In this document: positions 1 through 64,000 of the stretch, piece after piece | Layout of the letters: each line of letters opens with the position of its first letter | Numbering within the stretch: the stretch's first letter is position 1 | Source: Candidatus Zixiibacteriota bacterium | GTDB lineage: Bacteria > Zixibacteria > MSB-5A5 > GN15 > FEB-12 | Direction of reading: 5' to 3' | Length of the DNA stretch: 64,000 nt | NCBI GenBank assembly: GCA_024276275.1 | Contig: JAJRXM010000036.1 | Span: 1-64,000 of the forward strand | The notes under the pieces: model-generated | What the model was told of the DNA's origin: nothing | Seen by the model: the letters and a program-made list of their open reading frames with translations, nothing else | Database searches by the model: none | Program-made: the position numbers and the translations under genes

Positions 1-503
1 AGCAAGTTGAAAGTATCTGCAATAAAAATAAATGCTCTTATATAAAACGAGAAGCCGACCCTATCAAATCTGATGAGCTTTGGAAAGTTCGTAGAAATTT
101 ATCTAAAGCTGTTAAGGAATTATCTGTGGTAAGAATATCAGAAGATGTCGCCGTACCAATTTCAAAATTTCCTCTCTTAGTTGATTTTGTTGCCGAGATG
201 AATCAAAATTCTAAACTGCGAATCAATTCATTCGGACATGCGGGCGACGGTAATTTACATGTCAACTTTATGGGACAAACAGGCTCGGAAACTGAAATTA
301 GGGAAATCGAAATTGAGATAGAAAATCTCCTACAAAAAGCTATCGAATTGGGAGGCACGCTCTCTGGTGAACATGGAATCGGAATTGCCAAAAAAAAATA
401 TCTTCCGATGGAGTTCGACCAAACTACTCTCGATTATATGAAACATATCAAATCAGTTTTTGATGATTCAAACATTCTGAACCCAAATAAGATTTTTCTT
501 TAA
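1..503 (+). CDS. FAD-linked oxidase, GlcD/D-lactate dehydrogenase type (C-terminal part)
   Basis: This is the 3' end of a gene that enters from the left edge. The frame is open from base 3, so the GTG at 126 in the ORF track is internal. The visible part is the C-terminal FAD-oxidase domain of the GlcD / D-lactate dehydrogenase / 2-hydroxyglutarate dehydrogenase family, which oxidises 2-hydroxyacids with bound FAD. The supporting motifs are FGHAGDGNLHVN (conserved His and Asp of the active-site region), SGEHGIG, and the C-terminal ILNPNKIF typical of family ends. The FAD-binding PP domain lies outside the window. The substrate cannot be told from this fragment. It is followed by 161 bases holding the citrate synthase promoter, so the two genes are probably transcribed separately. 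Confidence 0.9.
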   Translation, partial: QVESICNKNKCSYIKREADPIKSDELWKVRRNLSKAVKELSVVRISEDVAVPISKFPLLVDFVAEMNQNSKLRINSFGHAGDGNLHVNFMGQTGSETEIREIEIEIENLLQKAIELGGTLSGEHGIGIAKKKYLPMEFDQTTLDYMKHIKSVFDDSNILNPNKIFL

Positions 504-538
504 ATACAAGAATATCGGTCAAAAAGCCGATAAAGATA

Positions 539-567
539 TTGACAAGTAAAACCTAAAGATGTACTAT
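539..567 (+). promoter_or_regulatory. Sigma-70-type promoter of the citrate synthase gene
   Basis: TTGACA (539-544) is followed after exactly 17 bases by TACTAT (562-567), a perfect -35 and a 4/6 -10. The predicted start of transcription is near 574, leaving a leader of about 90 bases before the ATG at 665. Seen in sequence; activity is inferred. Confidence 0.6.
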
Positions 568-577
568 ATAAACTCAA

Positions 578-593
578 TGTGAAACATTTCACA
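578..593. promoter_or_regulatory. CRP/FNR-family-type operator TGTGA-N6-TCACA
   Basis: A perfect CRP-type dyad (TGTGA AACATT TCACA) lies in a longer 8+4+8 palindrome spanning 576-595. Its centre (585.5) is about 11 bases after the predicted citrate synthase start site, a position where a bound regulator would repress. The same half-sites with the same spacing occur upstream of prfB-pta-pckA at 52083. No CRP/FNR gene lies in the window, so the regulator is unknown. Confidence 0.55.
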
Positions 594-664
594 TTTCAAA
601 TCTGTTTTACATAGAAACAGTAAGTTGAAGTTAACATATTTATTATATTTAAAGGAGCTGTACA

Positions 665-1951
665 ATGGCTGCGGCAAAAGTCAAAACATTACATGACAAA
701 CTTGAAGCTATCATTCCGAAACTTCGTGAGGAAAAGAAAGCTATCTTGAGTAGTGACGGCGACAAAAAGATTTCTGATGTTACAATAGCACAGGCTTTTG
801 GAGGTATGCGCGGTGTCAAAGGAATGATCTGCGATACATCTGTTGTTGAACCTGATCACGGATTAATTATTCGAGGATACCCACTTCTCAAATTAAAAAA
901 ACGTCTCCCTGAAGAAATCTTTTGGTTACTCATTACCGGAACACTCCCAAACAAAAATGAATTAAAACTTTTCCAGAAACAACTGAGTGAATATAACAAA
1001 GTACCTGCCTATGTTTGGAAAGTTTTAAAAGCAATGCCAAAATCTTCACACCCTATGGCAATGCTCAACACTGCTATTTTAGTAATGCAAAATGAATCTG
1101 TATTCAGCAAAAAATACAAAGAAGGAATGCCGAAAACAGATTATTGGCATCCTGCCTTGGAAGATTCGATGCAGATACTCGGTACAATTCATACTGTTGC
1201 TGCTGGTATTTATCGCATGAAATATAAAAAAGGTCCGATACTTGAACCAAAGAAAAGTCTCGACTGGGGTGCTAACTACGCTTATATGCTCGGTATGAAA
1301 AATAAAGAAGAAGTGTATGAAATGATGCGCCTCTACCTTGTATTCCATTCTGACCACGAAGGCGGAAATGTTTCAGCAAATACCTGTCATACTGTCGGCT
1401 CGGCATTATCTGACCCATACTATTCTGTCTCGGCCGGATTAAACGGTTTAGCAGGTCCTTTACACGGACTGGCAAATCAGGAATGTCTCGGCTGGATTTT
1501 ACAAACAATGGAAAAATTCGGTGGTGCTCCAACTGAAAAACAGATTGAAGACTACGCCTGGGAAACATTAAACGCAGGCAAAGTTATCCCGGGATACGGT
1601 CATGCAGTTCTTCGAGTAACTGACCCTCGTTTTGTAGGTTTTAATCAGTTCGGTCGTAAATATTTGAAAGATGACCCTGTCTTTAAAACGGTAGACAGAG
1701 TCTTTAAAGTTGTACCGAAAGTTTTAGTTAAACATGGTAAAGCAAAATCACCATGGCCAAATGTTGATGCCGGTTCCGGTTCTTTATTATATCATTACGG
1801 TATAAAAGAGTTTGAATACTATACTGTTCTATTCTCAGTTTCACGTGCTATGGGAATGCTTGCCCAGTTAGTTTTAAACCGTGCCTTAGGTACTGCTCTT
1901 ACCCGTCCAAAATCTGTTTCAACTGAATGGATAAAAAAGCAAATCAAATAG
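665..1951 (+). CDS. gltA: Citrate synthase, mitochondrial (type I) kind
   Basis: Condenses acetyl-CoA and oxaloacetate to citrate at the entry of the TCA cycle. The 428-residue protein aligns by eye along its length with animal mitochondrial citrate synthase rather than with the allosteric E. coli GltA type; shared blocks include SDHEGGNVSA, LAGPLHGLANQE, VPGYGHAVLR and KSPWPNVDAGSG. The catalytic triad is present: His267 (LHGLANQ), His313 (GYGHAV) and Asp368 (NVDAGSG). The ATG is preceded by a clear AAAGGAG. It is a single gene with its own promoter, a CRP-type operator over the predicted start and a hairpin terminator behind it. Mitochondrial-type enzymes are known in some bacteria. Direction in the cell (forward or reversible cleavage) cannot be read from sequence. 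Confidence 0.95.
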   Translation: MAAAKVKTLHDKLEAIIPKLREEKKAILSSDGDKKISDVTIAQAFGGMRGVKGMICDTSVVEPDHGLIIRGYPLLKLKKRLPEEIFWLLITGTLPNKNELKLFQKQLSEYNKVPAYVWKVLKAMPKSSHPMAMLNTAILVMQNESVFSKKYKEGMPKTDYWHPALEDSMQILGTIHTVAAGIYRMKYKKGPILEPKKSLDWGANYAYMLGMKNKEEVYEMMRLYLVFHSDHEGGNVSANTCHTVGSALSDPYYSVSAGLNGLAGPLHGLANQECLGWILQTMEKFGGAPTEKQIEDYAWETLNAGKVIPGYGHAVLRVTDPRFVGFNQFGRKYLKDDPVFKTVDRVFKVVPKVLVKHGKAKSPWPNVDAGSGSLLYHYGIKEFEYYTVLFSVSRAMGMLAQLVLNRALGTALTRPKSVSTEWIKKQIK

Positions 1952-1970
1952 TATTTTATAATTACCTATA

Positions 1971-2006
1971 AAAAAAACGGTCTGTAGTAATACAGGCCGT
2001 TTTTTG
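1971..2006. terminator. Bidirectional intrinsic terminator
   Basis: The stem CGGTCTGTA / TACAGGCCG with a GTAA loop is flanked by an A-run on the left and a T-run on the right, so it can stop both citrate synthase (plus) and the nitroreductase (minus). Confidence 0.85.
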
Positions 2007-2023
2007 TTAAATGATTTTTATTT

Positions 2024-2626
2024 CTAAAACTTATTTTCAACAACTACATCGGACAAGGATAGTTTACCCGGGTTCGGCCATGCTTCTTTTGTACCTTTAC
2101 CGATAACAACAAACATCGCTATTATATGGTCTTCGGGCAGATTGATAAGTTTTCCGACCGCATCAAAATCAAAGCCGTCCATCGGACAGGAATCATATCC
2201 CATTGCTTTAGCGGCAAGCATCAAAGTCTGAGCAGCAATCCCGCAGGAACGGAGAGCTTCATCTCTCTGAGTTTGGTCTTTATCTCTATAATAACTGTCA
2301 ATAGCAGGAACCATAAAATCCTGTACCGGTTTGTCAGCATTTTTCCAATAACGGACAGGCTCTTTTTCCCAAGCTTTTAAATCAGCACATAACACAACCA
2401 GCATTGAGGCATCGGTAACTTGTGCCTGCCCCCAGGCAGCCTGTTTGATTTCATTCCTGAGATTTTTATCTGTTACATGCACAAAACGCCAGTTTTGGAT
2501 ATTAAATGCTGTAGGTGAATGAGTTGCAAGTTCAAACAACCTATCAACTTCTTTTTTTGTCATCTCATGTTCTGAGTCAAAATGTTTGACTGAACGTCTT
2601 GTTTCAATCGTTTCAAATGTCTCCAT
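2024..2626 (-). CDS. Nitroreductase family protein (FMN-dependent NAD(P)H oxidoreductase)
   Basis: Small single-domain flavoprotein of the nitroreductase superfamily that reduces nitro, quinone or similar substrates with NAD(P)H. Family marks are the N-terminal ETRRSVKHFD (FMN phosphate-binding Arg region), the block THSPTAFNIQNWRFVHV, and the C-terminal VVIGKGTKEAWPNP. The ORF track starts at 2641, but that ATG is part of the sequence AAAGGATG that looks like the Shine-Dalgarno of a second ATG at 2626; the shorter form (METFETIETRRS) is preferred and gives 200 residues. It stands alone, convergent with citrate synthase and sharing its terminator. The physiological substrate is unknown. Confidence 0.9.
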   Translation of the reverse strand: METFETIETRRSVKHFDSEHEMTKKEVDRLFELATHSPTAFNIQNWRFVHVTDKNLRNEIKQAAWGQAQVTDASMLVVLCADLKAWEKEPVRYWKNADKPVQDFMVPAIDSYYRDKDQTQRDEALRSCGIAAQTLMLAAKAMGYDSCPMDGFDFDAVGKLINLPEDHIIAMFVVIGKGTKEAWPNPGKLSLSDVVVENKF

Positions 2627-2710
2627 CGAGCATCCTTTCAATGTTTATATCTTTACTATAACTTCTTAACGTTTTAAGTTAAAATTAGTTTCCATAAATC
2701 CTATAATCCA

Positions 2711-4624
2711 TTAAAACAATAACCTATATTGGATTATAGGAAAGATACCCATCTGATATGAAGTCCGAATAGAATTATTTTTCACATCATATCTATCCAA
2801 GTAGATGTTTTTATAATTAGTGACATTTTGAATATCTAAGACCCACTCCTGTGTAAATTTTGACGACTCTTTTCGATATGTAATTTTCATATCAGACCGG
2901 AAATATGGTTTGTACTGGTCCTCGTATGCTTGGTCGTAAATATAAACGGCAGAATCCACTATCTGAGATTGTGCTAAGTCAATAGGTATAGATCTCCTGT
3001 TTCCGGCTGCGGTAAATTTAACATCAAAAGAAAGAGCATTGTATTCACCCATTTTGAATTCTTTACCCAGTAAACCGTTTATGACATAGTTACCGTTAAA
3101 CATTGTATTACGTTCTATTCCGTCAGACCCTTTATATTTTGAGTCAAACAAAGATGTTGTCAGTAAGAAATAATATGAATCGGATAAAAACTTTTCTAAT
3201 GTTATTTCTGCCCCGATGTTAGAACCGGTGCCTTCGTTTACAAGTGAATCTTTATCGGGCATATAAAAATCCGCACCACTGTTTATAGTAGAGAAATAAG
3301 AGGAGTTTCTTTCTACCGGAATGTTTGTAAGTTTCTGATAATACCCTTCAATTTTTAAACGAACATTTTCTGATATTTTATTATCATAACCGATTACATA
3401 GTGATCACTTGTTGTAAAATCTAAATTTTTATTGGTTTGTTCTATTGTACCGTCAGATAGTTTTGTATCCCTGAAATAATTATCTAAACCTTGCATCTGG
3501 TTATGTTTACCGTATGCTGCCGATAGTTTTTGTCTCTCGTTTAACTGGTATTGAATTCCCAGACGCGGTTCTAGTTTTGAAGAGTTATTTAAATAGAGAT
3601 ATTGATAATGAATCCCTGGGGTAATTGTAAATTTTTCATTATGTCGATGCTGCCATTGTATGTGAGCTTGTACCAATGTTGTAGCATCATTTGAGGTAAC
3701 AAGATTATATGAACTGTATTGTGATTGATTTTTATCTGCTAAATTTAAATCAAATCTATCAATAGAGAATCCGGTCGAAATATCATTTTTAGAGTTGAAT
3801 TTTTTTACTAATTTATAGTCAAGTGTAAATTTCAGTTGAGTTTTATCTTCGTTAAAATACGGTTGTATATCTAACACTTCATTTGCCGGAGATCGAAAAA
3901 CAGTATCTATCTGATTTTGCAAATTAAATGCCGAGAAACCCAGAGTAATTTTAGAGAATGCATCTTTAGATAAAAATGCAACATGCGACAAACCGACAAC
4001 ACCCATTTTACTTTCATAATTAATATCTAAGTCATCAAACGGGTACTGATTGTAATCTTCTATCACATCTTTATCACTTGTTAAGAGTTCGATATTGCTT
4101 ATACCTCCGACTCCAAAAACAGTAAACTGTCCAAGTTTAGTTGACGGGAAATTAAACTTAAAGGAAACATCCTGATAAAAAGGCACAGCTGTTCCGGTTC
4201 CAAGGTCCACACCTAGTTTATCCATCAATCCTAGTACTGAATACCTATAGTTTATCAAGTATGTTGATTTTGATTTTTTTGAAATCGGACCTTCTATTCC
4301 GACCTCAAATCCGTTTAACCCGGATTGCAGCATGTATTCACGTTTTTCATTATTTCCGTTTCTCATTTTTAAATCAAAGACACCGGAAATTGCATTTCCA
4401 TAGTCGGCTGGAAAAGCACCTGTAATAAAATCAGATTTTTTTAGTATATTATTATTTAACATACTAACCGGACCACCGGTAGAACTGAGCGAGCCAAAAT
4501 GATTGGGATTGGGGATATTTAAACCTTCTAATACCCAAAGCAGTCCAAAAGGTGAATTACCTCGAATGATAATATCATTTCTGGCATCATTGGCACCGCT
4601 CACTCCGGCAAAATTCATAGCCAT
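2711..4624 (-). CDS. TonB-dependent receptor, main part (plug remainder and beta-barrel) of a frameshifted gene
   Basis: This is the downstream part of an outer-membrane TonB-dependent receptor whose N-terminus is the separate ORF 4690-5085. The open frame continues upstream of the listed ATG as VSSRGFRIEETSRYAGSL, a typical plug-domain sequence, so the ATG at 4624 is not a true start. The plug motif NDIIIRGNSP and the stretch LEGLNIPNPNHFG follow, then aromatic-rich amphipathic strands to a C-terminal ..YRLLF ending in Phe, as in outer-membrane barrels. A single-base deletion near 4693-4700 accounts for the split. The substrate is unknown. The adjacent tetR and a shared operator suggest regulated expression. 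Either a pseudogene or a sequencing error. Confidence 0.85.
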   Translation of the reverse strand: MAMNFAGVSGANDARNDIIIRGNSPFGLLWVLEGLNIPNPNHFGSLSSTGGPVSMLNNNILKKSDFITGAFPADYGNAISGVFDLKMRNGNNEKREYMLQSGLNGFEVGIEGPISKKSKSTYLINYRYSVLGLMDKLGVDLGTGTAVPFYQDVSFKFNFPSTKLGQFTVFGVGGISNIELLTSDKDVIEDYNQYPFDDLDINYESKMGVVGLSHVAFLSKDAFSKITLGFSAFNLQNQIDTVFRSPANEVLDIQPYFNEDKTQLKFTLDYKLVKKFNSKNDISTGFSIDRFDLNLADKNQSQYSSYNLVTSNDATTLVQAHIQWQHRHNEKFTITPGIHYQYLYLNNSSKLEPRLGIQYQLNERQKLSAAYGKHNQMQGLDNYFRDTKLSDGTIEQTNKNLDFTTSDHYVIGYDNKISENVRLKIEGYYQKLTNIPVERNSSYFSTINSGADFYMPDKDSLVNEGTGSNIGAEITLEKFLSDSYYFLLTTSLFDSKYKGSDGIERNTMFNGNYVINGLLGKEFKMGEYNALSFDVKFTAAGNRRSIPIDLAQSQIVDSAVYIYDQAYEDQYKPYFRSDMKITYRKESSKFTQEWVLDIQNVTNYKNIYLDRYDVKNNSIRTSYQMGIFPIIQYRLLF

Positions 4625-4689
4625 ACGAGAGACATCATTAAGACTTCCGGCATAACGACTTGTTTCCTCGATTCGAAACCCTCTGGAGC

Positions 4690-5085
4690 TTACCGATCCA
4701 TTTCATTATTAGTAGCAGATTTGTCAGCCTCACTTTCTACTTCAATTGATTCAAGAATTATGACATCTTCTTTTAACTCAACATCAATTACAGTCTCTTT
4801 TCCTGAAGAAACCAAAATATTATTTAAGATAATCGGTTCATACCCTACTGAACTAAACTTAAGAGAGACCCTTCCTAACGGAACATTTGTAATTTTATAA
4901 TATCCGTCATTATCAGAAATTGTACCTTTTGGAGTTTCACTTCCTAAAAGTTGAATAGTTACTCCGATAAGTGGATAGTGTGATTGAGCGTCTATTAAAC
5001 GCCCTTTAACAGTTTGGGTTTTATTATTTGCCCAAGCCGAGGAAGAAATCATTACGACTAGTAATGATATAATAACAATTTTCAT
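4690..5085 (-). CDS. TonB-dependent receptor, N-terminal part (signal peptide and carboxypeptidase-like domain) of a frameshifted gene
   Basis: The first 131 residues of the receptor continued by ORF 2711-4624. It starts with a signal peptide (MKIVIISLLVVMISSSAWA) followed by a carboxypeptidase-regulatory-like domain (TVKGRLIDAQSHYPLIGVTI.. GYYKITNVPLG), the usual N-terminal extension of Bacteroidetes-type TonB receptors. It then reaches TNNEMD, where the frame hits TAA. Shifting one frame just there resumes the plug domain without a gap. An SD-like GGAG lies 6 bases before the ATG. The promoter and a TetR-type operator lie just upstream. Confidence 0.85.
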   Translation of the reverse strand: MKIVIISLLVVMISSSAWANNKTQTVKGRLIDAQSHYPLIGVTIQLLGSETPKGTISDNDGYYKITNVPLGRVSLKFSSVGYEPIILNNILVSSGKETVIDVELKEDVIILESIEVESEADKSATNNEMDR

Positions 5086-5153
5086 TTTATCTCCGTTTTT
5101 ACTTACTATCTTCTTTTACGTAAGACTAAGAGACACAAAGTGTAACGTCTCAC

Positions 5154-5183
5154 ACATTATGACTGTCGGTCATTATTACTCAA
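5154..5183 (-). promoter_or_regulatory. Promoter of the TonB receptor gene overlapping a TetR operator
   Basis: On the minus strand TTGAGT (5183-5178) is followed by CATAAT (spacer 16) or TAATGT (spacer 18). The spacer contains the palindrome at 5159-5173, so an operator-bound repressor would block the polymerase. Confidence 0.45.
5159..5173. promoter_or_regulatory. TetR-family operator, copy 1
   Basis: ATGACTGTCGGTCAT is a 15-bp dyad with perfect ATGAC/GTCAT arms, of the TGACYGnCRGTCA type often bound by TetR-family repressors. It sits in the TonB receptor promoter. A related copy (11 of 15 identical) lies upstream of the neighbouring tetR gene at 5844. Confidence 0.6.
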
Positions 5184-5192
5184 AAAAACACA

Positions 5193-5819
5193 TTATTTTC
5201 TAATACCGTAATCTAAGATATTACACGCTTGAGCTATAATACCGTCAATTTGCATGTTATATCCTTTTTCTAATAAATCCTTTTTCTGAGATGTCATCTG
5301 TAATAATCCCGTAGTAAACGACCAAAGGATCAAAGCTGTTTCAACCGGCTTTACATCTTCCCTTATTGAACCATCTTTTATTCCTGTTATAATACTATCA
5401 ATTAAAACAGCATGCGGATTACAATTTTCTTCTGTCTTCATAGCAACAAAATCTTCTTCAGACAGGTGTTTACTTTCAAAATTTATCATAACATTAAAGT
5501 AATCCTGTTCCTCTAAATAAAAGAGATAATATGCATCGCCTATTGCATCAACTTTGTCAGCACCAAGTTTTCTTTGAGCTGCAGCATCTTCAAATCTATC
5601 AAATAGTATTTTACAGGAACGTTTCATTATCTGGCCATACAAATGATCTTTACTTGAAAAATATAAATACAAAGTCCCTTTGCTAAGCTCTGCTTTCTCA
5701 GCAATCTCTTCCATAGTTGCATTTTTAAATCCTTTGGAAAAGAAAACCTTTTCAGCAGCATCTACTATTTCTTTTATTCTTCTTTGTTTTTCTCGTTCTT
5801 TTCTTTCAGAGATTCCCAT
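5193..5819 (-). CDS. TetR/AcrR family transcriptional regulator
   Basis: 208 residues. The N-terminal helix-turn-helix (residues ~10-56: RIKEIVDAAEKVFFSKGF.. MEEIAEKAELSKGTLYLYFSSKDHL) is a textbook TetR_N domain. The rest is an all-helical ligand-binding and dimerisation domain without a recognisable effector. It lies upstream of the TonB receptor on the same strand, 107 bases away. Matching palindromes in the promoters of both genes suggest that it represses the receptor and itself. A promoter (TTGACA-N16-TATACT) is visible upstream. Confidence 0.92.
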   Translation of the reverse strand: MGISERKEREKQRRIKEIVDAAEKVFFSKGFKNATMEEIAEKAELSKGTLYLYFSSKDHLYGQIMKRSCKILFDRFEDAAAQRKLGADKVDAIGDAYYLFYLEEQDYFNVMINFESKHLSEEDFVAMKTEENCNPHAVLIDSIITGIKDGSIREDVKPVETALILWSFTTGLLQMTSQKKDLLEKGYNMQIDGIIAQACNILDYGIRK

Positions 5820-5843
5820 TTTAAGCCAATCAGGTCAAACAAT

Positions 5844-5858
5844 ATGACCACCGGTTAT
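5844..5858. promoter_or_regulatory. TetR-family operator, copy 2 (autoregulatory)
   Basis: ATGACCACCGGTTAT matches copy 1 at 11 of 15 positions, keeping ATGAC and CGGT. It lies about 25 bases before the tetR start codon and just downstream of the predicted tetR transcription start, consistent with autorepression. An additional GGTCA-N7-TGACC dyad (5833-5849) overlaps it. Confidence 0.5.
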
Positions 5859-5870
5859 TTTATTTACGCA

Positions 5871-5898
5871 AGTATAGTATTTTTGTTGCATTTGTCAA
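5871..5898 (-). promoter_or_regulatory. Promoter of the tetR gene
   Basis: On the minus strand TTGACA (5898-5893) is separated by 16 bases from TATACT (5876-5871), a strong sigma-70-type promoter 50-80 bases before the tetR ATG. Confidence 0.6.
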
Positions 5899-5941
5899 GA
5901 ATAAAAACTATGGACCGTTTAATTTATTGTATGTCAGCATG

Positions 5942-7909
5942 TTACAGGAAACGCACGGTAAACATAGCCCCGCCGATACTACTTTTTTCTACTTTAATCT
6001 CACCGCCAAAATCAGTAATAATTCGGTATACTGTAGGTAAACCAAGACCCGTTCCCGCTTCTTTGGTCGTGTAATACGGAGTGAATACTTTTTCTTGTAT
6101 CTCTGAGGGAATACCGGGACCGTTGTCTTCAAAAATTAGAATACTCACATTATCTTTATTTTGAGTAGATATTTTTATCTCTCCCGGTTTATTATTGATT
6201 GCTTCTTTGGCGTTATTAAACAGATTAGAAAGGACCTGTTTAATCTTATCCTGTTCAGCAGTAATATAGACTCCCTCTGACAGTTCAGTTTTGATATTAA
6301 TATTTAAATCATCGGCCTCTGCTTTAATTAATAATATAAACTGCGATATCAATTGATTAAGATCTATCCTTTGATTTTTCTTACTTTCACCGCGAGCTAA
6401 GGCAAGAAACCGAGTAATAATATCATTTAGACGTTTGGTCTCATTTCGAATCTGATTTGTAAATTCCCTGAATTCTTTTTCATTCTCATTTGGAGTAAAT
6501 TCAACTGCTAGTCTTTGCGATGCGATTGAAATTGTGTTTAGAGGATTGCGAATTTCATGAGCAACACCTGCTGCCAAATCACCCATTTCAGACAGACGTT
6601 CTTTGCGGGCAGTTTTCTGCTCTAACTCACGCAGCATCGTAATATCATTTATGACAACTACAAATCCATCATGCTTATCAGACTGCGATGCGAGAGAAGA
6701 TAACACGACTAAAAGAACTTTACTTTCATTATTTTTCCTGTAAAGAATCTCCTCTTCAATCAATCTTGTTTTAGCTTTTTGCAGACTAGGAAAAGAAGGG
6801 ATTAGCTCAGAAATAGTTTCATCCCATTTTTCCCCGGACAGCCTGTCAGTATGAAAAATATCCTCAAAGGCGGAGTTTACAACGATAATATTACCTTCTC
6901 TATCAACAGCCGCTACTCCTGTTTTCATTTCATTGAATATCTTATCTGAAATAGATTTATATTTGTCGTACTGTGCTGATATTTTCTTTCTCTTTTTTCT
7001 ACTGCTGAGATACACTACACTGACTATAAATAGTAAAAGCAGTCCCCCCGAAAATATAATCATCTGAATATCAAATCGCCTTGAAATACTGTTGTAAGCA
7101 TCGAGAGACAGCCCGATACGAAGTAATCCAAAAGGATAATCTGAAGTAGAAAAAGGACGAACAATTTCAAGCAATTCAATATCGTCCATAGTTGTAATGC
7201 GATGCATGATTTTTTCAGATTCTAATGCTTCGGATAAAAACGTATCGGACTCAATAGATAGAATTCCATCAATATCTAAGGATGAGAAAACTATGCCGTC
7301 TTTTGCTTGATAAATTATAAATACGATAGACCTATCCGATGCCATCTGTCTTGCAAGGTATCCGATTTGCGTCTGTTCAAGAGCATCTAAGAAATAATGA
7401 GCATCAGCTACAATTACAATCACTCTATCCATTTTGTTTGACATCTTGATATAGTAGTGCCTTGCCTCGCCTGATTGACTGTCATCATCTAGGAGTAGAA
7501 GATAATTTTCCTCGGGGTTTGACAAAAGATACTGCATCTCAGCAATAACAAAGTCAGGAAGTTTTAATTGAGAACCTCTTGCAAAGGAGCTCGCTTTAAG
7601 AGTAGAGTCAACATCAAAAATATGTACGGAAAAAAGGTTATGCAATAAACAAAGCCGATATAAATCGTCGTTGGTTATTTTGTCGAGCTCTCGCTGTTCT
7701 AATTCAATCGAAATTTCATTATATCTTTTATGGGCAAGCCTGTTATAAAACTCTTCAGATGAGATAGCATTTTTAGCAGCCGAACTTAACGACTCGATAA
7801 ATGCTTCACCTTGGATTACCAAAAGTTTTAAACTGTCAGACCTGCTCTCTTTGATAGAAAAGTACGTTAAAAAGAAAACAGCTACAGTAAGAGATACAAG
7901 TACAGTCAA
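5942..7909 (-). CDS. Membrane sensor histidine kinase with PAS domain
   Basis: An N-terminal transmembrane helix is followed by a ~250-residue extracytoplasmic sensor region and a second helix (FSGGLLLLFIVSVVYL). A PAS domain (TGVAAVDREGNIIVVNSAF), the phosphoacceptor H-box (AAGVAHEIRNPLN), an N-box (NLFNNAKEAI) and the ATP lid (DNGPGIP.. GTGLGLPTVYRI) follow, so all catalytic motifs are present. The listed start is TTG at 7909; the frame is open further upstream and continues basic-then-hydrophobic (KKISSISFSEQKTAL), so the true start may be an ATT codon about 45 bases earlier. It follows a second kinase on the same strand by 87 bases, and neither has a response regulator in the window. Partner and signal are unknown. 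Confidence 0.92.
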   Translation of the reverse strand: MTVLVSLTVAVFFLTYFSIKESRSDSLKLLVIQGEAFIESLSSAAKNAISSEEFYNRLAHKRYNEISIELEQRELDKITNDDLYRLCLLHNLFSVHIFDVDSTLKASSFARGSQLKLPDFVIAEMQYLLSNPEENYLLLLDDDSQSGEARHYYIKMSNKMDRVIVIVADAHYFLDALEQTQIGYLARQMASDRSIVFIIYQAKDGIVFSSLDIDGILSIESDTFLSEALESEKIMHRITTMDDIELLEIVRPFSTSDYPFGLLRIGLSLDAYNSISRRFDIQMIIFSGGLLLLFIVSVVYLSSRKKRKKISAQYDKYKSISDKIFNEMKTGVAAVDREGNIIVVNSAFEDIFHTDRLSGEKWDETISELIPSFPSLQKAKTRLIEEEILYRKNNESKVLLVVLSSLASQSDKHDGFVVVINDITMLRELEQKTARKERLSEMGDLAAGVAHEIRNPLNTISIASQRLAVEFTPNENEKEFREFTNQIRNETKRLNDIITRFLALARGESKKNQRIDLNQLISQFILLIKAEADDLNINIKTELSEGVYITAEQDKIKQVLSNLFNNAKEAINNKPGEIKISTQNKDNVSILIFEDNGPGIPSEIQEKVFTPYYTTKEAGTGLGLPTVYRIITDFGGEIKVEKSSIGGAMFTVRFL

Positions 7910-7996
7910 GGCTGTCTTCTGTTCAGAAAATGATATTGATGATATTTTTTTAATGTTAAAACATAGTTACATAATGATTAGTTTGGCAACTAAAAG

Positions 7997-9904
7997 TTAT
8001 GCATAGGATGATGTAGAATTTTGCAGATTTATATAATCTTGAACTTCTACTATTTGATTAACCGGCAGTACAACGGTAAACAATGCACCGCCTTGATATG
8101 AATATTTTATTGAACCGGAATGAGTATCGATAATTTTCTTACACGCAACAAGACTGATACCATGTCCATGAGATTTTGTCGTAAATCTTTTTTGAAACAG
8201 ATAGTCGATATTTACATTTACAACACCGGGGCCGTTATCAGAAACTGTTATTGTAACGGTTTTGTTTTCAGCATCACCTGTTAGCTCCGATTTAACTACA
8301 ATTATCTTATCTCCCTCTTTCTCGCACAAGGCTTCCCCTGCGTTGTAAATCAGATTTACAAACAGCTGTCGGATTTGTCCGATATTAGTATGTACAAGTG
8401 GGATATTATCGGCATATTCTGTTTTGATTTCGATATAGTCAAATAAATTCTGTGGCTGTAAAAATGCTTTTACTGCTTCGAGCAACTGATTCATATCTAC
8501 CTGGATAAATGTTTCATCACCGTCGTTTGCCTCTAATAGTCCATCTGTGAAATTAACTATACGATCTACCTGTTTTTTCATCAACTCTAGTTTTTTCTGA
8601 ATTTTTTCAGGGTCGTTCTTTTTCAATAACAACGGCATCAGTTCAATATTGCCTGATAAAATCGCTAAGAAGTTATTTATTTCATGAGCAATATCACCGG
8701 CCATTTCTCCTTTAGTATAGTATCTATCCATTCTAATCATCATGTTATGAATTGATTTAGATTCAGAGATATCAGAAATAATATACAAATGAGATGAAAT
8801 ATTAAAATCGTTATCATATATAGGTGCTATTAAGAGAAAGGCAGAAAAAACAGTTCCGTCATTTCTTTTACATATAACTTCCAGCTCATTTTGAAAATTA
8901 TGGTCGAGTGTTTTCATATCGAAATCATCAGTAAAGAGATTCTTTATATGAGACCCGACAGCTTCTTCGGTAGAAAGTATAAAATCTTCACCTGCTGTCT
9001 CGTTAAATACTTGAATAATTCCATCAGGAGTCGTTGTAATAATAGAACCCGTTGAGTTGTCTAATATCTTTCTTAAAAATTCTCTTGAGGACAGAAGTTT
9101 ACTGTTTGAGTCTATAAGTTTCTGGTTGTATTTTTTAAGTTTTTGGTCATTGTCCCAGAGAGTTTTACTCATGGTGTTAAATGATTCCGTTAATTTATTC
9201 AACTCAATATCTTTATCAGTCTCTACCATATAGTACAGATCCCCTTGAGTTGTTTTTTCAAGACCTTTCATAATTCTGGCCAAAGGTTCACTAATACGTT
9301 TATTTATCAGATAGACGGTTAAAAGTGATACAAGTATCCCTCCTAAAAACAGAAGACCAAAAATATAAAGAACTTTATCTCTGGAAGTTACAAAATAATG
9401 ATGTCCAAATTCTGCTACTAGTAAAGCATGCTGACTGCTGTTTAAGTTAAAGGTATAATAGTATACAATAATCTGAGTACTGGGGATGCTTTGAATAAGA
9501 TGACTTTCAGTCTTTAGAAGTTCCGAGATTACAAGACCTTTTTCGGACTCATTCTCAAGCTCTCTTCCCACCTCAATTAATGGTTTTAAATCTTCATTAT
9601 TATCCAAAATATAAATATTACTGGAAATATAATCTAAATGACTTAATGACGATTTAAATGACGATTCAAGGATAGCAGCACAAGATTTCAAATCCTCTTT
9701 TTTGTTACAATCTATGATTTTTTCAGCAATTGAAGCAAATTTTTCTTCAAGTATAGAGGGATCGGCAGTAGTAATTTTTTCTTCAACGGGATACAAAAAC
9801 AGTAATCCGAATGCTGCAAAGACAAATAAAACCTGCAAAATAATCAGGTTGCTTAATCTGGTAAAAAACGCAGGTTTTTTTATATTGAGAAATTTTCTAA
9901 TCAT
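7997..9904 (-). CDS. Membrane sensor histidine kinase with HAMP and PAS domains
   Basis: 635 residues. Transmembrane helix 1 (LIILQVLFVFAAFGLLFL) and helix 2 (~178-200) bracket an extracytoplasmic sensor, followed by HAMP (RISEPLARIMKGLEKTTQGD), PAS (GSIITTTPDGIIQVFNETA), H-box (AGDIAHEINNFLAI), N-box (NLIYNAGEAL) and ATPase (DNGPGV). The G2 box reads GHGISLV instead of GxGLGL, a mild divergence. The ATG has AAGGT upstream. It is the first gene of a two-kinase unit with no response regulator nearby; phosphotransfer to a distant regulator is inferred. A hairpin-rich element (9981-10049) lies in its leader region. Confidence 0.92.
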   Translation of the reverse strand: MIRKFLNIKKPAFFTRLSNLIILQVLFVFAAFGLLFLYPVEEKITTADPSILEEKFASIAEKIIDCNKKEDLKSCAAILESSFKSSLSHLDYISSNIYILDNNEDLKPLIEVGRELENESEKGLVISELLKTESHLIQSIPSTQIIVYYYTFNLNSSQHALLVAEFGHHYFVTSRDKVLYIFGLLFLGGILVSLLTVYLINKRISEPLARIMKGLEKTTQGDLYYMVETDKDIELNKLTESFNTMSKTLWDNDQKLKKYNQKLIDSNSKLLSSREFLRKILDNSTGSIITTTPDGIIQVFNETAGEDFILSTEEAVGSHIKNLFTDDFDMKTLDHNFQNELEVICKRNDGTVFSAFLLIAPIYDNDFNISSHLYIISDISESKSIHNMMIRMDRYYTKGEMAGDIAHEINNFLAILSGNIELMPLLLKKNDPEKIQKKLELMKKQVDRIVNFTDGLLEANDGDETFIQVDMNQLLEAVKAFLQPQNLFDYIEIKTEYADNIPLVHTNIGQIRQLFVNLIYNAGEALCEKEGDKIIVVKSELTGDAENKTVTITVSDNGPGVVNVNIDYLFQKRFTTKSHGHGISLVACKKIIDTHSGSIKYSYQGGALFTVVLPVNQIVEVQDYINLQNSTSSYA

Positions 9905-9980
9905 AACAATACCTTCATTCTAAAGGTATCGACAGATTAATACATGAGTTTATATGAAATACAAACTTAAGATTATAATA

Positions 9981-10049
9981 TGGGAGTGGCGGAGGGGGGA
10001 TGCCCGACGAATCGTCAGGTGGCTGAAAAATCAGCACACACCACTCCCA
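9981..10049. repeat. Compact multi-hairpin element (structured RNA or dispersed palindromic repeat)
   Basis: A perfect 9-bp outer stem (TGGGAGTGG / CCACTCCCA) encloses a G-rich strand and two inner hairpins, CCCGACG-AAT-CGTCAGG (one mismatch) and GCTGA-AAAA-TCAGC. The base composition is much more GC-rich than its surroundings. It matches no RNA family I know (no SRP, tRNA or common riboswitch motif). It lies in the 5' leader of the kinase operon if transcribed on the minus strand. Confidence 0.45.
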
Positions 10050-10308
10050 ATTTATTTTCTAAATATCCGTTCTCTTTTTTCTACTCATTTCTAAAAGCAA
10101 GATGTATACCGAATTGTACTTTGAAGTATGATTATTATCTACCCTAAAAGAATAATATATAAACCGTTGAATAGCAAGATAATTTCGATATAAAAAAAGA
10201 GTCTCCCCATCTTGTATTAAAATTGACTTGAACAGAGAAAATCTCTCAGAAGAATAAAAGTATAAGAAAATATGCATTTTCTTGCAATACTATAGAAAGA
10301 CTTAAAGT

Positions 10309-10343
10309 AAAGGGCTACAGATATTTCTATTGCAGCCCTTTGA
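10309..10343 (-). terminator. Hairpin terminator after trxB
   Basis: The minus strand has AAAGGGCTGCA / TGTAGCCCTTT, an 11-bp stem with one G-T pair, right after the trxB stop. The following T-run is weak. Confidence 0.55.
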
Positions 10344-10346
10344 AAT

Positions 10347-11300
10347 TTAGACTCGATTTGCGAATTTATCTTCTAATTCTTCTATATATTTTTCAGCAGC
10401 AACAGCTGCAGTAGTACCGTCTCCGACAGCATTTGTAATCTGCCTAACCAACTGAGCTCGAACATCACCGCAGGCAAAAATACCTTTAATAGAAGTCTCC
10501 ATCGTATAATCAGTAATAATATAACCACCCTGATCTGTACGCATATTTTCTCGGGTTACATTTGAATTAGGTCTGAAGCCTAAGAGCGGAAATATTGCTC
10601 CGACGTCTAAATCTGATTTTTCGCCGGTTTTGACATTTTTTAGTTTTAACGTCCGAACCTGCCTATCGTCACCGGTAATTTCCTCGACAACGGTATCATA
10701 GATAAATTCCATTTTGTCATTATCAAAAGCTCTTTGTTGGATAATTTTTGCGGCACGAAGCTCATCTCTCCGATGCATAACATATACTTTCGATGCAAAT
10801 TTTGTTAAAAATGAACCCTCTTCAACAGCAGCATCTCCCCCACCGACAACTGCAATAATCTGCTCCTTAAAAAAGGCACCGTCACAGATAGCACAATAAG
10901 AGACACCCTTGCCTGAGTATTCTTCTTCTCCCGGAACACCTAATTTAACAGGAGTCCCACCGGTAGATAAAATTATTGCTTTTGCTTTGTACACAGCTCC
11001 CGAGGCACATTTAGCGTACCGATAATCACCGTCGACATAAACCTCTTCGACTTCTTCCATATCAATTTCCAAACCAAATGACTTTGCGTGATCGGCAAAC
11101 TTCATAGAAAGTTCTGCACCGCCGATTTTTTCAAACCCCAGATAATCTTCAACTTCATGTGTATTGGCAATCTGGCCGCCCGGCATATATTTTTCCAAGC
11201 AGATAGTTTTGCGATTTGCTCTTGATGAATACATTCCCGCACACAGTCCGCCCGGACCGGCACCTACGATGACAACATCATACTCTCTTACTTCTGACAT
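10347..11300 (-). CDS. trxB: Thioredoxin reductase
   Basis: NADPH-dependent FAD enzyme that reduces thioredoxin. 317 residues, the normal length. It has an N-terminal FAD-binding GAGPGGLCAGMY, the redox-active CAIC (usually CATC) in SYCAICDGAFF, an NADPH-binding VVGGGDAAVEEG, and the C-terminal IFACGDVRAQLVRQITNAVGDG. Its start overlaps the end of the upstream SDR gene by 13 bases, so it is the last gene of a cobA-SDR-trxB unit. A hairpin terminator follows. The FAD and active-site motifs are intact, so function is well supported. Confidence 0.96.
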   Translation of the reverse strand: MSEVREYDVVIVGAGPGGLCAGMYSSRANRKTICLEKYMPGGQIANTHEVEDYLGFEKIGGAELSMKFADHAKSFGLEIDMEEVEEVYVDGDYRYAKCASGAVYKAKAIILSTGGTPVKLGVPGEEEYSGKGVSYCAICDGAFFKEQIIAVVGGGDAAVEEGSFLTKFASKVYVMHRRDELRAAKIIQQRAFDNDKMEFIYDTVVEEITGDDRQVRTLKLKNVKTGEKSDLDVGAIFPLLGFRPNSNVTRENMRTDQGGYIITDYTMETSIKGIFACGDVRAQLVRQITNAVGDGTTAAVAAEKYIEELEDKFANRV

Positions 11301-12181
11301 AGTGACCCCATATATTTTTGTAATCCGTCTTCCAAACTTATCGGATTTATTAAAAAAAGTTTCTGCATTTTTTCTGTATCGCAGGTAGACCCTGACTCCA
11401 TCATAAGTATTTGATCTCTCGTTATCGGAGCCGGTTTTATTATTTTTTCTAAAACCGATGATACAATCTTCATTAACATAACAGGTATAAAAAAGTTCAA
11501 TCTTTTTTTACCCATCTGTTTTTTAAGTATATGTAAAATTTGTAAATATTCAAGTTTTTCAGGGCCGCCGACTTCAATTATTTCATTATCTATTTTATCG
11601 ACATCAGTCATCATAGTTATAAGGTCATCAATATATAACGGCTGCATTTTATATTTGCCTGTGCCTATTACCGGAAGAAATAGGGAAAAACGTATCATTT
11701 TTTCTAGCATACTGATAAACCCGTCTCCATTACCAAACAATACCGACGGTCTAAATATAAGATACGGAATTTGTGAGGTAACTACAGCCTGCTCAGCGAT
11801 ATATTTAGACTGATGATATTTTGATAAAGCATTTTCGGCTGTCCCTAAAGCTGAAAGATAAATAATTTTTTTCACATTCTGATTTTTTGCTGCCGTTACG
11901 ATATTTTGAGTTCCTTCTGAAACTGTTTTTGAAAATGTTTTTGTATGAGTCTCAGCAATTATTCCAACAAGGTGATAGAGAATATCAATATCTTCGCAAA
12001 ACAAATCAAGTGAGCCTTGGTCATTAACAGAACCATCTATAGTTTCGACAGGTTTGCTCCACAAAGAGATATCCTTTTTACTGTGTGCTAAAACTTTTAC
12101 AGAATGATTTTTTTCAAGAAGTCTTTTAACAAGATGTGACCCGACAAAACCAAATGCACCTGTTACACCTATTTTCACCAA
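11288..12181 (-). CDS. NAD(P)-binding atypical SDR protein, NDUFA9-like
   Basis: 297 residues with an N-terminal Rossmann motif (IGVTGAFGFVGSHLVKRLL), the SDR strand YLSALGT and the active-site-like KYHQSKYIAEQAV (YxxxK-type position). This matches the extended/atypical SDR group that includes the complex I NDUFA9 subunit and sugar-nucleotide epimerase-like proteins. No sugar genes surround it; it sits between cobalamin adenosyltransferase and trxB with overlaps at both ends, indicating co-transcription. The C-terminal half (from ~210) is helical and less conserved. Function unknown; a quinone- or lipid-related dehydrogenase role is possible. Confidence 0.8.
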   Translation of the reverse strand: MVKIGVTGAFGFVGSHLVKRLLEKNHSVKVLAHSKKDISLWSKPVETIDGSVNDQGSLDLFCEDIDILYHLVGIIAETHTKTFSKTVSEGTQNIVTAAKNQNVKKIIYLSALGTAENALSKYHQSKYIAEQAVVTSQIPYLIFRPSVLFGNGDGFISMLEKMIRFSLFLPVIGTGKYKMQPLYIDDLITMMTDVDKIDNEIIEVGGPEKLEYLQILHILKKQMGKKRLNFFIPVMLMKIVSSVLEKIIKPAPITRDQILMMESGSTCDTEKMQKLFLINPISLEDGLQKYMGSLCQK

Positions 12182-12726
12182 TCAATACCCTTTTGTGCTA
12201 AAATACCTTGTTGGTACGGATGTTTAATTTCCTTCATTTCAGTTACTAAATCAGCCCGTTCAATCAAATACTCGGGAGCATTTCTACCTGTAATAACCAA
12301 ATGCTGTTTTTCAGAGCAGGCATCAAGGACAGATAATACATCCTCTTTACTGATTAATTCTAAGTCAGCAGCAATATTCAATTCATCCAAAATAATCAAT
12401 TCATATTTTTGAGACTTAATTTTCTCAATGGCAAATTCGACACCCTCTTTGGCCGCTTTTTGATGCTCTGAAAACTCTTTTTTATCATCAATAATTCCGA
12501 CAAATCCTTCTCCGACCAAGTGAAGTTCAACATTCGGTTCGAGCCTTTTAATTCCTTTTAATTCACCGTACTTCCAACTACCTTTTACAAATTGTATTAC
12601 CGAGATATTCCAATTGTATCCGACAGCCCGCACTACCATTCCTAATGACGCTGTTGTTTTACCTTTACCGTTACCGGTGTAAACTACCAGTAACCCTTTA
12701 TCAATACTTTTTTTATCTTCTGTCAT
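12175..12726 (-). CDS. cobO: Cob(I)alamin adenosyltransferase (CobA/BtuR/CobO type)
   Basis: Transfers the adenosyl group of ATP to cobalamin or corrinoids to give coenzyme B12. 183 residues with the family P-loop TGNGKGKTTASLGM near the N-terminus, FVKGSWKYGE, and the Walker-B-like LIILDELNIA followed by VITGRNAP, all CobA hallmarks. The ATG has GAGG 6 bases upstream. It is first in a unit with the SDR protein (7-base overlap) and trxB. No other B12 synthesis gene is in the window, so a salvage role is possible. It is divergent from the rrf2 regulator. Confidence 0.93.
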   Translation of the reverse strand: MTEDKKSIDKGLLVVYTGNGKGKTTASLGMVVRAVGYNWNISVIQFVKGSWKYGELKGIKRLEPNVELHLVGEGFVGIIDDKKEFSEHQKAAKEGVEFAIEKIKSQKYELIILDELNIAADLELISKEDVLSVLDACSEKQHLVITGRNAPEYLIERADLVTEMKEIKHPYQQGILAQKGIDW

Positions 12727-12854
12727 CGTAACCTCATTTTACTTTCAAACATATACAATATCCAACTTTTGAGGTAAAATGTCAATCTCCTTGCTGAAAA
12801 TAAGTTAGAGCGAATCGGCAACAATTATATTGTGAAATTTTTAACAAATTTAGT

Positions 12855-12883
12855 TTGACAAATCAGTCTATATTTAGTATTAT
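12855..12883 (+). promoter_or_regulatory. Promoter of the Rrf2 regulator gene
   Basis: TTGACA (12855-12860), 17-base spacer, TATTAT (12878-12883). The predicted start is near 12890. Confidence 0.65.
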
Positions 12884-12903
12884 TTTTATAAGTAAGACAA
12901 ACC

Positions 12904-12929
12904 GGGTAGTAATTATGAAATTAATACCC
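12904..12929. promoter_or_regulatory. Inverted repeat downstream of the rrf2 promoter, probable operator
   Basis: GGGTAGTAAT and ATTAATACCC form a 10-bp dyad with one mismatch and a 6-base spacer, placed just after the predicted transcription start. This fits autorepression by the Rrf2 protein, but the site does not resemble the E. coli Isc-type 1 consensus. Confidence 0.4.
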
Positions 12930-12961
12930 TTATATATTAATTTCAGAGAAAGAAGGCTGCT

Positions 12962-13387
12962 ATGCAGTTTACAAAAGCAGAAGAATACGGCATGCTTGGA
13001 GTTCTTTATTTATCAGAAAAAAAGTTAGGTTCTATCACACCTCTTTCTGAAATAGCTGAAGCTAAAGGAATTCCGGAGAAATTTTTAGCAAAGATATTTC
13101 AATCTTTATCTAGAGCAACTATTGTAAGATCGCATCGAGGAGTTCGAGGTGGTTTTTCTTTAGCAAAAGACCCTAAAGAAATTTCGGTAAAAGAAGTATT
13201 GGAATCTATTCACGGACCTTACCATCTGATTAAATGTACAAACAATACCGAGATATGTGATAAATCAAATTTCTGTTCACTTCGAGAATTACTGTCAATT
13301 GCTGAAAGAAAACTGGTTCAAATTTTTGAAGATCATACATTAGCAGATTTGGTTAAATGGCAAAAAAACAAGATGATTGCTATTTAG
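12962..13387 (+). CDS. Rrf2 family regulator, IscR-like with three cysteines
   Basis: 141 residues. An N-terminal winged helix-turn-helix (FTKAEEYGMLGVLYLSE.. IAEAKGIPEKFLAKIFQSL) and the wing SHRGVRGGFSLAK identify Rrf2. Cys92, Cys99 and Cys105 correspond to the cluster-ligating cysteines of IscR (92, 98, 104), so an iron-sulfur sensor is likely; the first spacing is one residue longer. A promoter and an inverted repeat are visible upstream. Downstream on the same strand are dcd and pyruvate:ferredoxin oxidoreductase, an Fe-S enzyme, but a 109-base gap makes co-transcription uncertain. No isc/suf genes are nearby. Confidence 0.9.
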   Translation: MQFTKAEEYGMLGVLYLSEKKLGSITPLSEIAEAKGIPEKFLAKIFQSLSRATIVRSHRGVRGGFSLAKDPKEISVKEVLESIHGPYHLIKCTNNTEICDKSNFCSLRELLSIAERKLVQIFEDHTLADLVKWQKNKMIAI

Positions 13388-13496
13388 TTTTATTAAAATG
13401 AGGTACCGTTTATCTTGTTTTAGGTTTACATTCTGTCTTAAATTTATTATGTTCGGGCAAATATGTGTGCTATAGACTATTAGGAGAATTAAGCGA

Positions 13497-14066
13497 ATGC
13501 CCGTAATGCCCGACAAGTGGATAATCAAAATGTCCAAAACAGAAGATATGATTAAACCGTTTTCTGAAAATCAAGTTAGACAAGGTATTAGTTTTGGAGT
13601 TTCTTCTTACGGATATGATATAAGTTTAGCAGATGAATTTAAGATATTTGACCCTACCTCTGTTGATGAACTCGACCCGAAAAAAGATTCCTCGGCATAT
13701 TTTAAAGACTTTCAAGGAAGTTCTGTTTTAATACCGCCTAATTCATTTATCTTAGCCAGAACAAAAGAATACTTTAAAATTCCAAGAAACATCTTAACTA
13801 TTTGCCCGGGAAAATCTACTTATGCACGAAACGGTGTACTTGTAAATGTTACCCCGTTTGAGCCTGAGTGGGAAGGGTTTGCTACTATTTCTCTTTCAAA
13901 CACTACACCGGTACCGGTAAGAGTTTATGCCAACGAAGGTATTGCTCAATTAATTTTTTTAAAAGCAGACGAAGAATGTGTTACATCATATAAAGATAAA
14001 AAAGGTAAGTACCAAGCACAAAAAGAAATTACATTATCTAAATCAGATAAATCTGTCGACCGGTAA
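13497..14066 (+). CDS. dcd: dCTP deaminase
   Basis: Deaminates dCTP to dUTP (or, in bifunctional enzymes, to dUMP) for thymidylate synthesis. 189 residues, starting in the family style MPVMPDKWI. It holds the catalytic region CPGKSTYARNGVLVNVTPFEPEWEG (catalytic Glu in PEWEG) and the trimer-forming double-stranded beta-helix core. The C-terminal tail is shortened after YQAQKEITLSK. AGGAGA lies 8 bases before the ATG. It is followed by nifJ after 39 bases, so the two may be co-transcribed although unrelated in function. Mono- or bifunctionality cannot be decided by eye. Confidence 0.93.
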   Translation: MPVMPDKWIIKMSKTEDMIKPFSENQVRQGISFGVSSYGYDISLADEFKIFDPTSVDELDPKKDSSAYFKDFQGSSVLIPPNSFILARTKEYFKIPRNILTICPGKSTYARNGVLVNVTPFEPEWEGFATISLSNTTPVPVRVYANEGIAQLIFLKADEECVTSYKDKKGKYQAQKEITLSKSDKSVDR

Positions 14067-14105
14067 GGCGGCAAATTTATTTTTTGAAATACAGGAGCAA
14101 TACTC

Positions 14106-17100
14106 ATGTTAAAAGATGCTGTTCAAGATAAAGAAAAAAAAGAATCAGCTGCTGGAAAAAACAAACGGCGTATGGTCACCATTGACGGAAACTCGGCTGC
14201 TGCTCATGTAGCCCATGCCACCAACGAAATAATCGCAATCTATCCTATCACTCCATCATCTAACATGGGTGAGATTGCTGATGAGAAATCAGCAAGAGGA
14301 GAAAAAAATCTGTGGGGAGTTATCCCCGATGTTGTCGAGCTACAATCTGAAGGTGGTGCCTCCGGAGCCGTTCACGGTGCCTTAACAACCGGTGCTTTAA
14401 CAACTACATTTACTGCCTCTCAGGGCTTGCTATTAATGATTCCAAATATGTTCAAAATTGCCGGAGAATTAACTCCGACAGTATTTCATGTTACAGCTCG
14501 AGCGGTTGCCTCGCATGCCCTTTCTATTTTTGGTGACCACTCCGATGTCATGGCAACCCGTTCAACAGGTTTTGCCTTGCTTGCATCAGGCTCTGTTCAA
14601 GAAGTAATGGATATGGCTCTCATATCCCAAGCAGCATCACTTGAAAGTCGTATCCCATTTGTACATTTCTTTGACGGGTTCAGAACATCTCATGAAGTAC
14701 AAAAAATTGAAGAAATTACTTATGACGATATGCGTAAAATGATGAACGAAGATTTAATTGCTCAACACAGACAAAGAGCTCTCTCCCCTGACAATCCGAC
14801 CATAAAGGGTACTTCGCAAAACCCGGATGTCTTTTTCCAATCTCGTGAAGCTGCAAACAGTTATTATGAAGCTTGTCCTGATATAGTACAAAAACAGATG
14901 GATATTTTTGCAAATTTAGTCGGAAGAAAATATAAATTATTTGATTATTTTGGACACCCTGAAGCTGAACGTGTTGTAATTATCACGGGTACCGGTAATG
15001 AAGTTATCCATGAAACTGTTGATAAGCTCGTTGAAGACGGTGAAAAAGTCGGACTTATCAAAGTTCGTTTATATCGTCCGTTCTCTACTAAAGCCCTTGC
15101 TCAAGCACTACCGGCTTCTGTTAAAAAAATCGCAGTGCTCGATAGGACAAAAGAGCCGGGTTCAGTAGGCGAACCTTTGTATACCGACGTACAAGCCTCT
15201 ATTAACGAAGCTTTGGACAACGGTCTGGCTTCTTTTAAAACCCATCCTATCATTGTCGGCGGTCGTTATGGATTAGGTTCTAAAGAGTTTAACCCGCCAA
15301 TGGCAAAAGGCATTTTTGATAATTTAAATCTGGATAAACCGAAGAATCATTTTACAGTAGGAATTATCGATGATGTCACTCATTTATCATTAAAATCAGA
15401 TCAGACATTTGATTTAGAAGGTGATAATTTCCGAGGTCTCTTCTTTGGATTAGGTGCTGACGGAACCGTAGGAGCTAACAAAAACTCTATTAAAATTATC
15501 GGTGAAAATACTGACAATTTTGCTCAAGGGTATTTTGTATATGATCCCAAAAAAGCCGGTGCTGTCACTGTTTCCAATGTACGGTTCGGCAAAGAAATAA
15601 TCCGTAAACCGTATCTTATCAATGAAGCTCAATTTGTAGCATGTCATAATTATACTTTTTTAGAAAAATATGATATGGTTGATAAGTTAGTAGACGGCGG
15701 TACATTTCTTTTGAACTCTCCTTTTTCTGCTGCCGAAATTTGGGATACACTTCCAATAGAAGTTCAGAAACAATTAATTGAGAAAAAAGCAAAGTTCTAT
15801 GTCATTGACGCTCTTAAGCTAGGTAAAGAATTAGGACTCGGCACCCGTATTAACATGATTATGCAAACTGCCTTTTTCTTAATTTCAAATATTCTACCTA
15901 AAGAAAAAGCGATTTCTGCTATTAAAGTAATGATTAAAAAAACATACGGTTCCAAAGGTGAAAAAGTTGTTAACATGAATTACAACGCCGTAGATGCTGC
16001 CGTTAATAATATTGAAAAGGTAACATATCCTGAAACAGCTACTTCAGAAACTCATCGCCCTCCGATTGTACCAAGTAATGCTCCTGAATTTGTACAGACA
16101 GTTACTGCTGAAATTATTGCCGGCAGAGGTGACGATTTACCTGTTTCAGCCTTCCCTGTTGACGGTACATTTATAACAGGTACTACAAAATATGAAAAGC
16201 AGAACCTTGCTACTGAAATTCCTGTTTGGGATAAAGATACATGTATTCAATGTAACATTTGTGCTATAGTATGTCCACATGCGGCAATTAGACCAAAAGT
16301 GTTTGAAAAAGAATATATAGAAAACGCACCGAAAGATTTCCTATATGTCGAAGCGAAAACTAAAAATTTCAAAGATATGTATTATACATTACAGGTCGCA
16401 CCTGAAGATTGTACAGGGTGTGAAATTTGTGTTAATGCCTGTCCTGCTATTGTTAAAGATGCTGACGGAAATAAGACCGATGAACGGGCAATTAATTTAC
16501 ATCCACAAGCTCCAATCCGTGAACGTGATAAAAAGAACTGGGATTATTTCTTAAACGAAATCCCTGAACCTGATACATCCAAATTTAATATCGAAACAAC
16601 AAAAGGCTCTCAATTTGTAACACCATTGTTTGAATTCTCAGGAGCTTGCGTCGGTTGTGGTGAAACACCATATATTAAATTGATGACTCAACTGTTTGGT
16701 GATAGAGCGTTATGTGCTAATGCTACAGGTTGTAGTTCTATCTATGGTGGCAACTTACCTACAACTCCTTACTGCCAAACTGCCGACGGTCTCGGACCGG
16801 CCTGGTCAAACTCACTTTTTGAGGATAATGCGGAATTTGGACTCGGCATGAGATTAACAGCCGACAAACTCCATGACTATTCTTTACAGCTAGTTAAAGA
16901 GTTAGTACCGGAAATGTTTGATGCTTTTGCAAATGCCGAACAACTTTCTCAGGCAAACATTGAAGAACAGCGTGAACGTAAATTTGCTCTGATGGATAAA
17001 TTAAATTCTCTCAGACCGTCTGATAAAATCACCGCTCTTAAAAATGTTGCCGATTTTCTGGTAAAAAAATCTGTTTGGGCAATCGGCGGAGACGGTTGGG

Positions 17101-17714
17101 CGTATGATATCGGTTTTGGCGGTCTCGACCATGTACTAGCCAGCGGACGGAACGTAAATCTGCTTGTTTTAGATACTGAGGTCTATTCAAATACCGGCGG
17201 ACAGATGTCAAAATCAACCCCTCGAGGTGCAATTGCTAAATTTGCCGCAGGAGGAAAACCGGGTGGCAAAAAAGACCTCGGTCTTATGATGATGTCTTAT
17301 GGAACAGTATATGTCGCCCAGATTGCAATCGGCTCCAGCCATAATCAAACAGTTAAAGCAATGGTTGAGGCTGAACGATTTAACGGCCCGTCACTACTTA
17401 TATGTTATTCTCATTGTATAGCACATGGAATTGATATTTCATTGGGTAATACACAAGAGGATCATGCCGTAAAATCAGGTCATTGGCTTCTCTATCGTTA
17501 TAATCCTGATTTAATCGAACAGGGTAAAAACCCTCTGCAATTAGACTCCAAAGAGCCTTCAATTACTTTTGAAGAATATGCTTATGCTGAAAACAGATAT
17601 CGTTCTTTAATCGGACAAGACCCTGAAAAAGCAAAAACACTAATCTCACAAGCTCAAATTGATTGTGACAGACGCTGGAAACTCTACACTCAGTTAGCTA
17701 AGATGGATTATTGA
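14106..17714 (+). CDS. nifJ: Pyruvate:ferredoxin (flavodoxin) oxidoreductase, single-chain
   Basis: Converts pyruvate and CoA to acetyl-CoA and CO2, passing electrons to ferredoxin; reversible for pyruvate synthesis. The 1202-residue chain is full length with fused domains: pyruvate-binding domain I (YPITPSSNMGEIADE), domains II-III, a two-[4Fe-4S] ferredoxin domain (CIQCNICAIVCPHAAIRP near 715 and CTGCEICVNACP near 775), and the C-terminal TPP domain with the third cluster (GACVGCGETPY) and GDGWAYDIGFGGLDHV..NTGGQMS. All cluster cysteines visible are conserved. A strong terminator follows. It indicates an oxygen-sensitive, ferredoxin-based metabolism and links to citrate synthase, Pta and PEPCK in this window. 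Confidence 0.97.
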   Translation: MLKDAVQDKEKKESAAGKNKRRMVTIDGNSAAAHVAHATNEIIAIYPITPSSNMGEIADEKSARGEKNLWGVIPDVVELQSEGGASGAVHGALTTGALTTTFTASQGLLLMIPNMFKIAGELTPTVFHVTARAVASHALSIFGDHSDVMATRSTGFALLASGSVQEVMDMALISQAASLESRIPFVHFFDGFRTSHEVQKIEEITYDDMRKMMNEDLIAQHRQRALSPDNPTIKGTSQNPDVFFQSREAANSYYEACPDIVQKQMDIFANLVGRKYKLFDYFGHPEAERVVIITGTGNEVIHETVDKLVEDGEKVGLIKVRLYRPFSTKALAQALPASVKKIAVLDRTKEPGSVGEPLYTDVQASINEALDNGLASFKTHPIIVGGRYGLGSKEFNPPMAKGIFDNLNLDKPKNHFTVGIIDDVTHLSLKSDQTFDLEGDNFRGLFFGLGADGTVGANKNSIKIIGENTDNFAQGYFVYDPKKAGAVTVSNVRFGKEIIRKPYLINEAQFVACHNYTFLEKYDMVDKLVDGGTFLLNSPFSAAEIWDTLPIEVQKQLIEKKAKFYVIDALKLGKELGLGTRINMIMQTAFFLISNILPKEKAISAIKVMIKKTYGSKGEKVVNMNYNAVDAAVNNIEKVTYPETATSETHRPPIVPSNAPEFVQTVTAEIIAGRGDDLPVSAFPVDGTFITGTTKYEKQNLATEIPVWDKDTCIQCNICAIVCPHAAIRPKVFEKEYIENAPKDFLYVEAKTKNFKDMYYTLQVAPEDCTGCEICVNACPAIVKDADGNKTDERAINLHPQAPIRERDKKNWDYFLNEIPEPDTSKFNIETTKGSQFVTPLFEFSGACVGCGETPYIKLMTQLFGDRALCANATGCSSIYGGNLPTTPYCQTADGLGPAWSNSLFEDNAEFGLGMRLTADKLHDYSLQLVKELVPEMFDAFANAEQLSQANIEEQRERKFALMDKLNSLRPSDKITALKNVADFLVKKSVWAIGGDGWAYDIGFGGLDHVLASGRNVNLLVLDTEVYSNTGGQMSKSTPRGAIAKFAAGGKPGGKKDLGLMMMSYGTVYVAQIAIGSSHNQTVKAMVEAERFNGPSLLICYSHCIAHGIDISLGNTQEDHAVKSGHWLLYRYNPDLIEQGKNPLQLDSKEPSITFEEYAYAENRYRSLIGQDPEKAKTLISQAQIDCDRRWKLYTQLAKMDY

Positions 17715-17740
17715 TTAGAAATCGATAGGTTATATACGAA

Positions 17741-17768
17741 AAGGCGAGTTGAATACTCGCCTTTTTTT
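17741..17768 (+). terminator. Intrinsic terminator after nifJ
   Basis: AAGGCGAGT-TGAAT-ACTCGCCTT stem-loop followed by TTTTT. Confidence 0.92.
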
Positions 17769-17855
17769 ATCATTTTTTAAAGCTTTTCTTAAGAAATATC
17801 CCTGCTTTCCGATAATAATACTAGCTAATAAAACAAAATCTAAGCAGGAGATATT

Positions 17856-18698
17856 ATGCGTATTAAAACATTCATTTTGACAACATTAGTAGCGATTTTT
17901 TCGTTCTCATCGGTTGTAGTAGCAAACGATGCCGAAGAAGCTTTGACAAATAAGTTTCTCAAAAGACTTGAAGCAAAACATATGAAAAAATTAACATGGC
18001 TTTCAGGTTATTTTTCCTTAAACAGAATTAACCGTGACAATGACTATAATAAATTCGCAAGTTATGAATCAAACAATTTTTCTACTACCGAACTTTCTTG
18101 GTTGGGTGATGCTAAATCATTCGGCATGGAAATGGGTGTTGTTTTTAAAGAAAAATTTGCCTGGTCTCTCGGCGGTGAATACACTATGCAATTAGGACAA
18201 GAAATTACAGGGTCTCATTTTTATAACCCTACCGGTTCATTAGTAGAAAACCCTTCCAGTACAATTTCACTATACGGTATTAAAACTGGTGTACAATATT
18301 ACTTTTATAATGCTCCAAGCGTAGCAGAAAAACTAACTTCATTAGCTCTCCGTACAGGTTTTTCTGTAGGATATTACCAAGTAAGTTGGGATTTATGGTC
18401 TTCCTATAGTAATCTAAATCTTTCGACTTCTGCCCCGACCGGCTCAAATACAACTTTTCAGGATAATGCGGCATCATTTGAAGTACATTTAGGAGCAGAT
18501 TATCCTACAAAAATCATGGGCCTTGCTCTTGGTTTTGAAATGAGCTATTTATACTTGAACTTTAATCAGGTTGCTTGGTATAATTCTCAAGATGACGAAG
18601 TTGTGGCTTCATTTAACGGTACTTCAGATGGTCGGGTTGATTTGAATTTCTCCGGCATCCGTGGAAAAGTAGAAATCAAGCATTTCTTCAACTTCTAA
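17856..18698 (+). CDS. Putative outer-membrane beta-barrel protein
   Basis: 280 residues of unknown specific function. A signal peptide (MRIKTFILTTLVAIFSFSSVVVA) precedes a mature chain of alternating amphipathic strands rich in Tyr, Trp and Gly, ending in ..VEIKHFFNF with a terminal Phe, the usual BAM recognition end. There are repeated strand-like pieces such as FAWSLGGEYTMQLG and LALRTGFSVGYYQVSWDL. AGGAG precedes the ATG. The next gene, a TolB-like periplasmic protein, starts 80 bases later on the same strand. No family name can be assigned; a transport or structural porin-like role is only inferred. Confidence 0.7.
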   Translation: MRIKTFILTTLVAIFSFSSVVVANDAEEALTNKFLKRLEAKHMKKLTWLSGYFSLNRINRDNDYNKFASYESNNFSTTELSWLGDAKSFGMEMGVVFKEKFAWSLGGEYTMQLGQEITGSHFYNPTGSLVENPSSTISLYGIKTGVQYYFYNAPSVAEKLTSLALRTGFSVGYYQVSWDLWSSYSNLNLSTSAPTGSNTTFQDNAASFEVHLGADYPTKIMGLALGFEMSYLYLNFNQVAWYNSQDDEVVASFNGTSDGRVDLNFSGIRGKVEIKHFFNF

Positions 18699-18778
18699 AT
18701 AAACAGAGAATAAATGGTTGACGCAGGTCATTCTATCTCTATTTTATGTCGAACGTTAACCAATTACGGAGAAATGAA

Positions 18779-19789
18779 TTGAAAAATTTTATATCACTTA
18801 AAAATGTATGTACCGTATTAGGGATATGCCTATTTCTAACAGGTATCTCTATTGCCCAAAAATCACTACCGGCAGAAAAAGCCGGTAAAATCGGACAACC
18901 GACAGGTAAAATCGCATTTATCAGAAACGGTGATGTATGGCAAATGGATATAAGCGGGCAAAATCAAGATAAGGTTTGTGCATCTGCTAATGCTGACGGA
19001 CGTTTGAGTTGGTCGCCGGACAATAAAACAATAGCCTTTACCCGTTCAGGTATTGTAGATTATAAAAGCCCTGATATGCTTGGCGGTAAACACAAATTAT
19101 ATGATATTTTCCTCTGTTATATAGATTCAGCCTATGCAAACCAACGTAACTATTGGTATCGTATTACCAATGACCTTGGAAATCGTGGCCCTGAGTGGCA
19201 AAAAGATGGTAAGCGAATTCTTTTTTGGAAAGACATGAACGCCAATAAAGTTAATGCTGAGTCTCCAAACTATCAGATTTGTACTATGGAACCTGACGGA
19301 AGTACTGTGGTCCTGCTTCGAAAAGATTGGCAGAACTTGAACATGAATTATTTAATAGCTCCGTCAATGAATGACAATGGTGATATTGTAGCAGTTTACT
19401 TGAATAAACACCGTCAAGTAGGGATGGTTGTAATGCCTTCCGGCAAGTATATGCCTGATATGGATTCTCTTCTGGTAGTTGCTGAATCTCGTCAAGGAAC
19501 GATAGCACCTTCTTGGTCCCCAGACGGAAAATGGATTGCTTACATAAGTAATAACTTAAAAAAGAGTGGTCTTTTTATCACTTCTGCTGATTTAAAAGAA
19601 ACATACTTGGTATCAGCTCCACCGGTAAGTTCAAATATGGTGACATTAGCTCCCTCTTTTTCTCCTGACTCTAAATGGATTACATATTCAACAAATGACG
19701 GTTCAATTTGGATTGTTGATATTACCGGAAAAGGGAAGCGTCGTTTGACAGGCCCCGGACCAGATAAAAATCCAGCCTGGTCAAAATAG
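18779..19789 (+). CDS. TolB-like beta-propeller protein (WD40/PD40 repeats), exported
   Basis: The ORF track begins at ATG 18746, but GGAG at 18768-18771 lies 7 bases before an in-frame TTG at 18779. Starting there gives a proper signal peptide (basic N-terminus, then VLGICLFLTGISIAQ), so TTG is preferred. The mature protein has repeated PD40 propeller blades: GKIAFIRNGDVWQMDISG, LSWSPDNKTIAFTR, PSWSPDGKWIAYISN, PSFSPDSKWITYSTN, PAWSK. Such repeats occur in TolB and in periplasmic DPP-like propellers; no catalytic domain is present. It follows an outer-membrane barrel gene and ends in a strong terminator. Its role is probably protein binding in the periplasm. Confidence 0.8.
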   Translation: MKNFISLKNVCTVLGICLFLTGISIAQKSLPAEKAGKIGQPTGKIAFIRNGDVWQMDISGQNQDKVCASANADGRLSWSPDNKTIAFTRSGIVDYKSPDMLGGKHKLYDIFLCYIDSAYANQRNYWYRITNDLGNRGPEWQKDGKRILFWKDMNANKVNAESPNYQICTMEPDGSTVVLLRKDWQNLNMNYLIAPSMNDNGDIVAVYLNKHRQVGMVVMPSGKYMPDMDSLLVVAESRQGTIAPSWSPDGKWIAYISNNLKKSGLFITSADLKETYLVSAPPVSSNMVTLAPSFSPDSKWITYSTNDGSIWIVDITGKGKRRLTGPGPDKNPAWSK

Positions 19790-19820
19790 TTTTAGAATAA
19801 TAACAAACAGTTAATTTACA

Positions 19821-19850
19821 GAGGTGTTTTTCAAAACACCTCTTTTTTTA
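19821..19850 (+). terminator. Intrinsic terminator
   Basis: GAGGTGTTTT-TC-AAAACACCTC stem followed by a T-run, 31 bases after the TolB-like gene. Confidence 0.9.
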
Positions 19851-19895
19851 TACATATAAATTTCTGTACTCGTTTTGATGCTAATGTTGTTAAGG

Positions 19896-20837
19896 CTAAA
19901 ATACTGAAAACTTAAAGTACTTTCGTGGGTTATCCTGAATATCAGCAACAAGAGTATTTATTCTTGCCATCAGATCGGTCATTTCAGAATACAAAGCAGT
20001 ATCATTTACAAGCATACCCATATTACCCTGAGCCACATTTATTTTATGTAAAATTGAATCAAGTGATGCACTACTGTTATTTAGGTTGTCATATAATGAG
20101 GGGTCATTAACTAATCGCCCAATAGTACCTGTGTTGTCATCAACTTTTGTAGAGATAGAACCGATAGCATCTGAAGTTTTCTCAAGTGATTCCACTATCC
20201 GTAATTGGTTCTTCTGAAGGTCAGTTGTAAGTTTTGTGATTTCACTAAGTAGTATTGTCATTTTGTTATACATATCGTCATCGGTAACTATTTTCCCAAG
20301 AGTGCCGTCTCCCCTATTCATACGAGTCAATAGTGTATCTATGTTATTTATCGTATGTCGTACATCAGAAAGAGAACCCTGTGCCTCCGCAAAGACCGCT
20401 TCAGCAGAACCTGCATCTTTTGTCATAACAACTTCCATATCAGCAATCGGCATTCCATCTGTTGTCCCGGGAATTACTTCTACATACTTATCTCCTAAAA
20501 AACCAATAGTCCCTAACTGTACTCGTGCACTTCCTGTCATACGGTCCCATACTTCGCTTTTTACTCGACAGACAAGTTCAACCTGTTTTTCCGGAGATAA
20601 GTTTACAAATTTAACAGACTTGACATTCCCGACCTCAACACCTGACATCCAAACCGGAGAGCCCGGTACTAAACCGTTTACATTTTTGAAGTAACAGACA
20701 AACTTTTTCTTAGATTCAAATATCGAGGTACCCCCACCGGATAACGAAGCCCAAAACATTACCGCAATAGCAAATGTAATAGCAATCCCTACTTTGAGAG
20801 TTCCCCATTTAACTTTTGTAGTTCTTTTCATATTCAT
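19896..20837 (-). CDS. mlaD: MlaD-like MCE-domain protein of a lipid ABC transporter
   Basis: 313 residues. An N-terminal transmembrane anchor (VGIAITFAIAVMFWASL) precedes one MCE domain (FKNVNGLVPGSPVWMSGVEVGNVKSVKF to ~VEVIPG), then a long helical/coiled-coil tail with repeated DNTLLTRMNRGDGTLGKI and TGTIGRLVNDPSLYDN-type segments (MCE tail repeats). It acts in the periplasm as the substrate-binding ring of the Mla phospholipid transporter. It is the last gene of the mlaE-mlaF-mlaD unit, 12 bases after mlaF. MlaB and MlaC are not in the window. Confidence 0.92.
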   Translation of the reverse strand: MNMKRTTKVKWGTLKVGIAITFAIAVMFWASLSGGGTSIFESKKKFVCYFKNVNGLVPGSPVWMSGVEVGNVKSVKFVNLSPEKQVELVCRVKSEVWDRMTGSARVQLGTIGFLGDKYVEVIPGTTDGMPIADMEVVMTKDAGSAEAVFAEAQGSLSDVRHTINNIDTLLTRMNRGDGTLGKIVTDDDMYNKMTILLSEITKLTTDLQKNQLRIVESLEKTSDAIGSISTKVDDNTGTIGRLVNDPSLYDNLNNSSASLDSILHKINVAQGNMGMLVNDTALYSEMTDLMARINTLVADIQDNPRKYFKFSVF

Positions 20838-20849
20838 ATAAGTAACATC

Positions 20850-21629
20850 CTATGTATAATTAAAAAAATCTCTTTTAAGCACTTCATTAAATGATAATCT
20901 AAACGGAGCTAAAAACTGCAGAACATCTAAATTTTTAGAGTCACGTAACTCCTCTAAACTTCCGTCAAAAGCAATTTGGCCGTCAATAATTATAATAAAC
21001 CTACCGGCAAATCCGATAGCATCGACTATTTCATGAGTGACAACGATTGTTGCAATATCCCGCTCTTTATTTAGTTTGTCAATTAATTCCAAAACGTTTT
21101 CGGTCGATTGCGGGTCAAGCCCGGTTGTCGGTTCATCATAAAGCATTGCTTTCGGTGCTGTAGATAATAAAGATCTTCCGATAGCAACACGTCGTTGCAT
21201 ACCACCCGAAAGTTGTTCAGGAAGTTTATTCATTATCTCTTTCGCATCTAACCCGACAAAACCGAGCATTTCAACAGCTCGTTTACCAACCTCTTCAAGA
21301 GAAAGTTTAGTATGCTCTAAAAGATAAAACCCGACATTTTCCCACACAGACATTGAGTCAAATAATGCTCCATCCTGAAACACCATCCCGATTTTTTTCC
21401 GAATCTCTTGCTTCTCTTTTTCCTTGAGATTACAGATATTTAAGCCGTCTACGCAAATTTCACCGCTTTGAGGGCATTCCAACCCCAAAATTAAACGAAG
21501 AATTGTAGACTTACCTGAACCGGACGGCCCCATAACAACAACAGACTCTGATGAGCCGACATTAAAGGATATGTTTTTCAAAACAGGTGTATCACCATAT
21601 GAAAAACTTACATTTTTAATCTCAATCAT
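20850..21629 (-). CDS. mlaF: MlaF-like ABC transporter ATPase
   Basis: 259 residues with all ABC motifs: Walker A (GPSGSGKST), Q-loop (GMVFQDGALFDSMSVWENV), signature (LSGGMQRRVAIGRS), Walker B (AMLYDEPTTGLDP) and H-loop (IVVTHE). The DGALFDS and GGMQRR forms are typical of the MlaF subfamily. Its ATG overlaps the mlaE stop by four bases (translational coupling), and mlaD follows after 12 bases. It powers lipid transport between the inner membrane and the MCE protein. Confidence 0.95.
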   Translation of the reverse strand: MIEIKNVSFSYGDTPVLKNISFNVGSSESVVVMGPSGSGKSTILRLILGLECPQSGEICVDGLNICNLKEKEKQEIRKKIGMVFQDGALFDSMSVWENVGFYLLEHTKLSLEEVGKRAVEMLGFVGLDAKEIMNKLPEQLSGGMQRRVAIGRSLLSTAPKAMLYDEPTTGLDPQSTENVLELIDKLNKERDIATIVVTHEIVDAIGFAGRFIIIIDGQIAFDGSLEELRDSKNLDVLQFLAPFRLSFNEVLKRDFFNYT

Positions 21630-22408
21630 AAGTACCCTTTTAAAAATGACGATGCCATCTTGGTTATGAAAAAATTCACAACTAATATAATAATAGAGGA
21701 AAGAACCACAGATTCAGTAGTTGCTTTACCTACACCTTTTGTTCCGCCTTCAGAATAAAATCCTTTATAACATGCTATAAAAGCAATAACAAATGAAAAG
21801 ACAATCGGTTTAAGTATGCCAATAAAGAGATTACCGAAAATCAGTCTTTCTTTTACCGCAGCAAAATACATTGTACCCGAAACATGTGCTAAAAATACTG
21901 CAATAATATAACCACCGAAAAGAGCTATAACATCACAAAATATAGTCAAAACCGGAACCATAACTATTAAAGCAAGTAGTCTCGGTACAGCAAGTTTTTG
22001 AATCGGGTCAATACCAAAAGATAATAAAGCATTTAATTGATTAGAAGATTTCATAGCACCGATCTCTGCTGTAATACCTGCCGCTACTCGAGCAGCAATC
22101 ATCAAGGCTGCTAAAACAGGACCGAGTTCTCTTACTATGGCAATAGTCATTATTCGTCCCAAATAATCTTTTGCCCCAAAATCGGCCAATTCATTTGAAA
22201 AAGCCAAGGCAAACCCTTGCCCTGCAAAAATACCTGTCAGGATGACTAAATAAAGAGAGCCGATACCAATGAGATACATCTGCTCTTTGGTTTCAGCAAA
22301 ATAAAAAGGTCGTCGAAATAAAGCTATAATCATTTTTAAAGAAAAATAAAATAGGTTCTGAGAAGTATATACAAAGTGCTTTAAACCTTTATTGATAATG
22401 GAAAAAAT
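21626..22408 (-). CDS. mlaE: MlaE-like ABC transporter permease; probable non-AUG start
   Basis: Inner-membrane permease of the Mla system with about five helices; conserved pieces include IVRELGPVLAALMIAARVAAGITAEIGAMK. The first ATG (22333) gives 235 residues and lacks the N-terminal amphipathic part of MlaE. The frame stays open upstream and encodes a family-like extension (FSIINKGLKHFVYTS..). The only plausible start in it is ATT at 22408, preceded by GAGAGG with a 7-base spacer, giving 260 residues, the same as E. coli MlaE. An alternative is an ATG about 45 bases further up in another frame joined across a T6 run by an indel. It is first in the mlaEFD unit and divergent from the PP-loop gene. 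Confidence 0.85.
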   Translation of the reverse strand: MFSIINKGLKHFVYTSQNLFYFSLKMIIALFRRPFYFAETKEQMYLIGIGSLYLVILTGIFAGQGFALAFSNELADFGAKDYLGRIMTIAIVRELGPVLAALMIAARVAAGITAEIGAMKSSNQLNALLSFGIDPIQKLAVPRLLALIVMVPVLTIFCDVIALFGGYIIAVFLAHVSGTMYFAAVKERLIFGNLFIGILKPIVFSFVIAFIACYKGFYSEGGTKGVGKATTESVVLSSIIILVVNFFITKMASSFLKGYL

Positions 22409-22592
22409 CTTGATGCCTCTCTTTCAATTTCAAACCTGCTTTTCTCAACATACAACTATTCTAATTTAGACAACAGAAAAAAACTAAAATAGTTTAAAAA
22501 AAATCAAAGACAAGATATAATTTATTCGTTATATTATAAGCTTGTATTGTATTTTACAAATTTAAAATGAATTAAAGGAATGAAATTATAAT

Positions 22593-23612
22593 ATGTCTGA
22601 AAAAAATAAAAAAGGACATTGTATTGCCCTTTTCTCCGGTGGTTTAGATTCTGCCCTAGCAGTACTTTTGATGTTGCGACAAGATATAGAAGTTACTGCA
22701 ATAACATTTATGACTCACTTTGGTTGTGATTTGGGCGATAGGTCATCATGCGGCTCAAATCCGTATCCTGCTGCCGAGAAATATGGTTTTAATGTAAAGT
22801 TGATGCATTTAGGACAAAAGTTTGTTGATATTATCGAGAAACCAAAATACGGTTATGGAAAGAACATGAACCCATGTACAGATTGTCGTATTTTGATGCT
22901 TGCTGAAGCTAAAAATCTGATGGAAATGGTAAATGCCGACTTTATCATTACCGGTGAAGTTATGGGACAGAGACCGATGTCTCAGGTTAAACATAAGCTA
23001 AACCTTGTCGAAAACGAAACAGGCCTAAAAGGAAAACTATTACGACCTCTATCTGCTAAATTATTAGCTCCTACCGATGCGGAACTTAACGGTATGATAG
23101 ACCGCGAAAAACTAGAGGGTATTTCCGGGCGTGGACGTTACCGTCAAATTGAACTTGCTAAGGAATTCGGTCTTGATGATTACCCTAATCCTGCTTCCGG
23201 GTGTTTACTAACAGATGCGAACTACTCTATCCGCTTGAGAGACTTATTAAAACACTCAGAAAGACTTACTTTTGATGATTTAAATCTTTTACGTATCGGA
23301 CGGCATTTTAGATTAGATAGTAATACAAAAGTTATTGTCGGTCGTGATGAAAAAGAAAATAATCAATTGGAAGCATACAAAAAACCTCATTACGGTCATG
23401 TGGAAGCACTAGGTATCGGTTCTCCGGTAAGTCTGGTTATCGGTGATTGTTCTGATGAGAATTTAAAAAAGGCGGCGATGATAACTGCTCGATTTACATC
23501 TGCCCGTAAAGAAGCAGAAGTTAAAGTAACATTGGTCAGTAAAGATTCACAACCTGCAATCATTGTTCCTCCTGCCAAAGATGAAGATTTACAATATATT
23601 CAAATAAAATAG
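22593..23612 (+). CDS. PP-loop ATPase, tRNA thiolation type (ThiI/MnmA/TtuA-related)
   Basis: 339 residues. The N-terminal PP-loop motif ALFSGGLDSALAV adenylates a tRNA base. A CxxC (MNPCTDCRILM) and a third Cys (PASGCLLTD near 205) form the three-cysteine pattern that binds an Fe-S cluster in TtuA and archaeal ThiI-type enzymes. After ~residue 230 a C-terminal domain resembles the NFACT-R/DUF814-like tail found with this subfamily. It probably makes a thiolated tRNA nucleotide (s4U or s2U); which one cannot be decided here. It is often misannotated as a tRNA methyltransferase. Monocistronic, with a hairpin downstream. Confidence 0.82.
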   Translation: MSEKNKKGHCIALFSGGLDSALAVLLMLRQDIEVTAITFMTHFGCDLGDRSSCGSNPYPAAEKYGFNVKLMHLGQKFVDIIEKPKYGYGKNMNPCTDCRILMLAEAKNLMEMVNADFIITGEVMGQRPMSQVKHKLNLVENETGLKGKLLRPLSAKLLAPTDAELNGMIDREKLEGISGRGRYRQIELAKEFGLDDYPNPASGCLLTDANYSIRLRDLLKHSERLTFDDLNLLRIGRHFRLDSNTKVIVGRDEKENNQLEAYKKPHYGHVEALGIGSPVSLVIGDCSDENLKKAAMITARFTSARKEAEVKVTLVSKDSQPAIIVPPAKDEDLQYIQIK

Positions 23613-23623
23613 CAGACAACGAA

Positions 23624-23655
23624 AAAGGCCCTAACTACCTGTTAGGACCTTCTCT
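23624..23655 (+). terminator. Weak hairpin terminator after the PP-loop gene
   Basis: AAGGCCCTAAC-TACCT-GTTAGGACCTT, an 11-bp stem with one mismatch, followed by the pyrimidine run TCTCTCTCC rather than T. Confidence 0.5.
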
Positions 23656-23897
23656 CTCCTCACCATCTGAAGTCTTAAAAACAACTCAACCGCCAAGAAA
23701 GTCATTTCTAAATCAGAAATCTGACACGACTCCAGAGATTATAACTCTATATAGTATCAAATTGTGTGCCAAAACAGCCACCATCACATAACACTATATA
23801 TTACAACGAGATAACATCTACATTACATTATAAATCTTCTTTTTTTAGTCTAATTTCGCAAGAGTTGCTATATATAGACGCAGAATTTAAAAAAAGG

Positions 23898-23934
23898 CAA
23901 AAAATAAGCCTCTCTGAAAAGTCAGAAAGGCTTA
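23898..23934 (-). terminator. Intrinsic terminator of the cohesin-like secreted protein gene
   Basis: The minus strand has AAGCCTTTCTGA-CTTT-TCAGAGAGGCTT followed by ATTTTTTG. Confidence 0.88.
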
Positions 23935-23953
23935 TATAGAAATTTATTTCCTG

Positions 23954-24757
23954 TTATTTCAGCATAATCATCTTTTTGGTTTCGCTGAAACCTTCAGTAT
24001 CAATGCGGTAAAAATACATTCCACTAGCCAAGTTTGAGCCGTCAAATTGAACGACATGCACACCGGCTTCCATTTGACCGTCAACTAAAGTAATTACTTT
24101 TTGACCTAAGACATTATAAACTGAAAGATTTACATTTTCAGCATTAGGTAAACTAAAAGAAATTTGAGTTGAAGGGTTAAACGGGTTAGGATAGTTTTGC
24201 ATTAATCCAAAAGATTCAGGAAGACCATCAACACCATTTGAAAGTGCAACAGTTGTACCGCTAAATTCAGGAGAAGAAGTTAAAATACTACCCTCATCGT
24301 TACGATACACAAAAGTCAGTGCATGGTATGGATTTTCAAGAGTTACTTCTTCAATAGAAATATCAGTAATAGTTGCATCATTGACTTCAAAAACCAATTT
24401 CGCAATAACACCCTGCCCGACCTCAAGATCAGGTTTTGCTTCCGGAGTAAATTGCGGCAGTAGACCGATAACTACTGTTCTGTTTTCGTTATCAATATTG
24501 GCAACTTTTAAATCAAAATACTCAACCCGTGTTCCTTCGAAAATAACTTCTTTTAAAGTTACTCCTTCTGAAAAACTGAGTGGAATATCCAATGCTGCCA
24601 AATCAACATCGTTAGATATTTCAATTGGTACAACCACAAGATTATCTACTGTTTGTGCTGATTTCGCAACAACAAACTTGTTTGCACCTGCAAATATCAA
24701 AGTTGGTGCCAATAAGACACAGACGATAATGATGGTTAGTTGTAAACGTTTTGTCAA
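23954..24757 (-). CDS. Secreted cohesin-like protein with C-terminal FlgD/Por-type sorting domain
   Basis: 267 residues. It has a signal peptide (LTIIIVCVLLAPTLIFA), then a ~130-residue all-beta domain with the cohesin-like pattern NLVVVPIEISNDVDLAALDIPLSF, then the C-terminal domain MQNYPNPFNPSTQISFSL..GQKV..GMYFYR ending KKMIMLK. That tail marks proteins exported and anchored by a Por/T9SS-like route in FCB bacteria. The start is TTG, supported by a perfect Shine-Dalgarno AGGAGG six bases upstream. What the cohesin-like domain binds is unknown; no dockerin was recognised in the window. A strong terminator follows. Confidence 0.85.
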   Translation of the reverse strand: MTKRLQLTIIIVCVLLAPTLIFAGANKFVVAKSAQTVDNLVVVPIEISNDVDLAALDIPLSFSEGVTLKEVIFEGTRVEYFDLKVANIDNENRTVVIGLLPQFTPEAKPDLEVGQGVIAKLVFEVNDATITDISIEEVTLENPYHALTFVYRNDEGSILTSSPEFSGTTVALSNGVDGLPESFGLMQNYPNPFNPSTQISFSLPNAENVNLSVYNVLGQKVITLVDGQMEAGVHVVQFDGSNLASGMYFYRIDTEGFSETKKMIMLK

Positions 24758-25246
24758 GATTCACCTCCTAAAAGGTTTAATTCGCTTTTGCTTCGTATTT
24801 TTCTAAAGTCCATTTGAATAATAGAAGCGCTTCAGTCCGTAAAAACGAAAGGTGCTTGAAATTGTTACTCTATGCTTATGTTATTTATGACGGTTATAGA
24901 ATCGTTCCCTTACCTATAAGTATAAAATCAGACAGCTGTGCTGTCAAGATTTTATTATCCAATTGTTAAACAATTGATTATTTGACAAGTTCCCTATTTA
25001 ATTCAATTATACCGCAATGTGATACCGCAGATGATCGCAGATATCTCGCCCTGTTATAATCTTTTACAAGATAAGCTGTTAGCTGTTCCAATAAAAAGAT
25101 AAAAATATCTTATCGTTATCACATTTCTGATTTATTTCGCATCGCAGGATGTGCGACATCCTGATAATTTACTGTTTAATCTTTGTTTCTGTTTGACATT
25201 ATTACTGCAAGAACTTACATTTTAAGACATAATAGGAGGGTTTTAC
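24758..25246. other. Long divergent intergenic region with palindromes
   Basis: 489 bases between two divergently transcribed secreted-protein genes. I see no gene. It contains three inverted repeats: AAAATC..GACAGC-TGT-GCTGTC..GATTTT (24924-24953), AAGATA-AAAA-TATCTT (25096-25111) and CAGGATGT-GCG-ACATCCTG (25145-25163). These may be regulatory or dispersed repeats. Confidence 0.55.
25145..25163. repeat. Short perfect inverted repeat
   Basis: CAGGATGT-GCG-ACATCCTG, 8-bp arms, no T-run. It resembles in style the intergenic hairpins at 27845 and 31742. Confidence 0.5.
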
Positions 25247-26563
25247 ATGCACCCAAATAAGGCTTTCAAAACACTGTTATATAGTTTTCTCATTATTATT
25301 TTTTGCTCAGTAAACCTATTCGCACATGAAATGCATACCGGACAAAATAAAAGTTCAAGCATTGCTGCTGACGATAATGAATACTGTATAACAATGCATT
25401 CGCTTGGAAAATTAGTTTTGTCAGTAGGTGCTACAGGTTTTGGCGGACTAAGTTCATTGGCTTCATTAGGATTCAAAGACTGTTTTACTGGCGATGTTTT
25501 GAATTATATAGCTAGTGAATATCCGAAAGGTTCAGCTGTAGGAATGACCAATGGGGTATCAACTTGGTATGGAGGAGTTGTAGGCAGTGATAGTTTAGTA
25601 TCACAAAGTAACTATAGTGAATTTTACGGTCAATATGATAAGATAGTGAGGTCATCTATTGAAAGTTCACCATCCTTTTCATTAAAATCTGTGGCTGAAT
25701 TAGATTTAATATCAGTAACCGATGACACAACAGCAATAACCCGCCCACGATTTCCTTATCTAGATTACGATACTAGACCTCATAAACCACTAGGCTTACA
25801 TTTATCTAATACTTCGTATTCATGGTCATATGAATATACAGATGATTTTATTCTATTCGATTTAATGATTAAAAACGTTTCTTCTAAAATAATCAATGAT
25901 TTTTATTTTGCTTTTAATGCTTCCGCTGGAACAGGATATTCTACTTTCTTTGATGTTGACGGAAGAGACGATATTCTCGGTTTTTTGCAAAACTATACAT
26001 TAGAAGAAAGATGTGAAAGAAATGACAGTTTAAATATGATGTGGATAGCAGACGGTGACGGTGACCCTTATGAAGATGTATTTATAAAAAAACTATCTAT
26101 TATCAATGGAAAGTATTATCGCTCTGCTACCGATGTTTCAGGTGTTTTTTACCTGAGCGACTATGCTGCTAATATACGAGATGTAAAAACATCATATAAT
26201 TGGTGGGCTTCATCAAGTGATGATAACGCTTGGTTTATGCCTATTTCAAAAAAAAGCACACAACAATATTTCACTCGAAAAAATACACACCCTTTTGGAG
26301 ATAAAGACAGATATAGTATTATGACCAACAATGAAATAGATTATGACCAAATATTTACATCTACAATTTTACCTAATGATTCTATATGGAATTATCCAAA
26401 TCAAAAATATGCCAAAGATATTTCTGACGGTTTCTCTCCTTCTCAAGATGGCGACGGATGGGGACACACACCATATACTTTCTATCGGTCCGTTCGATAT
26501 GCCTCCCGGGGGAATTCTGAAAATTCCGTTTGCTTATGTTGCCGGAGAAAATTTCCATACTGA
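25247..26563 (+). CDS. Large secreted protein, N-terminal part of a frameshifted gene
   Basis: A signal peptide (LYSFLIIIFCSVNLFA) begins a protein of no recognised enzymatic family. The visible region is beta-rich with EF-hand-like acidic loops (IADGDGDPYED, FDVDGRDD), as often seen in long FCB secreted proteins. Real coding ends near 26482 at GDGWGHTPYTF; the remaining codons of this ORF are out of frame. The continuation LSIGPFDMPPGG lies in the next frame (ORF 26343-27833), so one base has been lost or two gained. The intact product would be about 860 residues ending in a FlgD/Por-like tail. AGGAGG precedes the ATG. Function unknown. Confidence 0.7.
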   Translation: MHPNKAFKTLLYSFLIIIFCSVNLFAHEMHTGQNKSSSIAADDNEYCITMHSLGKLVLSVGATGFGGLSSLASLGFKDCFTGDVLNYIASEYPKGSAVGMTNGVSTWYGGVVGSDSLVSQSNYSEFYGQYDKIVRSSIESSPSFSLKSVAELDLISVTDDTTAITRPRFPYLDYDTRPHKPLGLHLSNTSYSWSYEYTDDFILFDLMIKNVSSKIINDFYFAFNASAGTGYSTFFDVDGRDDILGFLQNYTLEERCERNDSLNMMWIADGDGDPYEDVFIKKLSIINGKYYRSATDVSGVFYLSDYAANIRDVKTSYNWWASSSDDNAWFMPISKKSTQQYFTRKNTHPFGDKDRYSIMTNNEIDYDQIFTSTILPNDSIWNYPNQKYAKDISDGFSPSQDGDGWGHTPYTFYRSVRYASRGNSENSVCLCCRRKFPY

Positions 26564-27833
26564 CCCGTCTAACGGTGACAATCTTCCTCTTTTCCCTGAA
26601 GCATATTATAACAATCTTGATTTTTCTGACCTTGCCAAAAACGCTCAATGGGCAAGATGGATTTATGACAACCCCGGGGTTGATACCGACGGTGATGGTG
26701 TTTTCGGTCGCTACACAATCTGTGTCTTAGATTCACAGCTTGTTGACAATGAATGGCAAATACTTGCTGCCGATACTTTTTGGTACCAAGGTGACGGTGT
26801 CCCTGACTGGCGAGCAGCAGGACCCCCACCTGCACCGTATCTTTGGTTAGAGCCTACTCTCAATGGAATAAGAATTCGGTTCAACGGTTCCCGTTCAGAA
26901 ACCGAAAAAGATATTTTTACACAGATTGCCGATTTTGAGGGATACAATATTTATTTCGGTCGTGATGAAAGAGAAGCATCTCTGTCGATAGTTGCCTCGT
27001 ATGATAACAAAAATTATGACAAATATATCTGGAACTCTACTGTCTCAAAATACATAGTCGAAGATATCCCATTGACACTTGAAGAAATTCGTTGTGCCTA
27101 TGCCGACAGTTGTAACGATAGTTTTTTTGACCCATTAAGTTACAGTCGTTCGAACCCATATTATAATGTTGATTCTATTTTTTATTTTGTCAAACATTCC
27201 TACAATGTTGTCGGTAATGCTATCGAAAAAGTTTATCCGAACGCACGAGACCCAAGATTGGTTCATGTAGATTCATTAGTTGATGACGACTATACAGAAG
27301 AAGGATATTTTAAGTTTTTTGAATACAGTTACTCGTTAGATAATTTGTTACCTACAATCGGTTACTGGATTAATGTAACTGCTTTTGATTTTGGTTCACC
27401 AAAGTCAGGTTTGCAGGCACTTGAAACATCTAAAACTATAAGCATTCAGAATGCATTTCCCCTGATAGATGCCGATGAATTATCGGGAGAACGGAAACAG
27501 GTGTATGTATATCCAAATCCATATCGAATTGACGCAGGCTATCGTGCATCGGGTTATGAAGGTCGCACCGAAGAAGACCGTCCTGACTACCGCGTACGTG
27601 AGCTGAATTTTGCCAATCTTCCACCGAGATGCGATATAAAGATATTCTCATTGGACGGTGATTTGGTTCGACACCTTTTGCATGACAAAGATATTTCCGA
27701 CCCGACTTATAACCATGACAGTTGGAATTTGATAACACGAAATACGCAGATGGTTGTAAGCGGGCTTTATTATTGGACTGTCGAGTTCCCTGACGGTGAG
27801 GTGCAGATGGGTAAGTTTGTGGTAATAATGTAG
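26343..27833 (+). CDS. Large secreted protein, C-terminal part of a frameshifted gene
   Basis: Continuation of ORF 25247-26563. The real coding begins near 26482 (LSIGPFDMPPGGILKIPFAY); the codons before that are out-of-frame noise. The protein has acidic calcium-loop-like DTDGDGVFGRY, then a Fibronectin-like beta region (WLEPTLNGIRIRFNGS). It ends with a FlgD-like tail: VYPNPYRIDAGY.. LPPRCDIKIFSLDGDLV..VSGLYYWTVEFPDGE. This tail type is common in FCB exported proteins without the NPFNP form. A long perfect inverted repeat follows 11 bases after the stop. Either a pseudogene or a sequence error. Confidence 0.7.
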   Translation: MTKYLHLQFYLMILYGIIQIKNMPKIFLTVSLLLKMATDGDTHHILSIGPFDMPPGGILKIPFAYVAGENFHTDPSNGDNLPLFPEAYYNNLDFSDLAKNAQWARWIYDNPGVDTDGDGVFGRYTICVLDSQLVDNEWQILAADTFWYQGDGVPDWRAAGPPPAPYLWLEPTLNGIRIRFNGSRSETEKDIFTQIADFEGYNIYFGRDEREASLSIVASYDNKNYDKYIWNSTVSKYIVEDIPLTLEEIRCAYADSCNDSFFDPLSYSRSNPYYNVDSIFYFVKHSYNVVGNAIEKVYPNARDPRLVHVDSLVDDDYTEEGYFKFFEYSYSLDNLLPTIGYWINVTAFDFGSPKSGLQALETSKTISIQNAFPLIDADELSGERKQVYVYPNPYRIDAGYRASGYEGRTEEDRPDYRVRELNFANLPPRCDIKIFSLDGDLVRHLLHDKDISDPTYNHDSWNLITRNTQMVVSGLYYWTVEFPDGEVQMGKFVVIM

Positions 27834-27844
27834 GTAGATTTTCT

Positions 27845-27877
27845 TTGTACCGACAGGGCATCGCCCTGTCGGTACAA
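27845..27877. terminator. Long perfect inverted repeat after the secreted protein gene
   Basis: TTGTACCGACAGGGC-ATC-GCCCTGTCGGTACAA, 15-bp perfect arms. It could terminate transcription, but no T-run follows, so a mobile or dispersed intergenic palindrome is equally likely. Confidence 0.55.
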
Positions 27878-28012
27878 TAAATATATCTTCTCATTTAAGA
27901 AATAGATAGAATTCATTTTTACTTCGTAGTTTTAAAGAATTTGACAATAAGGTAAAATTGTGTATCTTGATGTCAACAACAGATATATACTTTATAAAAA
28001 TCGGAGGAAAAG

Positions 28013-29077
28013 TTGAAAAATATCTTTCTAAGTGTTATTATTATATTAGCTCTAACGAGCACTATAAACGCAGTATCAAAATCTAACATTCAAGTCACAA
28101 AATCGCTTACTTCTATGCCACTCTCTTTTACAGCAAATAATGGACAATGGGATGAGAAAGTAAAATTTCGTGCTAATGCAGGTGGAGCGACAATGTGGTT
28201 TGCTGCAGATGGTGTCTACTACCAATTCACTCGTACAATTGATAGAGACCCAATCTCAGTTGTAGACAAGAGATATGGTATGTCTGATGACATGATGAAT
28301 CAAGAACCTGACTCCATCGAAACGATGATGATAAAAGCCAACTTTATGGGAGCAAATGTAAACCCTCAGATGGTTGGTGTTGACATGATTGACTACAAAT
28401 GCAATTACTTCATAGGAAACGACCAATCGAAATGGGCAACTGATGTTCCCAACTACACCTCTGTCATGTATGAACAAATTTATGACGGAATTGATTTGAA
28501 ATACTATGGTAATGGTACCCATATGGAATATGATTTTATTGTTGAACCTGGGGCTGATTTTTCACAAATTAAAATTCAATACGAAGGTGCTGAATCTATT
28601 GCTGTTAATGAAAATGGTCAATTAGTTGTCACAACGATGTGGGGTGAAGTTGTCGAGCAACGTCCTATAATTTATCAGATAGAAAATAATAATCGAATAT
28701 CTGTTAATGGAAGTTATCTTTTACAAGATGAAAATTCATTCTCATTTGAACTCTCGAACTACAACCCTTCACTCCCATTAGTCATCGACCCAGTTTTAGA
28801 ATATAGCACGTATTTGGGTGGTAGTGGTGATGAATTTGCATATAGCATCGTGGTAGATGCTAATGGTTCAGCATATATTATTGGAAAAACAATGTCTACA
28901 GACTTCCCAACAGAAAATCCATACAATGGAACTCTAACATCTCTTGATTTTGATGTTTTTATAACCAAGCTTAATAGAAATGGTAATTCTTTAATTTACA
29001 GCACTTTCTTTGGTGGTATTAAAGATGATTATGGAATGGACATTGCTTTAGATGGTACTGCATCAAGATGGAACTGA
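28013..29077 (+). CDS. SBBP-type beta-propeller secreted protein, N-terminal part (broken)
   Basis: It has a signal peptide (MKNIFLSVIIILALTSTINA), then the DUF7948-like domain that precedes SBBP repeats (FTANNGQWDEKVKFRANAGG.. YEQIYDGIDLKYYGNG.. YDFIVEPGADFSQIKIQY), then the start of SBBP propeller repeats (YSTYLGGSGDEFAYSIVVDANGSAYIIGKT, YSTFFGGIKDDYGMDIALD). The frame is lost just after the second repeat begins. Such proteins usually carry several more repeats before the sorting tail, which appears only 20 bases further on in another frame. Loss or assembly collapse of repeat units is likely. Function: extracellular or surface propeller, ligand unknown. Confidence 0.75.
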   Translation: MKNIFLSVIIILALTSTINAVSKSNIQVTKSLTSMPLSFTANNGQWDEKVKFRANAGGATMWFAADGVYYQFTRTIDRDPISVVDKRYGMSDDMMNQEPDSIETMMIKANFMGANVNPQMVGVDMIDYKCNYFIGNDQSKWATDVPNYTSVMYEQIYDGIDLKYYGNGTHMEYDFIVEPGADFSQIKIQYEGAESIAVNENGQLVVTTMWGEVVEQRPIIYQIENNNRISVNGSYLLQDENSFSFELSNYNPSLPLVIDPVLEYSTYLGGSGDEFAYSIVVDANGSAYIIGKTMSTDFPTENPYNGTLTSLDFDVFITKLNRNGNSLIYSTFFGGIKDDYGMDIALDGTASRWN

Positions 29078-29429
29078 TGATATTTTTGTAACTAAAATAA
29101 GTGCTGATATTCTTACAGATATTAAGGAAAACTATTTTGATAATTTACCGTCAGATTTTATTCTGTCACAAAATTATCCGAACCCGTTTAACCCGACCAC
29201 TACTATTGAATTTAATCTGGCAGCCAAGTCAAATGTAACTATTAATATTTACAATTTACTTGGACAGCAAGTAGAACAACTTGTCAATCAAGAATATTCG
29301 GCTGGAAATCACAAAGTGAGTTGGGATGGGACTACATCAAATGGTACTCAAGCTGCGACAGGAATGTATCTCTACCGAATAGAGGCAGACCATTTTGTCG
29401 AAACAAAAAAAATGTTGTTGTTAAAGTAG
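29052..29429 (+). CDS. SBBP protein, C-terminal remnant with QNYPNPFNP sorting domain (broken)
   Basis: Out of frame with 28013-29077. It begins in the last propeller piece (QDGTDDIFVTKISAD) and continues into a complete FlgD/Por-type C-terminal domain (LSQNYPNPFNPTTTIEFNL..LLGQQV..GMYLYRI..KKMLLLK). There is no ribosome binding site at its ATG, so it is a remnant, not an independent gene. Confidence 0.75.
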   Translation: MVLHQDGTDDIFVTKISADILTDIKENYFDNLPSDFILSQNYPNPFNPTTTIEFNLAAKSNVTINIYNLLGQQVEQLVNQEYSAGNHKVSWDGTTSNGTQAATGMYLYRIEADHFVETKKMLLLK

Positions 29430-29751
29430 TGTTTTGCTTAAACGCGAGACTTTCCTTATGTTTTTGTAGTGAACCGGCTTGACTGTTCCGAATACATGGC
29501 AGGTCTCAAAAGCGAGACCTTCCCTACAACCGACTCAGTGTCAAGTGCGGAGATGATTCACTTACACACCCCTTAATCCCCTCTTAAAAAGAGGGGAAAT
29601 GACAATTATAAAGACATTGTTCCACCTATCACAAAAAAGAGATGGCAGCCCTGTTCCCTACATATTTCTCTCAAACTAAAAACTTGACAACATACCTGTT
29701 TCTCTCGTTTCTTTTGTAAAAATAAATCATAATCAATACTTCGGAGAATTT
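29430..29751. other. Intergenic region with dispersed palindromes
   Basis: 322 bases with no gene. It has GGTCTC-AAAAGC-GAGACC (near 29492-29509) and CCCCTCTT-AAA-AAGAGGGG (29578-29596); the latter, with the preceding CACCCCTTAATCC, is a form seen repeatedly between genes in many bacteria. Confidence 0.55.
29578..29596. repeat. Intergenic palindrome CCCCTCTT-AAA-AAGAGGGG
   Basis: Perfect 8-bp arms around AAA, no T-run, preceded by CACCCCTTAAT. Likely a dispersed intergenic repeat. Confidence 0.6.
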
Positions 29752-30945
29752 ATGGCAGAAAATAAACCTGATAAGTTTGAACCGTTTATACCGGCATCAC
29801 AAAACATTGCCGAGGTAACCTGGAAAGCAATTATCCTCGGTGCTATTATCTCTGTTTTATTCGGATGTGCCAATGCATATCTTGGATTAAAATTTGGAAT
29901 GACGGTATCGGCTTCAATTCCGGCTGCTGTGATTTCGATGGCAGTACTTCGTTCTTTGTACGGTAAAAACGTTACCGTCCTTGAGAACAATATAGTCCAG
30001 ACTATCGGTTCGGCAGGTGAGTCACTTGCCGCGGGTATTATTTTTACCATACCGGCATTTTTTATATGGTCTGCCAATGAAACACTTGTCGCACAAGGTT
30101 ACAGTTACAATGTAACGCAAATGCATATATTCTGGTTATCGATACTCGGCGGTTCGCTTGGTATTCTATTAATGATACCTCTTCGAAAATATCTTGTCGA
30201 CCAGGAACATAAAAATTTGAAATTCCCTGAGGGTACCGCATGTGCCGAAATTATAATTGCCGGAGATGAAGGCGGGAGCAAAGCAAAATTAGTATTCACC
30301 GGTATCGGTGTCGGAGCTTTATATAAAGTTTGTATGAATATGCTCAAAGGGTGGTCGGAGTCTGTCAATTATGATTTCAAAGGTCTTTTTAAAGGTGGTA
30401 CTGTCGGTATTGATGCGACCCCTGCGTTGTTAGCGGTCGGGTATATTATCGGACCTCGCATCGCTGCTCTTATGCTTGCCGGTGCTGTCTTAGGATATTT
30501 AGGAATTTCGCCGCTTCTTGCTTTTATCGGCGACCAACTACCACCCGGAACAATAATTTCTCCGGGGTTGATTCCTCTTGCCGACATGGGGTCGGCAGAA
30601 CTTCGTAACTCCTATATTAAATATTTAGGTGTAGGTGCGGTAGCCGTCGGTGGGTTTATGTCTCTGATTAAATCACTTCCGGTGATTGTTACATCGTTTA
30701 AAAAAGGTTTTGAACAGATAATTAAAAAGTCCGGAGCTACTGACGACAGACCTCGTACAGATCAAGATTTACCTATGAAATGGGTCCTTTTGGGAGTAGT
30801 CGGTATTATTATCGCAATATGGATGCTGCCTGACATGGACCTTGATTTTCTCGGTGTAGTAATGGCGGTAATGTTCGGATTTTTCTTTGTAGTGGTATCT
30901 GCCCGTATTGTCGGTATTGTCGGGTCATCATCAAACCCTGTTTAG
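29752..30945 (+). CDS. OPT-family oligopeptide transporter, N-terminal part before an in-frame TAG
   Basis: N-terminal 397 residues of an OPT (oligopeptide transporter) family membrane protein. It starts PASQNIAEVTWKAIILGAIISVLFGCANAYLGLKFGMTVSASIP, a typical OPT start, followed by the GNNIVQTIGSAGES-type motif (ENNIVQTIGSAGESLA) and multiple helices. It ends at VGSSSNPV then TAG, and the same frame resumes with GMTIATLL. In OPT proteins this motif is normally SSSNPVSGMT, so the TAG stands where a Ser codon is expected; TCG or TCA to TAG explains it. Imports peptides or metal-siderophore complexes in the family; substrate here unknown. Confidence 0.85.
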   Translation: MAENKPDKFEPFIPASQNIAEVTWKAIILGAIISVLFGCANAYLGLKFGMTVSASIPAAVISMAVLRSLYGKNVTVLENNIVQTIGSAGESLAAGIIFTIPAFFIWSANETLVAQGYSYNVTQMHIFWLSILGGSLGILLMIPLRKYLVDQEHKNLKFPEGTACAEIIIAGDEGGSKAKLVFTGIGVGALYKVCMNMLKGWSESVNYDFKGLFKGGTVGIDATPALLAVGYIIGPRIAALMLAGAVLGYLGISPLLAFIGDQLPPGTIISPGLIPLADMGSAELRNSYIKYLGVGAVAVGGFMSLIKSLPVIVTSFKKGFEQIIKKSGATDDRPRTDQDLPMKWVLLGVVGIIIAIWMLPDMDLDFLGVVMAVMFGFFFVVVSARIVGIVGSSSNPV

Positions 30946-30948
30946 GGA

Positions 30949-31725
30949 ATGACGATTGCGACGTTGTTAGTAACCAGTACGATTTTAATATATTTTGGAG
31001 TAGACGGTGTTACCGGTATGGTCACGGCGATGTCAGTCGGTACGATAGTTTGTATTGCTGTCTGTATGTCAGGCGATATTGCCCAGGATTTAAAAACAGG
31101 GTATTTACTCGGTGCTACTCCTAAGAAACAGCAGCTTCTTGAATTTATCGGACTCTTCTTCCCCGCTTTGGCAATGGGAGCAATGATTTACCTTTTAAAT
31201 GATACATTCGGGTTTGTACAGATTGAAGGCTCGACTAGAGCTCCTCTTTTAGCCCCACAGGCAAATGTTATGGCAACAATAGTACAAGGCTTAATGCATT
31301 CAGAACTTCCGTGGGCTCCGATAATTGTCGGCGGTATGATTGCTCTTGCAGTTGAACTGCTGGGGATATCATCACTCCCGTTTGCTATCGGCTTGTATCT
31401 TCCGCTATCGCTTTCGACTCCGCTTATGACCGGTGGATTGGTTTCTATGCTTATTAAGAAAGTATCCAAAAAGGATGAATACAAAAAGAAAAATGAACAG
31501 GGAGTTTTGTTCGCCTCGGGAATTGTCGCAGGTGATGCATTGATAGGTGTAGCGGTGGCATTCATGATAGGACTTTGGGGTACATACGGTGAGTTTTATG
31601 ACAAACATGACGGAGCAATGAACACTTTGACAGGGTCATTTGGCCCATGGCTTTCATTGATAATGTTCTTTGGTTTGGCTGCTTTGCTCGGACATTTGGC
31701 GTATCGAGGATTTAAGAAGAAATAG
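30949..31725 (+). CDS. OPT-family oligopeptide transporter, C-terminal part after an in-frame TAG
   Basis: Continues in the same frame as 29752-30945 with only the TAG and one Gly codon between, so the full gene is 29752-31725 (about 657 residues, normal for the family). It contains the GDIAQDLKTGYLLGATPKKQQ motif characteristic of OPT proteins and about seven helices to LAYRGFKKK. No Shine-Dalgarno precedes the ATG at 30949, so independent translation is unlikely. Either a nonsense-inactivated gene, a sequence error, or amber readthrough. Confidence 0.85.
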   Translation: MTIATLLVTSTILIYFGVDGVTGMVTAMSVGTIVCIAVCMSGDIAQDLKTGYLLGATPKKQQLLEFIGLFFPALAMGAMIYLLNDTFGFVQIEGSTRAPLLAPQANVMATIVQGLMHSELPWAPIIVGGMIALAVELLGISSLPFAIGLYLPLSLSTPLMTGGLVSMLIKKVSKKDEYKKKNEQGVLFASGIVAGDALIGVAVAFMIGLWGTYGEFYDKHDGAMNTLTGSFGPWLSLIMFFGLAALLGHLAYRGFKKK

Positions 31726-31741
31726 TAAGCACAAAGTATTG

Positions 31742-31830
31742 GCAGACGAAGGCGTCTGCCATGCACAGAATGATACTGTCTTTTTTGGCAATCACTTATT
31801 ACTGGAACACACTTCGACAAGCTCAGTGTG
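31742..31830. repeat. Two intergenic palindromes downstream of the OPT gene
   Basis: GGCAGACG-AAGG-CGTCTGCC (about 31742-31761) and CACACT-TCGACAAGCTC-AGTGTG (31808-31830). The CTTCGACAAGCTCAGTG form is a common dispersed intergenic sequence in bacteria. Neither has a T-run. Confidence 0.55.
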
Positions 31831-31910
31831 ACTTATTATAAATACTGGCTCCGTTTTTTGTTATCTCAATAGACTTTGAAAAATTCAATATTGTTCTTAT
31901 ATTCTTATCT

Positions 31911-34085
31911 ATGAAACAATGGACAGCTGAAAATAAAACCGTACTGCTGATTTCGTGCTTTGCACTTTTGGTACGTATCGCATATCTGATTGAATTAAGC
32001 TATCAGCCTGATTTTTTACTGCCGATGGTTGATGAAAAATTTCATTGGCTATGGGCTGCCGATATTCTCAATAATTCTTTTTGGGGCGAAAGTTCATATT
32101 TTAGGGCTCCTCTGTATGGGTACTTTTTAGCCTTTTTATACTGGGTCAGTTCAGGTTCTATATTTATCTCAAAATTTCTGCAACTATTTTTATGTTTCTG
32201 GACAACGTTCTTTATTGTCAAAACTACCGAAAGTCTTTTTAAGAAACCGACTTCAGTTATTGCCGGTTTGATATACGCCTTTTATGGAACGCTGATATTT
32301 TATGAATCGATGTTTTTAATACCGGCTCTATTTCTTTTCTTTCTGACATGGGGACTTTATAGGATTATTCTTTATGCTGATAAAGATAATCTTAAATGCT
32401 GGCTAATCACCGGAATAATTTTTGGATTGGCGGCGATTTCAAGACCGAATATTTTATTAGTCATACCCTTTTTTATGCTTTGGCTCTTTTTTACTCTGAA
32501 CAGAACAAAACAAATTCTACAAAGAATAAAAATCCCGTTAGCTCTCTGTGCCGGATTACTGATTGTTATAACTCCGATTACAATTAGGAATGCTCTTGTT
32601 ACCGGTGAGTTTATTCTTATTTCATCTCAGGGGGGTATCAATCTCTATTTAGGTAACAATCAAAATGCCGACGGGCTGACAATGCTTATGCCGGACGTTG
32701 ACTTAGACGAGTCAGTCAGTTGGTCTGAGTTTGAAAACGTTACTCATAAAGCTGCTGAAAAAGAGACTGGAATTAAACTATCTGAAACAGAGGCATCATC
32801 ATTTTGGTCACAAAAAGCGGTAGCATTTATATTACAAAACCCCGAAAAGTTTTTAAATTTAGTTTGGAAAAAATCTGTCTATCTTGTAAGCGGGTTTGAA
32901 AATTCCGACAACGGTGATATTTATTATCATAGAAATAAATCAGTTATTTTTTCAGCTCTGCTTTGGCACAAACTAATCTATTTTCCGTTTGGACTTTTAT
33001 TACATTTAGCAATTGTCGGTTTTTATCTTTCCAGAAAAAAACGAAACAAGCTACTTCCTCTATACATTTACCTGCTTGCTTATATTCCGTCTATTGTATT
33101 ATTTTTAGTGACCGCAAGACATAGACTACCGTTGGTTCCGGTTTTGATAATCTTTGCATCTGTCGGGATATATTATCTTTACAAAGAATTTAATAACTTC
33201 AAAACAAAAGAATATATTATAAGTTTAGTTCTGTTAGTTCTATCTATCTTTCTATTTAATCAAAGATATTATGACCAAAAAGAAATCGGCGGTGTTAACG
33301 CGCAGTTCCAGATTTTCTTTAACGAGGGAATCCAGTTTGAAAAATTAGGAGATTTACCTAAGGCATTAGATGCCTACCGAAAAGCAGACAATAGCTTTCC
33401 AAACTCTGCGACTCTTCTCAACAACCTTGCGTATGTACAGTTTCGTTTGGCACAATATGAACAAGCAGAGAGTAATTTCAAAAGAGCTTTAAAACTTGAT
33501 AACTCTTTTGCCGCTACATATAACAACTATGGACTACTAAAACAAAAAACAGAAGAATTTGATTCAGCCTTACAGCTTTTCAGTAAATCTCTTGCTCTGT
33601 ATAAAAACAAAACAGATAAAAATGATAATATCAGTATGGTCTACTCTAACATCGCCGATTTATATGACCAAAAACAGGAGATGGACTCCGCCGGAAAGTA
33701 TTATATCTATGCTCTTTCTCAGAAGGAAATTTACTTAACTGCTGTCCCGAGAGCAGCGTCATTTTTTGCTCACGCTAAGATGTTTACAAAATCGGATTCA
33801 TTGTTTCAATCTGCCGATTCTCAAAATATTTTAAGTGCGTCTCACTTATTTAATTGGGGACTTTCGTATATGAAAAGAAACCAGATAGAGGACGGTATTT
33901 CTAAATTAAAAAAATGCGTTACACTGGATTCTAGATTTTTTCAGGCATATCATTTGATAGGCTATGGATTATATAAGACTGCAGCACCCAAAGATTCCAC
34001 CTTGTATTATCTGAACAAAGCATTGGAAATAAATCCTAATTTTAAGCAGGCTTTAGATTTAAAAAATGAAGTTATAAAAAAGTAA
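31911..34085 (+). CDS. Membrane glycosyltransferase (GT39/ArnT-like) fused to C-terminal TPR repeats
   Basis: 724 residues. The first ~440 form a polytopic membrane domain of the PMT/ArnT fold (GT-C), with an acidic first loop (MVDEKFHWLWAADILN, acidic residues expected for catalysis) and RAPLYGYFLAF, typical of PMT_2. Residues ~460-720 are at least five TPR units (ALDAYRKADNSFPNSATLLNNLAYVQFRLAQYEQAESNFKRAL.. AATYNNYGLLKQ.. LYYLNKALEINPNFKQAL). Such proteins move a sugar from polyprenyl-phosphate-sugar to lipid or protein acceptors. Convergent with the receiver-GGDEF gene. Acceptor unknown; the TPR part probably recruits it. Confidence 0.85.
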   Translation: MKQWTAENKTVLLISCFALLVRIAYLIELSYQPDFLLPMVDEKFHWLWAADILNNSFWGESSYFRAPLYGYFLAFLYWVSSGSIFISKFLQLFLCFWTTFFIVKTTESLFKKPTSVIAGLIYAFYGTLIFYESMFLIPALFLFFLTWGLYRIILYADKDNLKCWLITGIIFGLAAISRPNILLVIPFFMLWLFFTLNRTKQILQRIKIPLALCAGLLIVITPITIRNALVTGEFILISSQGGINLYLGNNQNADGLTMLMPDVDLDESVSWSEFENVTHKAAEKETGIKLSETEASSFWSQKAVAFILQNPEKFLNLVWKKSVYLVSGFENSDNGDIYYHRNKSVIFSALLWHKLIYFPFGLLLHLAIVGFYLSRKKRNKLLPLYIYLLAYIPSIVLFLVTARHRLPLVPVLIIFASVGIYYLYKEFNNFKTKEYIISLVLLVLSIFLFNQRYYDQKEIGGVNAQFQIFFNEGIQFEKLGDLPKALDAYRKADNSFPNSATLLNNLAYVQFRLAQYEQAESNFKRALKLDNSFAATYNNYGLLKQKTEEFDSALQLFSKSLALYKNKTDKNDNISMVYSNIADLYDQKQEMDSAGKYYIYALSQKEIYLTAVPRAASFFAHAKMFTKSDSLFQSADSQNILSASHLFNWGLSYMKRNQIEDGISKLKKCVTLDSRFFQAYHLIGYGLYKTAAPKDSTLYYLNKALEINPNFKQALDLKNEVIKK

Positions 34086-34088
34086 GTA

Positions 34089-35093
34089 TTAGTATTTACT
34101 TCTGCGTTCAACCATGTAGTTTGAACCCGGCTTGAGTTTTGTAGCCTTTTTTAAATCAGCCAGCATCTTTGACATCTCACCCACATGTTTAAACATCCCT
34201 TTATGATTTATTATGATTGCGATAGAAAGAGTCAGAATAGGAAACTCCTCCAAGACACCGTTTCTATTGGCAACTGAAATTTTTCCTCTTTCTAAATCGG
34301 CGTTATCATATCTCAATCGAATCAAGGAATCAAATGTTTTAATAATAGTCTTGCTGACCAGTTCAAATTTATCCTGCGGAACTATATAAATATAATCATC
34401 ACCGGCAATATGACCGACAAATCCTTCACGGCAAACATCAAAAACTATATCTTTGATAATTCTGGCAGTAAGTCTGATAATAGCATCACCGTAATAATAC
34501 CCATAGTAATCATTATAAGCCTTAAAATTATCTAAATCGGCATAGGCTACAGCAAATTCAGAATTACTTCTAATCTGTTCAGAAAGCTCATGCTCAATTA
34601 TAGTCGGTCCCGGAAGATGCGTTGATGGATTGATAGACATATCTCGTCTGATTCGCTCTATAATTTTGTTAATACGTACCTCTACCAATTTATCTTTCCA
34701 GTCGCCATATATGAAATCCTCAGCTCCTGCTTGATATGCGGTAATAACCAAATTTTCATCGGGGTTTGGGTGGAACAAGATTATCGGTATAACCGCTAAA
34801 AACATATTTCTTTTTATTAAAGAAACCATTTCGACTTCTTTCAGAAAAAGATTTTCCTCCCCACCTGCAAGAATAATTATATCTACTTCATTTCTTTGAC
34901 AAATGACAATAAGTTCTTCAAAAGTATCATAGAAATGCAGTTGAATCTGATTTTGGAGAAAAAAGTGCTGCAAATGAAAATCAAGGGACATACCTTTTTG
35001 CCTGATAGCAAAATGATATGTAGTCTTATGTGGCCGTTCCGTTGTTTGCGGACCTTGCCAATTCTCGAGGGTGGTACTTTCTGTGTTCTGCAA
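34089..35093 (-). CDS. Degenerate receiver plus GGDEF-like protein
   Basis: 334 residues. The N-terminal part (to ~150) resembles a receiver domain, but the phosphoacceptor Asp is missing (VDIIILAGGEEN). The C-terminal part is a GGDEF fold (FAVAYADLDNFKAYNDYYGYYYGDAII) whose signature reads AGDDY in place of GG(D/E)EF, so diguanylate cyclase activity is doubtful; it may bind c-di-GMP or act as a signalling scaffold. The listed start overlaps xerC by 68 bases; the internal ATG at 34991 (MSLDFHLQHFF) just after the xerC stop is a plausible alternative start. Downstream of xerC and comF on the same strand. Confidence 0.8.
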   Translation of the reverse strand: MQNTESTTLENWQGPQTTERPHKTTYHFAIRQKGMSLDFHLQHFFLQNQIQLHFYDTFEELIVICQRNEVDIIILAGGEENLFLKEVEMVSLIKRNMFLAVIPIILFHPNPDENLVITAYQAGAEDFIYGDWKDKLVEVRINKIIERIRRDMSINPSTHLPGPTIIEHELSEQIRSNSEFAVAYADLDNFKAYNDYYGYYYGDAIIRLTARIIKDIVFDVCREGFVGHIAGDDYIYIVPQDKFELVSKTIIKTFDSLIRLRYDNADLERGKISVANRNGVLEEFPILTLSIAIIINHKGMFKHVGEMSKMLADLKKATKLKPGSNYMVERRSKY

Positions 35094-35949
35094 TTATGTA
35101 ATCCCGATCAATAGTAGTATAAACCTGTGTAGTAGATATATCGGCATGTCCAAGCATTTCTTGCACTATTCTTAAGTCAGCTCCTCCTTCTAATAAGTGA
35201 GTCGCAAATGAGTGTCTAAACGTATGTGGCGTAATCTGTTTCGAAATCTGGGCTTTACGTATAATAGATCGTATGACCTTCCATAAACCTACCCTTGAAA
35301 TTTGCCCACCTAATCTGTTGATTATCAAAAAATTAGATTTTTCCTTAAATTTTTGCTTTTCTTTAAACTCTATATATTGCTCTATCGAGATTTTGGCACA
35401 TCCACCCAAGGGAACTAACCGCTGTTTATTTCCTTTACCGGTAACTTTCAGAAATCCTGCCTCAAATTCTATATCAGATTCTGCTAAATTCAGAAGTTCG
35501 GAAATCCGTAATCCGCATCCGTATAATACTTCGATAATTGTTCTATTTCTCAATCCATTTTTTTCGGTTGTATCTATTGATTTGATTATAGTCTCTATTT
35601 CATCGGGTGAAAGATATCCAGGGTGATACCGTAAAATCTTAGGGGCAGAAATAGCCAAAAATAAATTCTTTTTTATTTTAACAGGATACATCTCTACCAA
35701 AAAATTATAAAATTGTTTTAATGACGAAATTTTTCTGGCAATAGTAGCCGGCTTACGTTCATCTTTTGAAAGACTATCAATATATTCAGTAATCTGTTTT
35801 CTATTAATTTTAAATAGAGAAGATTTTATATATAATTTCAAAAATTCATTTATATCGTTTTTATATGACTCAATCGAGTTCGCCGATAATCCTCGTTCAA
35901 GTTTAAGGTGCAGTAGATATTCGTCTATGAGTTGATTATTCAAAGCCAT
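35026..35949 (-). CDS. xerD: Tyrosine recombinase XerC/XerD
   Basis: 307 residues: an N-terminal SAM-like core-binding domain (LIDEYLLHLKLERGLSANSIESYKNDINEFL) and a C-terminal catalytic domain with Arg (GCGLRISELLNL), Lys (KVTGKGNKQR), HxxR (HTFRHSFATHLL), His (LGHADIS) and the Tyr nucleophile (TQVYTTID). The length and lack of phage neighbours fit the housekeeping dif-site dimer-resolution enzyme rather than an integrase. XerC versus XerD cannot be settled by eye. It shares a junction with comF (stop/start at 35949) and the receiver-GGDEF gene. Confidence 0.92.
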   Translation of the reverse strand: MALNNQLIDEYLLHLKLERGLSANSIESYKNDINEFLKLYIKSSLFKINRKQITEYIDSLSKDERKPATIARKISSLKQFYNFLVEMYPVKIKKNLFLAISAPKILRYHPGYLSPDEIETIIKSIDTTEKNGLRNRTIIEVLYGCGLRISELLNLAESDIEFEAGFLKVTGKGNKQRLVPLGGCAKISIEQYIEFKEKQKFKEKSNFLIINRLGGQISRVGLWKVIRSIIRKAQISKQITPHTFRHSFATHLLEGGADLRIVQEMLGHADISTTQVYTTIDRDYIIAEHRKYHPRELARSANNGTAT

Positions 35950-36650
35950 TAGAATGCATGGGCAATTGAAACAACTGCCACTACCCTATATCCTGAGTTT
36001 TCTAATTCTTTTGCCGCTTCAAAAACAGTATTACCGGTCGTTACTACATCGTCTATTAATATACATTTGTACTTTTCATCTGCTTTTTGTTCAACTTGAA
36101 AAACAGAATCTATATTTTTCTTTCGTTCAGAAACTGCTAATCTTGCCTGCGGTTTCCTTTTTGTTGTTCTAAAAATGAGAGATTCGTTTAACTCAATAGA
36201 ACTTAGTTCTCCAAGTTTTTTTGCAAGAACAGATGCCTGATTATAACCTCTTTTATTTTCCCTTGAGTTATGCAAAGGTATCGGAACAAGAAAATCAGCA
36301 TTATATTTTTCCAGCAGATTTGCATACAGGGCATAAATACGTTTGGCAAATAAATCCGCAGGAGTTGTTATCCCTTTAAATTTGAACTGAATAATAATTT
36401 CACGAATAGGGTCAGCATAATTAGCGTAGGAATACAAAGCAAAAGTTTTATCTGAGCAAATTTCACAAACAATTTCATCGTTCATATAGTTCATACAATG
36501 CAGACAATACGGTAATTTTATAAGTTGGAATCTTCTTTCACAATTACCACAGATGTCTTTATCGTTTTCACAATACTCACCGCAACCGAGACATAATTTC
36601 GGAAAGATGAAATCTAACAGATTTTGGATATATTCATTCTCAAGAATCAT
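35949..36650 (-). CDS. comF: ComF-family phosphoribosyltransferase-like protein
   Basis: 233 residues. An N-terminal double zinc ribbon (CLGCGEYCENDKDICGNC, YCLHCMNY, CEIC) is followed by a PRTase domain (VPIPLHNSRENKRGYNQA and the PRPP loop CILIDDVVTTGNTVFEAA). In the family, ComF is needed for DNA uptake, but it is often present without a full competence set; no other com genes are here. First gene of a comF-xerD-GGDEF unit. Confidence 0.92.
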   Translation of the reverse strand: MILENEYIQNLLDFIFPKLCLGCGEYCENDKDICGNCERRFQLIKLPYCLHCMNYMNDEIVCEICSDKTFALYSYANYADPIREIIIQFKFKGITTPADLFAKRIYALYANLLEKYNADFLVPIPLHNSRENKRGYNQASVLAKKLGELSSIELNESLIFRTTKRKPQARLAVSERKKNIDSVFQVEQKADEKYKCILIDDVVTTGNTVFEAAKELENSGYRVVAVVSIAHAF

Positions 36651-36692
36651 ACATATAACAAATGATATTGAAAGAGTTCAGACAAGTTAAAA

Positions 36693-37094
36693 TTAAGAAA
36701 ATCGTTTTTTTAAAGATAGAGCAGTATAATACACAATAGACAGAATGATATACAAAGCTGAAAGATGCAAAATAAACGAGTATGTTTCATTATGACTAGA
36801 TATTCTATAATCGGTTTTATAAGAAAAGTATTTGTAAATAAAATCTATAAATACTCCACAAACTATTGAAACAATAACAAGAGATGCTATGTATATAGCC
36901 AAAGCTCTTTTTTTGAGAAGTTTTAAGATGACAGTTAGCGATGCGATATTTGTAGCAGGACCTACCAGTAAAAAAACAAGTATAGCACCCGGAGAAAACC
37001 CCGCCGCTAATAATGCTGCCCCCAAAGGAGTCGAAGATGTCGCACATATGTATAATGGCAGACCTATAATAACTGCTCCTACATACCCCCCCAA
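36693..37094 (-). CDS. Permease of the DUF318/SO_0444 type, C-terminal fragment
   Basis: Third piece of a gene broken twice. It continues the protein after GWGG with YVGAVIIGLPLYICATSSTPLGAALLAAGFSPGAILVFLLVGPATN, the second symmetrical half of DUF318/SO_0444-family permeases linked to metal or arsenic export. The listed start is a TTG within a run of seven G; one missing base in that run restores the frame from the middle fragment. Confidence 0.8.
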   Translation of the reverse strand: MGGYVGAVIIGLPLYICATSSTPLGAALLAAGFSPGAILVFLLVGPATNIASLTVILKLLKKRALAIYIASLVIVSIVCGVFIDFIYKYFSYKTDYRISSHNETYSFILHLSALYIILSIVYYTALSLKKRFS

Positions 37095-37582
37095 CCGGAT
37101 GTCATGAACTCCGGAATATCAGTAAAAACATCACCCATTAAAGCTGAAATTATCCCTGCCAAAATAAACCCTAACAGTAAGTATGGTGCTAAATCTTTTA
37201 AAACAGTTTGCATCGAATATCTGAACACCTCGATAATTTTTTCCCAAAAAGACATCTTTATATCGGGCTGTGTAGAACAACAGGAATCACAACCGCTCGA
37301 ATCTTCTAATTCAACAGGCTCAGTTTCATCCTCAGTCTGATTGACTAAAAACCCTGTAGTCATCGCAGTAAGAAATGCTGCTGCAGGACGGGCAACTGTT
37401 AGAATAGGGTCTGTAAGTGAATAAGTCAGCAGAATAGAGTCAACACCGGTTTCGGGAGTGGAAATCAGAAACGATGCGGTCGCTCCCTTATTTAAACCGT
37501 TCTTTCGTAATTGATGAGCCATTGGGAGAACAGAGCAAGAGCAAAGCGGTAACGGTATACCAAGTACGGCAGCTTTGAACAT
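37079..37582 (-). CDS. Permease of the DUF318/SO_0444 type, middle fragment
   Basis: Second piece. It carries the family core FKAAVLGIPLPLCSCSVLPMAHQLRKNG.. ATASFLISTPETGVDSI with the Cys pair CSC, and a cysteine-rich linker (GCDSCCSTQP) that may bind metal. Its ATG is internal; an indel in the A-run of the sequence GGCTCAAAAATTATG joins it to the N-terminal fragment. It ends at WGGM* in the G7 run. Confidence 0.82.
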   Translation of the reverse strand: MFKAAVLGIPLPLCSCSVLPMAHQLRKNGLNKGATASFLISTPETGVDSILLTYSLTDPILTVARPAAAFLTAMTTGFLVNQTEDETEPVELEDSSGCDSCCSTQPDIKMSFWEKIIEVFRYSMQTVLKDLAPYLLLGFILAGIISALMGDVFTDIPEFMTSGWGGM

Positions 37583-37743
37583 AACATAATTTTTGAGCCG
37601 ACTAACAGTTTTTGCAATAACGCTTCGTTGAGAAACAGATGTAACACACCTGCCAATAACAGCCCTATGATTAATAAAAATGACGAATCGTACAACATTG
37701 CATACGTCGACTCGGCAATATCTGTGATGATAGAAATATCTAT
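37492..37743 (-). CDS. Permease of the DUF318/SO_0444 type, N-terminal fragment with possible ATA start
   Basis: First piece (real coding to about 37590). The ATG at 37698 leaves out a family-typical start; the open frame runs back as DISIITDIAESTYAMLYDSSF to an ATA at 37743 that overlaps the stop of the upstream zinc-ribbon gene (AATAG) and has GGAG 8 bases before it. No ATG, GTG or TTG is available in that stretch. A non-AUG, translationally coupled start is inferred. The intact gene (36693-37743) would encode about 350 residues. Probable role: metal ion efflux. Confidence 0.7.
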   Translation of the reverse strand: MDISIITDIAESTYAMLYDSSFLLIIGLLLAGVLHLFLNEALLQKLLVGSKIMLCSKLPYLVYRYRFALALFSQWLINYERTV

Positions 37744-38396
37744 TTGTTGAGCTCCGCTAAATATTTTTTGGCCTGATCGGCTGTTTTACCGGTCGGTTCA
37801 AGAGACAAAAACTTATTAAAATAGTGCTTTGACGAATCTATCTGACTCATTGTAAAATATACAATTCCTAAGTTAAAATTCGCAATTGTGTGTGTCGGGT
37901 ATTTAGTTGTTACTGTCATAAATTCAGCTAATGCAAGTTCTTCCAGTCCCATCGCATGCAGACAGGCACCATAATCAGTACGCACATTCGGAGAGTCAGG
38001 GTTGATAATTAAAGCTCGCTTATACGCTTCAACTGCCAAAGCATAATAGCCCTGATCCATAGCCTGATTTCCAAATTGAACTAATGAATTATAATCGGTC
38101 GGCAAAGTTGAAATAGCTGTATTCAGCTCTTTTTCTGTCATTTGAGGACGATCTTGAATATGTACGTGCTCTTCTTCCTGAGAAACAGGAGGTGCCGCAG
38201 GTTTGTTAATTATAAAATATGCCGATGCAACGACAACTAAAACTACAATAATAATTAGGGTATCTCGTGTTGTGTTATTTTTTGGAGATTTTGCCTTTTC
38301 AACTGCTTTTTTTGATAGCGGTGAACCGCATTCGGGGCAAAATTTACTATGTGCCGGGACGTGATTTTGACAAGAGGGACATTTTTTTTGTGACAT
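37740..38396 (-). CDS. Zinc-ribbon, membrane-anchored TPR protein
   Basis: 218 residues. An N-terminal zinc ribbon (KKCPSCQNHVPAHSKFCPECG), a basic linker, one transmembrane helix (LIIIVVLVVVASAYFII), and then at least three TPR units (YYALAVEAYKRALIINPDSPNVRTDYGACLH.. LALAEFMTVTTKYPTHTIANFNLGIVYF.. SSKHYFNKFLSLEP). This architecture occurs as a cytoplasmic-sensor or scaffold protein in many FCB bacteria; no enzymatic domain. It precedes the permease with overlapping stop/start. Confidence 0.85.
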   Translation of the reverse strand: MSQKKCPSCQNHVPAHSKFCPECGSPLSKKAVEKAKSPKNNTTRDTLIIIVVLVVVASAYFIINKPAAPPVSQEEEHVHIQDRPQMTEKELNTAISTLPTDYNSLVQFGNQAMDQGYYALAVEAYKRALIINPDSPNVRTDYGACLHAMGLEELALAEFMTVTTKYPTHTIANFNLGIVYFTMSQIDSSKHYFNKFLSLEPTGKTADQAKKYLAELNK

Positions 38397-38540
38397 TATA
38401 TTTCTCCAAATCTATTTTCTCTTCATTTCTACTTGGTAATGTAGCTTATTTTCCGACAAATTCCAATTTAAATAACTGCTGACAACTGAAAATATATCTC
38501 ATATATTGCAAAAAATAATTCTGTAGAAAAAGGTAAAAAT

Positions 38541-40238
38541 ATGATATATATATATATCTTATTAATGTCATTTATAATAACTTCCGCTGGTTTACAGGCT
38601 ATTGAATCAAAATACGAAATCAATTCTAAATCAGTTTTAAATCATATAGAAATTCTCGCAGATGACTCGCTTGAGGGTCGACAGGTCAGTGAACCGGGCG
38701 AATTAAAAGCAGCTGAATATATTCGTTCTGTTTTTAAATCAGCCGGATTATTATCTCAAAATGTAGAAGATTATTTTCAATACTATGATTTTATCAAAGA
38801 AATTAAAGTAACCGACAAATCAAATTTAACAGTAAACGGTACTACTTTTGAACTTCAAAAAGACTTTAAACTTCTTAAGCAATCTGCTTCAAGTGACTTT
38901 GCTTTTTCTGAGCTAGTAGATGTAAACTATGGAATTAAAACCGGTGATGATTCAGCCAGCTACAATGATTATGCCGATAAAAACGTAGAAGGAAAACTAG
39001 TTCTTATAAAAAGATATGCTCCTGATGAAAAAGATAACCCCCACGTAGATTTTGACAAGTTTTCATCACTCACCGACAAAATCAGCCGTGCTATCAAAGA
39101 AAAAGCAGGCGGGATAATCTTTTATACACCCGAAGGTCACGATGATACTCTTATAGATTATGGGGTAACCAATATTCATGCAAAAGAAATCCCAATTTTC
39201 TTTTTCAAAAAAAGCGGGATGAAAAAACTACAAACACTAAAAAATCCATATAAAATTAGCGGTAGAACTGAATTAGTTACGGTCCGTGACACCGCTCAAA
39301 ATGTTATAGGGTTTATTCAGGGAGAAACTGATACTGCTGTAATTATCGGAGCACATTATGACCATCTTGGCTGGGGAAGCTCTTCCTCGCTTCATATTGG
39401 TGAAAAAGCAATCCACAACGGTGCCGATGACAATGCCTCCGGTGTGGCAGCCTTATTAGAGCTTGCACGCAAATATGCTCAAGCAAAAGAAAAGTTACAT
39501 TACTCAATGATATTTATAGCATTCTCAGGTGAAGAAGCAGGATTGCTTGGAGCTAACAAATATGCAAAAAACATGACTATTGACTCATCAAAAGTTCGGA
39601 TGATGTTTAATATGGATATGATTGGCAGACTCAAGGAACAGGATAACGGGTTGGCAATTTTAGGTGTCGGTACAACAGAAGAGTTTAAAAATTACTTTGA
39701 TTCTTTAGATTATAAAGATATAAAACTGTCGCTCAAAGAATCCGGAACCGGTCCTTCTGACCATACAATTTTTTATAATCGTAAAATTCCGGTACTACAC
39801 TTCTTTACCGGAGCTCATAAAGATTACCATAAACCGTCTGATGATGTCGAAAAAATTGATGCCGACGGTATTGTAAAAGTAACAACTCTAATTGATATGC
39901 TCATAACGCACTTTGACCGATATGATAAACCGCTAGTTTTTTCCAAAACAAAAGATTCTTCAGAGGGTAAGCGTAGCAAAAGATACTCTGTCTCATTGGG
40001 AGTTATGCCCGACTATGTTGCCGAGGTGCAAGGTTTAAAAGTTGACGGTGTCATGGAAGGTCGTCCTGCTGAAAAAGCAGGCATACTTGAAGGCGATATT
40101 GTTGTACAACTGGGGCATGTAGTAATAAACGATATTTATGATTATATGGATGCTTTAAGTAAATTCAAAAAAGGTGATACAATAAAAGCTCTCGTGAATC
40201 GTAATGGGAAAAAGATTGAATTATCTGTAACTTTTTAA
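38541..40238 (+). CDS. M28-family zinc aminopeptidase with PA and PDZ domains
   Basis: 565 residues with a signal peptide (IYIYILLMSFIITSAGLQA). A PA-like insert lies at ~125-250. The M28 catalytic domain has zinc-ligand motifs IIGAHYDHLGWG, HNGADDNASGVAAL, FSGEEAGLLGA, NMDMIGRL and the last His in PVLHFFTGAHKDYH. A C-terminal PDZ domain spans ~490-565 (GVMEGRPAEKAGILEGDIVVQLG). It cleaves peptides in the periplasm or outside. The PDZ tail may bind substrate ends. Convergent with relA/spoT, 6 bases apart. Confidence 0.93.
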   Translation: MIYIYILLMSFIITSAGLQAIESKYEINSKSVLNHIEILADDSLEGRQVSEPGELKAAEYIRSVFKSAGLLSQNVEDYFQYYDFIKEIKVTDKSNLTVNGTTFELQKDFKLLKQSASSDFAFSELVDVNYGIKTGDDSASYNDYADKNVEGKLVLIKRYAPDEKDNPHVDFDKFSSLTDKISRAIKEKAGGIIFYTPEGHDDTLIDYGVTNIHAKEIPIFFFKKSGMKKLQTLKNPYKISGRTELVTVRDTAQNVIGFIQGETDTAVIIGAHYDHLGWGSSSSLHIGEKAIHNGADDNASGVAALLELARKYAQAKEKLHYSMIFIAFSGEEAGLLGANKYAKNMTIDSSKVRMMFNMDMIGRLKEQDNGLAILGVGTTEEFKNYFDSLDYKDIKLSLKESGTGPSDHTIFYNRKIPVLHFFTGAHKDYHKPSDDVEKIDADGIVKVTTLIDMLITHFDRYDKPLVFSKTKDSSEGKRSKRYSVSLGVMPDYVAEVQGLKVDGVMEGRPAEKAGILEGDIVVQLGHVVINDIYDYMDALSKFKKGDTIKALVNRNGKKIELSVTF

Positions 40239-40244
40239 ATTAAG

Positions 40245-42386
40245 TTAATCAGAACTTGATTCAACTCCCTTTGCACGATGTACCGAAATCACGCCCCGTA
40301 TTTTCTTAACTTTATCGAGTATTCTATTTAAGTGCGACAGCGAAGAAACTTCTACAATAAATTTCCCCATTGCAGTCGTGTCTTGAGTTTTCATTTCAGC
40401 AGCCCGTACGTTGGTGTCTGCATCGGCAATTGCCTGAGTAATATCTCGAAGCATATTTTTTCTATCTTCGACAATAATCTTGAGCTGTACAATAAATGAT
40501 TGCCCCTTAGCAGTATCCCAGGTAACATCAATTTTTCTTTCAGGATTTATAGAATATAAATGATTTGCCGAACTACAATCAGACCGATGAATTGTAACAC
40601 CTCTCCCCCTACTTATAAAACCAATAATTTCTTCACCGGGTACAGGTTGACAACACCCCGCAAAACGAAACATCATATTATCCATACCGTATACTTTGAT
40701 ACCTTTTGAGCCACGAATACGGTCGATGACTTTATCAACAAAACCGATTTCAGGTGCTTTTTTATCGGGCAGTATCAAATCTATAAGTGGTCTTGACGAT
40801 TTAGAACCGTTTCCTATTGCTGCATATAAATCTTCCAGTGTCTTCTTATCAAGCTGTTCGGCATATCCTTGTAAAATTTCGTCAGACGGTAATTTAAATC
40901 TTAGTTCTTTTAGTTTTCTGGCAACAATTTCTTTACCGAGAATTACAGACTGTTCAAACCCTGCTTGCTTCAGCCATTTTTTTATTCTTGTTCGTGCCGA
41001 TGAAGTCTTTACCAGGTTTAGCCAATCATGCGAGGGTGTCCTATTTGGGTTTGTAATAATTTCGACAACATCACCCGATTTTAATTTTGTAGAAAGCGGT
41101 TGTAATCTATCATTTATTTTTGCTCCGGCACAATGAAGTCCTACATCGGTATGAATCTGGAAAGCAAAGTCTAACGGTGTCGAACCCAAGGGTAAATGCA
41201 CTAATTTTTGATTTGGAGTAAATACAAAAATATCTTCAGAAAACAAATCAATTTTTAGGTATTCCATAAAATCAGATGGGTTAGTCATCTCTTTTTGCCA
41301 TTCCAAAACATCTCTCAGCCAAATCATTTGCCTGTCGGATTTACTCATCTGCTGCTTACCTTCTTTATAAAGCCAATGAGCAGCAATACCGTTTTCAGCT
41401 ATGTAGTGCATCCGGTGAGTTCTGATTTGAATCTCAATCATTTTATTTTGAGGTCCAAATACTGTAGTATGCAACGAACTATACCCGTTCGGTTTTGGAT
41501 TAGCTATATAATCATGAAACCTATCAGGTACAGGTTTCCATAATGAGTGTAAAATACCCATAGCATGGTAACAATCACGTTCTGAATTTACAATAACCCG
41601 AATAGCAAAGAGGTCATAGATTTCCTCATAAGGAACTTTTCTAATTCGTATTTTTCTATATATAGAATCAAAATGTTTAGCTCGCCCATAAACTTCAGCT
41701 TTTATATTATCTTTAACCAGAGCTTCTTTTACAGGAGTAATAAACGCCGCCACATACGCTTCACGTTCTTCTTTCCTCTCGTCCACTCGATTCATGATGT
41801 TATGATATACGTCTGACTCTAAATACTTTAAAGATAAATCTTCAAGCTCTACTTTAACCTTATTTATACCAAAGCGATGAGCCAGCGGGCAATAGATATC
41901 TCTCGTTTCTTGAGCAATTCTCTTTTGTTTTTCTACAGGAAGATGTTCCAAAGTACGCATATTGTGTAGTCTGTCAGCAAGCTTCATTAAGATTACACGA
42001 ATATCTTTAGCCATAGATAACAGCATCTTTCGAAAATACTCAACCTGTTGCTCTTCTCTGGAGCCATATTTCATTGCTCCAATTTTTGTTACTCCGTCAA
42101 CAAGCTCTGCTATCTCATCATCAAACTCTATTCTAAGATCCTCAATCGTAACATCGGTATCTTCTACAACATCATGTACCAAACCTGCTGCGATAGTAGT
42201 TGAATCCATATGCTGTTCTGCCAATATAAATGCAACTTCTAAGCAATGCTCAACATACGGTTCACCGGATTTACGCATTTGTCCCTGATGGGCTTGATTA
42301 GAAAACTCGTACGCTTTTCTAATAAGAGGAATATTTACATTTGCATTAAATGCTTCAATACGTATTATAAATTCGGCAAGGTTCAT
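40245..42386 (-). CDS. relA: Bifunctional (p)ppGpp synthetase/hydrolase RelA/SpoT
   Basis: 713 residues in the Rel order: HD hydrolase (VEHCLEVAFIL.. AAGLVHDVVEDTDVT), synthetase (YDLFAIRVIVNSERDCYHAMGILH.. RFHDYIANPKPNGYSSLHTTVFG), TGS (EDIFVFTPNQKLVHLPLG), a zinc-finger-like CQPVPGEEIIGFISRGRGVTIHRSDC, and ACT. HD and synthetase motifs are both intact, so it can probably make and degrade ppGpp. It is the last gene after msbA and a series of lipopolysaccharide glycosyltransferases, with 2 bases to the next gene, an unusual operon partner. Confidence 0.95.
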   Translation of the reverse strand: MNLAEFIIRIEAFNANVNIPLIRKAYEFSNQAHQGQMRKSGEPYVEHCLEVAFILAEQHMDSTTIAAGLVHDVVEDTDVTIEDLRIEFDDEIAELVDGVTKIGAMKYGSREEQQVEYFRKMLLSMAKDIRVILMKLADRLHNMRTLEHLPVEKQKRIAQETRDIYCPLAHRFGINKVKVELEDLSLKYLESDVYHNIMNRVDERKEEREAYVAAFITPVKEALVKDNIKAEVYGRAKHFDSIYRKIRIRKVPYEEIYDLFAIRVIVNSERDCYHAMGILHSLWKPVPDRFHDYIANPKPNGYSSLHTTVFGPQNKMIEIQIRTHRMHYIAENGIAAHWLYKEGKQQMSKSDRQMIWLRDVLEWQKEMTNPSDFMEYLKIDLFSEDIFVFTPNQKLVHLPLGSTPLDFAFQIHTDVGLHCAGAKINDRLQPLSTKLKSGDVVEIITNPNRTPSHDWLNLVKTSSARTRIKKWLKQAGFEQSVILGKEIVARKLKELRFKLPSDEILQGYAEQLDKKTLEDLYAAIGNGSKSSRPLIDLILPDKKAPEIGFVDKVIDRIRGSKGIKVYGMDNMMFRFAGCCQPVPGEEIIGFISRGRGVTIHRSDCSSANHLYSINPERKIDVTWDTAKGQSFIVQLKIIVEDRKNMLRDITQAIADADTNVRAAEMKTQDTTAMGKFIVEVSSLSHLNRILDKVKKIRGVISVHRAKGVESSSD

Positions 42387-42388
42387 AT

Positions 42389-43420
42389 TTATTCGCTTAA
42401 TATCTTTAAAATACTTTTGACAACTTCATCAGGTTCAATTTTTTCCATACAATTACATTTACCTTTTGCACAGAGACATTCGACCTTTGGCTGTAAAACG
42501 ATATGACCTTTACCTAACGGTCCCCATCTGGTAGGAGACATAGATTTTTTACTGGGATATAGCCCTACTGTCTTAGTGCCTACTGCTACTGCTAAGTGAA
42601 GAGGTCCTGTTGAATTTGCAACTACGACTTTAGCCAGTGAAAGCACAGCCGCCAAAGAACGTAAATCGGTGTTACCGGTTATTTTATTTAAATCCGGAAA
42701 GCCCATCGTATTCGAAAGGGTATCAAACAAGTCACCTTCTTTGTCAGAACCTGACACAACAACGCCCTTCCCTTGTTTTTCTAGTTTTTTATACAACTGA
42801 ATAAATCGTTTCGATGACCATACTTCGGCTGAACCACCTGACCCGGGATGTAAAACTATAAAGTCATCTTTGATACCGGCATTTTGAAGTATTTTCTTGG
42901 CACTTGCTATATCTTTATCAGTTAGATACACCTTTGGAATAGTTTCAACTACGCCGTCTTTAAAAAATGACATAAAGTCTAAATTATATTTTGATTCATG
43001 TTTAATATTTTTCTTTCTGCTATGCAGAAGTCTTGTATTAAAAAATATTGAATGAAAACGTCCGGCAGTTCCTATTCGTAATGGAATTTCCGCCTTGTAG
43101 TACAGCCTGGATATCTGCCTTTCGGGATATAACACAATAACAATTTTGTATTTCTCTTTTACTATTTTTTGCAATAAATCTTTTCGGTACAGATTGTTTG
43201 TAAATAGCTGGTCATTTTGGACTCGTAATATTTTGTTGATAGAATCATTATGTTCCAGTATAGGTGATGCATACAATGATGCTATAACATCTACTTTTAC
43301 GTTTGGATATCTTGTTTTAAAAGATTCGATAAACGGTAAAGCTAACACAAGATCGCCTAGCTTATCTGTTCTGCTTATCAGAACTTTATCGCCATCTTGT
43401 AACTGTATCGGTTTGTTCAT
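42389..43420 (-). CDS. GT9 heptosyltransferase family protein
   Basis: 343 residues with the GT9 pattern: N-terminal KVLISRTDKLGDLVLALPFIESFK, and C-terminal VVLHPGSGG..WSSKRFIQLYKKL and NSTGPLHLAVAVGTKTVGLYP. Adds heptose (or a related sugar) from ADP-heptose to the lipid A-core. A cysteine-rich end (CLCAKGKCNCMEK) is typical of some GT9 subgroups. Part of the msbA-GT4-GT9-GT2-GT9 unit; its ORF overlaps the next gene upstream by 4 bases. Confidence 0.92.
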   Translation of the reverse strand: MNKPIQLQDGDKVLISRTDKLGDLVLALPFIESFKTRYPNVKVDVIASLYASPILEHNDSINKILRVQNDQLFTNNLYRKDLLQKIVKEKYKIVIVLYPERQISRLYYKAEIPLRIGTAGRFHSIFFNTRLLHSRKKNIKHESKYNLDFMSFFKDGVVETIPKVYLTDKDIASAKKILQNAGIKDDFIVLHPGSGGSAEVWSSKRFIQLYKKLEKQGKGVVVSGSDKEGDLFDTLSNTMGFPDLNKITGNTDLRSLAAVLSLAKVVVANSTGPLHLAVAVGTKTVGLYPSKKSMSPTRWGPLGKGHIVLQPKVECLCAKGKCNCMEKIEPDEVVKSILKILSE

Positions 43421-44181
43421 TTATGTCGGTCTTTCCTTTTCATTAATTCGCGTAATTTAGCATATTTTACCATAACAGCAATAGCAGAGAGAAAAGAAAT
43501 TAAAAAACCTTCAATTCCATCTAGAAACCCTTTTTTAAGAACATAATGCTTAATAAACGATGCTACCGGTTTTATAAAGATAGTAAAGAAACCTGCTTTT
43601 TTACCTTTTGCAAGTAAATCTTCAGCTCCCATTCGGGTGTAGATATTAAATTTTCGAAAATACTCATCCAAAGTCGGATAGCTGTAATGTAATAAATCAC
43701 TTTTTAGATATTCTTTTTGTCCCGAAACTTCAACTGCCTCGTGAACCACATTGCTATTAAATCCGCCCTTTGTTTTATCAAATAATCTGAGTACATAATC
43801 GGGATACCAATTTGAATGGTTTATCCATCGCCCCATAAAGTTCGTTTTTCTCGGTATTAAATATCCGTCAGCAATATCAGTTTGCGATAATACAGCTTTT
43901 ATTTCATTAGCAAGCGTAGTAGACACCTCTTCATCAGCGTCGATAGATAAAATCCAATCATGCGAGGAATGCTTGACCCCTTCCTGTTTGGCGGGACCGT
44001 AACCTCTCCAGAGAGGAGAATAAATTTTAGCATCATATTCTTCAGCTATTTTGATAGTATCATCTTCCGATTGCGAATCAACAATAATGATTTCATCAAC
44101 CCACTTAACAGATTCTAAACATCTACGGATATTTTTCTCTTCATTTTTAGTTATGACAACAACCGAGATTTTTTTCATCAC
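43417..44181 (-). CDS. GT2 glycosyltransferase, WaaE/KdtX-like
   Basis: 254 residues with a GT2 fold: VVVITKNEEKNIRRCLESVKWVDEIIIVDSQSEDDT, GYGPAKQEGVKH, and the DxD-like LSIDADEEVS. The N-terminal ITKNEE..DEIIVVDSxSxDxT form and the tail resemble WaaE/KdtX core beta-glucosyltransferases. The end is hydrophobic/basic and may attach to the membrane. Embedded in the lipopolysaccharide core operon with 4-base overlaps on both sides. Confidence 0.9.
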   Translation of the reverse strand: MMKKISVVVITKNEEKNIRRCLESVKWVDEIIIVDSQSEDDTIKIAEEYDAKIYSPLWRGYGPAKQEGVKHSSHDWILSIDADEEVSTTLANEIKAVLSQTDIADGYLIPRKTNFMGRWINHSNWYPDYVLRLFDKTKGGFNSNVVHEAVEVSGQKEYLKSDLLHYSYPTLDEYFRKFNIYTRMGAEDLLAKGKKAGFFTIFIKPVASFIKHYVLKKGFLDGIEGFLISFLSAIAVMVKYAKLRELMKRKDRHK

Positions 44182-45287
44182 TGAACCGTCTTTCCTGACT
44201 CGACAAGAGCTTTAAAAGTATCCATCACCTGCTTTACTGTTATGTCAAAGATATTATCATCATTTGACGAAACAACAGCTCCGATTTCTTGATCGTACGG
44301 TCTCCAAAGCATAAAATTTTTCATAAATTTGCTATAGAAACCGATAACGGGAACATTAAATGAGCGTGCAATATGAACAAGCGATGTATCAGGAGTAATT
44401 AGTACATCAAGATATTTTATAAGAGCGGCAACCGAGGTTAAATTCAGGTTTTCAGGAATAATATGAACATCAGATGAAACAGCACTTTGTAGTGATTCAG
44501 CTCTCTCACGTTCATCGGGTGTTGTAAATAAAAGAATTCTATAATCGTTATTGTATTCTTGTATCTGCTTAAGCAGTTCTATTGATTTTTCTTTTGCCCA
44601 AATTCGTGTTGGAGCTCCTGCAGAAAGATTGTATCCGATTATTTTTGTATCCGGAGTTTTCTTCAATGATTGAACAGTAGTTTCTGCAAATTCTATCTCC
44701 TGCTTTGATAAATAAGGTTCTGCATAACCTGACTCTTTTGCACTGTCAATTCCGAAAGCATCGAGAATTTTTAGAGTGTTTTCAATAATATGGTTCTTGT
44801 TATCAGTACGGTACAAATAATTGTAATCATAATACATTTTATGTTTTGTTTTACCAATTCCGATTCGTGGTTTACCAGGAGCCGACAGTTGTGACAAAAA
44901 TAAAGCAGTAACCGAGTCATCACCTATCATATCAACAACGCAGTCATATTTTTCATTTCGCATTTTGCGTAATGTTTTAAAATCTTTAATCGGATTTTTG
45001 AGATACATATATATTTGTGAAAAACGTTTGTCATTTTCAATAATAGCTCTATTACGAGGTGAGCCGAGTATTGCTATTTTGATATGCGGGAAATGTCTTT
45101 TTAATCCGTCAAACACCGGAAATGAAATAACCATATCTCCTAGTTTTTCAGGACGTAAAAATAGAACTTTCTCTAATTTGTTTCCGTCTATCGGACTAAA
45201 CTCATTTTGCCCCCGTTTAAAAAACAGTTTAAACAAATTAAAAACCATCGCTTTAAATTTATGTTCAAGAGGTTTCAGGGCATCCAC
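44178..45287 (-). CDS. GT9 heptosyltransferase family protein
   Basis: 369 residues; second GT9 member in the operon. It contains KVLFLRPEKLGDMVISFPVFDGLKRHFPHIKIAILG, YDCVVDMIGDD, NLSAGAPTRIWAKEKSIELL and TPDTSLVHIARSFNVPVIGFYS (typical of ADP-heptose:LPS transferases). It probably adds another heptose or related core sugar. Start and stop overlap or abut neighbours by 4 bases, indicating coupling. Which linkage it makes cannot be told. Confidence 0.92.
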   Translation of the reverse strand: MDALKPLEHKFKAMVFNLFKLFFKRGQNEFSPIDGNKLEKVLFLRPEKLGDMVISFPVFDGLKRHFPHIKIAILGSPRNRAIIENDKRFSQIYMYLKNPIKDFKTLRKMRNEKYDCVVDMIGDDSVTALFLSQLSAPGKPRIGIGKTKHKMYYDYNYLYRTDNKNHIIENTLKILDAFGIDSAKESGYAEPYLSKQEIEFAETTVQSLKKTPDTKIIGYNLSAGAPTRIWAKEKSIELLKQIQEYNNDYRILLFTTPDERERAESLQSAVSSDVHIIPENLNLTSVAALIKYLDVLITPDTSLVHIARSFNVPVIGFYSKFMKNFMLWRPYDQEIGAVVSSNDDNIFDITVKQVMDTFKALVESGKTVQ

Positions 45288-46414
45288 TAATTTGTCTCCG
45301 ACACATTTTGGTCATGTAAAGAGAAAAAACAGTTTTCAATTTTATCTATCATAGCAGACATTTGAAAAAACTCTTCATATCTTTTTCTGCTATTCTCCGC
45401 CATAACAGTAAACTGTTTTCTATCTTGTAAAAGTTTCAAAACAGCATCCGATAGTTTTTGAGCATCACACGGTGATACCAAGACAGCATTGTATCCTTCT
45501 TTAACAACTTCGGGGATACCTCCAACATTTGATGCGACCACGGGTAGCGATGCTCTCATCCCTTCTAAAATTGCAATACCGAACGGTTCGACTCTGGAGG
45601 GGTGAATCATTAAATCTGCACCGAAAAGTTCTGTATCTATATTATCAAGCATTCCCGCAAAGATAAAATACTTTTCTAAATCAAATTTAGATATTCGGTT
45701 TTCAAGCATTTCTTTTAAAGGTCCGTCACCTAAAAATAAAAACCGCAGTTTCGGAAACTCTTCCACAAGAGACTTAGCTGCTTCTATCAAAAATTCATGC
45801 CCCTTTTGTTCTACAAATCGACCGGATGTAACCGCAATAATTGAATCATCAGGTAATGAGTATCTGCTCAACAGTTCTTTACGGGCATCGAGTTTACTGG
45901 AATAAGGAGTATTATCTTCAATAGAGATAGGTATAACATCGGTGATTTCTTTACTTATATATCCCAGCTCAGTAATTTCATTTTTTAATGATTGCGACGG
46001 TGTGATAACTCGGTCTATTAACTTCGGTGTCAGAAATTTATGAATGAATGTATCTTTAGTTATATTTAACCCGACCGACCAGACAATTTTACTGTTTCCG
46101 CTTATACGAGCTGCCAGCCCGCCGAGCCTGATATCTTTATTAAAATTAACCGATAAAATATCAATTTTATTTTTGTCTAAATAATTTTTAATTTTTGAAA
46201 TAGTTGACGGGTTAAAATCTCCTGAAATATCAAGAGTCAGTTGTTGTATATTTTTATACGGTTCAGCAGCACGTTTTAAAAAATATGAATCTGTTCGTCC
46301 GATAAGTGTTATCTTATGATTTCGCTTGGCAAGTCCGACTGCTGCTAAACGAATCCATTCCTCCATACCTCCGTACGTTTCTTTGTCTATCGAGTTTAAA
46401 AAGGCTATATTCAT
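45287..46414 (-). CDS. GT4 glycosyltransferase
   Basis: 375 residues of the GT-B/GT4 kind: N-terminal YGGMEEWIRLAAVGLAKRNHKITLIGR (nucleotide-sugar domain start), then VTSGRFVEQKGHEFLIEAAK, FLGDGPLKE and the EX7E-like HPSRVEPFGIAILEGMRASLPVVASNVGGIPEVV. Lies directly after msbA (4-base overlap) in the core-glycosyltransferase operon, so it likely acts on lipopolysaccharide core or a similar lipid-linked glycan. Donor unknown. Confidence 0.92.
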   Translation of the reverse strand: MNIAFLNSIDKETYGGMEEWIRLAAVGLAKRNHKITLIGRTDSYFLKRAAEPYKNIQQLTLDISGDFNPSTISKIKNYLDKNKIDILSVNFNKDIRLGGLAARISGNSKIVWSVGLNITKDTFIHKFLTPKLIDRVITPSQSLKNEITELGYISKEITDVIPISIEDNTPYSSKLDARKELLSRYSLPDDSIIAVTSGRFVEQKGHEFLIEAAKSLVEEFPKLRFLFLGDGPLKEMLENRISKFDLEKYFIFAGMLDNIDTELFGADLMIHPSRVEPFGIAILEGMRASLPVVASNVGGIPEVVKEGYNAVLVSPCDAQKLSDAVLKLLQDRKQFTVMAENSRKRYEEFFQMSAMIDKIENCFFSLHDQNVSETN

Positions 46415-48318
46415 TTATCCTCCCTAAACTGCATCGAATGAAGACGGTTATACAAACCGTTATTTTTTATAAGAGTTTCGTGACTCCCTTGTTCAACAAT
46501 TTGACCTTTATCAATAACCAAAATACGATTCGCATTCTTAATAGTAGAAAGACGATGTGCGATAACTAGCGAAGTACGGTTCTGCATCAGCCTGTCGATT
46601 GCTTCTTGCACCAGCATTTCAGATTCTGTATCAAGTGCCGAGGTTGCCTCATCAAATATCAATATCTGAGGATTTTTCAGCAAAGCTCTTGCAATTGCAA
46701 TCCGTTGTCTTTGTCCGCCTGATAATTTTATACCTCGATTACCGACCTCTGTTTCATATTTATCTTTGAACTGTTCGATAAACTGATGAGCGTTTGCCAT
46801 AGTAGCCGCATCGACAACATCCTCAATCAAAGCATCTTCCATTCCGTAAGCAATATTATTAAAAATAGTATCATTAAACAGATATATTTCCTGAGTTACA
46901 ATACCCATTAAAGAACGAAGTGACTGCAAAGAGATATCTTTGATATTTATACCGTCAATAGAAATCTCTCCTTTTTGCGGATCATAAAAACGCGGCATCA
47001 AATCTAACAGAGTTGACTTCCCACCGCCCGAAGGACCGACAAAGGCGATAACCTCCCCCTGCTTCACTTCAAATGAAACAGAATCAAGAACTTTTTCATC
47101 TTCGATATAATTAAAACAGACATCTTTATATGAGATATTGTTTTCTAATCTCTGAATTTCTATTGCTTGCGGAGCATCTACAATTTTCTCTTTACTATCC
47201 AATACTTCAAATACTCTTTCAGCAGCAGCCATCCCCTCTTGAATTTTAATATGAATCTGAGAGAGTGATTTTACAGGTTTAATCAATTGCAACATGGCAA
47301 GCAGGTAGGTCATAAAATCGCCGGCATCTAAATCACCTTTGGAATCTATAATATCATTTCCAGCATAGAGCAGAATAACAACACCTGCAAGAGTTGCCAA
47401 AGTATCATTTATAGGTGATGCAAGATGTCTAATACGGGTCATTCTGAGCAGAGATTTAAAATAGTCATAGGTTGCGGCAAAGAATTTTTTAATCTCGAAA
47501 TTTTCCATTGAAAAAGCTTTGACAATGCGGACATTATTTACCGCTTCTTCAAGTACCGAATTTACATCGGACATCTTCTCTTGGGAACGTTCAGAATACT
47601 TTCTCAGTTTTTTGCCGATAAACCAGATAAATCCAAAAACAACCGGAAGGATTATCATTGTAATCAGAGTCAGTTTCCATGAGAGTATTAATAAAAAAGA
47701 AAAGAAGACAAAAACCAAAATCGAATCGGTTACTAATCTGTTAAATCCAATATCAACCGCCTCGTTTAAAACCATAACATCGTTTGTTACTCTTGAAATC
47801 ACAGAACCGGTACGACGGCTATGGTAATAATCAAGAGACAGACGTTGATATTTTTCAAACAACTTGTTCCGAAAAGACCTGATAACTGATTGCTGAACAT
47901 ATGCCATAAAAAATCCTTGAAAATAGAGAAATAGATTTTTTGCTATAACAACAATAAGAATTACCCAGCAGAATTTAAACAAGGTATCTTTGCGGGTCTC
48001 GGCATAGACTAATTCATTGATAGACTCTTTCATGCCTTCTTTAATAGAAAGAGCAAAATCTGAGACCTTAGTAAAAAAACCTGAATCTTGTACCTGAGCA
48101 TTTGATTCAGTCACCGTCTGCGGAACAATATCAGTTACACCGGGAATAGTTTCTACCTGAAATAAGGTCATCAAAAGAGGACCAAACATCCACACGATTA
48201 AACCTGAAAACAGGTCATGGAGTGCTGCCGATGTTGATGCGGTCAGTAATTGTTTCCAATACGGTTTTAATACCGAAAATGTACGACTATATAAATTCAC
48301 ACTTTCCTCTTGGACCAT
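46411..48318 (-). CDS. msbA: MsbA-like lipid A exporter (ABC half-transporter)
   Basis: 635 residues: a six-helix exporter domain (to ~360) and an ABC ATPase with Walker A (GPSGGGKST), signature (LSGGQRQRIAIARALL), Walker B (ILIFDEATSALD) and H-loop (IAHRLSTI). It has an inserted loop of about 50 residues between helices 1 and 2 relative to E. coli MsbA. The first gene of an operon of lipopolysaccharide core glycosyltransferases, supporting a lipid A-core flippase role in the inner membrane. Confidence 0.93.
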   Translation of the reverse strand: MVQEESVNLYSRTFSVLKPYWKQLLTASTSAALHDLFSGLIVWMFGPLLMTLFQVETIPGVTDIVPQTVTESNAQVQDSGFFTKVSDFALSIKEGMKESINELVYAETRKDTLFKFCWVILIVVIAKNLFLYFQGFFMAYVQQSVIRSFRNKLFEKYQRLSLDYYHSRRTGSVISRVTNDVMVLNEAVDIGFNRLVTDSILVFVFFSFLLILSWKLTLITMIILPVVFGFIWFIGKKLRKYSERSQEKMSDVNSVLEEAVNNVRIVKAFSMENFEIKKFFAATYDYFKSLLRMTRIRHLASPINDTLATLAGVVILLYAGNDIIDSKGDLDAGDFMTYLLAMLQLIKPVKSLSQIHIKIQEGMAAAERVFEVLDSKEKIVDAPQAIEIQRLENNISYKDVCFNYIEDEKVLDSVSFEVKQGEVIAFVGPSGGGKSTLLDLMPRFYDPQKGEISIDGINIKDISLQSLRSLMGIVTQEIYLFNDTIFNNIAYGMEDALIEDVVDAATMANAHQFIEQFKDKYETEVGNRGIKLSGGQRQRIAIARALLKNPQILIFDEATSALDTESEMLVQEAIDRLMQNRTSLVIAHRLSTIKNANRILVIDKGQIVEQGSHETLIKNNGLYNRLHSMQFREDK

Positions 48319-48385
48319 ATCTAAAGTCCGGATTTTTCATTAACAAATCCCTTTGACAAGGAGTAAATCAAATTTATTTTTCAAG

Positions 48386-48466
48386 ACCCTTTCCGCCTAG
48401 GCGGACTCAGGGTGACTTGAATAAAACTACTAACAATTCTGTCATACTGAGCGGAGTCAAAGTATG
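48386..48466. repeat. Two intergenic palindromes upstream of msbA
   Basis: ACCCT..TCCGCCTAGGCGGA..AGGGT (48386-48413) includes a 14-bp perfect palindrome. CATACT-N12-AGTATG (48443-48466) belongs to the widespread GTCATxCTGAGCGGAG-type dispersed repeat. Both lie in the 220-base gap between msbA and the lipoprotein gene. Confidence 0.55.
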
Positions 48467-48538
48467 CTCAAAAAAGATACATTAGGGATAATATGGTGAA
48501 ATCAGAAACGGAAGTCAACCGACATAAAACGATATAAA

Positions 48539-49219
48539 TTAAGGGATTATACGATTCATAAACGGGGTTATTTCAACCTCAAAACGGGAACGCCGAACTT
48601 TTGAAGTCGGCTTGTATTCCCGCCGATTTCCACGCAATATATTTCCCTCGCCATCGTCAAACATAAATTTGCGAATCCTATACCCTCTTTTTTTAAGGTC
48701 GTATGTAATTTTAATTTTCCAAGAACAGTATGGAAAACTAAGCACATATTGGGGACGTTTTGCGTTAGAACCGATTTTTTCTATATAGATATCTTCACTA
48801 TCAAGAAATTTATCAGGTAGTTCAGAAAAAAGTGACATTATCGGAAACTTAGGTATATCACCCGAACAGTTAAATGATGAAAATAGATTATAAATCGGTT
48901 CGTAGAGATATTCTTTCATTGTCGGAAAAATCATTAAAATCGAATCGTTGTTCATCCACCCTTTTAATGCACCTTTACCTAGATAGCCTTTGCCTCCGAT
49001 TGCAATAACCGAATCAGTTTGGAAGAAAAAGAGTCGAACCGATGTCGGTTTGCCTTTTTGTTTTAACTTGGCATCAAAAAGATATGCTTCAACTTCGATT
49101 TTATCTTTCGGTTGAGCGATTTCCACTTCTTGATTAATCTGTTTATTATAGGTCGCTCCGCATCCTGATATAATTGACAGCGATATAACAAACATGAAAA
49201 GTTGGAATATCTTTTTCAA
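48539..49219 (-). CDS. Putative outer-membrane lipoprotein, DUF4292/LolB-like
   Basis: 226 residues. A lipoprotein signal peptide ends in the lipobox ISGC (Cys20). The mature chain is beta-rich (EVEAYLFDAKLKQKGKPTSVRLFFFQTDSVIAIGGK), resembling the DUF4292/LolB half-barrel fold, which handles lipoproteins or lipids in the periplasm. The resemblance is weak. Immediately follows (1-base gap) the M50 protease gene on the same strand. Function unknown. Confidence 0.7.
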   Translation of the reverse strand: MKKIFQLFMFVISLSIISGCGATYNKQINQEVEIAQPKDKIEVEAYLFDAKLKQKGKPTSVRLFFFQTDSVIAIGGKGYLGKGALKGWMNNDSILMIFPTMKEYLYEPIYNLFSSFNCSGDIPKFPIMSLFSELPDKFLDSEDIYIEKIGSNAKRPQYVLSFPYCSWKIKITYDLKKRGYRIRKFMFDDGEGNILRGNRREYKPTSKVRRSRFEVEITPFMNRIIP

Positions 49220-49220
49220 A

Positions 49221-49841
49221 TTAAATCCCTGTTAGCAAACTGACAAAAAATGTAACAATAGGTCCGAGAACTATCCAAAAACCGCCGACTATAATCAGAA
49301 AAATCAAAATAAACGGCGAATATCTTTCCAGTTGGTCAAATGTATTCGAATATTTTTGCGGCATAAGATTTCTTAAAATATGAGAACCGTCAAGAGGGAA
49401 AAGAGGAATCAGATTAAAAAAGCCGAGTGATACATTAATCATAACTGAAAAATAAAGAAACAGATACACTACATCAGGAAGAGGTATACCTAGAAATTGT
49501 AACAACTGAAAAAGAGTACCAAAGATTATTGCTAGTCCAAAATTAGAGAGCGGTCCTGCAGCAGAAATCCATATATCGGCAACTCGGGGGTTACGCAGGT
49601 TAAATGGATTAACAGGAACAGGCTTTGCCCATCCAAAACGAAAACCGGACATAAACATCATAATCGTTCCAAATAAATCTAAATGAGCCATCGGGTTTAA
49701 AGTCAACCGTCCCATATCACGAGCTGTTGTATCACCAAACTTTAAAGCAGTCCAGGCATGAAAATACTCATGGACAGTCAAAGCAAAAAGAATCGCCGGA
49801 GCAGCAATTATCGCACGTCGTATAAATTCAGGTTCAAACAT
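49221..49841 (-). CDS. Site-2-type zinc protease, M50 family
   Basis: 206 residues, polytopic. The zinc site HEYFHAW (HExxH) is in the first helix and the second motif FPLDGSHIL (xDG) in a later helix, as in short Rip-type M50B proteases lacking PDZ domains. Family members cut membrane-embedded substrates or have unknown roles. Lies between the AAG glycosylase gene and the lipoprotein gene, all on the minus strand. Confidence 0.9.
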   Translation of the reverse strand: MFEPEFIRRAIIAAPAILFALTVHEYFHAWTALKFGDTTARDMGRLTLNPMAHLDLFGTIMMFMSGFRFGWAKPVPVNPFNLRNPRVADIWISAAGPLSNFGLAIIFGTLFQLLQFLGIPLPDVVYLFLYFSVMINVSLGFFNLIPLFPLDGSHILRNLMPQKYSNTFDQLERYSPFILIFLIIVGGFWIVLGPIVTFFVSLLTGI

Positions 49842-49928
49842 TCAATTTTTTTCCTTTTTATTTTTATACAATTTTACAAAATCATATCGCTTATACAAGA
49901 TTTAACTGGAAACAGTCACCTAAATCTC

Positions 49929-50507
49929 TTATTTACGTGAAACAGATTTGGAGTTTTTATCATAAAACCGCCAAAGAAGTTCTTTACCGTCAGATATTCC
50001 GATTCTGGTTGTTTGCATTATATCAACTTTCTTGTTACTCCGAGACTCTACATAGAGAAGATTTTTAGTCAGATTGAGCCCGTTCTGTTCTCTAGTAAGT
50101 CCAAATGCTTTACAAAACAGACCGGGTCCTGCCAAAATTTTCGACCTATCTTTTTTATGATTATTTTCAAGTATTATATCGAGACCTTCATCTGGTTCAG
50201 CGGCACGAAGTAAAATTGCCGCGGGAAAATCTTCTTTTTCAGTGACAAAATTCAAACAGTTATACATACCGTAGATTAAATAGATATACGAAAAACCTGC
50301 ACAACCAAACATTATTTCATTCCGTTTTGTCTTCCCTCTTGATGCGTGACAAGCAGGGTCTCCCGTACCTATATATGCCTCGACCTCGACAATACGGGCA
50401 GATATTTTTCCGAGTGGAGAGTTATAGACTATAAATTTCCCCAATATATCGCGTGCAGCATCTACTGTATCTCGGCTATAAAATGAATGTGAAAGTTTGT
50501 TCGGCAA
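49929..50507 (-). CDS. 3-methyladenine DNA glycosylase, AAG/MPG family
   Basis: 192 residues. The AAG signature VEVEAYIGTGDPACHASRGKTKRNEIMFGCAGFSYIYLIYGMYNCLNF includes the catalytic Glu (VEAY) and a substrate-binding YGMYNCLN region. Removes alkylated purines in base-excision repair. Length matches the compact bacterial form. It follows the PHP phosphatase gene after 22 bases and probably belongs to the same transcript. Confidence 0.95.
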   Translation of the reverse strand: MPNKLSHSFYSRDTVDAARDILGKFIVYNSPLGKISARIVEVEAYIGTGDPACHASRGKTKRNEIMFGCAGFSYIYLIYGMYNCLNFVTEKEDFPAAILLRAAEPDEGLDIILENNHKKDRSKILAGPGLFCKAFGLTREQNGLNLTKNLLYVESRSNKKVDIMQTTRIGISDGKELLWRFYDKNSKSVSRK

Positions 50508-50529
50508 TTTTAAAACCGCTTATAAAATG

Positions 50530-51381
50530 TTATTCTTCGGTGCCTGTTATCGTATTAGGAACAAAAGAGGCGGCAATTTCAAAATCAAAACCGATATCCT
50601 GAGGACGGTGCGCATCTGAACCTAAAAACTGTACATGTACTCCGGCCTTTTTAGCTCGGTTGATTATTTTTATATTAGGATAATACTGGTTCACACCATG
50701 CCTATACCCTGCGGTGTTAATTTCAAGAGTTGTTTCTGTTGCGATGAGAGATTTGAACAGTTCTTCTAAATATGGTTCATACGCATTATCTAAATTTTCT
50801 TTATAATAATTCTTTGCATATTTTATATAATACTCCAAATGAGCAATTGTATCAAAAAGTCCGGAATCAGATGCTTTGATTGCAGTTTGAAAATACTTTT
50901 CGACCATCTGCTCAAGCGAATATCGGTCAAAACACTTTTGGTATGTGCTTCTACAGCAGAAACAGATATTTTCTATCTCATGGATACCGCAGAGAAAATA
51001 GTCAAAGGCAAAAGCATCTTTAACTTTTTGGGCAGTTTCCTGACAATTATCAAACCATCCGAATTCAAGACCTAACTTAACGGACAATCCTCGGAGATTA
51101 TATTTTTCAGCAGCTTTTCGAACATCCTCGACATACGGTTTTAGATTTTCAATCGATGTAGTTTTATGCTCACCTTTTATAGAAATTAAATTCCCCTGAC
51201 AATCACCGACCGGGTTACAATCATAGTGAGTAGTAAAACAAATTTCAGCAAGATTTCTTTTGAGGGCTGCCTCGCAATATTCATCAATAGTCCCGACCGC
51301 ATCAATCGAGTAATCACAATGCACATGATAATCCATCGCACCCTCAAAATGGATAGGTTCTAATTCTTGGAAATCAGACAT
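50530..51381 (-). CDS. PHP-family histidinol-phosphatase-like protein
   Basis: 283 residues. PHP metal motifs: MDYHVHCDYSIDA near the N-terminus, CFTTHYD, KLGLEFGWF, CGIHEIE, and LGSDAHRP at the C-terminus. This is the HisK/HisJ-type histidinol phosphatase fold with a trinuclear metal site. No other his genes are nearby, so substrate is unproved; other phosphoesterase roles are possible. It overlaps the MBL hydrolase gene by 8 bases. Confidence 0.88.
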   Translation of the reverse strand: MSDFQELEPIHFEGAMDYHVHCDYSIDAVGTIDEYCEAALKRNLAEICFTTHYDCNPVGDCQGNLISIKGEHKTTSIENLKPYVEDVRKAAEKYNLRGLSVKLGLEFGWFDNCQETAQKVKDAFAFDYFLCGIHEIENICFCCRSTYQKCFDRYSLEQMVEKYFQTAIKASDSGLFDTIAHLEYYIKYAKNYYKENLDNAYEPYLEELFKSLIATETTLEINTAGYRHGVNQYYPNIKIINRAKKAGVHVQFLGSDAHRPQDIGFDFEIAASFVPNTITGTEE

Positions 51382-52015
51382 AATTCCCTCCTTGTAAAAA
51401 CGGATTATTTACTCTTTCGCCGCCTATGGTTGTTGTCGGTCCATGACCAGGCACACACTTTATTAAATCTGGTAAAGGTAATAATTTTTTCTGAATTGAT
51501 TCTATCAGTTGTTCATGTGAACATCCGGGGAAATCAGTTCTTCCGATTGAACCGTAAAAAAGAGTATCACCACAAAATAATAAATTTTCCTTTTCATCTA
51601 AAAAACAAAGCCCGCCGGGTGAATGTCCGGGAGTGTGTAAAACTCTGAAATTTATAGTACCGATAGAAATAATCTCTTCATCTGAAAGCCAAAAATCGGC
51701 AGGAGGTACTGTAATTGCCTCACCGATAAAAACAGACATATTAGCAGTAGCATCAGCAAGCAGCTCTTTTTCATTTTCACCGGCATACAGCGGAATTTGA
51801 AATTCATTGAGAACTTCTTGAACAGCCCCGATATGATCGGAATGTCCGTGAGTCAACAAAACTGCTTTTGGAGTGAAACCGAGATTCATGACTTCATCGA
51901 TAATCATTTTAGCATCAGCACCGGGGTCAATAATTACCCCTTCTTTGCTGTTTTCATCAAAATAAAGGGAACAATTTACTTCGTAAGCCCCTACAACAAG
52001 GATATGATTTTTCAT
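51374..52015 (-). CDS. Metallo-beta-lactamase-fold hydrolase, glyoxalase II type
   Basis: 213 residues. Zinc motif LLTHGHSDHIGAV (HxHxDH), HTPGHSPGGLCF, and FCGDTLFYGSIGRTDFPG, as in short glyoxalase II-like hydrolases that act on thioesters. The C-terminal VPGHGPTTTIGGERVNNPFL carries the last His ligand. First gene of a run with PHP, AAG and possibly M50 genes. The substrate is not known. Confidence 0.9.
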   Translation of the reverse strand: MKNHILVVGAYEVNCSLYFDENSKEGVIIDPGADAKMIIDEVMNLGFTPKAVLLTHGHSDHIGAVQEVLNEFQIPLYAGENEKELLADATANMSVFIGEAITVPPADFWLSDEEIISIGTINFRVLHTPGHSPGGLCFLDEKENLLFCGDTLFYGSIGRTDFPGCSHEQLIESIQKKLLPLPDLIKCVPGHGPTTTIGGERVNNPFLQGGNYV

Positions 52016-52082
52016 AGAGTCAATGATACGGACTTTCTTTAAATTGTCAATCTTAAGATAGATAAAAAATCACCTTGATTTT

Positions 52083-52098
52083 TGTGAATAAAATCACA
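52083..52098. promoter_or_regulatory. CRP/FNR-family-type operator TGTGA-N6-TCACA
   Basis: Perfect dyad (TGTGA ATAAAA TCACA) centred at 52090.5. The predicted prfB promoter start is about 63 bases downstream, close to the -61.5 class I activation position known for E. coli CRP. Matches the site at citrate synthase (578-593) in both half-sites and spacing. Confidence 0.6.
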
Positions 52099-52118
52099 TA
52101 TATTGGAAAGTTAAATAA

Positions 52119-52147
52119 TTGACCTACGATGATTAGATATATATATT
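52119..52147 (+). promoter_or_regulatory. Promoter of the prfB-pta-aminotransferase-pckA unit
   Basis: TTGACC (52119-52124), 17-base spacer, TATATT (52142-52147), about 25 bases before the Shine-Dalgarno of prfB. Confidence 0.65.
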
Positions 52148-52175
52148 TTGCTTTCAAGTAGAAGAAAGTTAGGAA

Positions 52176-53295
52176 ATGACAATTACTGAACTAAAAAATA
52201 AACTGCCGGAATATAAAGAGAAACTCGATAAACTAGTGAGGTATCTTTGACTTACCCGGTCGGATTGAAGATATAGCAAAACTTGAAAAAATTTCAACTG
52301 AAGAGTCGTTTTGGAATAACACCCAAAAAGCTCAGGGAATTCTTAAAGAAATTTCCATTCACAAAAAATGGGTCGACACCCACCAAAAGCTGAATTCCGA
52401 CCTTCACACAATTGAAGAATTTGTTGAACTGACTGATGGTGCCGATGACTCTGCTGACACTATTGAACTGATAGAATCTTTCAGCAAACTTGAAAAAGAA
52501 ATCGATGATTATGAATTTAAGTCTCTTCTCTCCGGTCCGGATGACTTTCGTGATGCTCTTATCACTTTTCACCCCGGAGCAGGCGGAACAGAATCGCAAG
52601 ATTGGGCTGATATGTTGTTTCGCATGTACAACCGATGGGTCGAACGTAAAGAGTTCAGTTCCGAATTGATAGATTATCAACCGGGTGATGAAGCAGGTCT
52701 GAAATCTGCTGCATTAAAAGTTAAAGGTGATTTTGCTTACGGATTTCTCAAAGCAGAATCAGGGGTACATCGTTTGGTACGTATCTCCCCATTTGATTCA
52801 AATGCAAAACGACATACCTCGTTTGCATCAATTCATATTTTCCCTGTCGTAGAAGATAGTATTGAAATCGAAATTAAAGATGAAGAAATTCGTATAGACA
52901 CTTTTAGAGCATCAGGTGCCGGTGGACAGCATGTTAATAAAACTGATTCAGCAATTCGGATAACTCATATTCCAACTAACATAGTTGTATCCTGTCAATC
53001 GCAACGGTCACAGCATAAAAATAAAGATGCCGCCATGTCTGTGTTAAAATCTCGACTGTATCAGTTACAAAAAGAAGAAGAAGCCAAAAAGATGGATAAA
53101 TTTGAGCAGTCCAAAAAGAAAATAGAATGGGGTTCTCAAATTCGGTCATATGTTTTTCACCCGTATAATATGGTCAAAGACCATAGAACTTCAGCACAGA
53201 CTTCAAATACACAAGCAGTCATGGATGGCGATATAGATCAATTTATTGAGGCATTTTTGAGTGATCCGGAATTACACGATCACACAGTCATGTAA
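52176..53295 (+). CDS. prfB: Peptide chain release factor 2 with programmed +1 frameshift
   Basis: RF2 releases chains at UGA and UAA. The gene starts at ATG 52176 (AGGAAATG context) and reaches TGA at codon 25; the reading then continues +1 as DLPGRIEDIAKLE. The ORF track shows only the part from 52612. The tripeptide anticodon SPF (RISPFDSNAKR) identifies RF2 and the GGQ loop is intact (GAGGQHVNKTDSA). The leader has the classic slip site CTT TGA C (52245-52251) with a GAGG SD-like sequence just before it (GAGGTATCTTTGAC), as in E. coli. The frameshift gives autoregulation: low RF2 favours slipping. Confidence 0.97.
52237..52251 (+). promoter_or_regulatory. prfB programmed +1 frameshift site
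   Basis: TGAGG-TAT-CTT-TGA-C: an internal Shine-Dalgarno-like GAGG three bases before CTT, the Leu slip codon, an in-frame TGA, then C. All known determinants of RF2 frameshifting are present. Confidence 0.92.
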
Positions 53296-53317
53296 AAGAA
53301 AAATGATGGAGTAGAAA

Positions 53318-54310
53318 ATGAATATATTAACTCAGATTAAAGATAAAGCGAAAAATCTAAAACGCAGGGTTGTCCTCCCGGAAGGAACTGAACCCCGTAT
53401 GGTTCAAGCTGCCAAAAAAATTATTTTTGAAGGAATAGCAAATGTTACTCTTATCGGTAACCGAAAAGAGATTGAACCACTCGCCAAAGATTGCAATCTG
53501 AACCTTGATAAAGTCGAAATAATTAATCCTACACACTCTCCTGATTACAATACTTTTGTAGAAGACTTCATGGAACTTCGAAAACATAAAAACATTTCAG
53601 CAGATGAAGCAAAAACAACTATAGCTAAACCTCTCTTTTTTGGTGCAATGCTGGTCAGACATGATAAGGCAGATGCCTCTGTTGCAGGTTCTGTTAATAC
53701 TACCGGTAATGTTATAAGAGCTGCTATTTCTGTTTTAGGCTTAAAAGAAGGTATCAATACTGTATCCAGTTGTTTTATGATGACTATTCCAAAATACAGG
53801 GATGAACTGAATAAAGTTTTTCTTTATGCCGACGGTGCCGTTATGCCAAATCCGACTGCAGAACAATTAGTTTCTATCGCAGCTTCAACTGCTGACACTA
53901 TGAAAAATTTACTTGGCATAGAACCCAAAATTGCCTTTTTGTCATTTTCAACTAAAGGTTCTGCCTCACATCCGGATGTTGACAAAGTTACAAAAGCAGT
54001 CGAAATGTTTAAAAGAGAATATCCCGATATTATTGCAGACGGAGAATTTCAACTCGATGCTGCCATTGTACCTGAAATTGCTAAATCTAAAGCACTGGAT
54101 TCTGTACTTGCCGGAGATGCCAATATCTTGATATTTCCTGATTTAGATGCCGGCAATATCGGATATAAACTAACCCAAAGACTTGCCAATGCAACCGCTA
54201 CGGGACCGATTATTCAAGGTCTCTCAAAACCTGCCAACGATTTATCTCGCGGATGTTCGGTAAACGATATAATAGACGTAACAGCTATTGCTGTTTTAAT
54301 GAAAGGATAG
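53318..54310 (+). CDS. pta: Phosphate acetyltransferase (or butyryltransferase)
   Basis: 330 residues, the single-domain PTA_PTB form. Interconverts acetyl-CoA and acetyl phosphate. Blocks include KRRVVLPEGTEPRMVQAA, MLVRHDKADASVAGSVNTT, FADGAVxPNPT-like YADGAVMPNPTAEQLVSIA, AFLSFSTKGSA and FPDLDAGNIGYKL, all family marks. It follows prfB by 22 bases and precedes the aminotransferase by 3, so the three are likely co-transcribed. No acetate kinase is in the window. Confidence 0.95.
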   Translation: MNILTQIKDKAKNLKRRVVLPEGTEPRMVQAAKKIIFEGIANVTLIGNRKEIEPLAKDCNLNLDKVEIINPTHSPDYNTFVEDFMELRKHKNISADEAKTTIAKPLFFGAMLVRHDKADASVAGSVNTTGNVIRAAISVLGLKEGINTVSSCFMMTIPKYRDELNKVFLYADGAVMPNPTAEQLVSIAASTADTMKNLLGIEPKIAFLSFSTKGSASHPDVDKVTKAVEMFKREYPDIIADGEFQLDAAIVPEIAKSKALDSVLAGDANILIFPDLDAGNIGYKLTQRLANATATGPIIQGLSKPANDLSRGCSVNDIIDVTAIAVLMKG

Positions 54311-54313
54311 CAG

Positions 54314-55534
54314 GTGAGTGTCAGTCATTTAGCCCGTAATATAAAAGACTCCCCTACTCTCGTCTTTAACGCTAAAGCTCGGCAGTTAAAAGAGCAAGGT
54401 AAACCGGTCATACATCTAGGTTCCGGAGAACCAAAAACAAAAACTCCCCAAGACGCTATAAAAAGTTGTACGGAAACTTTGCAAACAGCAGAGATACATT
54501 ACACTTCGACTGAGGGAATACCTTCTCTTCTTGAAGCGATTACAAGCTATACAGAAGAACATTATGATAAATTAGTCAATTCCGAAAATATTTTAGTATC
54601 TTCAGGAGGAGCTAAACATGCAATTTTTAACCTGATGATGGCAATCATTGACCCCAAAGATGAAGTAATTATCCTTGCTCCTTACTGGGTCAGCTATACC
54701 GAAATAGTTAAAATGGTTTACGGTATACCGGTTATAGTAACTCCTGCTAACAATCAGTTTGAACCTCGATTTGAAGAAATAGTAGCATCTGTTACCTCCT
54801 CCACCAAAGCAATTATGGTCAACTCTCCGAATAATCCTTCAGGTTGCATTTATTCAGAACAGTTAATCGGAGAACTGGTAGAGTATTGTGAAAAAAACGA
54901 TATCTATTTGGTAATGGATGATATTTATCATCAGCTCTATTTTGATAATACTAAACCTGTTTCTGTCTATAAATACTCACAAAAAGATATTGACAAATCT
55001 ACTATAGTTGTTATCAATGGTATTTCCAAAGCATATGCTATGACCGGGTTTCGAATCGGTTGGGCTATTGCGAATAGAGAAGTAACTCAGGCGATGAGAA
55101 ATGTCTCCGCTCAAAACACGTCATGCCCGTCGGTTGTATTACAATCTGCCGCTGTAGGTGCATTAAACGGTGATCAAAGCGGTGTTGAAAAATTACGACT
55201 CACCCTTGAGAAAAACAAAAACATTATGATGAAAGAACTTAATAATTTTCATGATATAAAAATAACAGAACCGCACGGTACTTTTTACTGTCTACCGGAT
55301 TTTTCTGCTTACAACAAATCCTCATCGGAACTTGCAAAGTTTCTGCTCGAAAAAGCATTAGTTGTAACGGTTCCCGGTGGTGAATTCGGATTTGAGGGAC
55401 ATCTCAGACTCAGTTATTGTGGTTCGGAAACTGATATAAAAGAAGGTATTGCCCGAATAAAGTGGGCACTTGATATAAAATCAAATGATGAAATTATTAT
55501 TGGAAATAACAAAATGAAAAGGAACTGGAAATGA
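54314..55534 (+). CDS. PLP-dependent aminotransferase class I, aspartate aminotransferase-like
   Basis: 406 residues. PLP lysine in INGISKAYAMTGFRIGW, the Asp contacting the pyridine N in VMDDIYHQLYF, NSPNNPSG and the C-terminal RLSYC near an Arg for the carboxylate. The start is GTG (gtgagtgtcagt), 3 bases after pta; a GCAGGTG-like SD precedes. It matches the Asp/aromatic aminotransferase I gamma group that could supply oxaloacetate or pyruvate, fitting the PEPCK and citrate synthase context. Exact substrate unknown. It overlaps pckA by 4 bases. Confidence 0.92.
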   Translation: MSVSHLARNIKDSPTLVFNAKARQLKEQGKPVIHLGSGEPKTKTPQDAIKSCTETLQTAEIHYTSTEGIPSLLEAITSYTEEHYDKLVNSENILVSSGGAKHAIFNLMMAIIDPKDEVIILAPYWVSYTEIVKMVYGIPVIVTPANNQFEPRFEEIVASVTSSTKAIMVNSPNNPSGCIYSEQLIGELVEYCEKNDIYLVMDDIYHQLYFDNTKPVSVYKYSQKDIDKSTIVVINGISKAYAMTGFRIGWAIANREVTQAMRNVSAQNTSCPSVVLQSAAVGALNGDQSGVEKLRLTLEKNKNIMMKELNNFHDIKITEPHGTFYCLPDFSAYNKSSSELAKFLLEKALVVTVPGGEFGFEGHLRLSYCGSETDIKEGIARIKWALDIKSNDEIIIGNNKMKRNWK

Positions 55535-57192
55535 CTCATGACATTTTAAACGTTAATTCACCTGCATTAGGTCATGCTGATGCTCTTAAAAGTGAAAATG
55601 GGTTGGACATTCTTGGATTGAAAGACCTGAATCGTGTCTATTGGAATCTAACACCTGAAGCATTATACGAAGAAGCAATTTTCCGTAGTGAAGGTAAAAT
55701 ATCTCACATGGGAGCCTTTGTCGTAGATACCGGTGCTCATACTGCTCGTTCGGCAAATGATAAGTTCATTGTCAAAGCATCCCCTTCCGAAGACCATATC
55801 GACTGGGGTGGCGGAAACCGTCCTATGCCTGTTGAAAAATTTAATGCTGTCTTTGATCGGATGCGTGAATTTTTAAAAGGGAAAGACCTTTTTGTACAAG
55901 ACTGTTATGCGGGTGCTGATCCAAAATATCGGATGCCTGTGCGTATTATTACCGAATATGCCTGGCATTCTCAATTCGCCCGTAACATGTTTATTCAACC
56001 TGAGACAAATGAAGAATTGACGAATTTTGCTCCGGGGTTTACTGTTATGTCGATTCCTTCTTTCAAAGGTATCCCGGAAGTTGACGGAATAAACTCTGAA
56101 ACATTTATCCTCTTAAACTTTGAGGAAAAACTTTGTATAATCGGTAACACCGGATATGCCGGAGAAATCAAAAAATCTGTTTTCACGGTTTTAAATTATC
56201 TTTTACCTTTACAAGATGTATTAAGTATGCATTGCTCAGCCAATGTAGGGAACAACGATGACTCTGCATTGTTCTTCGGTTTATCAGGTACCGGTAAAAC
56301 TACATTATCAGCAGACCCTACTCGTCAGTTAATCGGCGATGATGAACATGGCTGGTCTGACAAAGGTGTTTTCAATTTTGAAGGTGGCTGTTATGCCAAA
56401 GTTATAAATTTATCTGCTGAAGCTGAACCGGAAATCTATGCCGTTACTTCCATGTTCGGCACTATTTTGGAAAATGTCGTTTATGATGTAAATACTCGTA
56501 AAATTGATTTAGATGATGACTCCATGACTGAAAATACTCGCTCGGCATATCCTATTGAATATATTTCAAACTCATTACCTGAGAAAATGGCAGGTCATCC
56601 GAAAAATGTAATCATGCTCACTTGCGATGCTTCCGGTGTCATGCCTCCAATTGCGAGACTTACACCAGAACAAGCGATGTATCATTTTATTTCCGGTTAC
56701 ACATCTAAAGTAGGTGGAACTGAAGTCGGATTGGGTAAAGAACCACAAAGTACTTTTTCAGCTTGTTTTGGAGCTCCTTTTATGGTGCATCATCCGTACA
56801 AATATGCTGAAATGCTCAAAGATAGAATTCTTAAGCATAACGCCACTTGTTGGATTGTAAACACCGGCTGGTCAGGCGGTCCTTTCGGTATAGGCAAACG
56901 GATGTCTATCAAGTATACCAGAGCGTTATTAAATGCTGCTTTGGAAGGTAAACTTGCTGATGTCAAATACTACAAAGATCCGGTCTTTGGATTTGAAGTT
57001 CCTACACATTGTGAAGGTGTTCCTGATGAAGTATTGCGTCCTTCTGATACCTGGGATGACAAAAAAGCATTTGAAGCAAAATATCTAAACCTTGCTACAC
57101 TCTTTGTTGAAAATTTCAAGAAATTTGCTGATGGATGCCCACAGGAATTACTTGATGCTGCTCCAAATAAAGATGCTAAGTTAAATTTATAA
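55531..57192 (+). CDS. pckA: Phosphoenolpyruvate carboxykinase (ATP)
   Basis: 553 residues. Interconverts oxaloacetate and PEP with ATP. Contains the PEPCK-ATP kinase loop FGLSGTGKTTLSADPTR, GDDEHGWSDKGVFNFEGGCYAK and NTGWSGGPFGIGKRMSIKYTR (all conserved). The four bases ATGA overlap the aminotransferase stop, so it is translationally coupled. An intrinsic terminator follows. It is gluconeogenic by direction in most bacteria, but in some fermenters it works toward oxaloacetate. Confidence 0.96.
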   Translation: MTHDILNVNSPALGHADALKSENGLDILGLKDLNRVYWNLTPEALYEEAIFRSEGKISHMGAFVVDTGAHTARSANDKFIVKASPSEDHIDWGGGNRPMPVEKFNAVFDRMREFLKGKDLFVQDCYAGADPKYRMPVRIITEYAWHSQFARNMFIQPETNEELTNFAPGFTVMSIPSFKGIPEVDGINSETFILLNFEEKLCIIGNTGYAGEIKKSVFTVLNYLLPLQDVLSMHCSANVGNNDDSALFFGLSGTGKTTLSADPTRQLIGDDEHGWSDKGVFNFEGGCYAKVINLSAEAEPEIYAVTSMFGTILENVVYDVNTRKIDLDDDSMTENTRSAYPIEYISNSLPEKMAGHPKNVIMLTCDASGVMPPIARLTPEQAMYHFISGYTSKVGGTEVGLGKEPQSTFSACFGAPFMVHHPYKYAEMLKDRILKHNATCWIVNTGWSGGPFGIGKRMSIKYTRALLNAALEGKLADVKYYKDPVFGFEVPTHCEGVPDEVLRPSDTWDDKKAFEAKYLNLATLFVENFKKFADGCPQELLDAAPNKDAKLNL

Positions 57193-57214
57193 TATATTAT
57201 TACATTGTGTATAA

Positions 57215-57247
57215 AAGCAGGACCATGCAAGGTTCTGCTTTTTTTAT
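57215..57247 (+). terminator. Intrinsic terminator after pckA
   Basis: AAGCAGGACC-ATGCAA-GGTTCTGCTT stem with one G-T pair followed by a T-run. Confidence 0.9.
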
Positions 57248-57255
57248 AATAAAAC

Positions 57256-57282
57256 AAGGGTTCAGTTTTTAACTGAACCCTT
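57256..57282 (-). terminator. Hairpin terminator after the 60-residue small gene
   Basis: AAGGGTTCAGTT / AACTGAACCCTT, a perfect 12-bp stem with a 3-base loop. On the minus strand it is followed by TTGTTTTATTAT, so it terminates the small gene at 57315. Confidence 0.75.
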
Positions 57283-57314
57283 CTAATTTTTATTATTCTA
57301 ATGTACGTATAAAT

Positions 57315-57497
57315 TTAATTCATACGTTGAGTTTGGTCATCTGATTCTTTTGTAAGTACTAATGAGTAATTACCTTTAAGTATTTTACCCACAACAATTG
57401 TAAACTTTGAAGCATTAAGCATTTGCAAACTATAGGCGTGCCAACTTTCTTTTTCACCTAGAGGAGCAAATTTTTCTTCTTCTTTTCGTTTTGGCAT
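57315..57497 (-). CDS. Small uncharacterised protein (60 residues)
   Basis: No recognised family. The sequence begins basic-acidic (MPKRKEEEKFAPLGEKE) and has one short hydrophobic stretch (FTIVVGKILKGNYSLVL) which is too short and polar to be a clear membrane helix; a small beta-strand-containing cytoplasmic protein is more likely. Evidence that it is real: AGGGAGA before the ATG and a perfect terminator hairpin directly after. It lies between pckA and the sigma-like gene, with a 248-base leader. Function unknown. Confidence 0.65.
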   Translation of the reverse strand: MPKRKEEEKFAPLGEKESWHAYSLQMLNASKFTIVVGKILKGNYSLVLTKESDDQTQRMN

Positions 57498-57745
57498 AAT
57501 CTAATTCTCCCTATAAAATGTTCATCCCCCCATCAATAGAAGTTGTTTTTTACACACAATTATATTTGACAGTGATGAAAAAATAGGGTCTACAAAATTT
57601 TTAGAGTATCACCTCCTAAAAAAGTGTCTTAATATAACTTTACACATAACATTTCCGCTATGCGAAAAGCATGGTTTACTGTTTATATTCAACTGTTTAC
57701 AAAATTGTAGTTATTTTATGCACTTACTAGTTTTTTGACATACAC

Positions 57746-58072
57746 CTAGTTAGTAATAATTTTATGTAACTTCTTGATAGCCCTATGCTTATAAATGTTT
57801 ACCACCTGTTGAGTAACCCCCAATATTTGGGCAATTTCCCTCTCAGTTTTCCCTATTAGATAGTATTCAATAACTTCTTTTTGTCGTTTCGAAAGTGAGC
57901 GTTTTATATGCCATTTCAATTTTGAACGAAATTTATCAAGCGATGTAATATTTTTCAGATCTTCAGAACTTCTATGATATGCTGATTTGTCATCTGAAAA
58001 AGATTCTAAAAAAAGTTTATCAACTCTTATTTCTGCATAGTGATATTCTTTATTCTTTTCCATAGCTGACAA
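57746..58072 (-). CDS. Sigma-70 region 4-like helix-turn-helix protein
   Basis: 108 residues. The C-terminal half (LSKRQKEVIEYYLIGKTEREIAQILGVTQQVVNIYKHRAIKKL) is a typical region-4/LuxR-type helix-turn-helix; there is no region 2, so it is not a complete sigma factor. The N-terminal 50 residues are polar and unmatched. The ORF starts at TTG (MSAMEKN); the ATG three codons later (58063) is an alternative. It follows the coiled-coil gene by about 9-18 bases, so the two are probably co-transcribed. Probably a small DNA-binding regulator or anti-sigma-like factor. Confidence 0.7.
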   Translation of the reverse strand: MSAMEKNKEYHYAEIRVDKLFLESFSDDKSAYHRSSEDLKNITSLDKFRSKLKWHIKRSLSKRQKEVIEYYLIGKTEREIAQILGVTQQVVNIYKHRAIKKLHKIITN

Positions 58073-58080
58073 ATCTTCTT

Positions 58081-58629
58081 TTAATAATTTAATTTATACT
58101 CTTTACGTATTTTAGATAATTTATTAAGTGAAATAGAAAACTTCGATGCTGTCTCTTCTCTAATTTCACTTAAGGCTATTTTTCGTTCATAAGTCGAAAG
58201 ATCTTCCGGTAAATCGGTGTATCTCTTTTTATAATAACGATATATCTTTTCATGCTCGGAAAGTTGTTTTGGTTTTTTCTTTACCTTTGATGCTGTTTGT
58301 TTCTTCTTCTCCGGTCGTTTACTAAGTTTTGTAATTTTTGCCGACTGATTGGAAATAATACTTTCCAATGAATCTAAATCAGATTCATAACTATTTTTTT
58401 GTGAAGTTAATGATTTATTAAATGACTCATCTTTAGACACAATCAGAGTTGAAAGAGAATCAATTGATTTTTTATAATCTCCGAATTGGGATTTATTCTC
58501 TTCAGAAATTTCTGATTTTGCTTTTTCGAGTATAGCATCCTGCTTAGCATAATCACGTGATGTTTTCACATAGCTAAATCCTGCTAAAACTACTAATAAT
58601 ACAAATGCGATTAATATTTTTCGAAACAT
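58081..58629 (-). CDS. Membrane-anchored coiled-coil protein of unknown function
   Basis: The ORF track starts at 58683, but the ATG at 58629 (MFRKILIAFVLLVVLAGF) has GGAG 8 bases upstream and starts directly with a membrane anchor or uncleaved signal, so it is preferred (182 residues). After the anchor comes a Lys/Glu/Ser-rich region with heptad-like spacing (SLSTLIVSKDESFNKSL.. LDSLESIISNQSAKITKL), a Lys-rich linker and a conserved-looking C-terminal end (YYKKRYTDLPEDLSTYERKIALSEIREETASKF). No family recognised. Co-oriented with the sigma-like and the 60-residue gene. Confidence 0.65.
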   Translation of the reverse strand: MFRKILIAFVLLVVLAGFSYVKTSRDYAKQDAILEKAKSEISEENKSQFGDYKKSIDSLSTLIVSKDESFNKSLTSQKNSYESDLDSLESIISNQSAKITKLSKRPEKKKQTASKVKKKPKQLSEHEKIYRYYKKRYTDLPEDLSTYERKIALSEIREETASKFSISLNKLSKIRKEYKLNY

Positions 58630-58748
58630 ATATATATCTCCAGTTTTCAGAAAAATAATATATCTCTTCACCCTCAAGGTCAAGTTTTAACATTTCATTA
58701 TTATTTAAGAGCAAGCTGAAGAATGTTAAGCTGTTGAAATAAAACAAC

Positions 58749-59471
58749 TTACTTTTTGAGACGTAAAGTAAGATATACCCATGGTCGGATCATAGACCAC
58801 CAACCGATAAACGGTTTGATTTTAGTATAGTTTTTCCCCTCTGTCGGATAAATCATAGAAACCGGTACTTCTACAACTCGAAACTTAGCTTTGATTACTT
58901 TAAAATGCAGATAATATTCCATCTCATATTGCCCAAGCCAATCTTGCTCTATATCTATTTGTGGATGCTCAAAAATAGAAAGACGATAGGCACGAAACCC
59001 GCAAGTAATATCTGTTCCCTTAAAACCTAAAATCAAATTAGTTATAAGAGTAAACAGTTTGATAGCAATATTTCTAAATTGAGGCAGATGAGGAGAATCT
59101 CCGCCTTCAAGATATCTTGACCCTTGCACATAATCAGCTTTGTTATCTTCCAACGGTTTGAGAAGTCTATTAATTTCAGACGGAAGCATTTTACCGTTAC
59201 CTGCCATTATCACGATAGCATCATAATTATGTTTTTTGGCGTATCCTGTTGCTGTTCGTATACCTGCTCCAACACCAAGATTTTTTGGATGATTTAAAAA
59301 AGTAAGATTATTTTCTTGCAAGAATTGTTCGGTAGAGTCAGTTGAACCATCGTTGACAAATAGAATATCGTATCTTCTCTCAGATGGAAAATCAGCATAC
59401 AATTTCTTTAGTTTCTCACCTTCATTAAAAGTAAGAACAGCAACTAATGTTTTCAAACTTGATTTTGTCAT
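58749..59471 (-). CDS. GT2 glycosyltransferase, polyprenyl-phosphate sugar synthase-like
   Basis: 240 residues resembling DPM1-type enzymes that make polyprenyl-phosphate-sugar: LVAVLTFNEGEKLKKL, DILFVNDGSTDSTEQFL, PKNLGVGAGIRTATGYA. The usual DxD is replaced by MAGNGKM, a variation known in a subgroup of this family; QGSRYLEGGD and GFRAYRLSIFE follow. No C-terminal membrane helices. First gene of the surface-glycan block (58.7-64 kb) in the direction of transcription order last; it could charge the carrier for the membrane glycosyltransferases nearby. Confidence 0.85.
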   Translation of the reverse strand: MTKSSLKTLVAVLTFNEGEKLKKLYADFPSERRYDILFVNDGSTDSTEQFLQENNLTFLNHPKNLGVGAGIRTATGYAKKHNYDAIVIMAGNGKMLPSEINRLLKPLEDNKADYVQGSRYLEGGDSPHLPQFRNIAIKLFTLITNLILGFKGTDITCGFRAYRLSIFEHPQIDIEQDWLGQYEMEYYLHFKVIKAKFRVVEVPVSMIYPTEGKNYTKIKPFIGWWSMIRPWVYLTLRLKK

Positions 59472-59477
59472 CTAAAA

Positions 59478-60044
59478 CTATTTAGGTTGAATTATTCCGT
59501 CGGTATTAACATATACTAAACCGCAAGAACATTTTAGTTCACTTGCATCAGAATCTTGTAACCGCTGCCCACATTTACAAACATATCCGGAAAACTGGGC
59601 AGGGTTGCCGTACCAGATTGTATAGTCAGGGATATTTTTGGTAACCACAGCACCTGCACCGATAAATGCATATTTCCCAACAGTATGTCCCGCCACAACG
59701 ACAGCATTTGCACCGATAGTAGCACCCTGTTTTATAAGAGTCTTATCCACTTCATCGTGATAGACTTTACTTCTGGGATATACGTCATTAGTAAAAACTG
59801 CATTAGGTCCGATAAAGACATCATCTTCAATGACCATTCCATTCCAAAGAGATACCGAATTTTTCACCGTTACTCTGTTGCCGATTACAACCTCTCCCTC
59901 AATAGAACAATGGTCACAGATATTGCACTCGGCACCTATTTGGGCACCTTTTAAGATATTGCAAAACGCCCAGATACGACTGTCATCACCGATATTATCA
60001 GTTGCAACCAAAGCAGACTCATGCACAAAATAGTTCTGAGACAT
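59478..60044 (-). CDS. Hexapeptide-repeat sugar acetyltransferase (WlbB/WbbJ-like) with zinc-ribbon tail
   Basis: 188 residues. A left-handed beta-helix of hexapeptide repeats (IGDDSRIWAFCNILKGAQIGAECNICDHCSIEGEVVIGNRVTVK.. GPNAVFTNDVYPRSK.. IGANAVVVAGHTVGKYAFIGAGAVVTKNIP). Related enzymes acetylate amino-sugars such as UDP-2-acetamido-3-amino-glucuronate. Adds an unusual tail, CKCGQRLQDSD..LKCSCG, a likely zinc ribbon, which occurs in a subset of these enzymes. Adjacent to the Gfo/Idh oxidoreductase (stop/start overlap at 60044), a WlbA/WlbB-like pair. Confidence 0.88.
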   Translation of the reverse strand: MSQNYFVHESALVATDNIGDDSRIWAFCNILKGAQIGAECNICDHCSIEGEVVIGNRVTVKNSVSLWNGMVIEDDVFIGPNAVFTNDVYPRSKVYHDEVDKTLIKQGATIGANAVVVAGHTVGKYAFIGAGAVVTKNIPDYTIWYGNPAQFSGYVCKCGQRLQDSDASELKCSCGLVYVNTDGIIQPK

Positions 60045-61051
60045 TAGAGTTCAATAACCTTTCCATTAGCTTTAATAGATTTATTGGCAGCCTCAAGTAT
60101 CTGCACTACCCGCAGCCCTGCTTTTCCGTCAGTTAAGGAATCTCTATTTTCATTGATGGCATCATAAAATTCTTGGCTTATTTTTTTGAGAGCCTCTGTT
60201 AAATCTATCTGAGGAGCAATCATATCTCCTGTACGATATTGCACACGCATATCATAAATCTGTTCTTTATCTTTTATAATATCAACACCTTTGTCATAGA
60301 CCTTAACTTTTTCCGACGGTTCCATATCATCATAAATAATCATTTTTTTTGAACCGGAAATAAGGGTCTTTCGTACTTTGACAGGAGCCAGCCAGTTTAC
60401 ATGGATATGTCCGAGTAAATTATTTTCATAGTATGTTGAAATATACGCTATATTTTCTATCGAGCTGTCAAAATGAGCCATTCCTGTTGCCGATATCGCT
60501 TTCGGCTTTCTTTCTAACAAGTAATCCATAATAGACACATCGTGAGGAGCTAAATCCCAGATAACATTAACATCATGCTGAAAAAGTCCCAGATTTACCC
60601 GTACCGAATCAAAATAATATAGTTCACCTAAATCACCGTTATCAATATATTTTTTTATCGTCTGTACTGCTCCGGTATAGATAAAAGTATGATCGACCAT
60701 CAACCTGAGATTTCTTTTTTCAGCTTCTTCTATCAATTTTTCTGCCTGTTCGACTGTTGCAGTAAAAGGTTTTTCAAGAAGTAAATGCTTCCCGTGTGCG
60801 AGAGCTTCCATTCCAAGTGGAAAATGTGTAGAAACAGGGGTGGCAATAACGATAGCATCTATTTTGGGAGATTGTAATATCTCGTTTGCCTCAGTAGTAA
60901 GAGTTTTTATCGATGGAAATTGTTTAGAAATAAATTCTAAGCGTTCTTTTCTTTTATCAGCTACAGCAACAACTGTTGTATTATCCATAGCGTTAAAATT
61001 ACGAATCAGATTCGGTCCCCAATAGCCACAGCCTATAACACCTATATTCAT
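60044..61051 (-). CDS. Gfo/Idh/MocA-family sugar dehydrogenase
   Basis: 335 residues. N-terminal Rossmann domain (IGVIGCGYWGPNLIRNF), then the catalytic EKP region (HLLLEKPFTATVEQAEKLI; Lys of EKP), and GDLGELYYFDSVRVNLG..WDLAPHDVSIMDYLL. This last region and the neighbouring acetyltransferase resemble WlbA/WlbB, which act on UDP-N-acetyl-glucuronate. It presumably oxidises a nucleotide sugar for the cell-surface glycan. Product not proved. Confidence 0.9.
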   Translation of the reverse strand: MNIGVIGCGYWGPNLIRNFNAMDNTTVVAVADKRKERLEFISKQFPSIKTLTTEANEILQSPKIDAIVIATPVSTHFPLGMEALAHGKHLLLEKPFTATVEQAEKLIEEAEKRNLRLMVDHTFIYTGAVQTIKKYIDNGDLGELYYFDSVRVNLGLFQHDVNVIWDLAPHDVSIMDYLLERKPKAISATGMAHFDSSIENIAYISTYYENNLLGHIHVNWLAPVKVRKTLISGSKKMIIYDDMEPSEKVKVYDKGVDIIKDKEQIYDMRVQYRTGDMIAPQIDLTEALKKISQEFYDAINENRDSLTDGKAGLRVVQILEAANKSIKANGKVIEL

Positions 61052-61063
61052 CTTTTGCTATAC

Positions 61064-62100
61064 CTACATTTCCTGTTCAGCGGTTTCTTCAAGTTCTTTT
61101 AATGAGAGATGTTCTTTTTTCAAAAAGTAAAAACCCATCAGAGTTATTACTATATATTGAGTAGCATGCAGCACCAAGGCACATGCACCCGCCTCTTCGA
61201 CCGGAATACCATACAATCCTAAAGAAATAACTACTCCATAATGATAGACCCCGATAAATCCCGGAGTCGACGGTGCCATAATAAGTATTGAGACAACAAC
61301 CAATAAAACAAAGGATGCCTCAAACGGTATATCAAATCCAAAAGTTAAAAATACAAAATAATTTGATGCACCCATAAATACCCATAGAAGTAAAGTCTGT
61401 AATCCAACAAAAAGAACTGCTTTTATATCTGTAAGAAATTTTAAACCGTCTGAAAATTTTTCGATTATAGAAGCTATAATGCTTTTAATCTTTTGAGGAA
61501 GGAAAAACAGATACTTTGTCATTATTTGCCCGACCCGTTCAGGTTTATGGGCAACAACAAGCATACTTATAATCCCCCCGATTGCCACAATTATAGCAAA
61601 GCGGGCTCCATATATTATTTTATTTCCAAACTCCAAATCCGTTTCAAGCTGTGCATGCAAGTTCTCAGAGAAAAGAAGTATCGAACCGAATATCAACAGA
61701 AGAGCAACCAAGTCAAAAATCATTCGTTCAACAAAAATAGTAGCCAAAGATGCCGATTTGGAAATATCTTTATCCTGAGAAGATAAAGAATACGCCCGTA
61801 CAAATTCTCCCAGTCTTGCCGGCAGAACATTGTTTGCCATAAACCCGACACATGTTCCGGCCAGGAGATTTTTAAATTTAACCTGCTTTATCGGTGCCAA
61901 CATAAATTTCCACCGATATGCTCTTTGATACATAGCAAATACAATCAGAAGGATATTTGGAATTAACCAGTAGTAATTTGCATTTTCTAAAGTAGTAACT
62001 AGTTTATTAAAATCTATATTTCCAAAAACTTCCCAAATTAGAAAACCTGAGATACTCAGACCGACAAGTAAGTAAATAATTTTTTTAGTTTAGGTGACAT
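61064..62100 (-). CDS. Flippase-like lysylphosphatidylglycerol synthase TM-domain protein, frameshifted near the start
   Basis: Polytopic membrane protein of the LPG_synthase_TM / AglD2 flippase-like family (GTCVGFMANNVLPARLGEFVRAYSLS is its signature; later PSTPGFIGVYHYG). The ORF track starts at an internal ATG (61933). The true start is the ATG at 62100, 1 base after the GT4 stop, with MSPKLKK; the frame then breaks in a run of seven A and resumes one frame over as IIYLLVGLSISGFLIWEVFGN.. joining the listed ORF. Adding one A gives 345 residues, usual length. Likely role: lipid-linked sugar flipping. Sequencing error, pseudogene or slippage. Confidence 0.82.
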
Positions 62101-63213
62101 TTATTTCTCATCCACAATTTTCAAAACCAGTTCTTCAAATTTTTTGGCGGCTGAATCCCAATTGAAATTTTCAGCCCATTCTAATCCGTTTTTTTCAAAC
62201 TGTTTACGTTTTTCATCATCATTTAGAATAATCATTAGTTTATCGGCAAGCTGTTCTATATTTCCATATTCATATAAAAAACCTGTTTCATTATCCTTTA
62301 CAGAATCTCTAAGACCGCGAGAATTTGCCGCCACAACCGTTGTTCCGACAGAGTTCGCCTCGATATTTGTCAGCCCCCAGCCTTCTTTTAAAGACGGAAG
62401 AACAGCCACATGAGATTTCCGAAGTCTTTCAACTTTCTCTTCAGAAGAAACATATCCGGTAAATAAAATAGAATCATCTAATTTCAAAGCCTGAGTCAGT
62501 TTTTTTAACTCACCGACATAGTCACCGTCACCGACAATTGTCAACCGAGCATCAGGTAATTTTTCTTTCACAATTTTAAACGCTTCTATAAGATGCTGCA
62601 CCGATTTATATTTTTTTATCCGACCTAAATATAAAACCGAGGGATACTCATACTTTTTTACCGACTCATCAAACGCATACAATTCTCTATTTATACCACA
62701 ATGAATAATCGAAATATCTTTATACGGTACTCCCCGCAAGTGAATATCTTCGGCAGTCGATTCAGAAATCACATTATAATGTTTTCCTTTGTAAACCGAT
62801 ACAAGTGGTTTCTCGGCCAAATATATATAAGTACCAAGGATAAAGTTTATCTCATGAAATACAGTCGTTGCAAACAGGTGCGGAATCACTACCAAGGTTT
62901 TAATATCAAGATACCAAGGGGTGTAAAAAGGGATTTTATTAATATCTTCAACAAGAATATCAAAATTTTCCTGTTTAACTATTTTTTTCAAATGTGACGG
63001 TGCGATAAGGTTAAAATTATATCTATTCCCCCGCCTGATAATTTTTACACCTTCGATAGTTTCTTCAGCCACGCAATTATCATAGCCGGAACAAAACAAG
63101 GTTACATCATGTCCATACAAAACTAAACGCCTAAGAAGTTCTTCTAAATGTACTTCAGCCCCACCTCCAAAAGGATTAGTTAAGTCATTCCAATTTAGAG
63201 CTAGTATTTTCAT
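62101..63213 (-). CDS. GT4 glycosyltransferase
   Basis: 370 residues, GT-B fold. N-terminal LNWNDLTNPFGGGAEVHLEELLRRLVLYGHDVTLFCSG, and C-terminal VLYLGRIKKYKSVQHLIEAFKI, IVGDGDYVGELKKL, LPSLKEGWGLTNIEANSVGTTVVAANSRGLRDSV (nucleotide-sugar-binding EX7E region). It overlaps the DUF2723-like gene by 4 bases and abuts the flippase-like gene (1 base), so these form a single translated chain. Likely adds a sugar to a lipid-linked or surface glycan. Confidence 0.92.
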   Translation of the reverse strand: MKILALNWNDLTNPFGGGAEVHLEELLRRLVLYGHDVTLFCSGYDNCVAEETIEGVKIIRRGNRYNFNLIAPSHLKKIVKQENFDILVEDINKIPFYTPWYLDIKTLVVIPHLFATTVFHEINFILGTYIYLAEKPLVSVYKGKHYNVISESTAEDIHLRGVPYKDISIIHCGINRELYAFDESVKKYEYPSVLYLGRIKKYKSVQHLIEAFKIVKEKLPDARLTIVGDGDYVGELKKLTQALKLDDSILFTGYVSSEEKVERLRKSHVAVLPSLKEGWGLTNIEANSVGTTVVAANSRGLRDSVKDNETGFLYEYGNIEQLADKLMIILNDDEKRKQFEKNGLEWAENFNWDSAAKKFEELVLKIVDEK

Positions 63214-64000
63214 CGTTTCTCGGGGTTGTTTTTTATTCTTTCAAACTCTTTATCTATAGAACGCAATAAATCATTCATCTGAGGGTCACCGGGATTATTA
63301 TCAATCCAAGTTTGTACTACCTGTTTCATTTTTACAGGGTCTCTTTTGTCAAAATATAAACGAAGTAAGTCATCAAATGCATCCCTGTTACTTGGATTAT
63401 CTGACAGGAGGTCTAAATAAACTGCTTCGGATTTATCATGTTGGTTTGTCCGAAAATACAATCTTCCCAGATATGACTTCAGAATGTTTATATCTCCGCG
63501 CGTAGAAGTTTCTATCAAGTTTAAAAGCTTTGCTTCGCTATGATTCTTACTATACATATCCGCCAGGTAATATAAAGCATCTAATGCGTGAGGAACTTTT
63601 TTAACAGCTCTTTCTACTATCTCTTCAGCTTGTTCGGTCAGTCCTGCTTTTTGTAAAGTGTCGGCAACACGAATAAAAGTGCGGGCAAAGTTTTTTGTCA
63701 GTCTCATCGTAGTTGCATCTTTATGTATTGTCGTATCATCTATACCGGTGAGTCTCATTCGTTCCGGATTAGATAAAAATGCCAGAGTTGAGTCAACATC
63801 TACTTTAGGACCACCACCCGATCTATTCATCCTCCAGACCATACCTTTGAGAGACATTAGCGAATCAATAGGTTTTCCATAATACTTCCAACGACTTTCA
63901 GGAACAGTTACAGAAAAGTTAATAGGTCTATTCGCAAAATTTTGTTTAATAATTTCTGATACTACCTGATCGGACATTCCAAAATATGTTCTGTTTTGAT
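63210..64000 (-). CDS. C-terminal part of a DUF2723-like (GT117) membrane protein with TPR repeats, truncated by the window edge
   Basis: The frame is open to the right edge: codons before the listed ATG read QNRTYFG, so the gene starts outside. The seen part begins with SDQVVSEIIKQNFANRPINFSVTVPESRWKYYG and KGMVWRMN, which resembles the post-membrane end of DUF2723 proteins (DQVVLDII..RPIYFAVTV..MEGMVYRL), a Bacteroidetes GT117 protein O-mannosyltransferase-like family. It then has TPR-like helices (LTEQAEEIVERAVKKVPHALDALYYLADMY.. SEAVYLDLLSDNPSNRDAFDDLLRLYF). If so, it would be a protein-glycosylation enzyme. Confidence 0.75.
   Translation of the reverse strand, partial: QNRTYFGMSDQVVSEIIKQNFANRPINFSVTVPESRWKYYGKPIDSLMSLKGMVWRMNRSGGGPKVDVDSTLAFLSNPERMRLTGIDDTTIHKDATTMRLTKNFARTFIRVADTLQKAGLTEQAEEIVERAVKKVPHALDALYYLADMYSKNHSEAKLLNLIETSTRGDINILKSYLGRLYFRTNQHDKSEAVYLDLLSDNPSNRDAFDDLLRLYFDKRDPVKMKQVVQTWIDNNPGDPQMNDLLRSIDKEFERIKNNPEKR

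Follow-up and report, generated by a model that had tools for sequence, protein, structure and literature searches.

What reads a perfect CRP-like palindrome that lies some 63 bp before the predicted transcription start of prfB in a Zixibacteria genome, and to what effect? CRP is the best-known family of TGTGA readers, and the first-pass annotation of this DNA had a CRP-type protein activate the prfB-pta-aminotransferase-pckA unit from this site. The window analysed here is a 64-kb stretch (64,000 nucleotides) at the start of one contig; its source genome measures 3.39 Mb and is 95% complete, and the closest named relatives of its pta mark the organism as a Candidatus Zixiibacteriota bacterium. 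Comparison with relatives points to a different reader, the NADH/NAD+-sensing regulator Rex, and to two kinds of site.

The prfB locus and its promoter

The unit and the intergenic region in front of it comprise the following features.

51374 to 52015, minus strand: divergent metallo-beta-lactamase-fold hydrolase, with a predicted −35 TTGACA (reverse of 52045-52050)
52083 to 52098, plus strand: candidate Rex-type variant site TGTGAATAAAATCACA, centre at −63.5, upstream of the prfB −35; position kept in 13 genomes
52119 to 52124, plus strand: prfB −35 TTGACC, conserved across the family
52142 to 52147, plus strand: prfB −10 TATATT, after a 17-bp spacer; predicted start at about 52154
52176 to 53295, plus strand: prfB, release factor 2, with the programmed +1 frameshift AGGTATCTTTGAC (52239-52251); frameshift signature conserved
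53318 to 54310, plus strand: pta, phosphate acetyltransferase (TIGR00651 above cut-off)
54314 to 55534, plus strand: class I/II aminotransferase
55531 to 57192, plus strand: pckA, ATP-dependent PEP carboxykinase (TIGR00224 above cut-off)

The genes are tightly packed, with gaps of 22 bases between prfB and pta and 3 bases between pta and the aminotransferase gene, which overlaps pckA by 4 bases. Thus pta and pckA do stand behind a release factor gene, as had been reported, but the arrangement is not the unusual one that it was taken for: 29 of the 30 whole-genome pta loci checked have prfB upstream, which makes the linkage a lineage trait. Every zixibacterial prfB locus scored retains the CTTTGAC of the frameshift site. 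In many relatives gltA and pta share a contig at a distance of ~5-6 kb; in this genome they are ~52 kb apart.

The promoter reported earlier, TTGACC-N17-TATATT with a site about 63 bp upstream, is present. A strong TTGAC-N17/18-TATATT promoter precedes prfB in nearly all family members; nothing else in the region is as well conserved, and the DNA around it has diverged. The site keeps its distance to this promoter. Measured without fixing the distance between the two, its centre falls at −60.5 to −63.5 in 12 genomes, and in a thirteenth (G022) it sits a helical turn closer, at −51.5; the promoter of one locus (G007), TTGCAC-N17-TATATT, was identified by eye. The motif common to these loci is TTGTGAA-N4-(A/G)T(C/A)AC(A/T). 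Several family members lack the site at prfB, including one of the same genus (G001).

Is the palindrome an accident? A matrix built from rex and gltA sites only (see below) places position 52082 second in the window, behind gltA, and about 3 sites per genome would be expected to score as high as the prfB site by chance. A single site is therefore not exceptional by score, and the case for it rests on conservation: a functionless chance palindrome would have to keep its distance to the promoter in 13 genomes despite the diverged DNA in between, a footprint that makes this explanation extremely improbable. Judged by that conservation, the prfB site is a real regulatory site. An UP element was considered and rejected; such elements usually occupy −40 to −60, and the prfB site lies upstream of that region.

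CRP or Rex as reader

The window contains a second perfect match to TGTGA-N6-TCACA, TGTGAAACATTTCACA, in front of the citrate synthase gene.

539 to 567, plus strand: gltA promoter TTGACA-N17-TACTAT
578 to 593, plus strand: predicted Rex operator of gltA, perfect, TGTGAAACATTTCACA, centre at +11.5
665 to 1951, plus strand: gltA, citrate synthase

TGTGAATAAAATCACA and TGTGAAACATTTCACA are the only perfect matches in the window, against 0.06 expected, and none of 100 shuffles held two or more. The earlier statements that TGTGAATAAAATCACA matches perfectly and that two such sites are unlikely by chance are thus borne out. The genome-wide count that had been proposed as a check agrees: pattern searches (not matrix scans) found 10 perfect sites in the whole genome against 4 for the reversed control, and 8 of the 10 are intergenic and near gene starts, where ~0.3 would be expected from the coding density of the window (Poisson P ~1e-9). 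The two coding matches (L005:1501 and L006:1501) are haem CXXCH codons in multihaem cytochrome genes, a source of false positives for CRP scans.

Such sites suit a CRP-type protein that, with cAMP, would activate prfB by class I contact: the match is perfect and the geometry is that of class I. Most intergenic sites, however, carry A at position 6 and T at position 11; CRP needs neither base and Rex needs both. Across 61 genomes the Rex pattern TGTGAA-N4-TTCACA has 275 matches against 4 in the control; CRP-like sites that lack both Rex positions show much weaker enrichment (94 against 28). The proteins tell the same way. The genome has two PF00027 matches, one a full CRP/FNR regulator (L011) and the other a fragment in a hydrogenase-type cluster; in that cluster (L012) the cNMP-binding fragment is split across two frames, possibly by a frameshift. 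The search for a CRP/FNR-family protein thus did turn one up, but the CRP recognition arginine is missing from it. Its helix, GTIPETLSR, reads PETLSR against RETVGR in CRP, with Pro at the Arg180 position and Ser at the CRP Gly, and its best solved relative is DNR. With L011 as the only full regulator, no CRP with the recognition residues Arg180, Glu181 and Arg185 was found in the genome, and among relatives the Arg180 position is taken by Pro, Ser or Leu in every helix of the same form (a few further HTH matches that do not fit the helix form were left out of this comparison). Loss of Arg180 accompanies a motif switch from TGTGA to TTGAC in the co-variation described by Rodionov and colleagues, so that proteins of this type read TTGAC (PMC545781, PMC1274295). 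Finally, one relative (G048) carries rex and the variant site upstream of hppA described below, with no CRP-type HTH match. Recognition helix, site statistics and this genome together led us to reject CRP as the reader, and class I activation by CRP-cAMP is very improbable. The original proposal survives in its geometry and fails in its protein.

Two further candidates fared no better. HcpR was rejected because Arg180, which the published CRP-like HcpR retains, is missing from the regulator here. FNR-type reading by L011 was also dropped: counts of its pattern, TTGAY-N4-RTCAA, are elevated in most genomes, also where such a regulator is missing, and so do not discriminate.

Rex, by contrast with CRP, is at hand. 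The Rex protein of this genome (L002) has both Pfam domains, exceeds the NCBIfam cut-off for Rex by a wide margin and is nearly identical in its DNA-binding region to the solved Rex structure 3ikv. Nearly every genome of the group has one copy of rex (57 of 61). One 97%-complete genome (G051) in which no rex was found has neither the Rex motif nor the prfB site. The published Rex consensus is TTGTGAA-N4-TTCACAA (PMC2883068, PMC5317091). In the relatives perfect Rex sites precede 30 of 31 rex genes, as an autoregulatory site would, and 20 of 29 gltA genes, with linkers that vary freely; in this genome the rex gene has one of the eight perfect intergenic sites 22 bp upstream of it. The other predicted targets in this genome are nuoA, buk, gltA and the genes for an aldehyde dehydrogenase and a multihaem cytochrome, all of them redox or energy functions, together with a DUF1015 gene. 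Sites with one mismatch lie near a thiolase gene, a NuoE-type gene and glutamate dehydrogenase, these three having been read by eye. In the window, the third-best matrix score belongs to a Rex-like sequence, TTGTGAAATTTTTAACAA, at 12830-12847, between the divergent ORFs 12175-12726 (minus strand) and 12962-13387 (plus strand).

Repressor-type and proposed activator-type sites

Where the sites lie separates them into two classes. The gltA site had been described as having the same structure as the prfB site and overlapping the promoter start, but it lies downstream of the predicted start. Among the 23 gltA loci whose site has no more than one mismatch, 22 have it at +7.5 to +16.5 relative to the start of the top-ranked promoter, and the remaining locus gave no promoter. 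Most rex-gene sites fall at +0.5 to +8.5 on the same measure, several rex loci being without a clear promoter, and the motif there, TTGTGAA-N4-TTCACAT, lies over or just past the predicted start. By motif and placement, the site at 578-593 is a Rex operator in repressor position, and the two sites of the window therefore do not share one arrangement: gltA and most rex loci have theirs between +0.5 and +16.5, and prfB at −63.5.

The bases differ as well. The gltA site has 12 of the 12 core bases of TGTGAA-N4-TTCACA; the prfB site has 11, with a systematic purine at position 11. The same variant recurs upstream of hppA, a membrane pyrophosphatase gene, in seven genomes that belong to a different family within the order (L264-L269, L271), as TTGTGAANNNNATCACAT, centred at about −60.5; four of the seven have it as TTGTGAAGAAAATCACAT, and one copy has C at position 6. 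A similar variant precedes an AtpI/AtpZ-like F0F1-ATPase gene in one genome (G037, L260:1500-1887). The hppA and ATPase sites were found by searching for a site and TTGAC within a fixed range of distances, so that only the sharp peak within that range and the recurrence of the genes count as evidence. Class I geometry, claimed originally for a single site, thus extends to 13 prfB loci and, at the same distance, to hppA. Position 11 is A or G in ~21 of 22 sites of the prfB/hppA class and almost always T in rex and gltA sites; a test on these counts, tallied by hand, gave P 2e-14, which is a guide only, the rex/gltA set having been chosen by a T-containing motif and the genomes being related.

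Could a protein other than Rex read the sites of the prfB/hppA class? The core mismatch and the systematic purine there would allow it: another regulator would read TTGTGAA-N4-RTMAC at −61 and activate prfB and hppA, leaving Rex to repressor-type sites, and both position 11 and placement do differ systematically between the classes. Yet 11 of 12 core positions are common to the two motifs, the outer T...T is mostly shared by the prfB/hppA class and rex-gene sites, and CRP was not found; we regard this explanation as unlikely. Counting against Rex, one genome (G057) has an hppA site in an 83%-complete assembly in which no rex was found. Rex is the likely reader of the prfB site, to judge from the shared motif; the prfB-pta-aminotransferase-pckA unit is probably preceded by a site of the Rex family in the position of a class I activator.

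Rex might instead repress here, at a second, weaker promoter, TTGATT-N18-TATATT, which overlaps the site in this genome and puts it at −20.5, or act on the divergent hydrolase gene. However, inspection by eye showed the overlapping promoter in just one further genome (G003), the distance from the site to the divergent −35 is more variable than that to the prfB −35 (also by eye), and the site is kept in a genome (G008) in which no divergent hydrolase was found. Either alternative is improbable. That the site serves the hydrolase was rejected on a further ground: 15 of 16 relatives have a homologue of this gene before prfB, whether or not they have the site, and the gene is divergent in genomes without the site as well.

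From position alone, then, we infer that Rex binding at prfB would activate. NAD+-bound Rex would occupy the prfB site at low NADH and, from −61, assist RNA polymerase in the manner of a class I activator, so that transcription of prfB-pta-aminotransferase-pckA would rise; hppA would be activated likewise in the related family. On a rise in NADH Rex would leave, gltA, rex, nuo and buk would be derepressed, and the prfB unit would lose its boost. More tentatively, the Rex of Zixibacteria may be a dual regulator that represses from start-overlapping sites and activates prfB-pta-pckA, hppA and perhaps an ATP synthase operon from −61 variants, the variant base marking the activator class.

Activation by Rex has been suggested, not demonstrated, in the literature (PMC8457756), and the prfB and hppA sites offer a specific, conserved and testable case for it. 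If it holds, an uncultured phylum would have its translation termination and acetate/PEP metabolism coupled to the NADH/NAD+ ratio. For annotation the sites counsel caution: in CRP-less genomes, TGTGA-N6-TCACA can be a Rex site.

Comparison with known systems

The closest known system is the Rex operator TTGTGAA-N4-TTCACAA of S. aureus, Streptomyces, S. agalactiae and others, which shares with the sites described here its half-site and spacing, an autoregulated rex, and redox and energy targets. By that standard the gltA site is ordinary. The prfB site differs from it in having A, not T, at position 11 and in lying upstream of the −35, where those operators lie at the transcription start. In Caldithrix abyssi the candidate Rex site cTGTGAATCAATTCACAt, 38 bp before rex, resembles the Rex sites here; activator-position sites, unlike the prfB site, are not described in the available text of that study (PMC5317091).

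Desulfovibrio HcpR sites, TTGTGA-N6-TCACAA, are also CRP-like sites in anaerobes, some of them placed for activation, but HcpR keeps Arg180 (PMC545781) and the regulator here lacks it. Class I CRP promoters of E. coli such as lac share with the prfB site TGTGA-N6-TCACA, a centre near −61.5 and tolerance of one helical turn (−51.5 once, in phase). They differ in their reader, no Arg180-type CRP having been found in this genome, and in their freedom at positions 6 and 11, which the intergenic sites here do not have.
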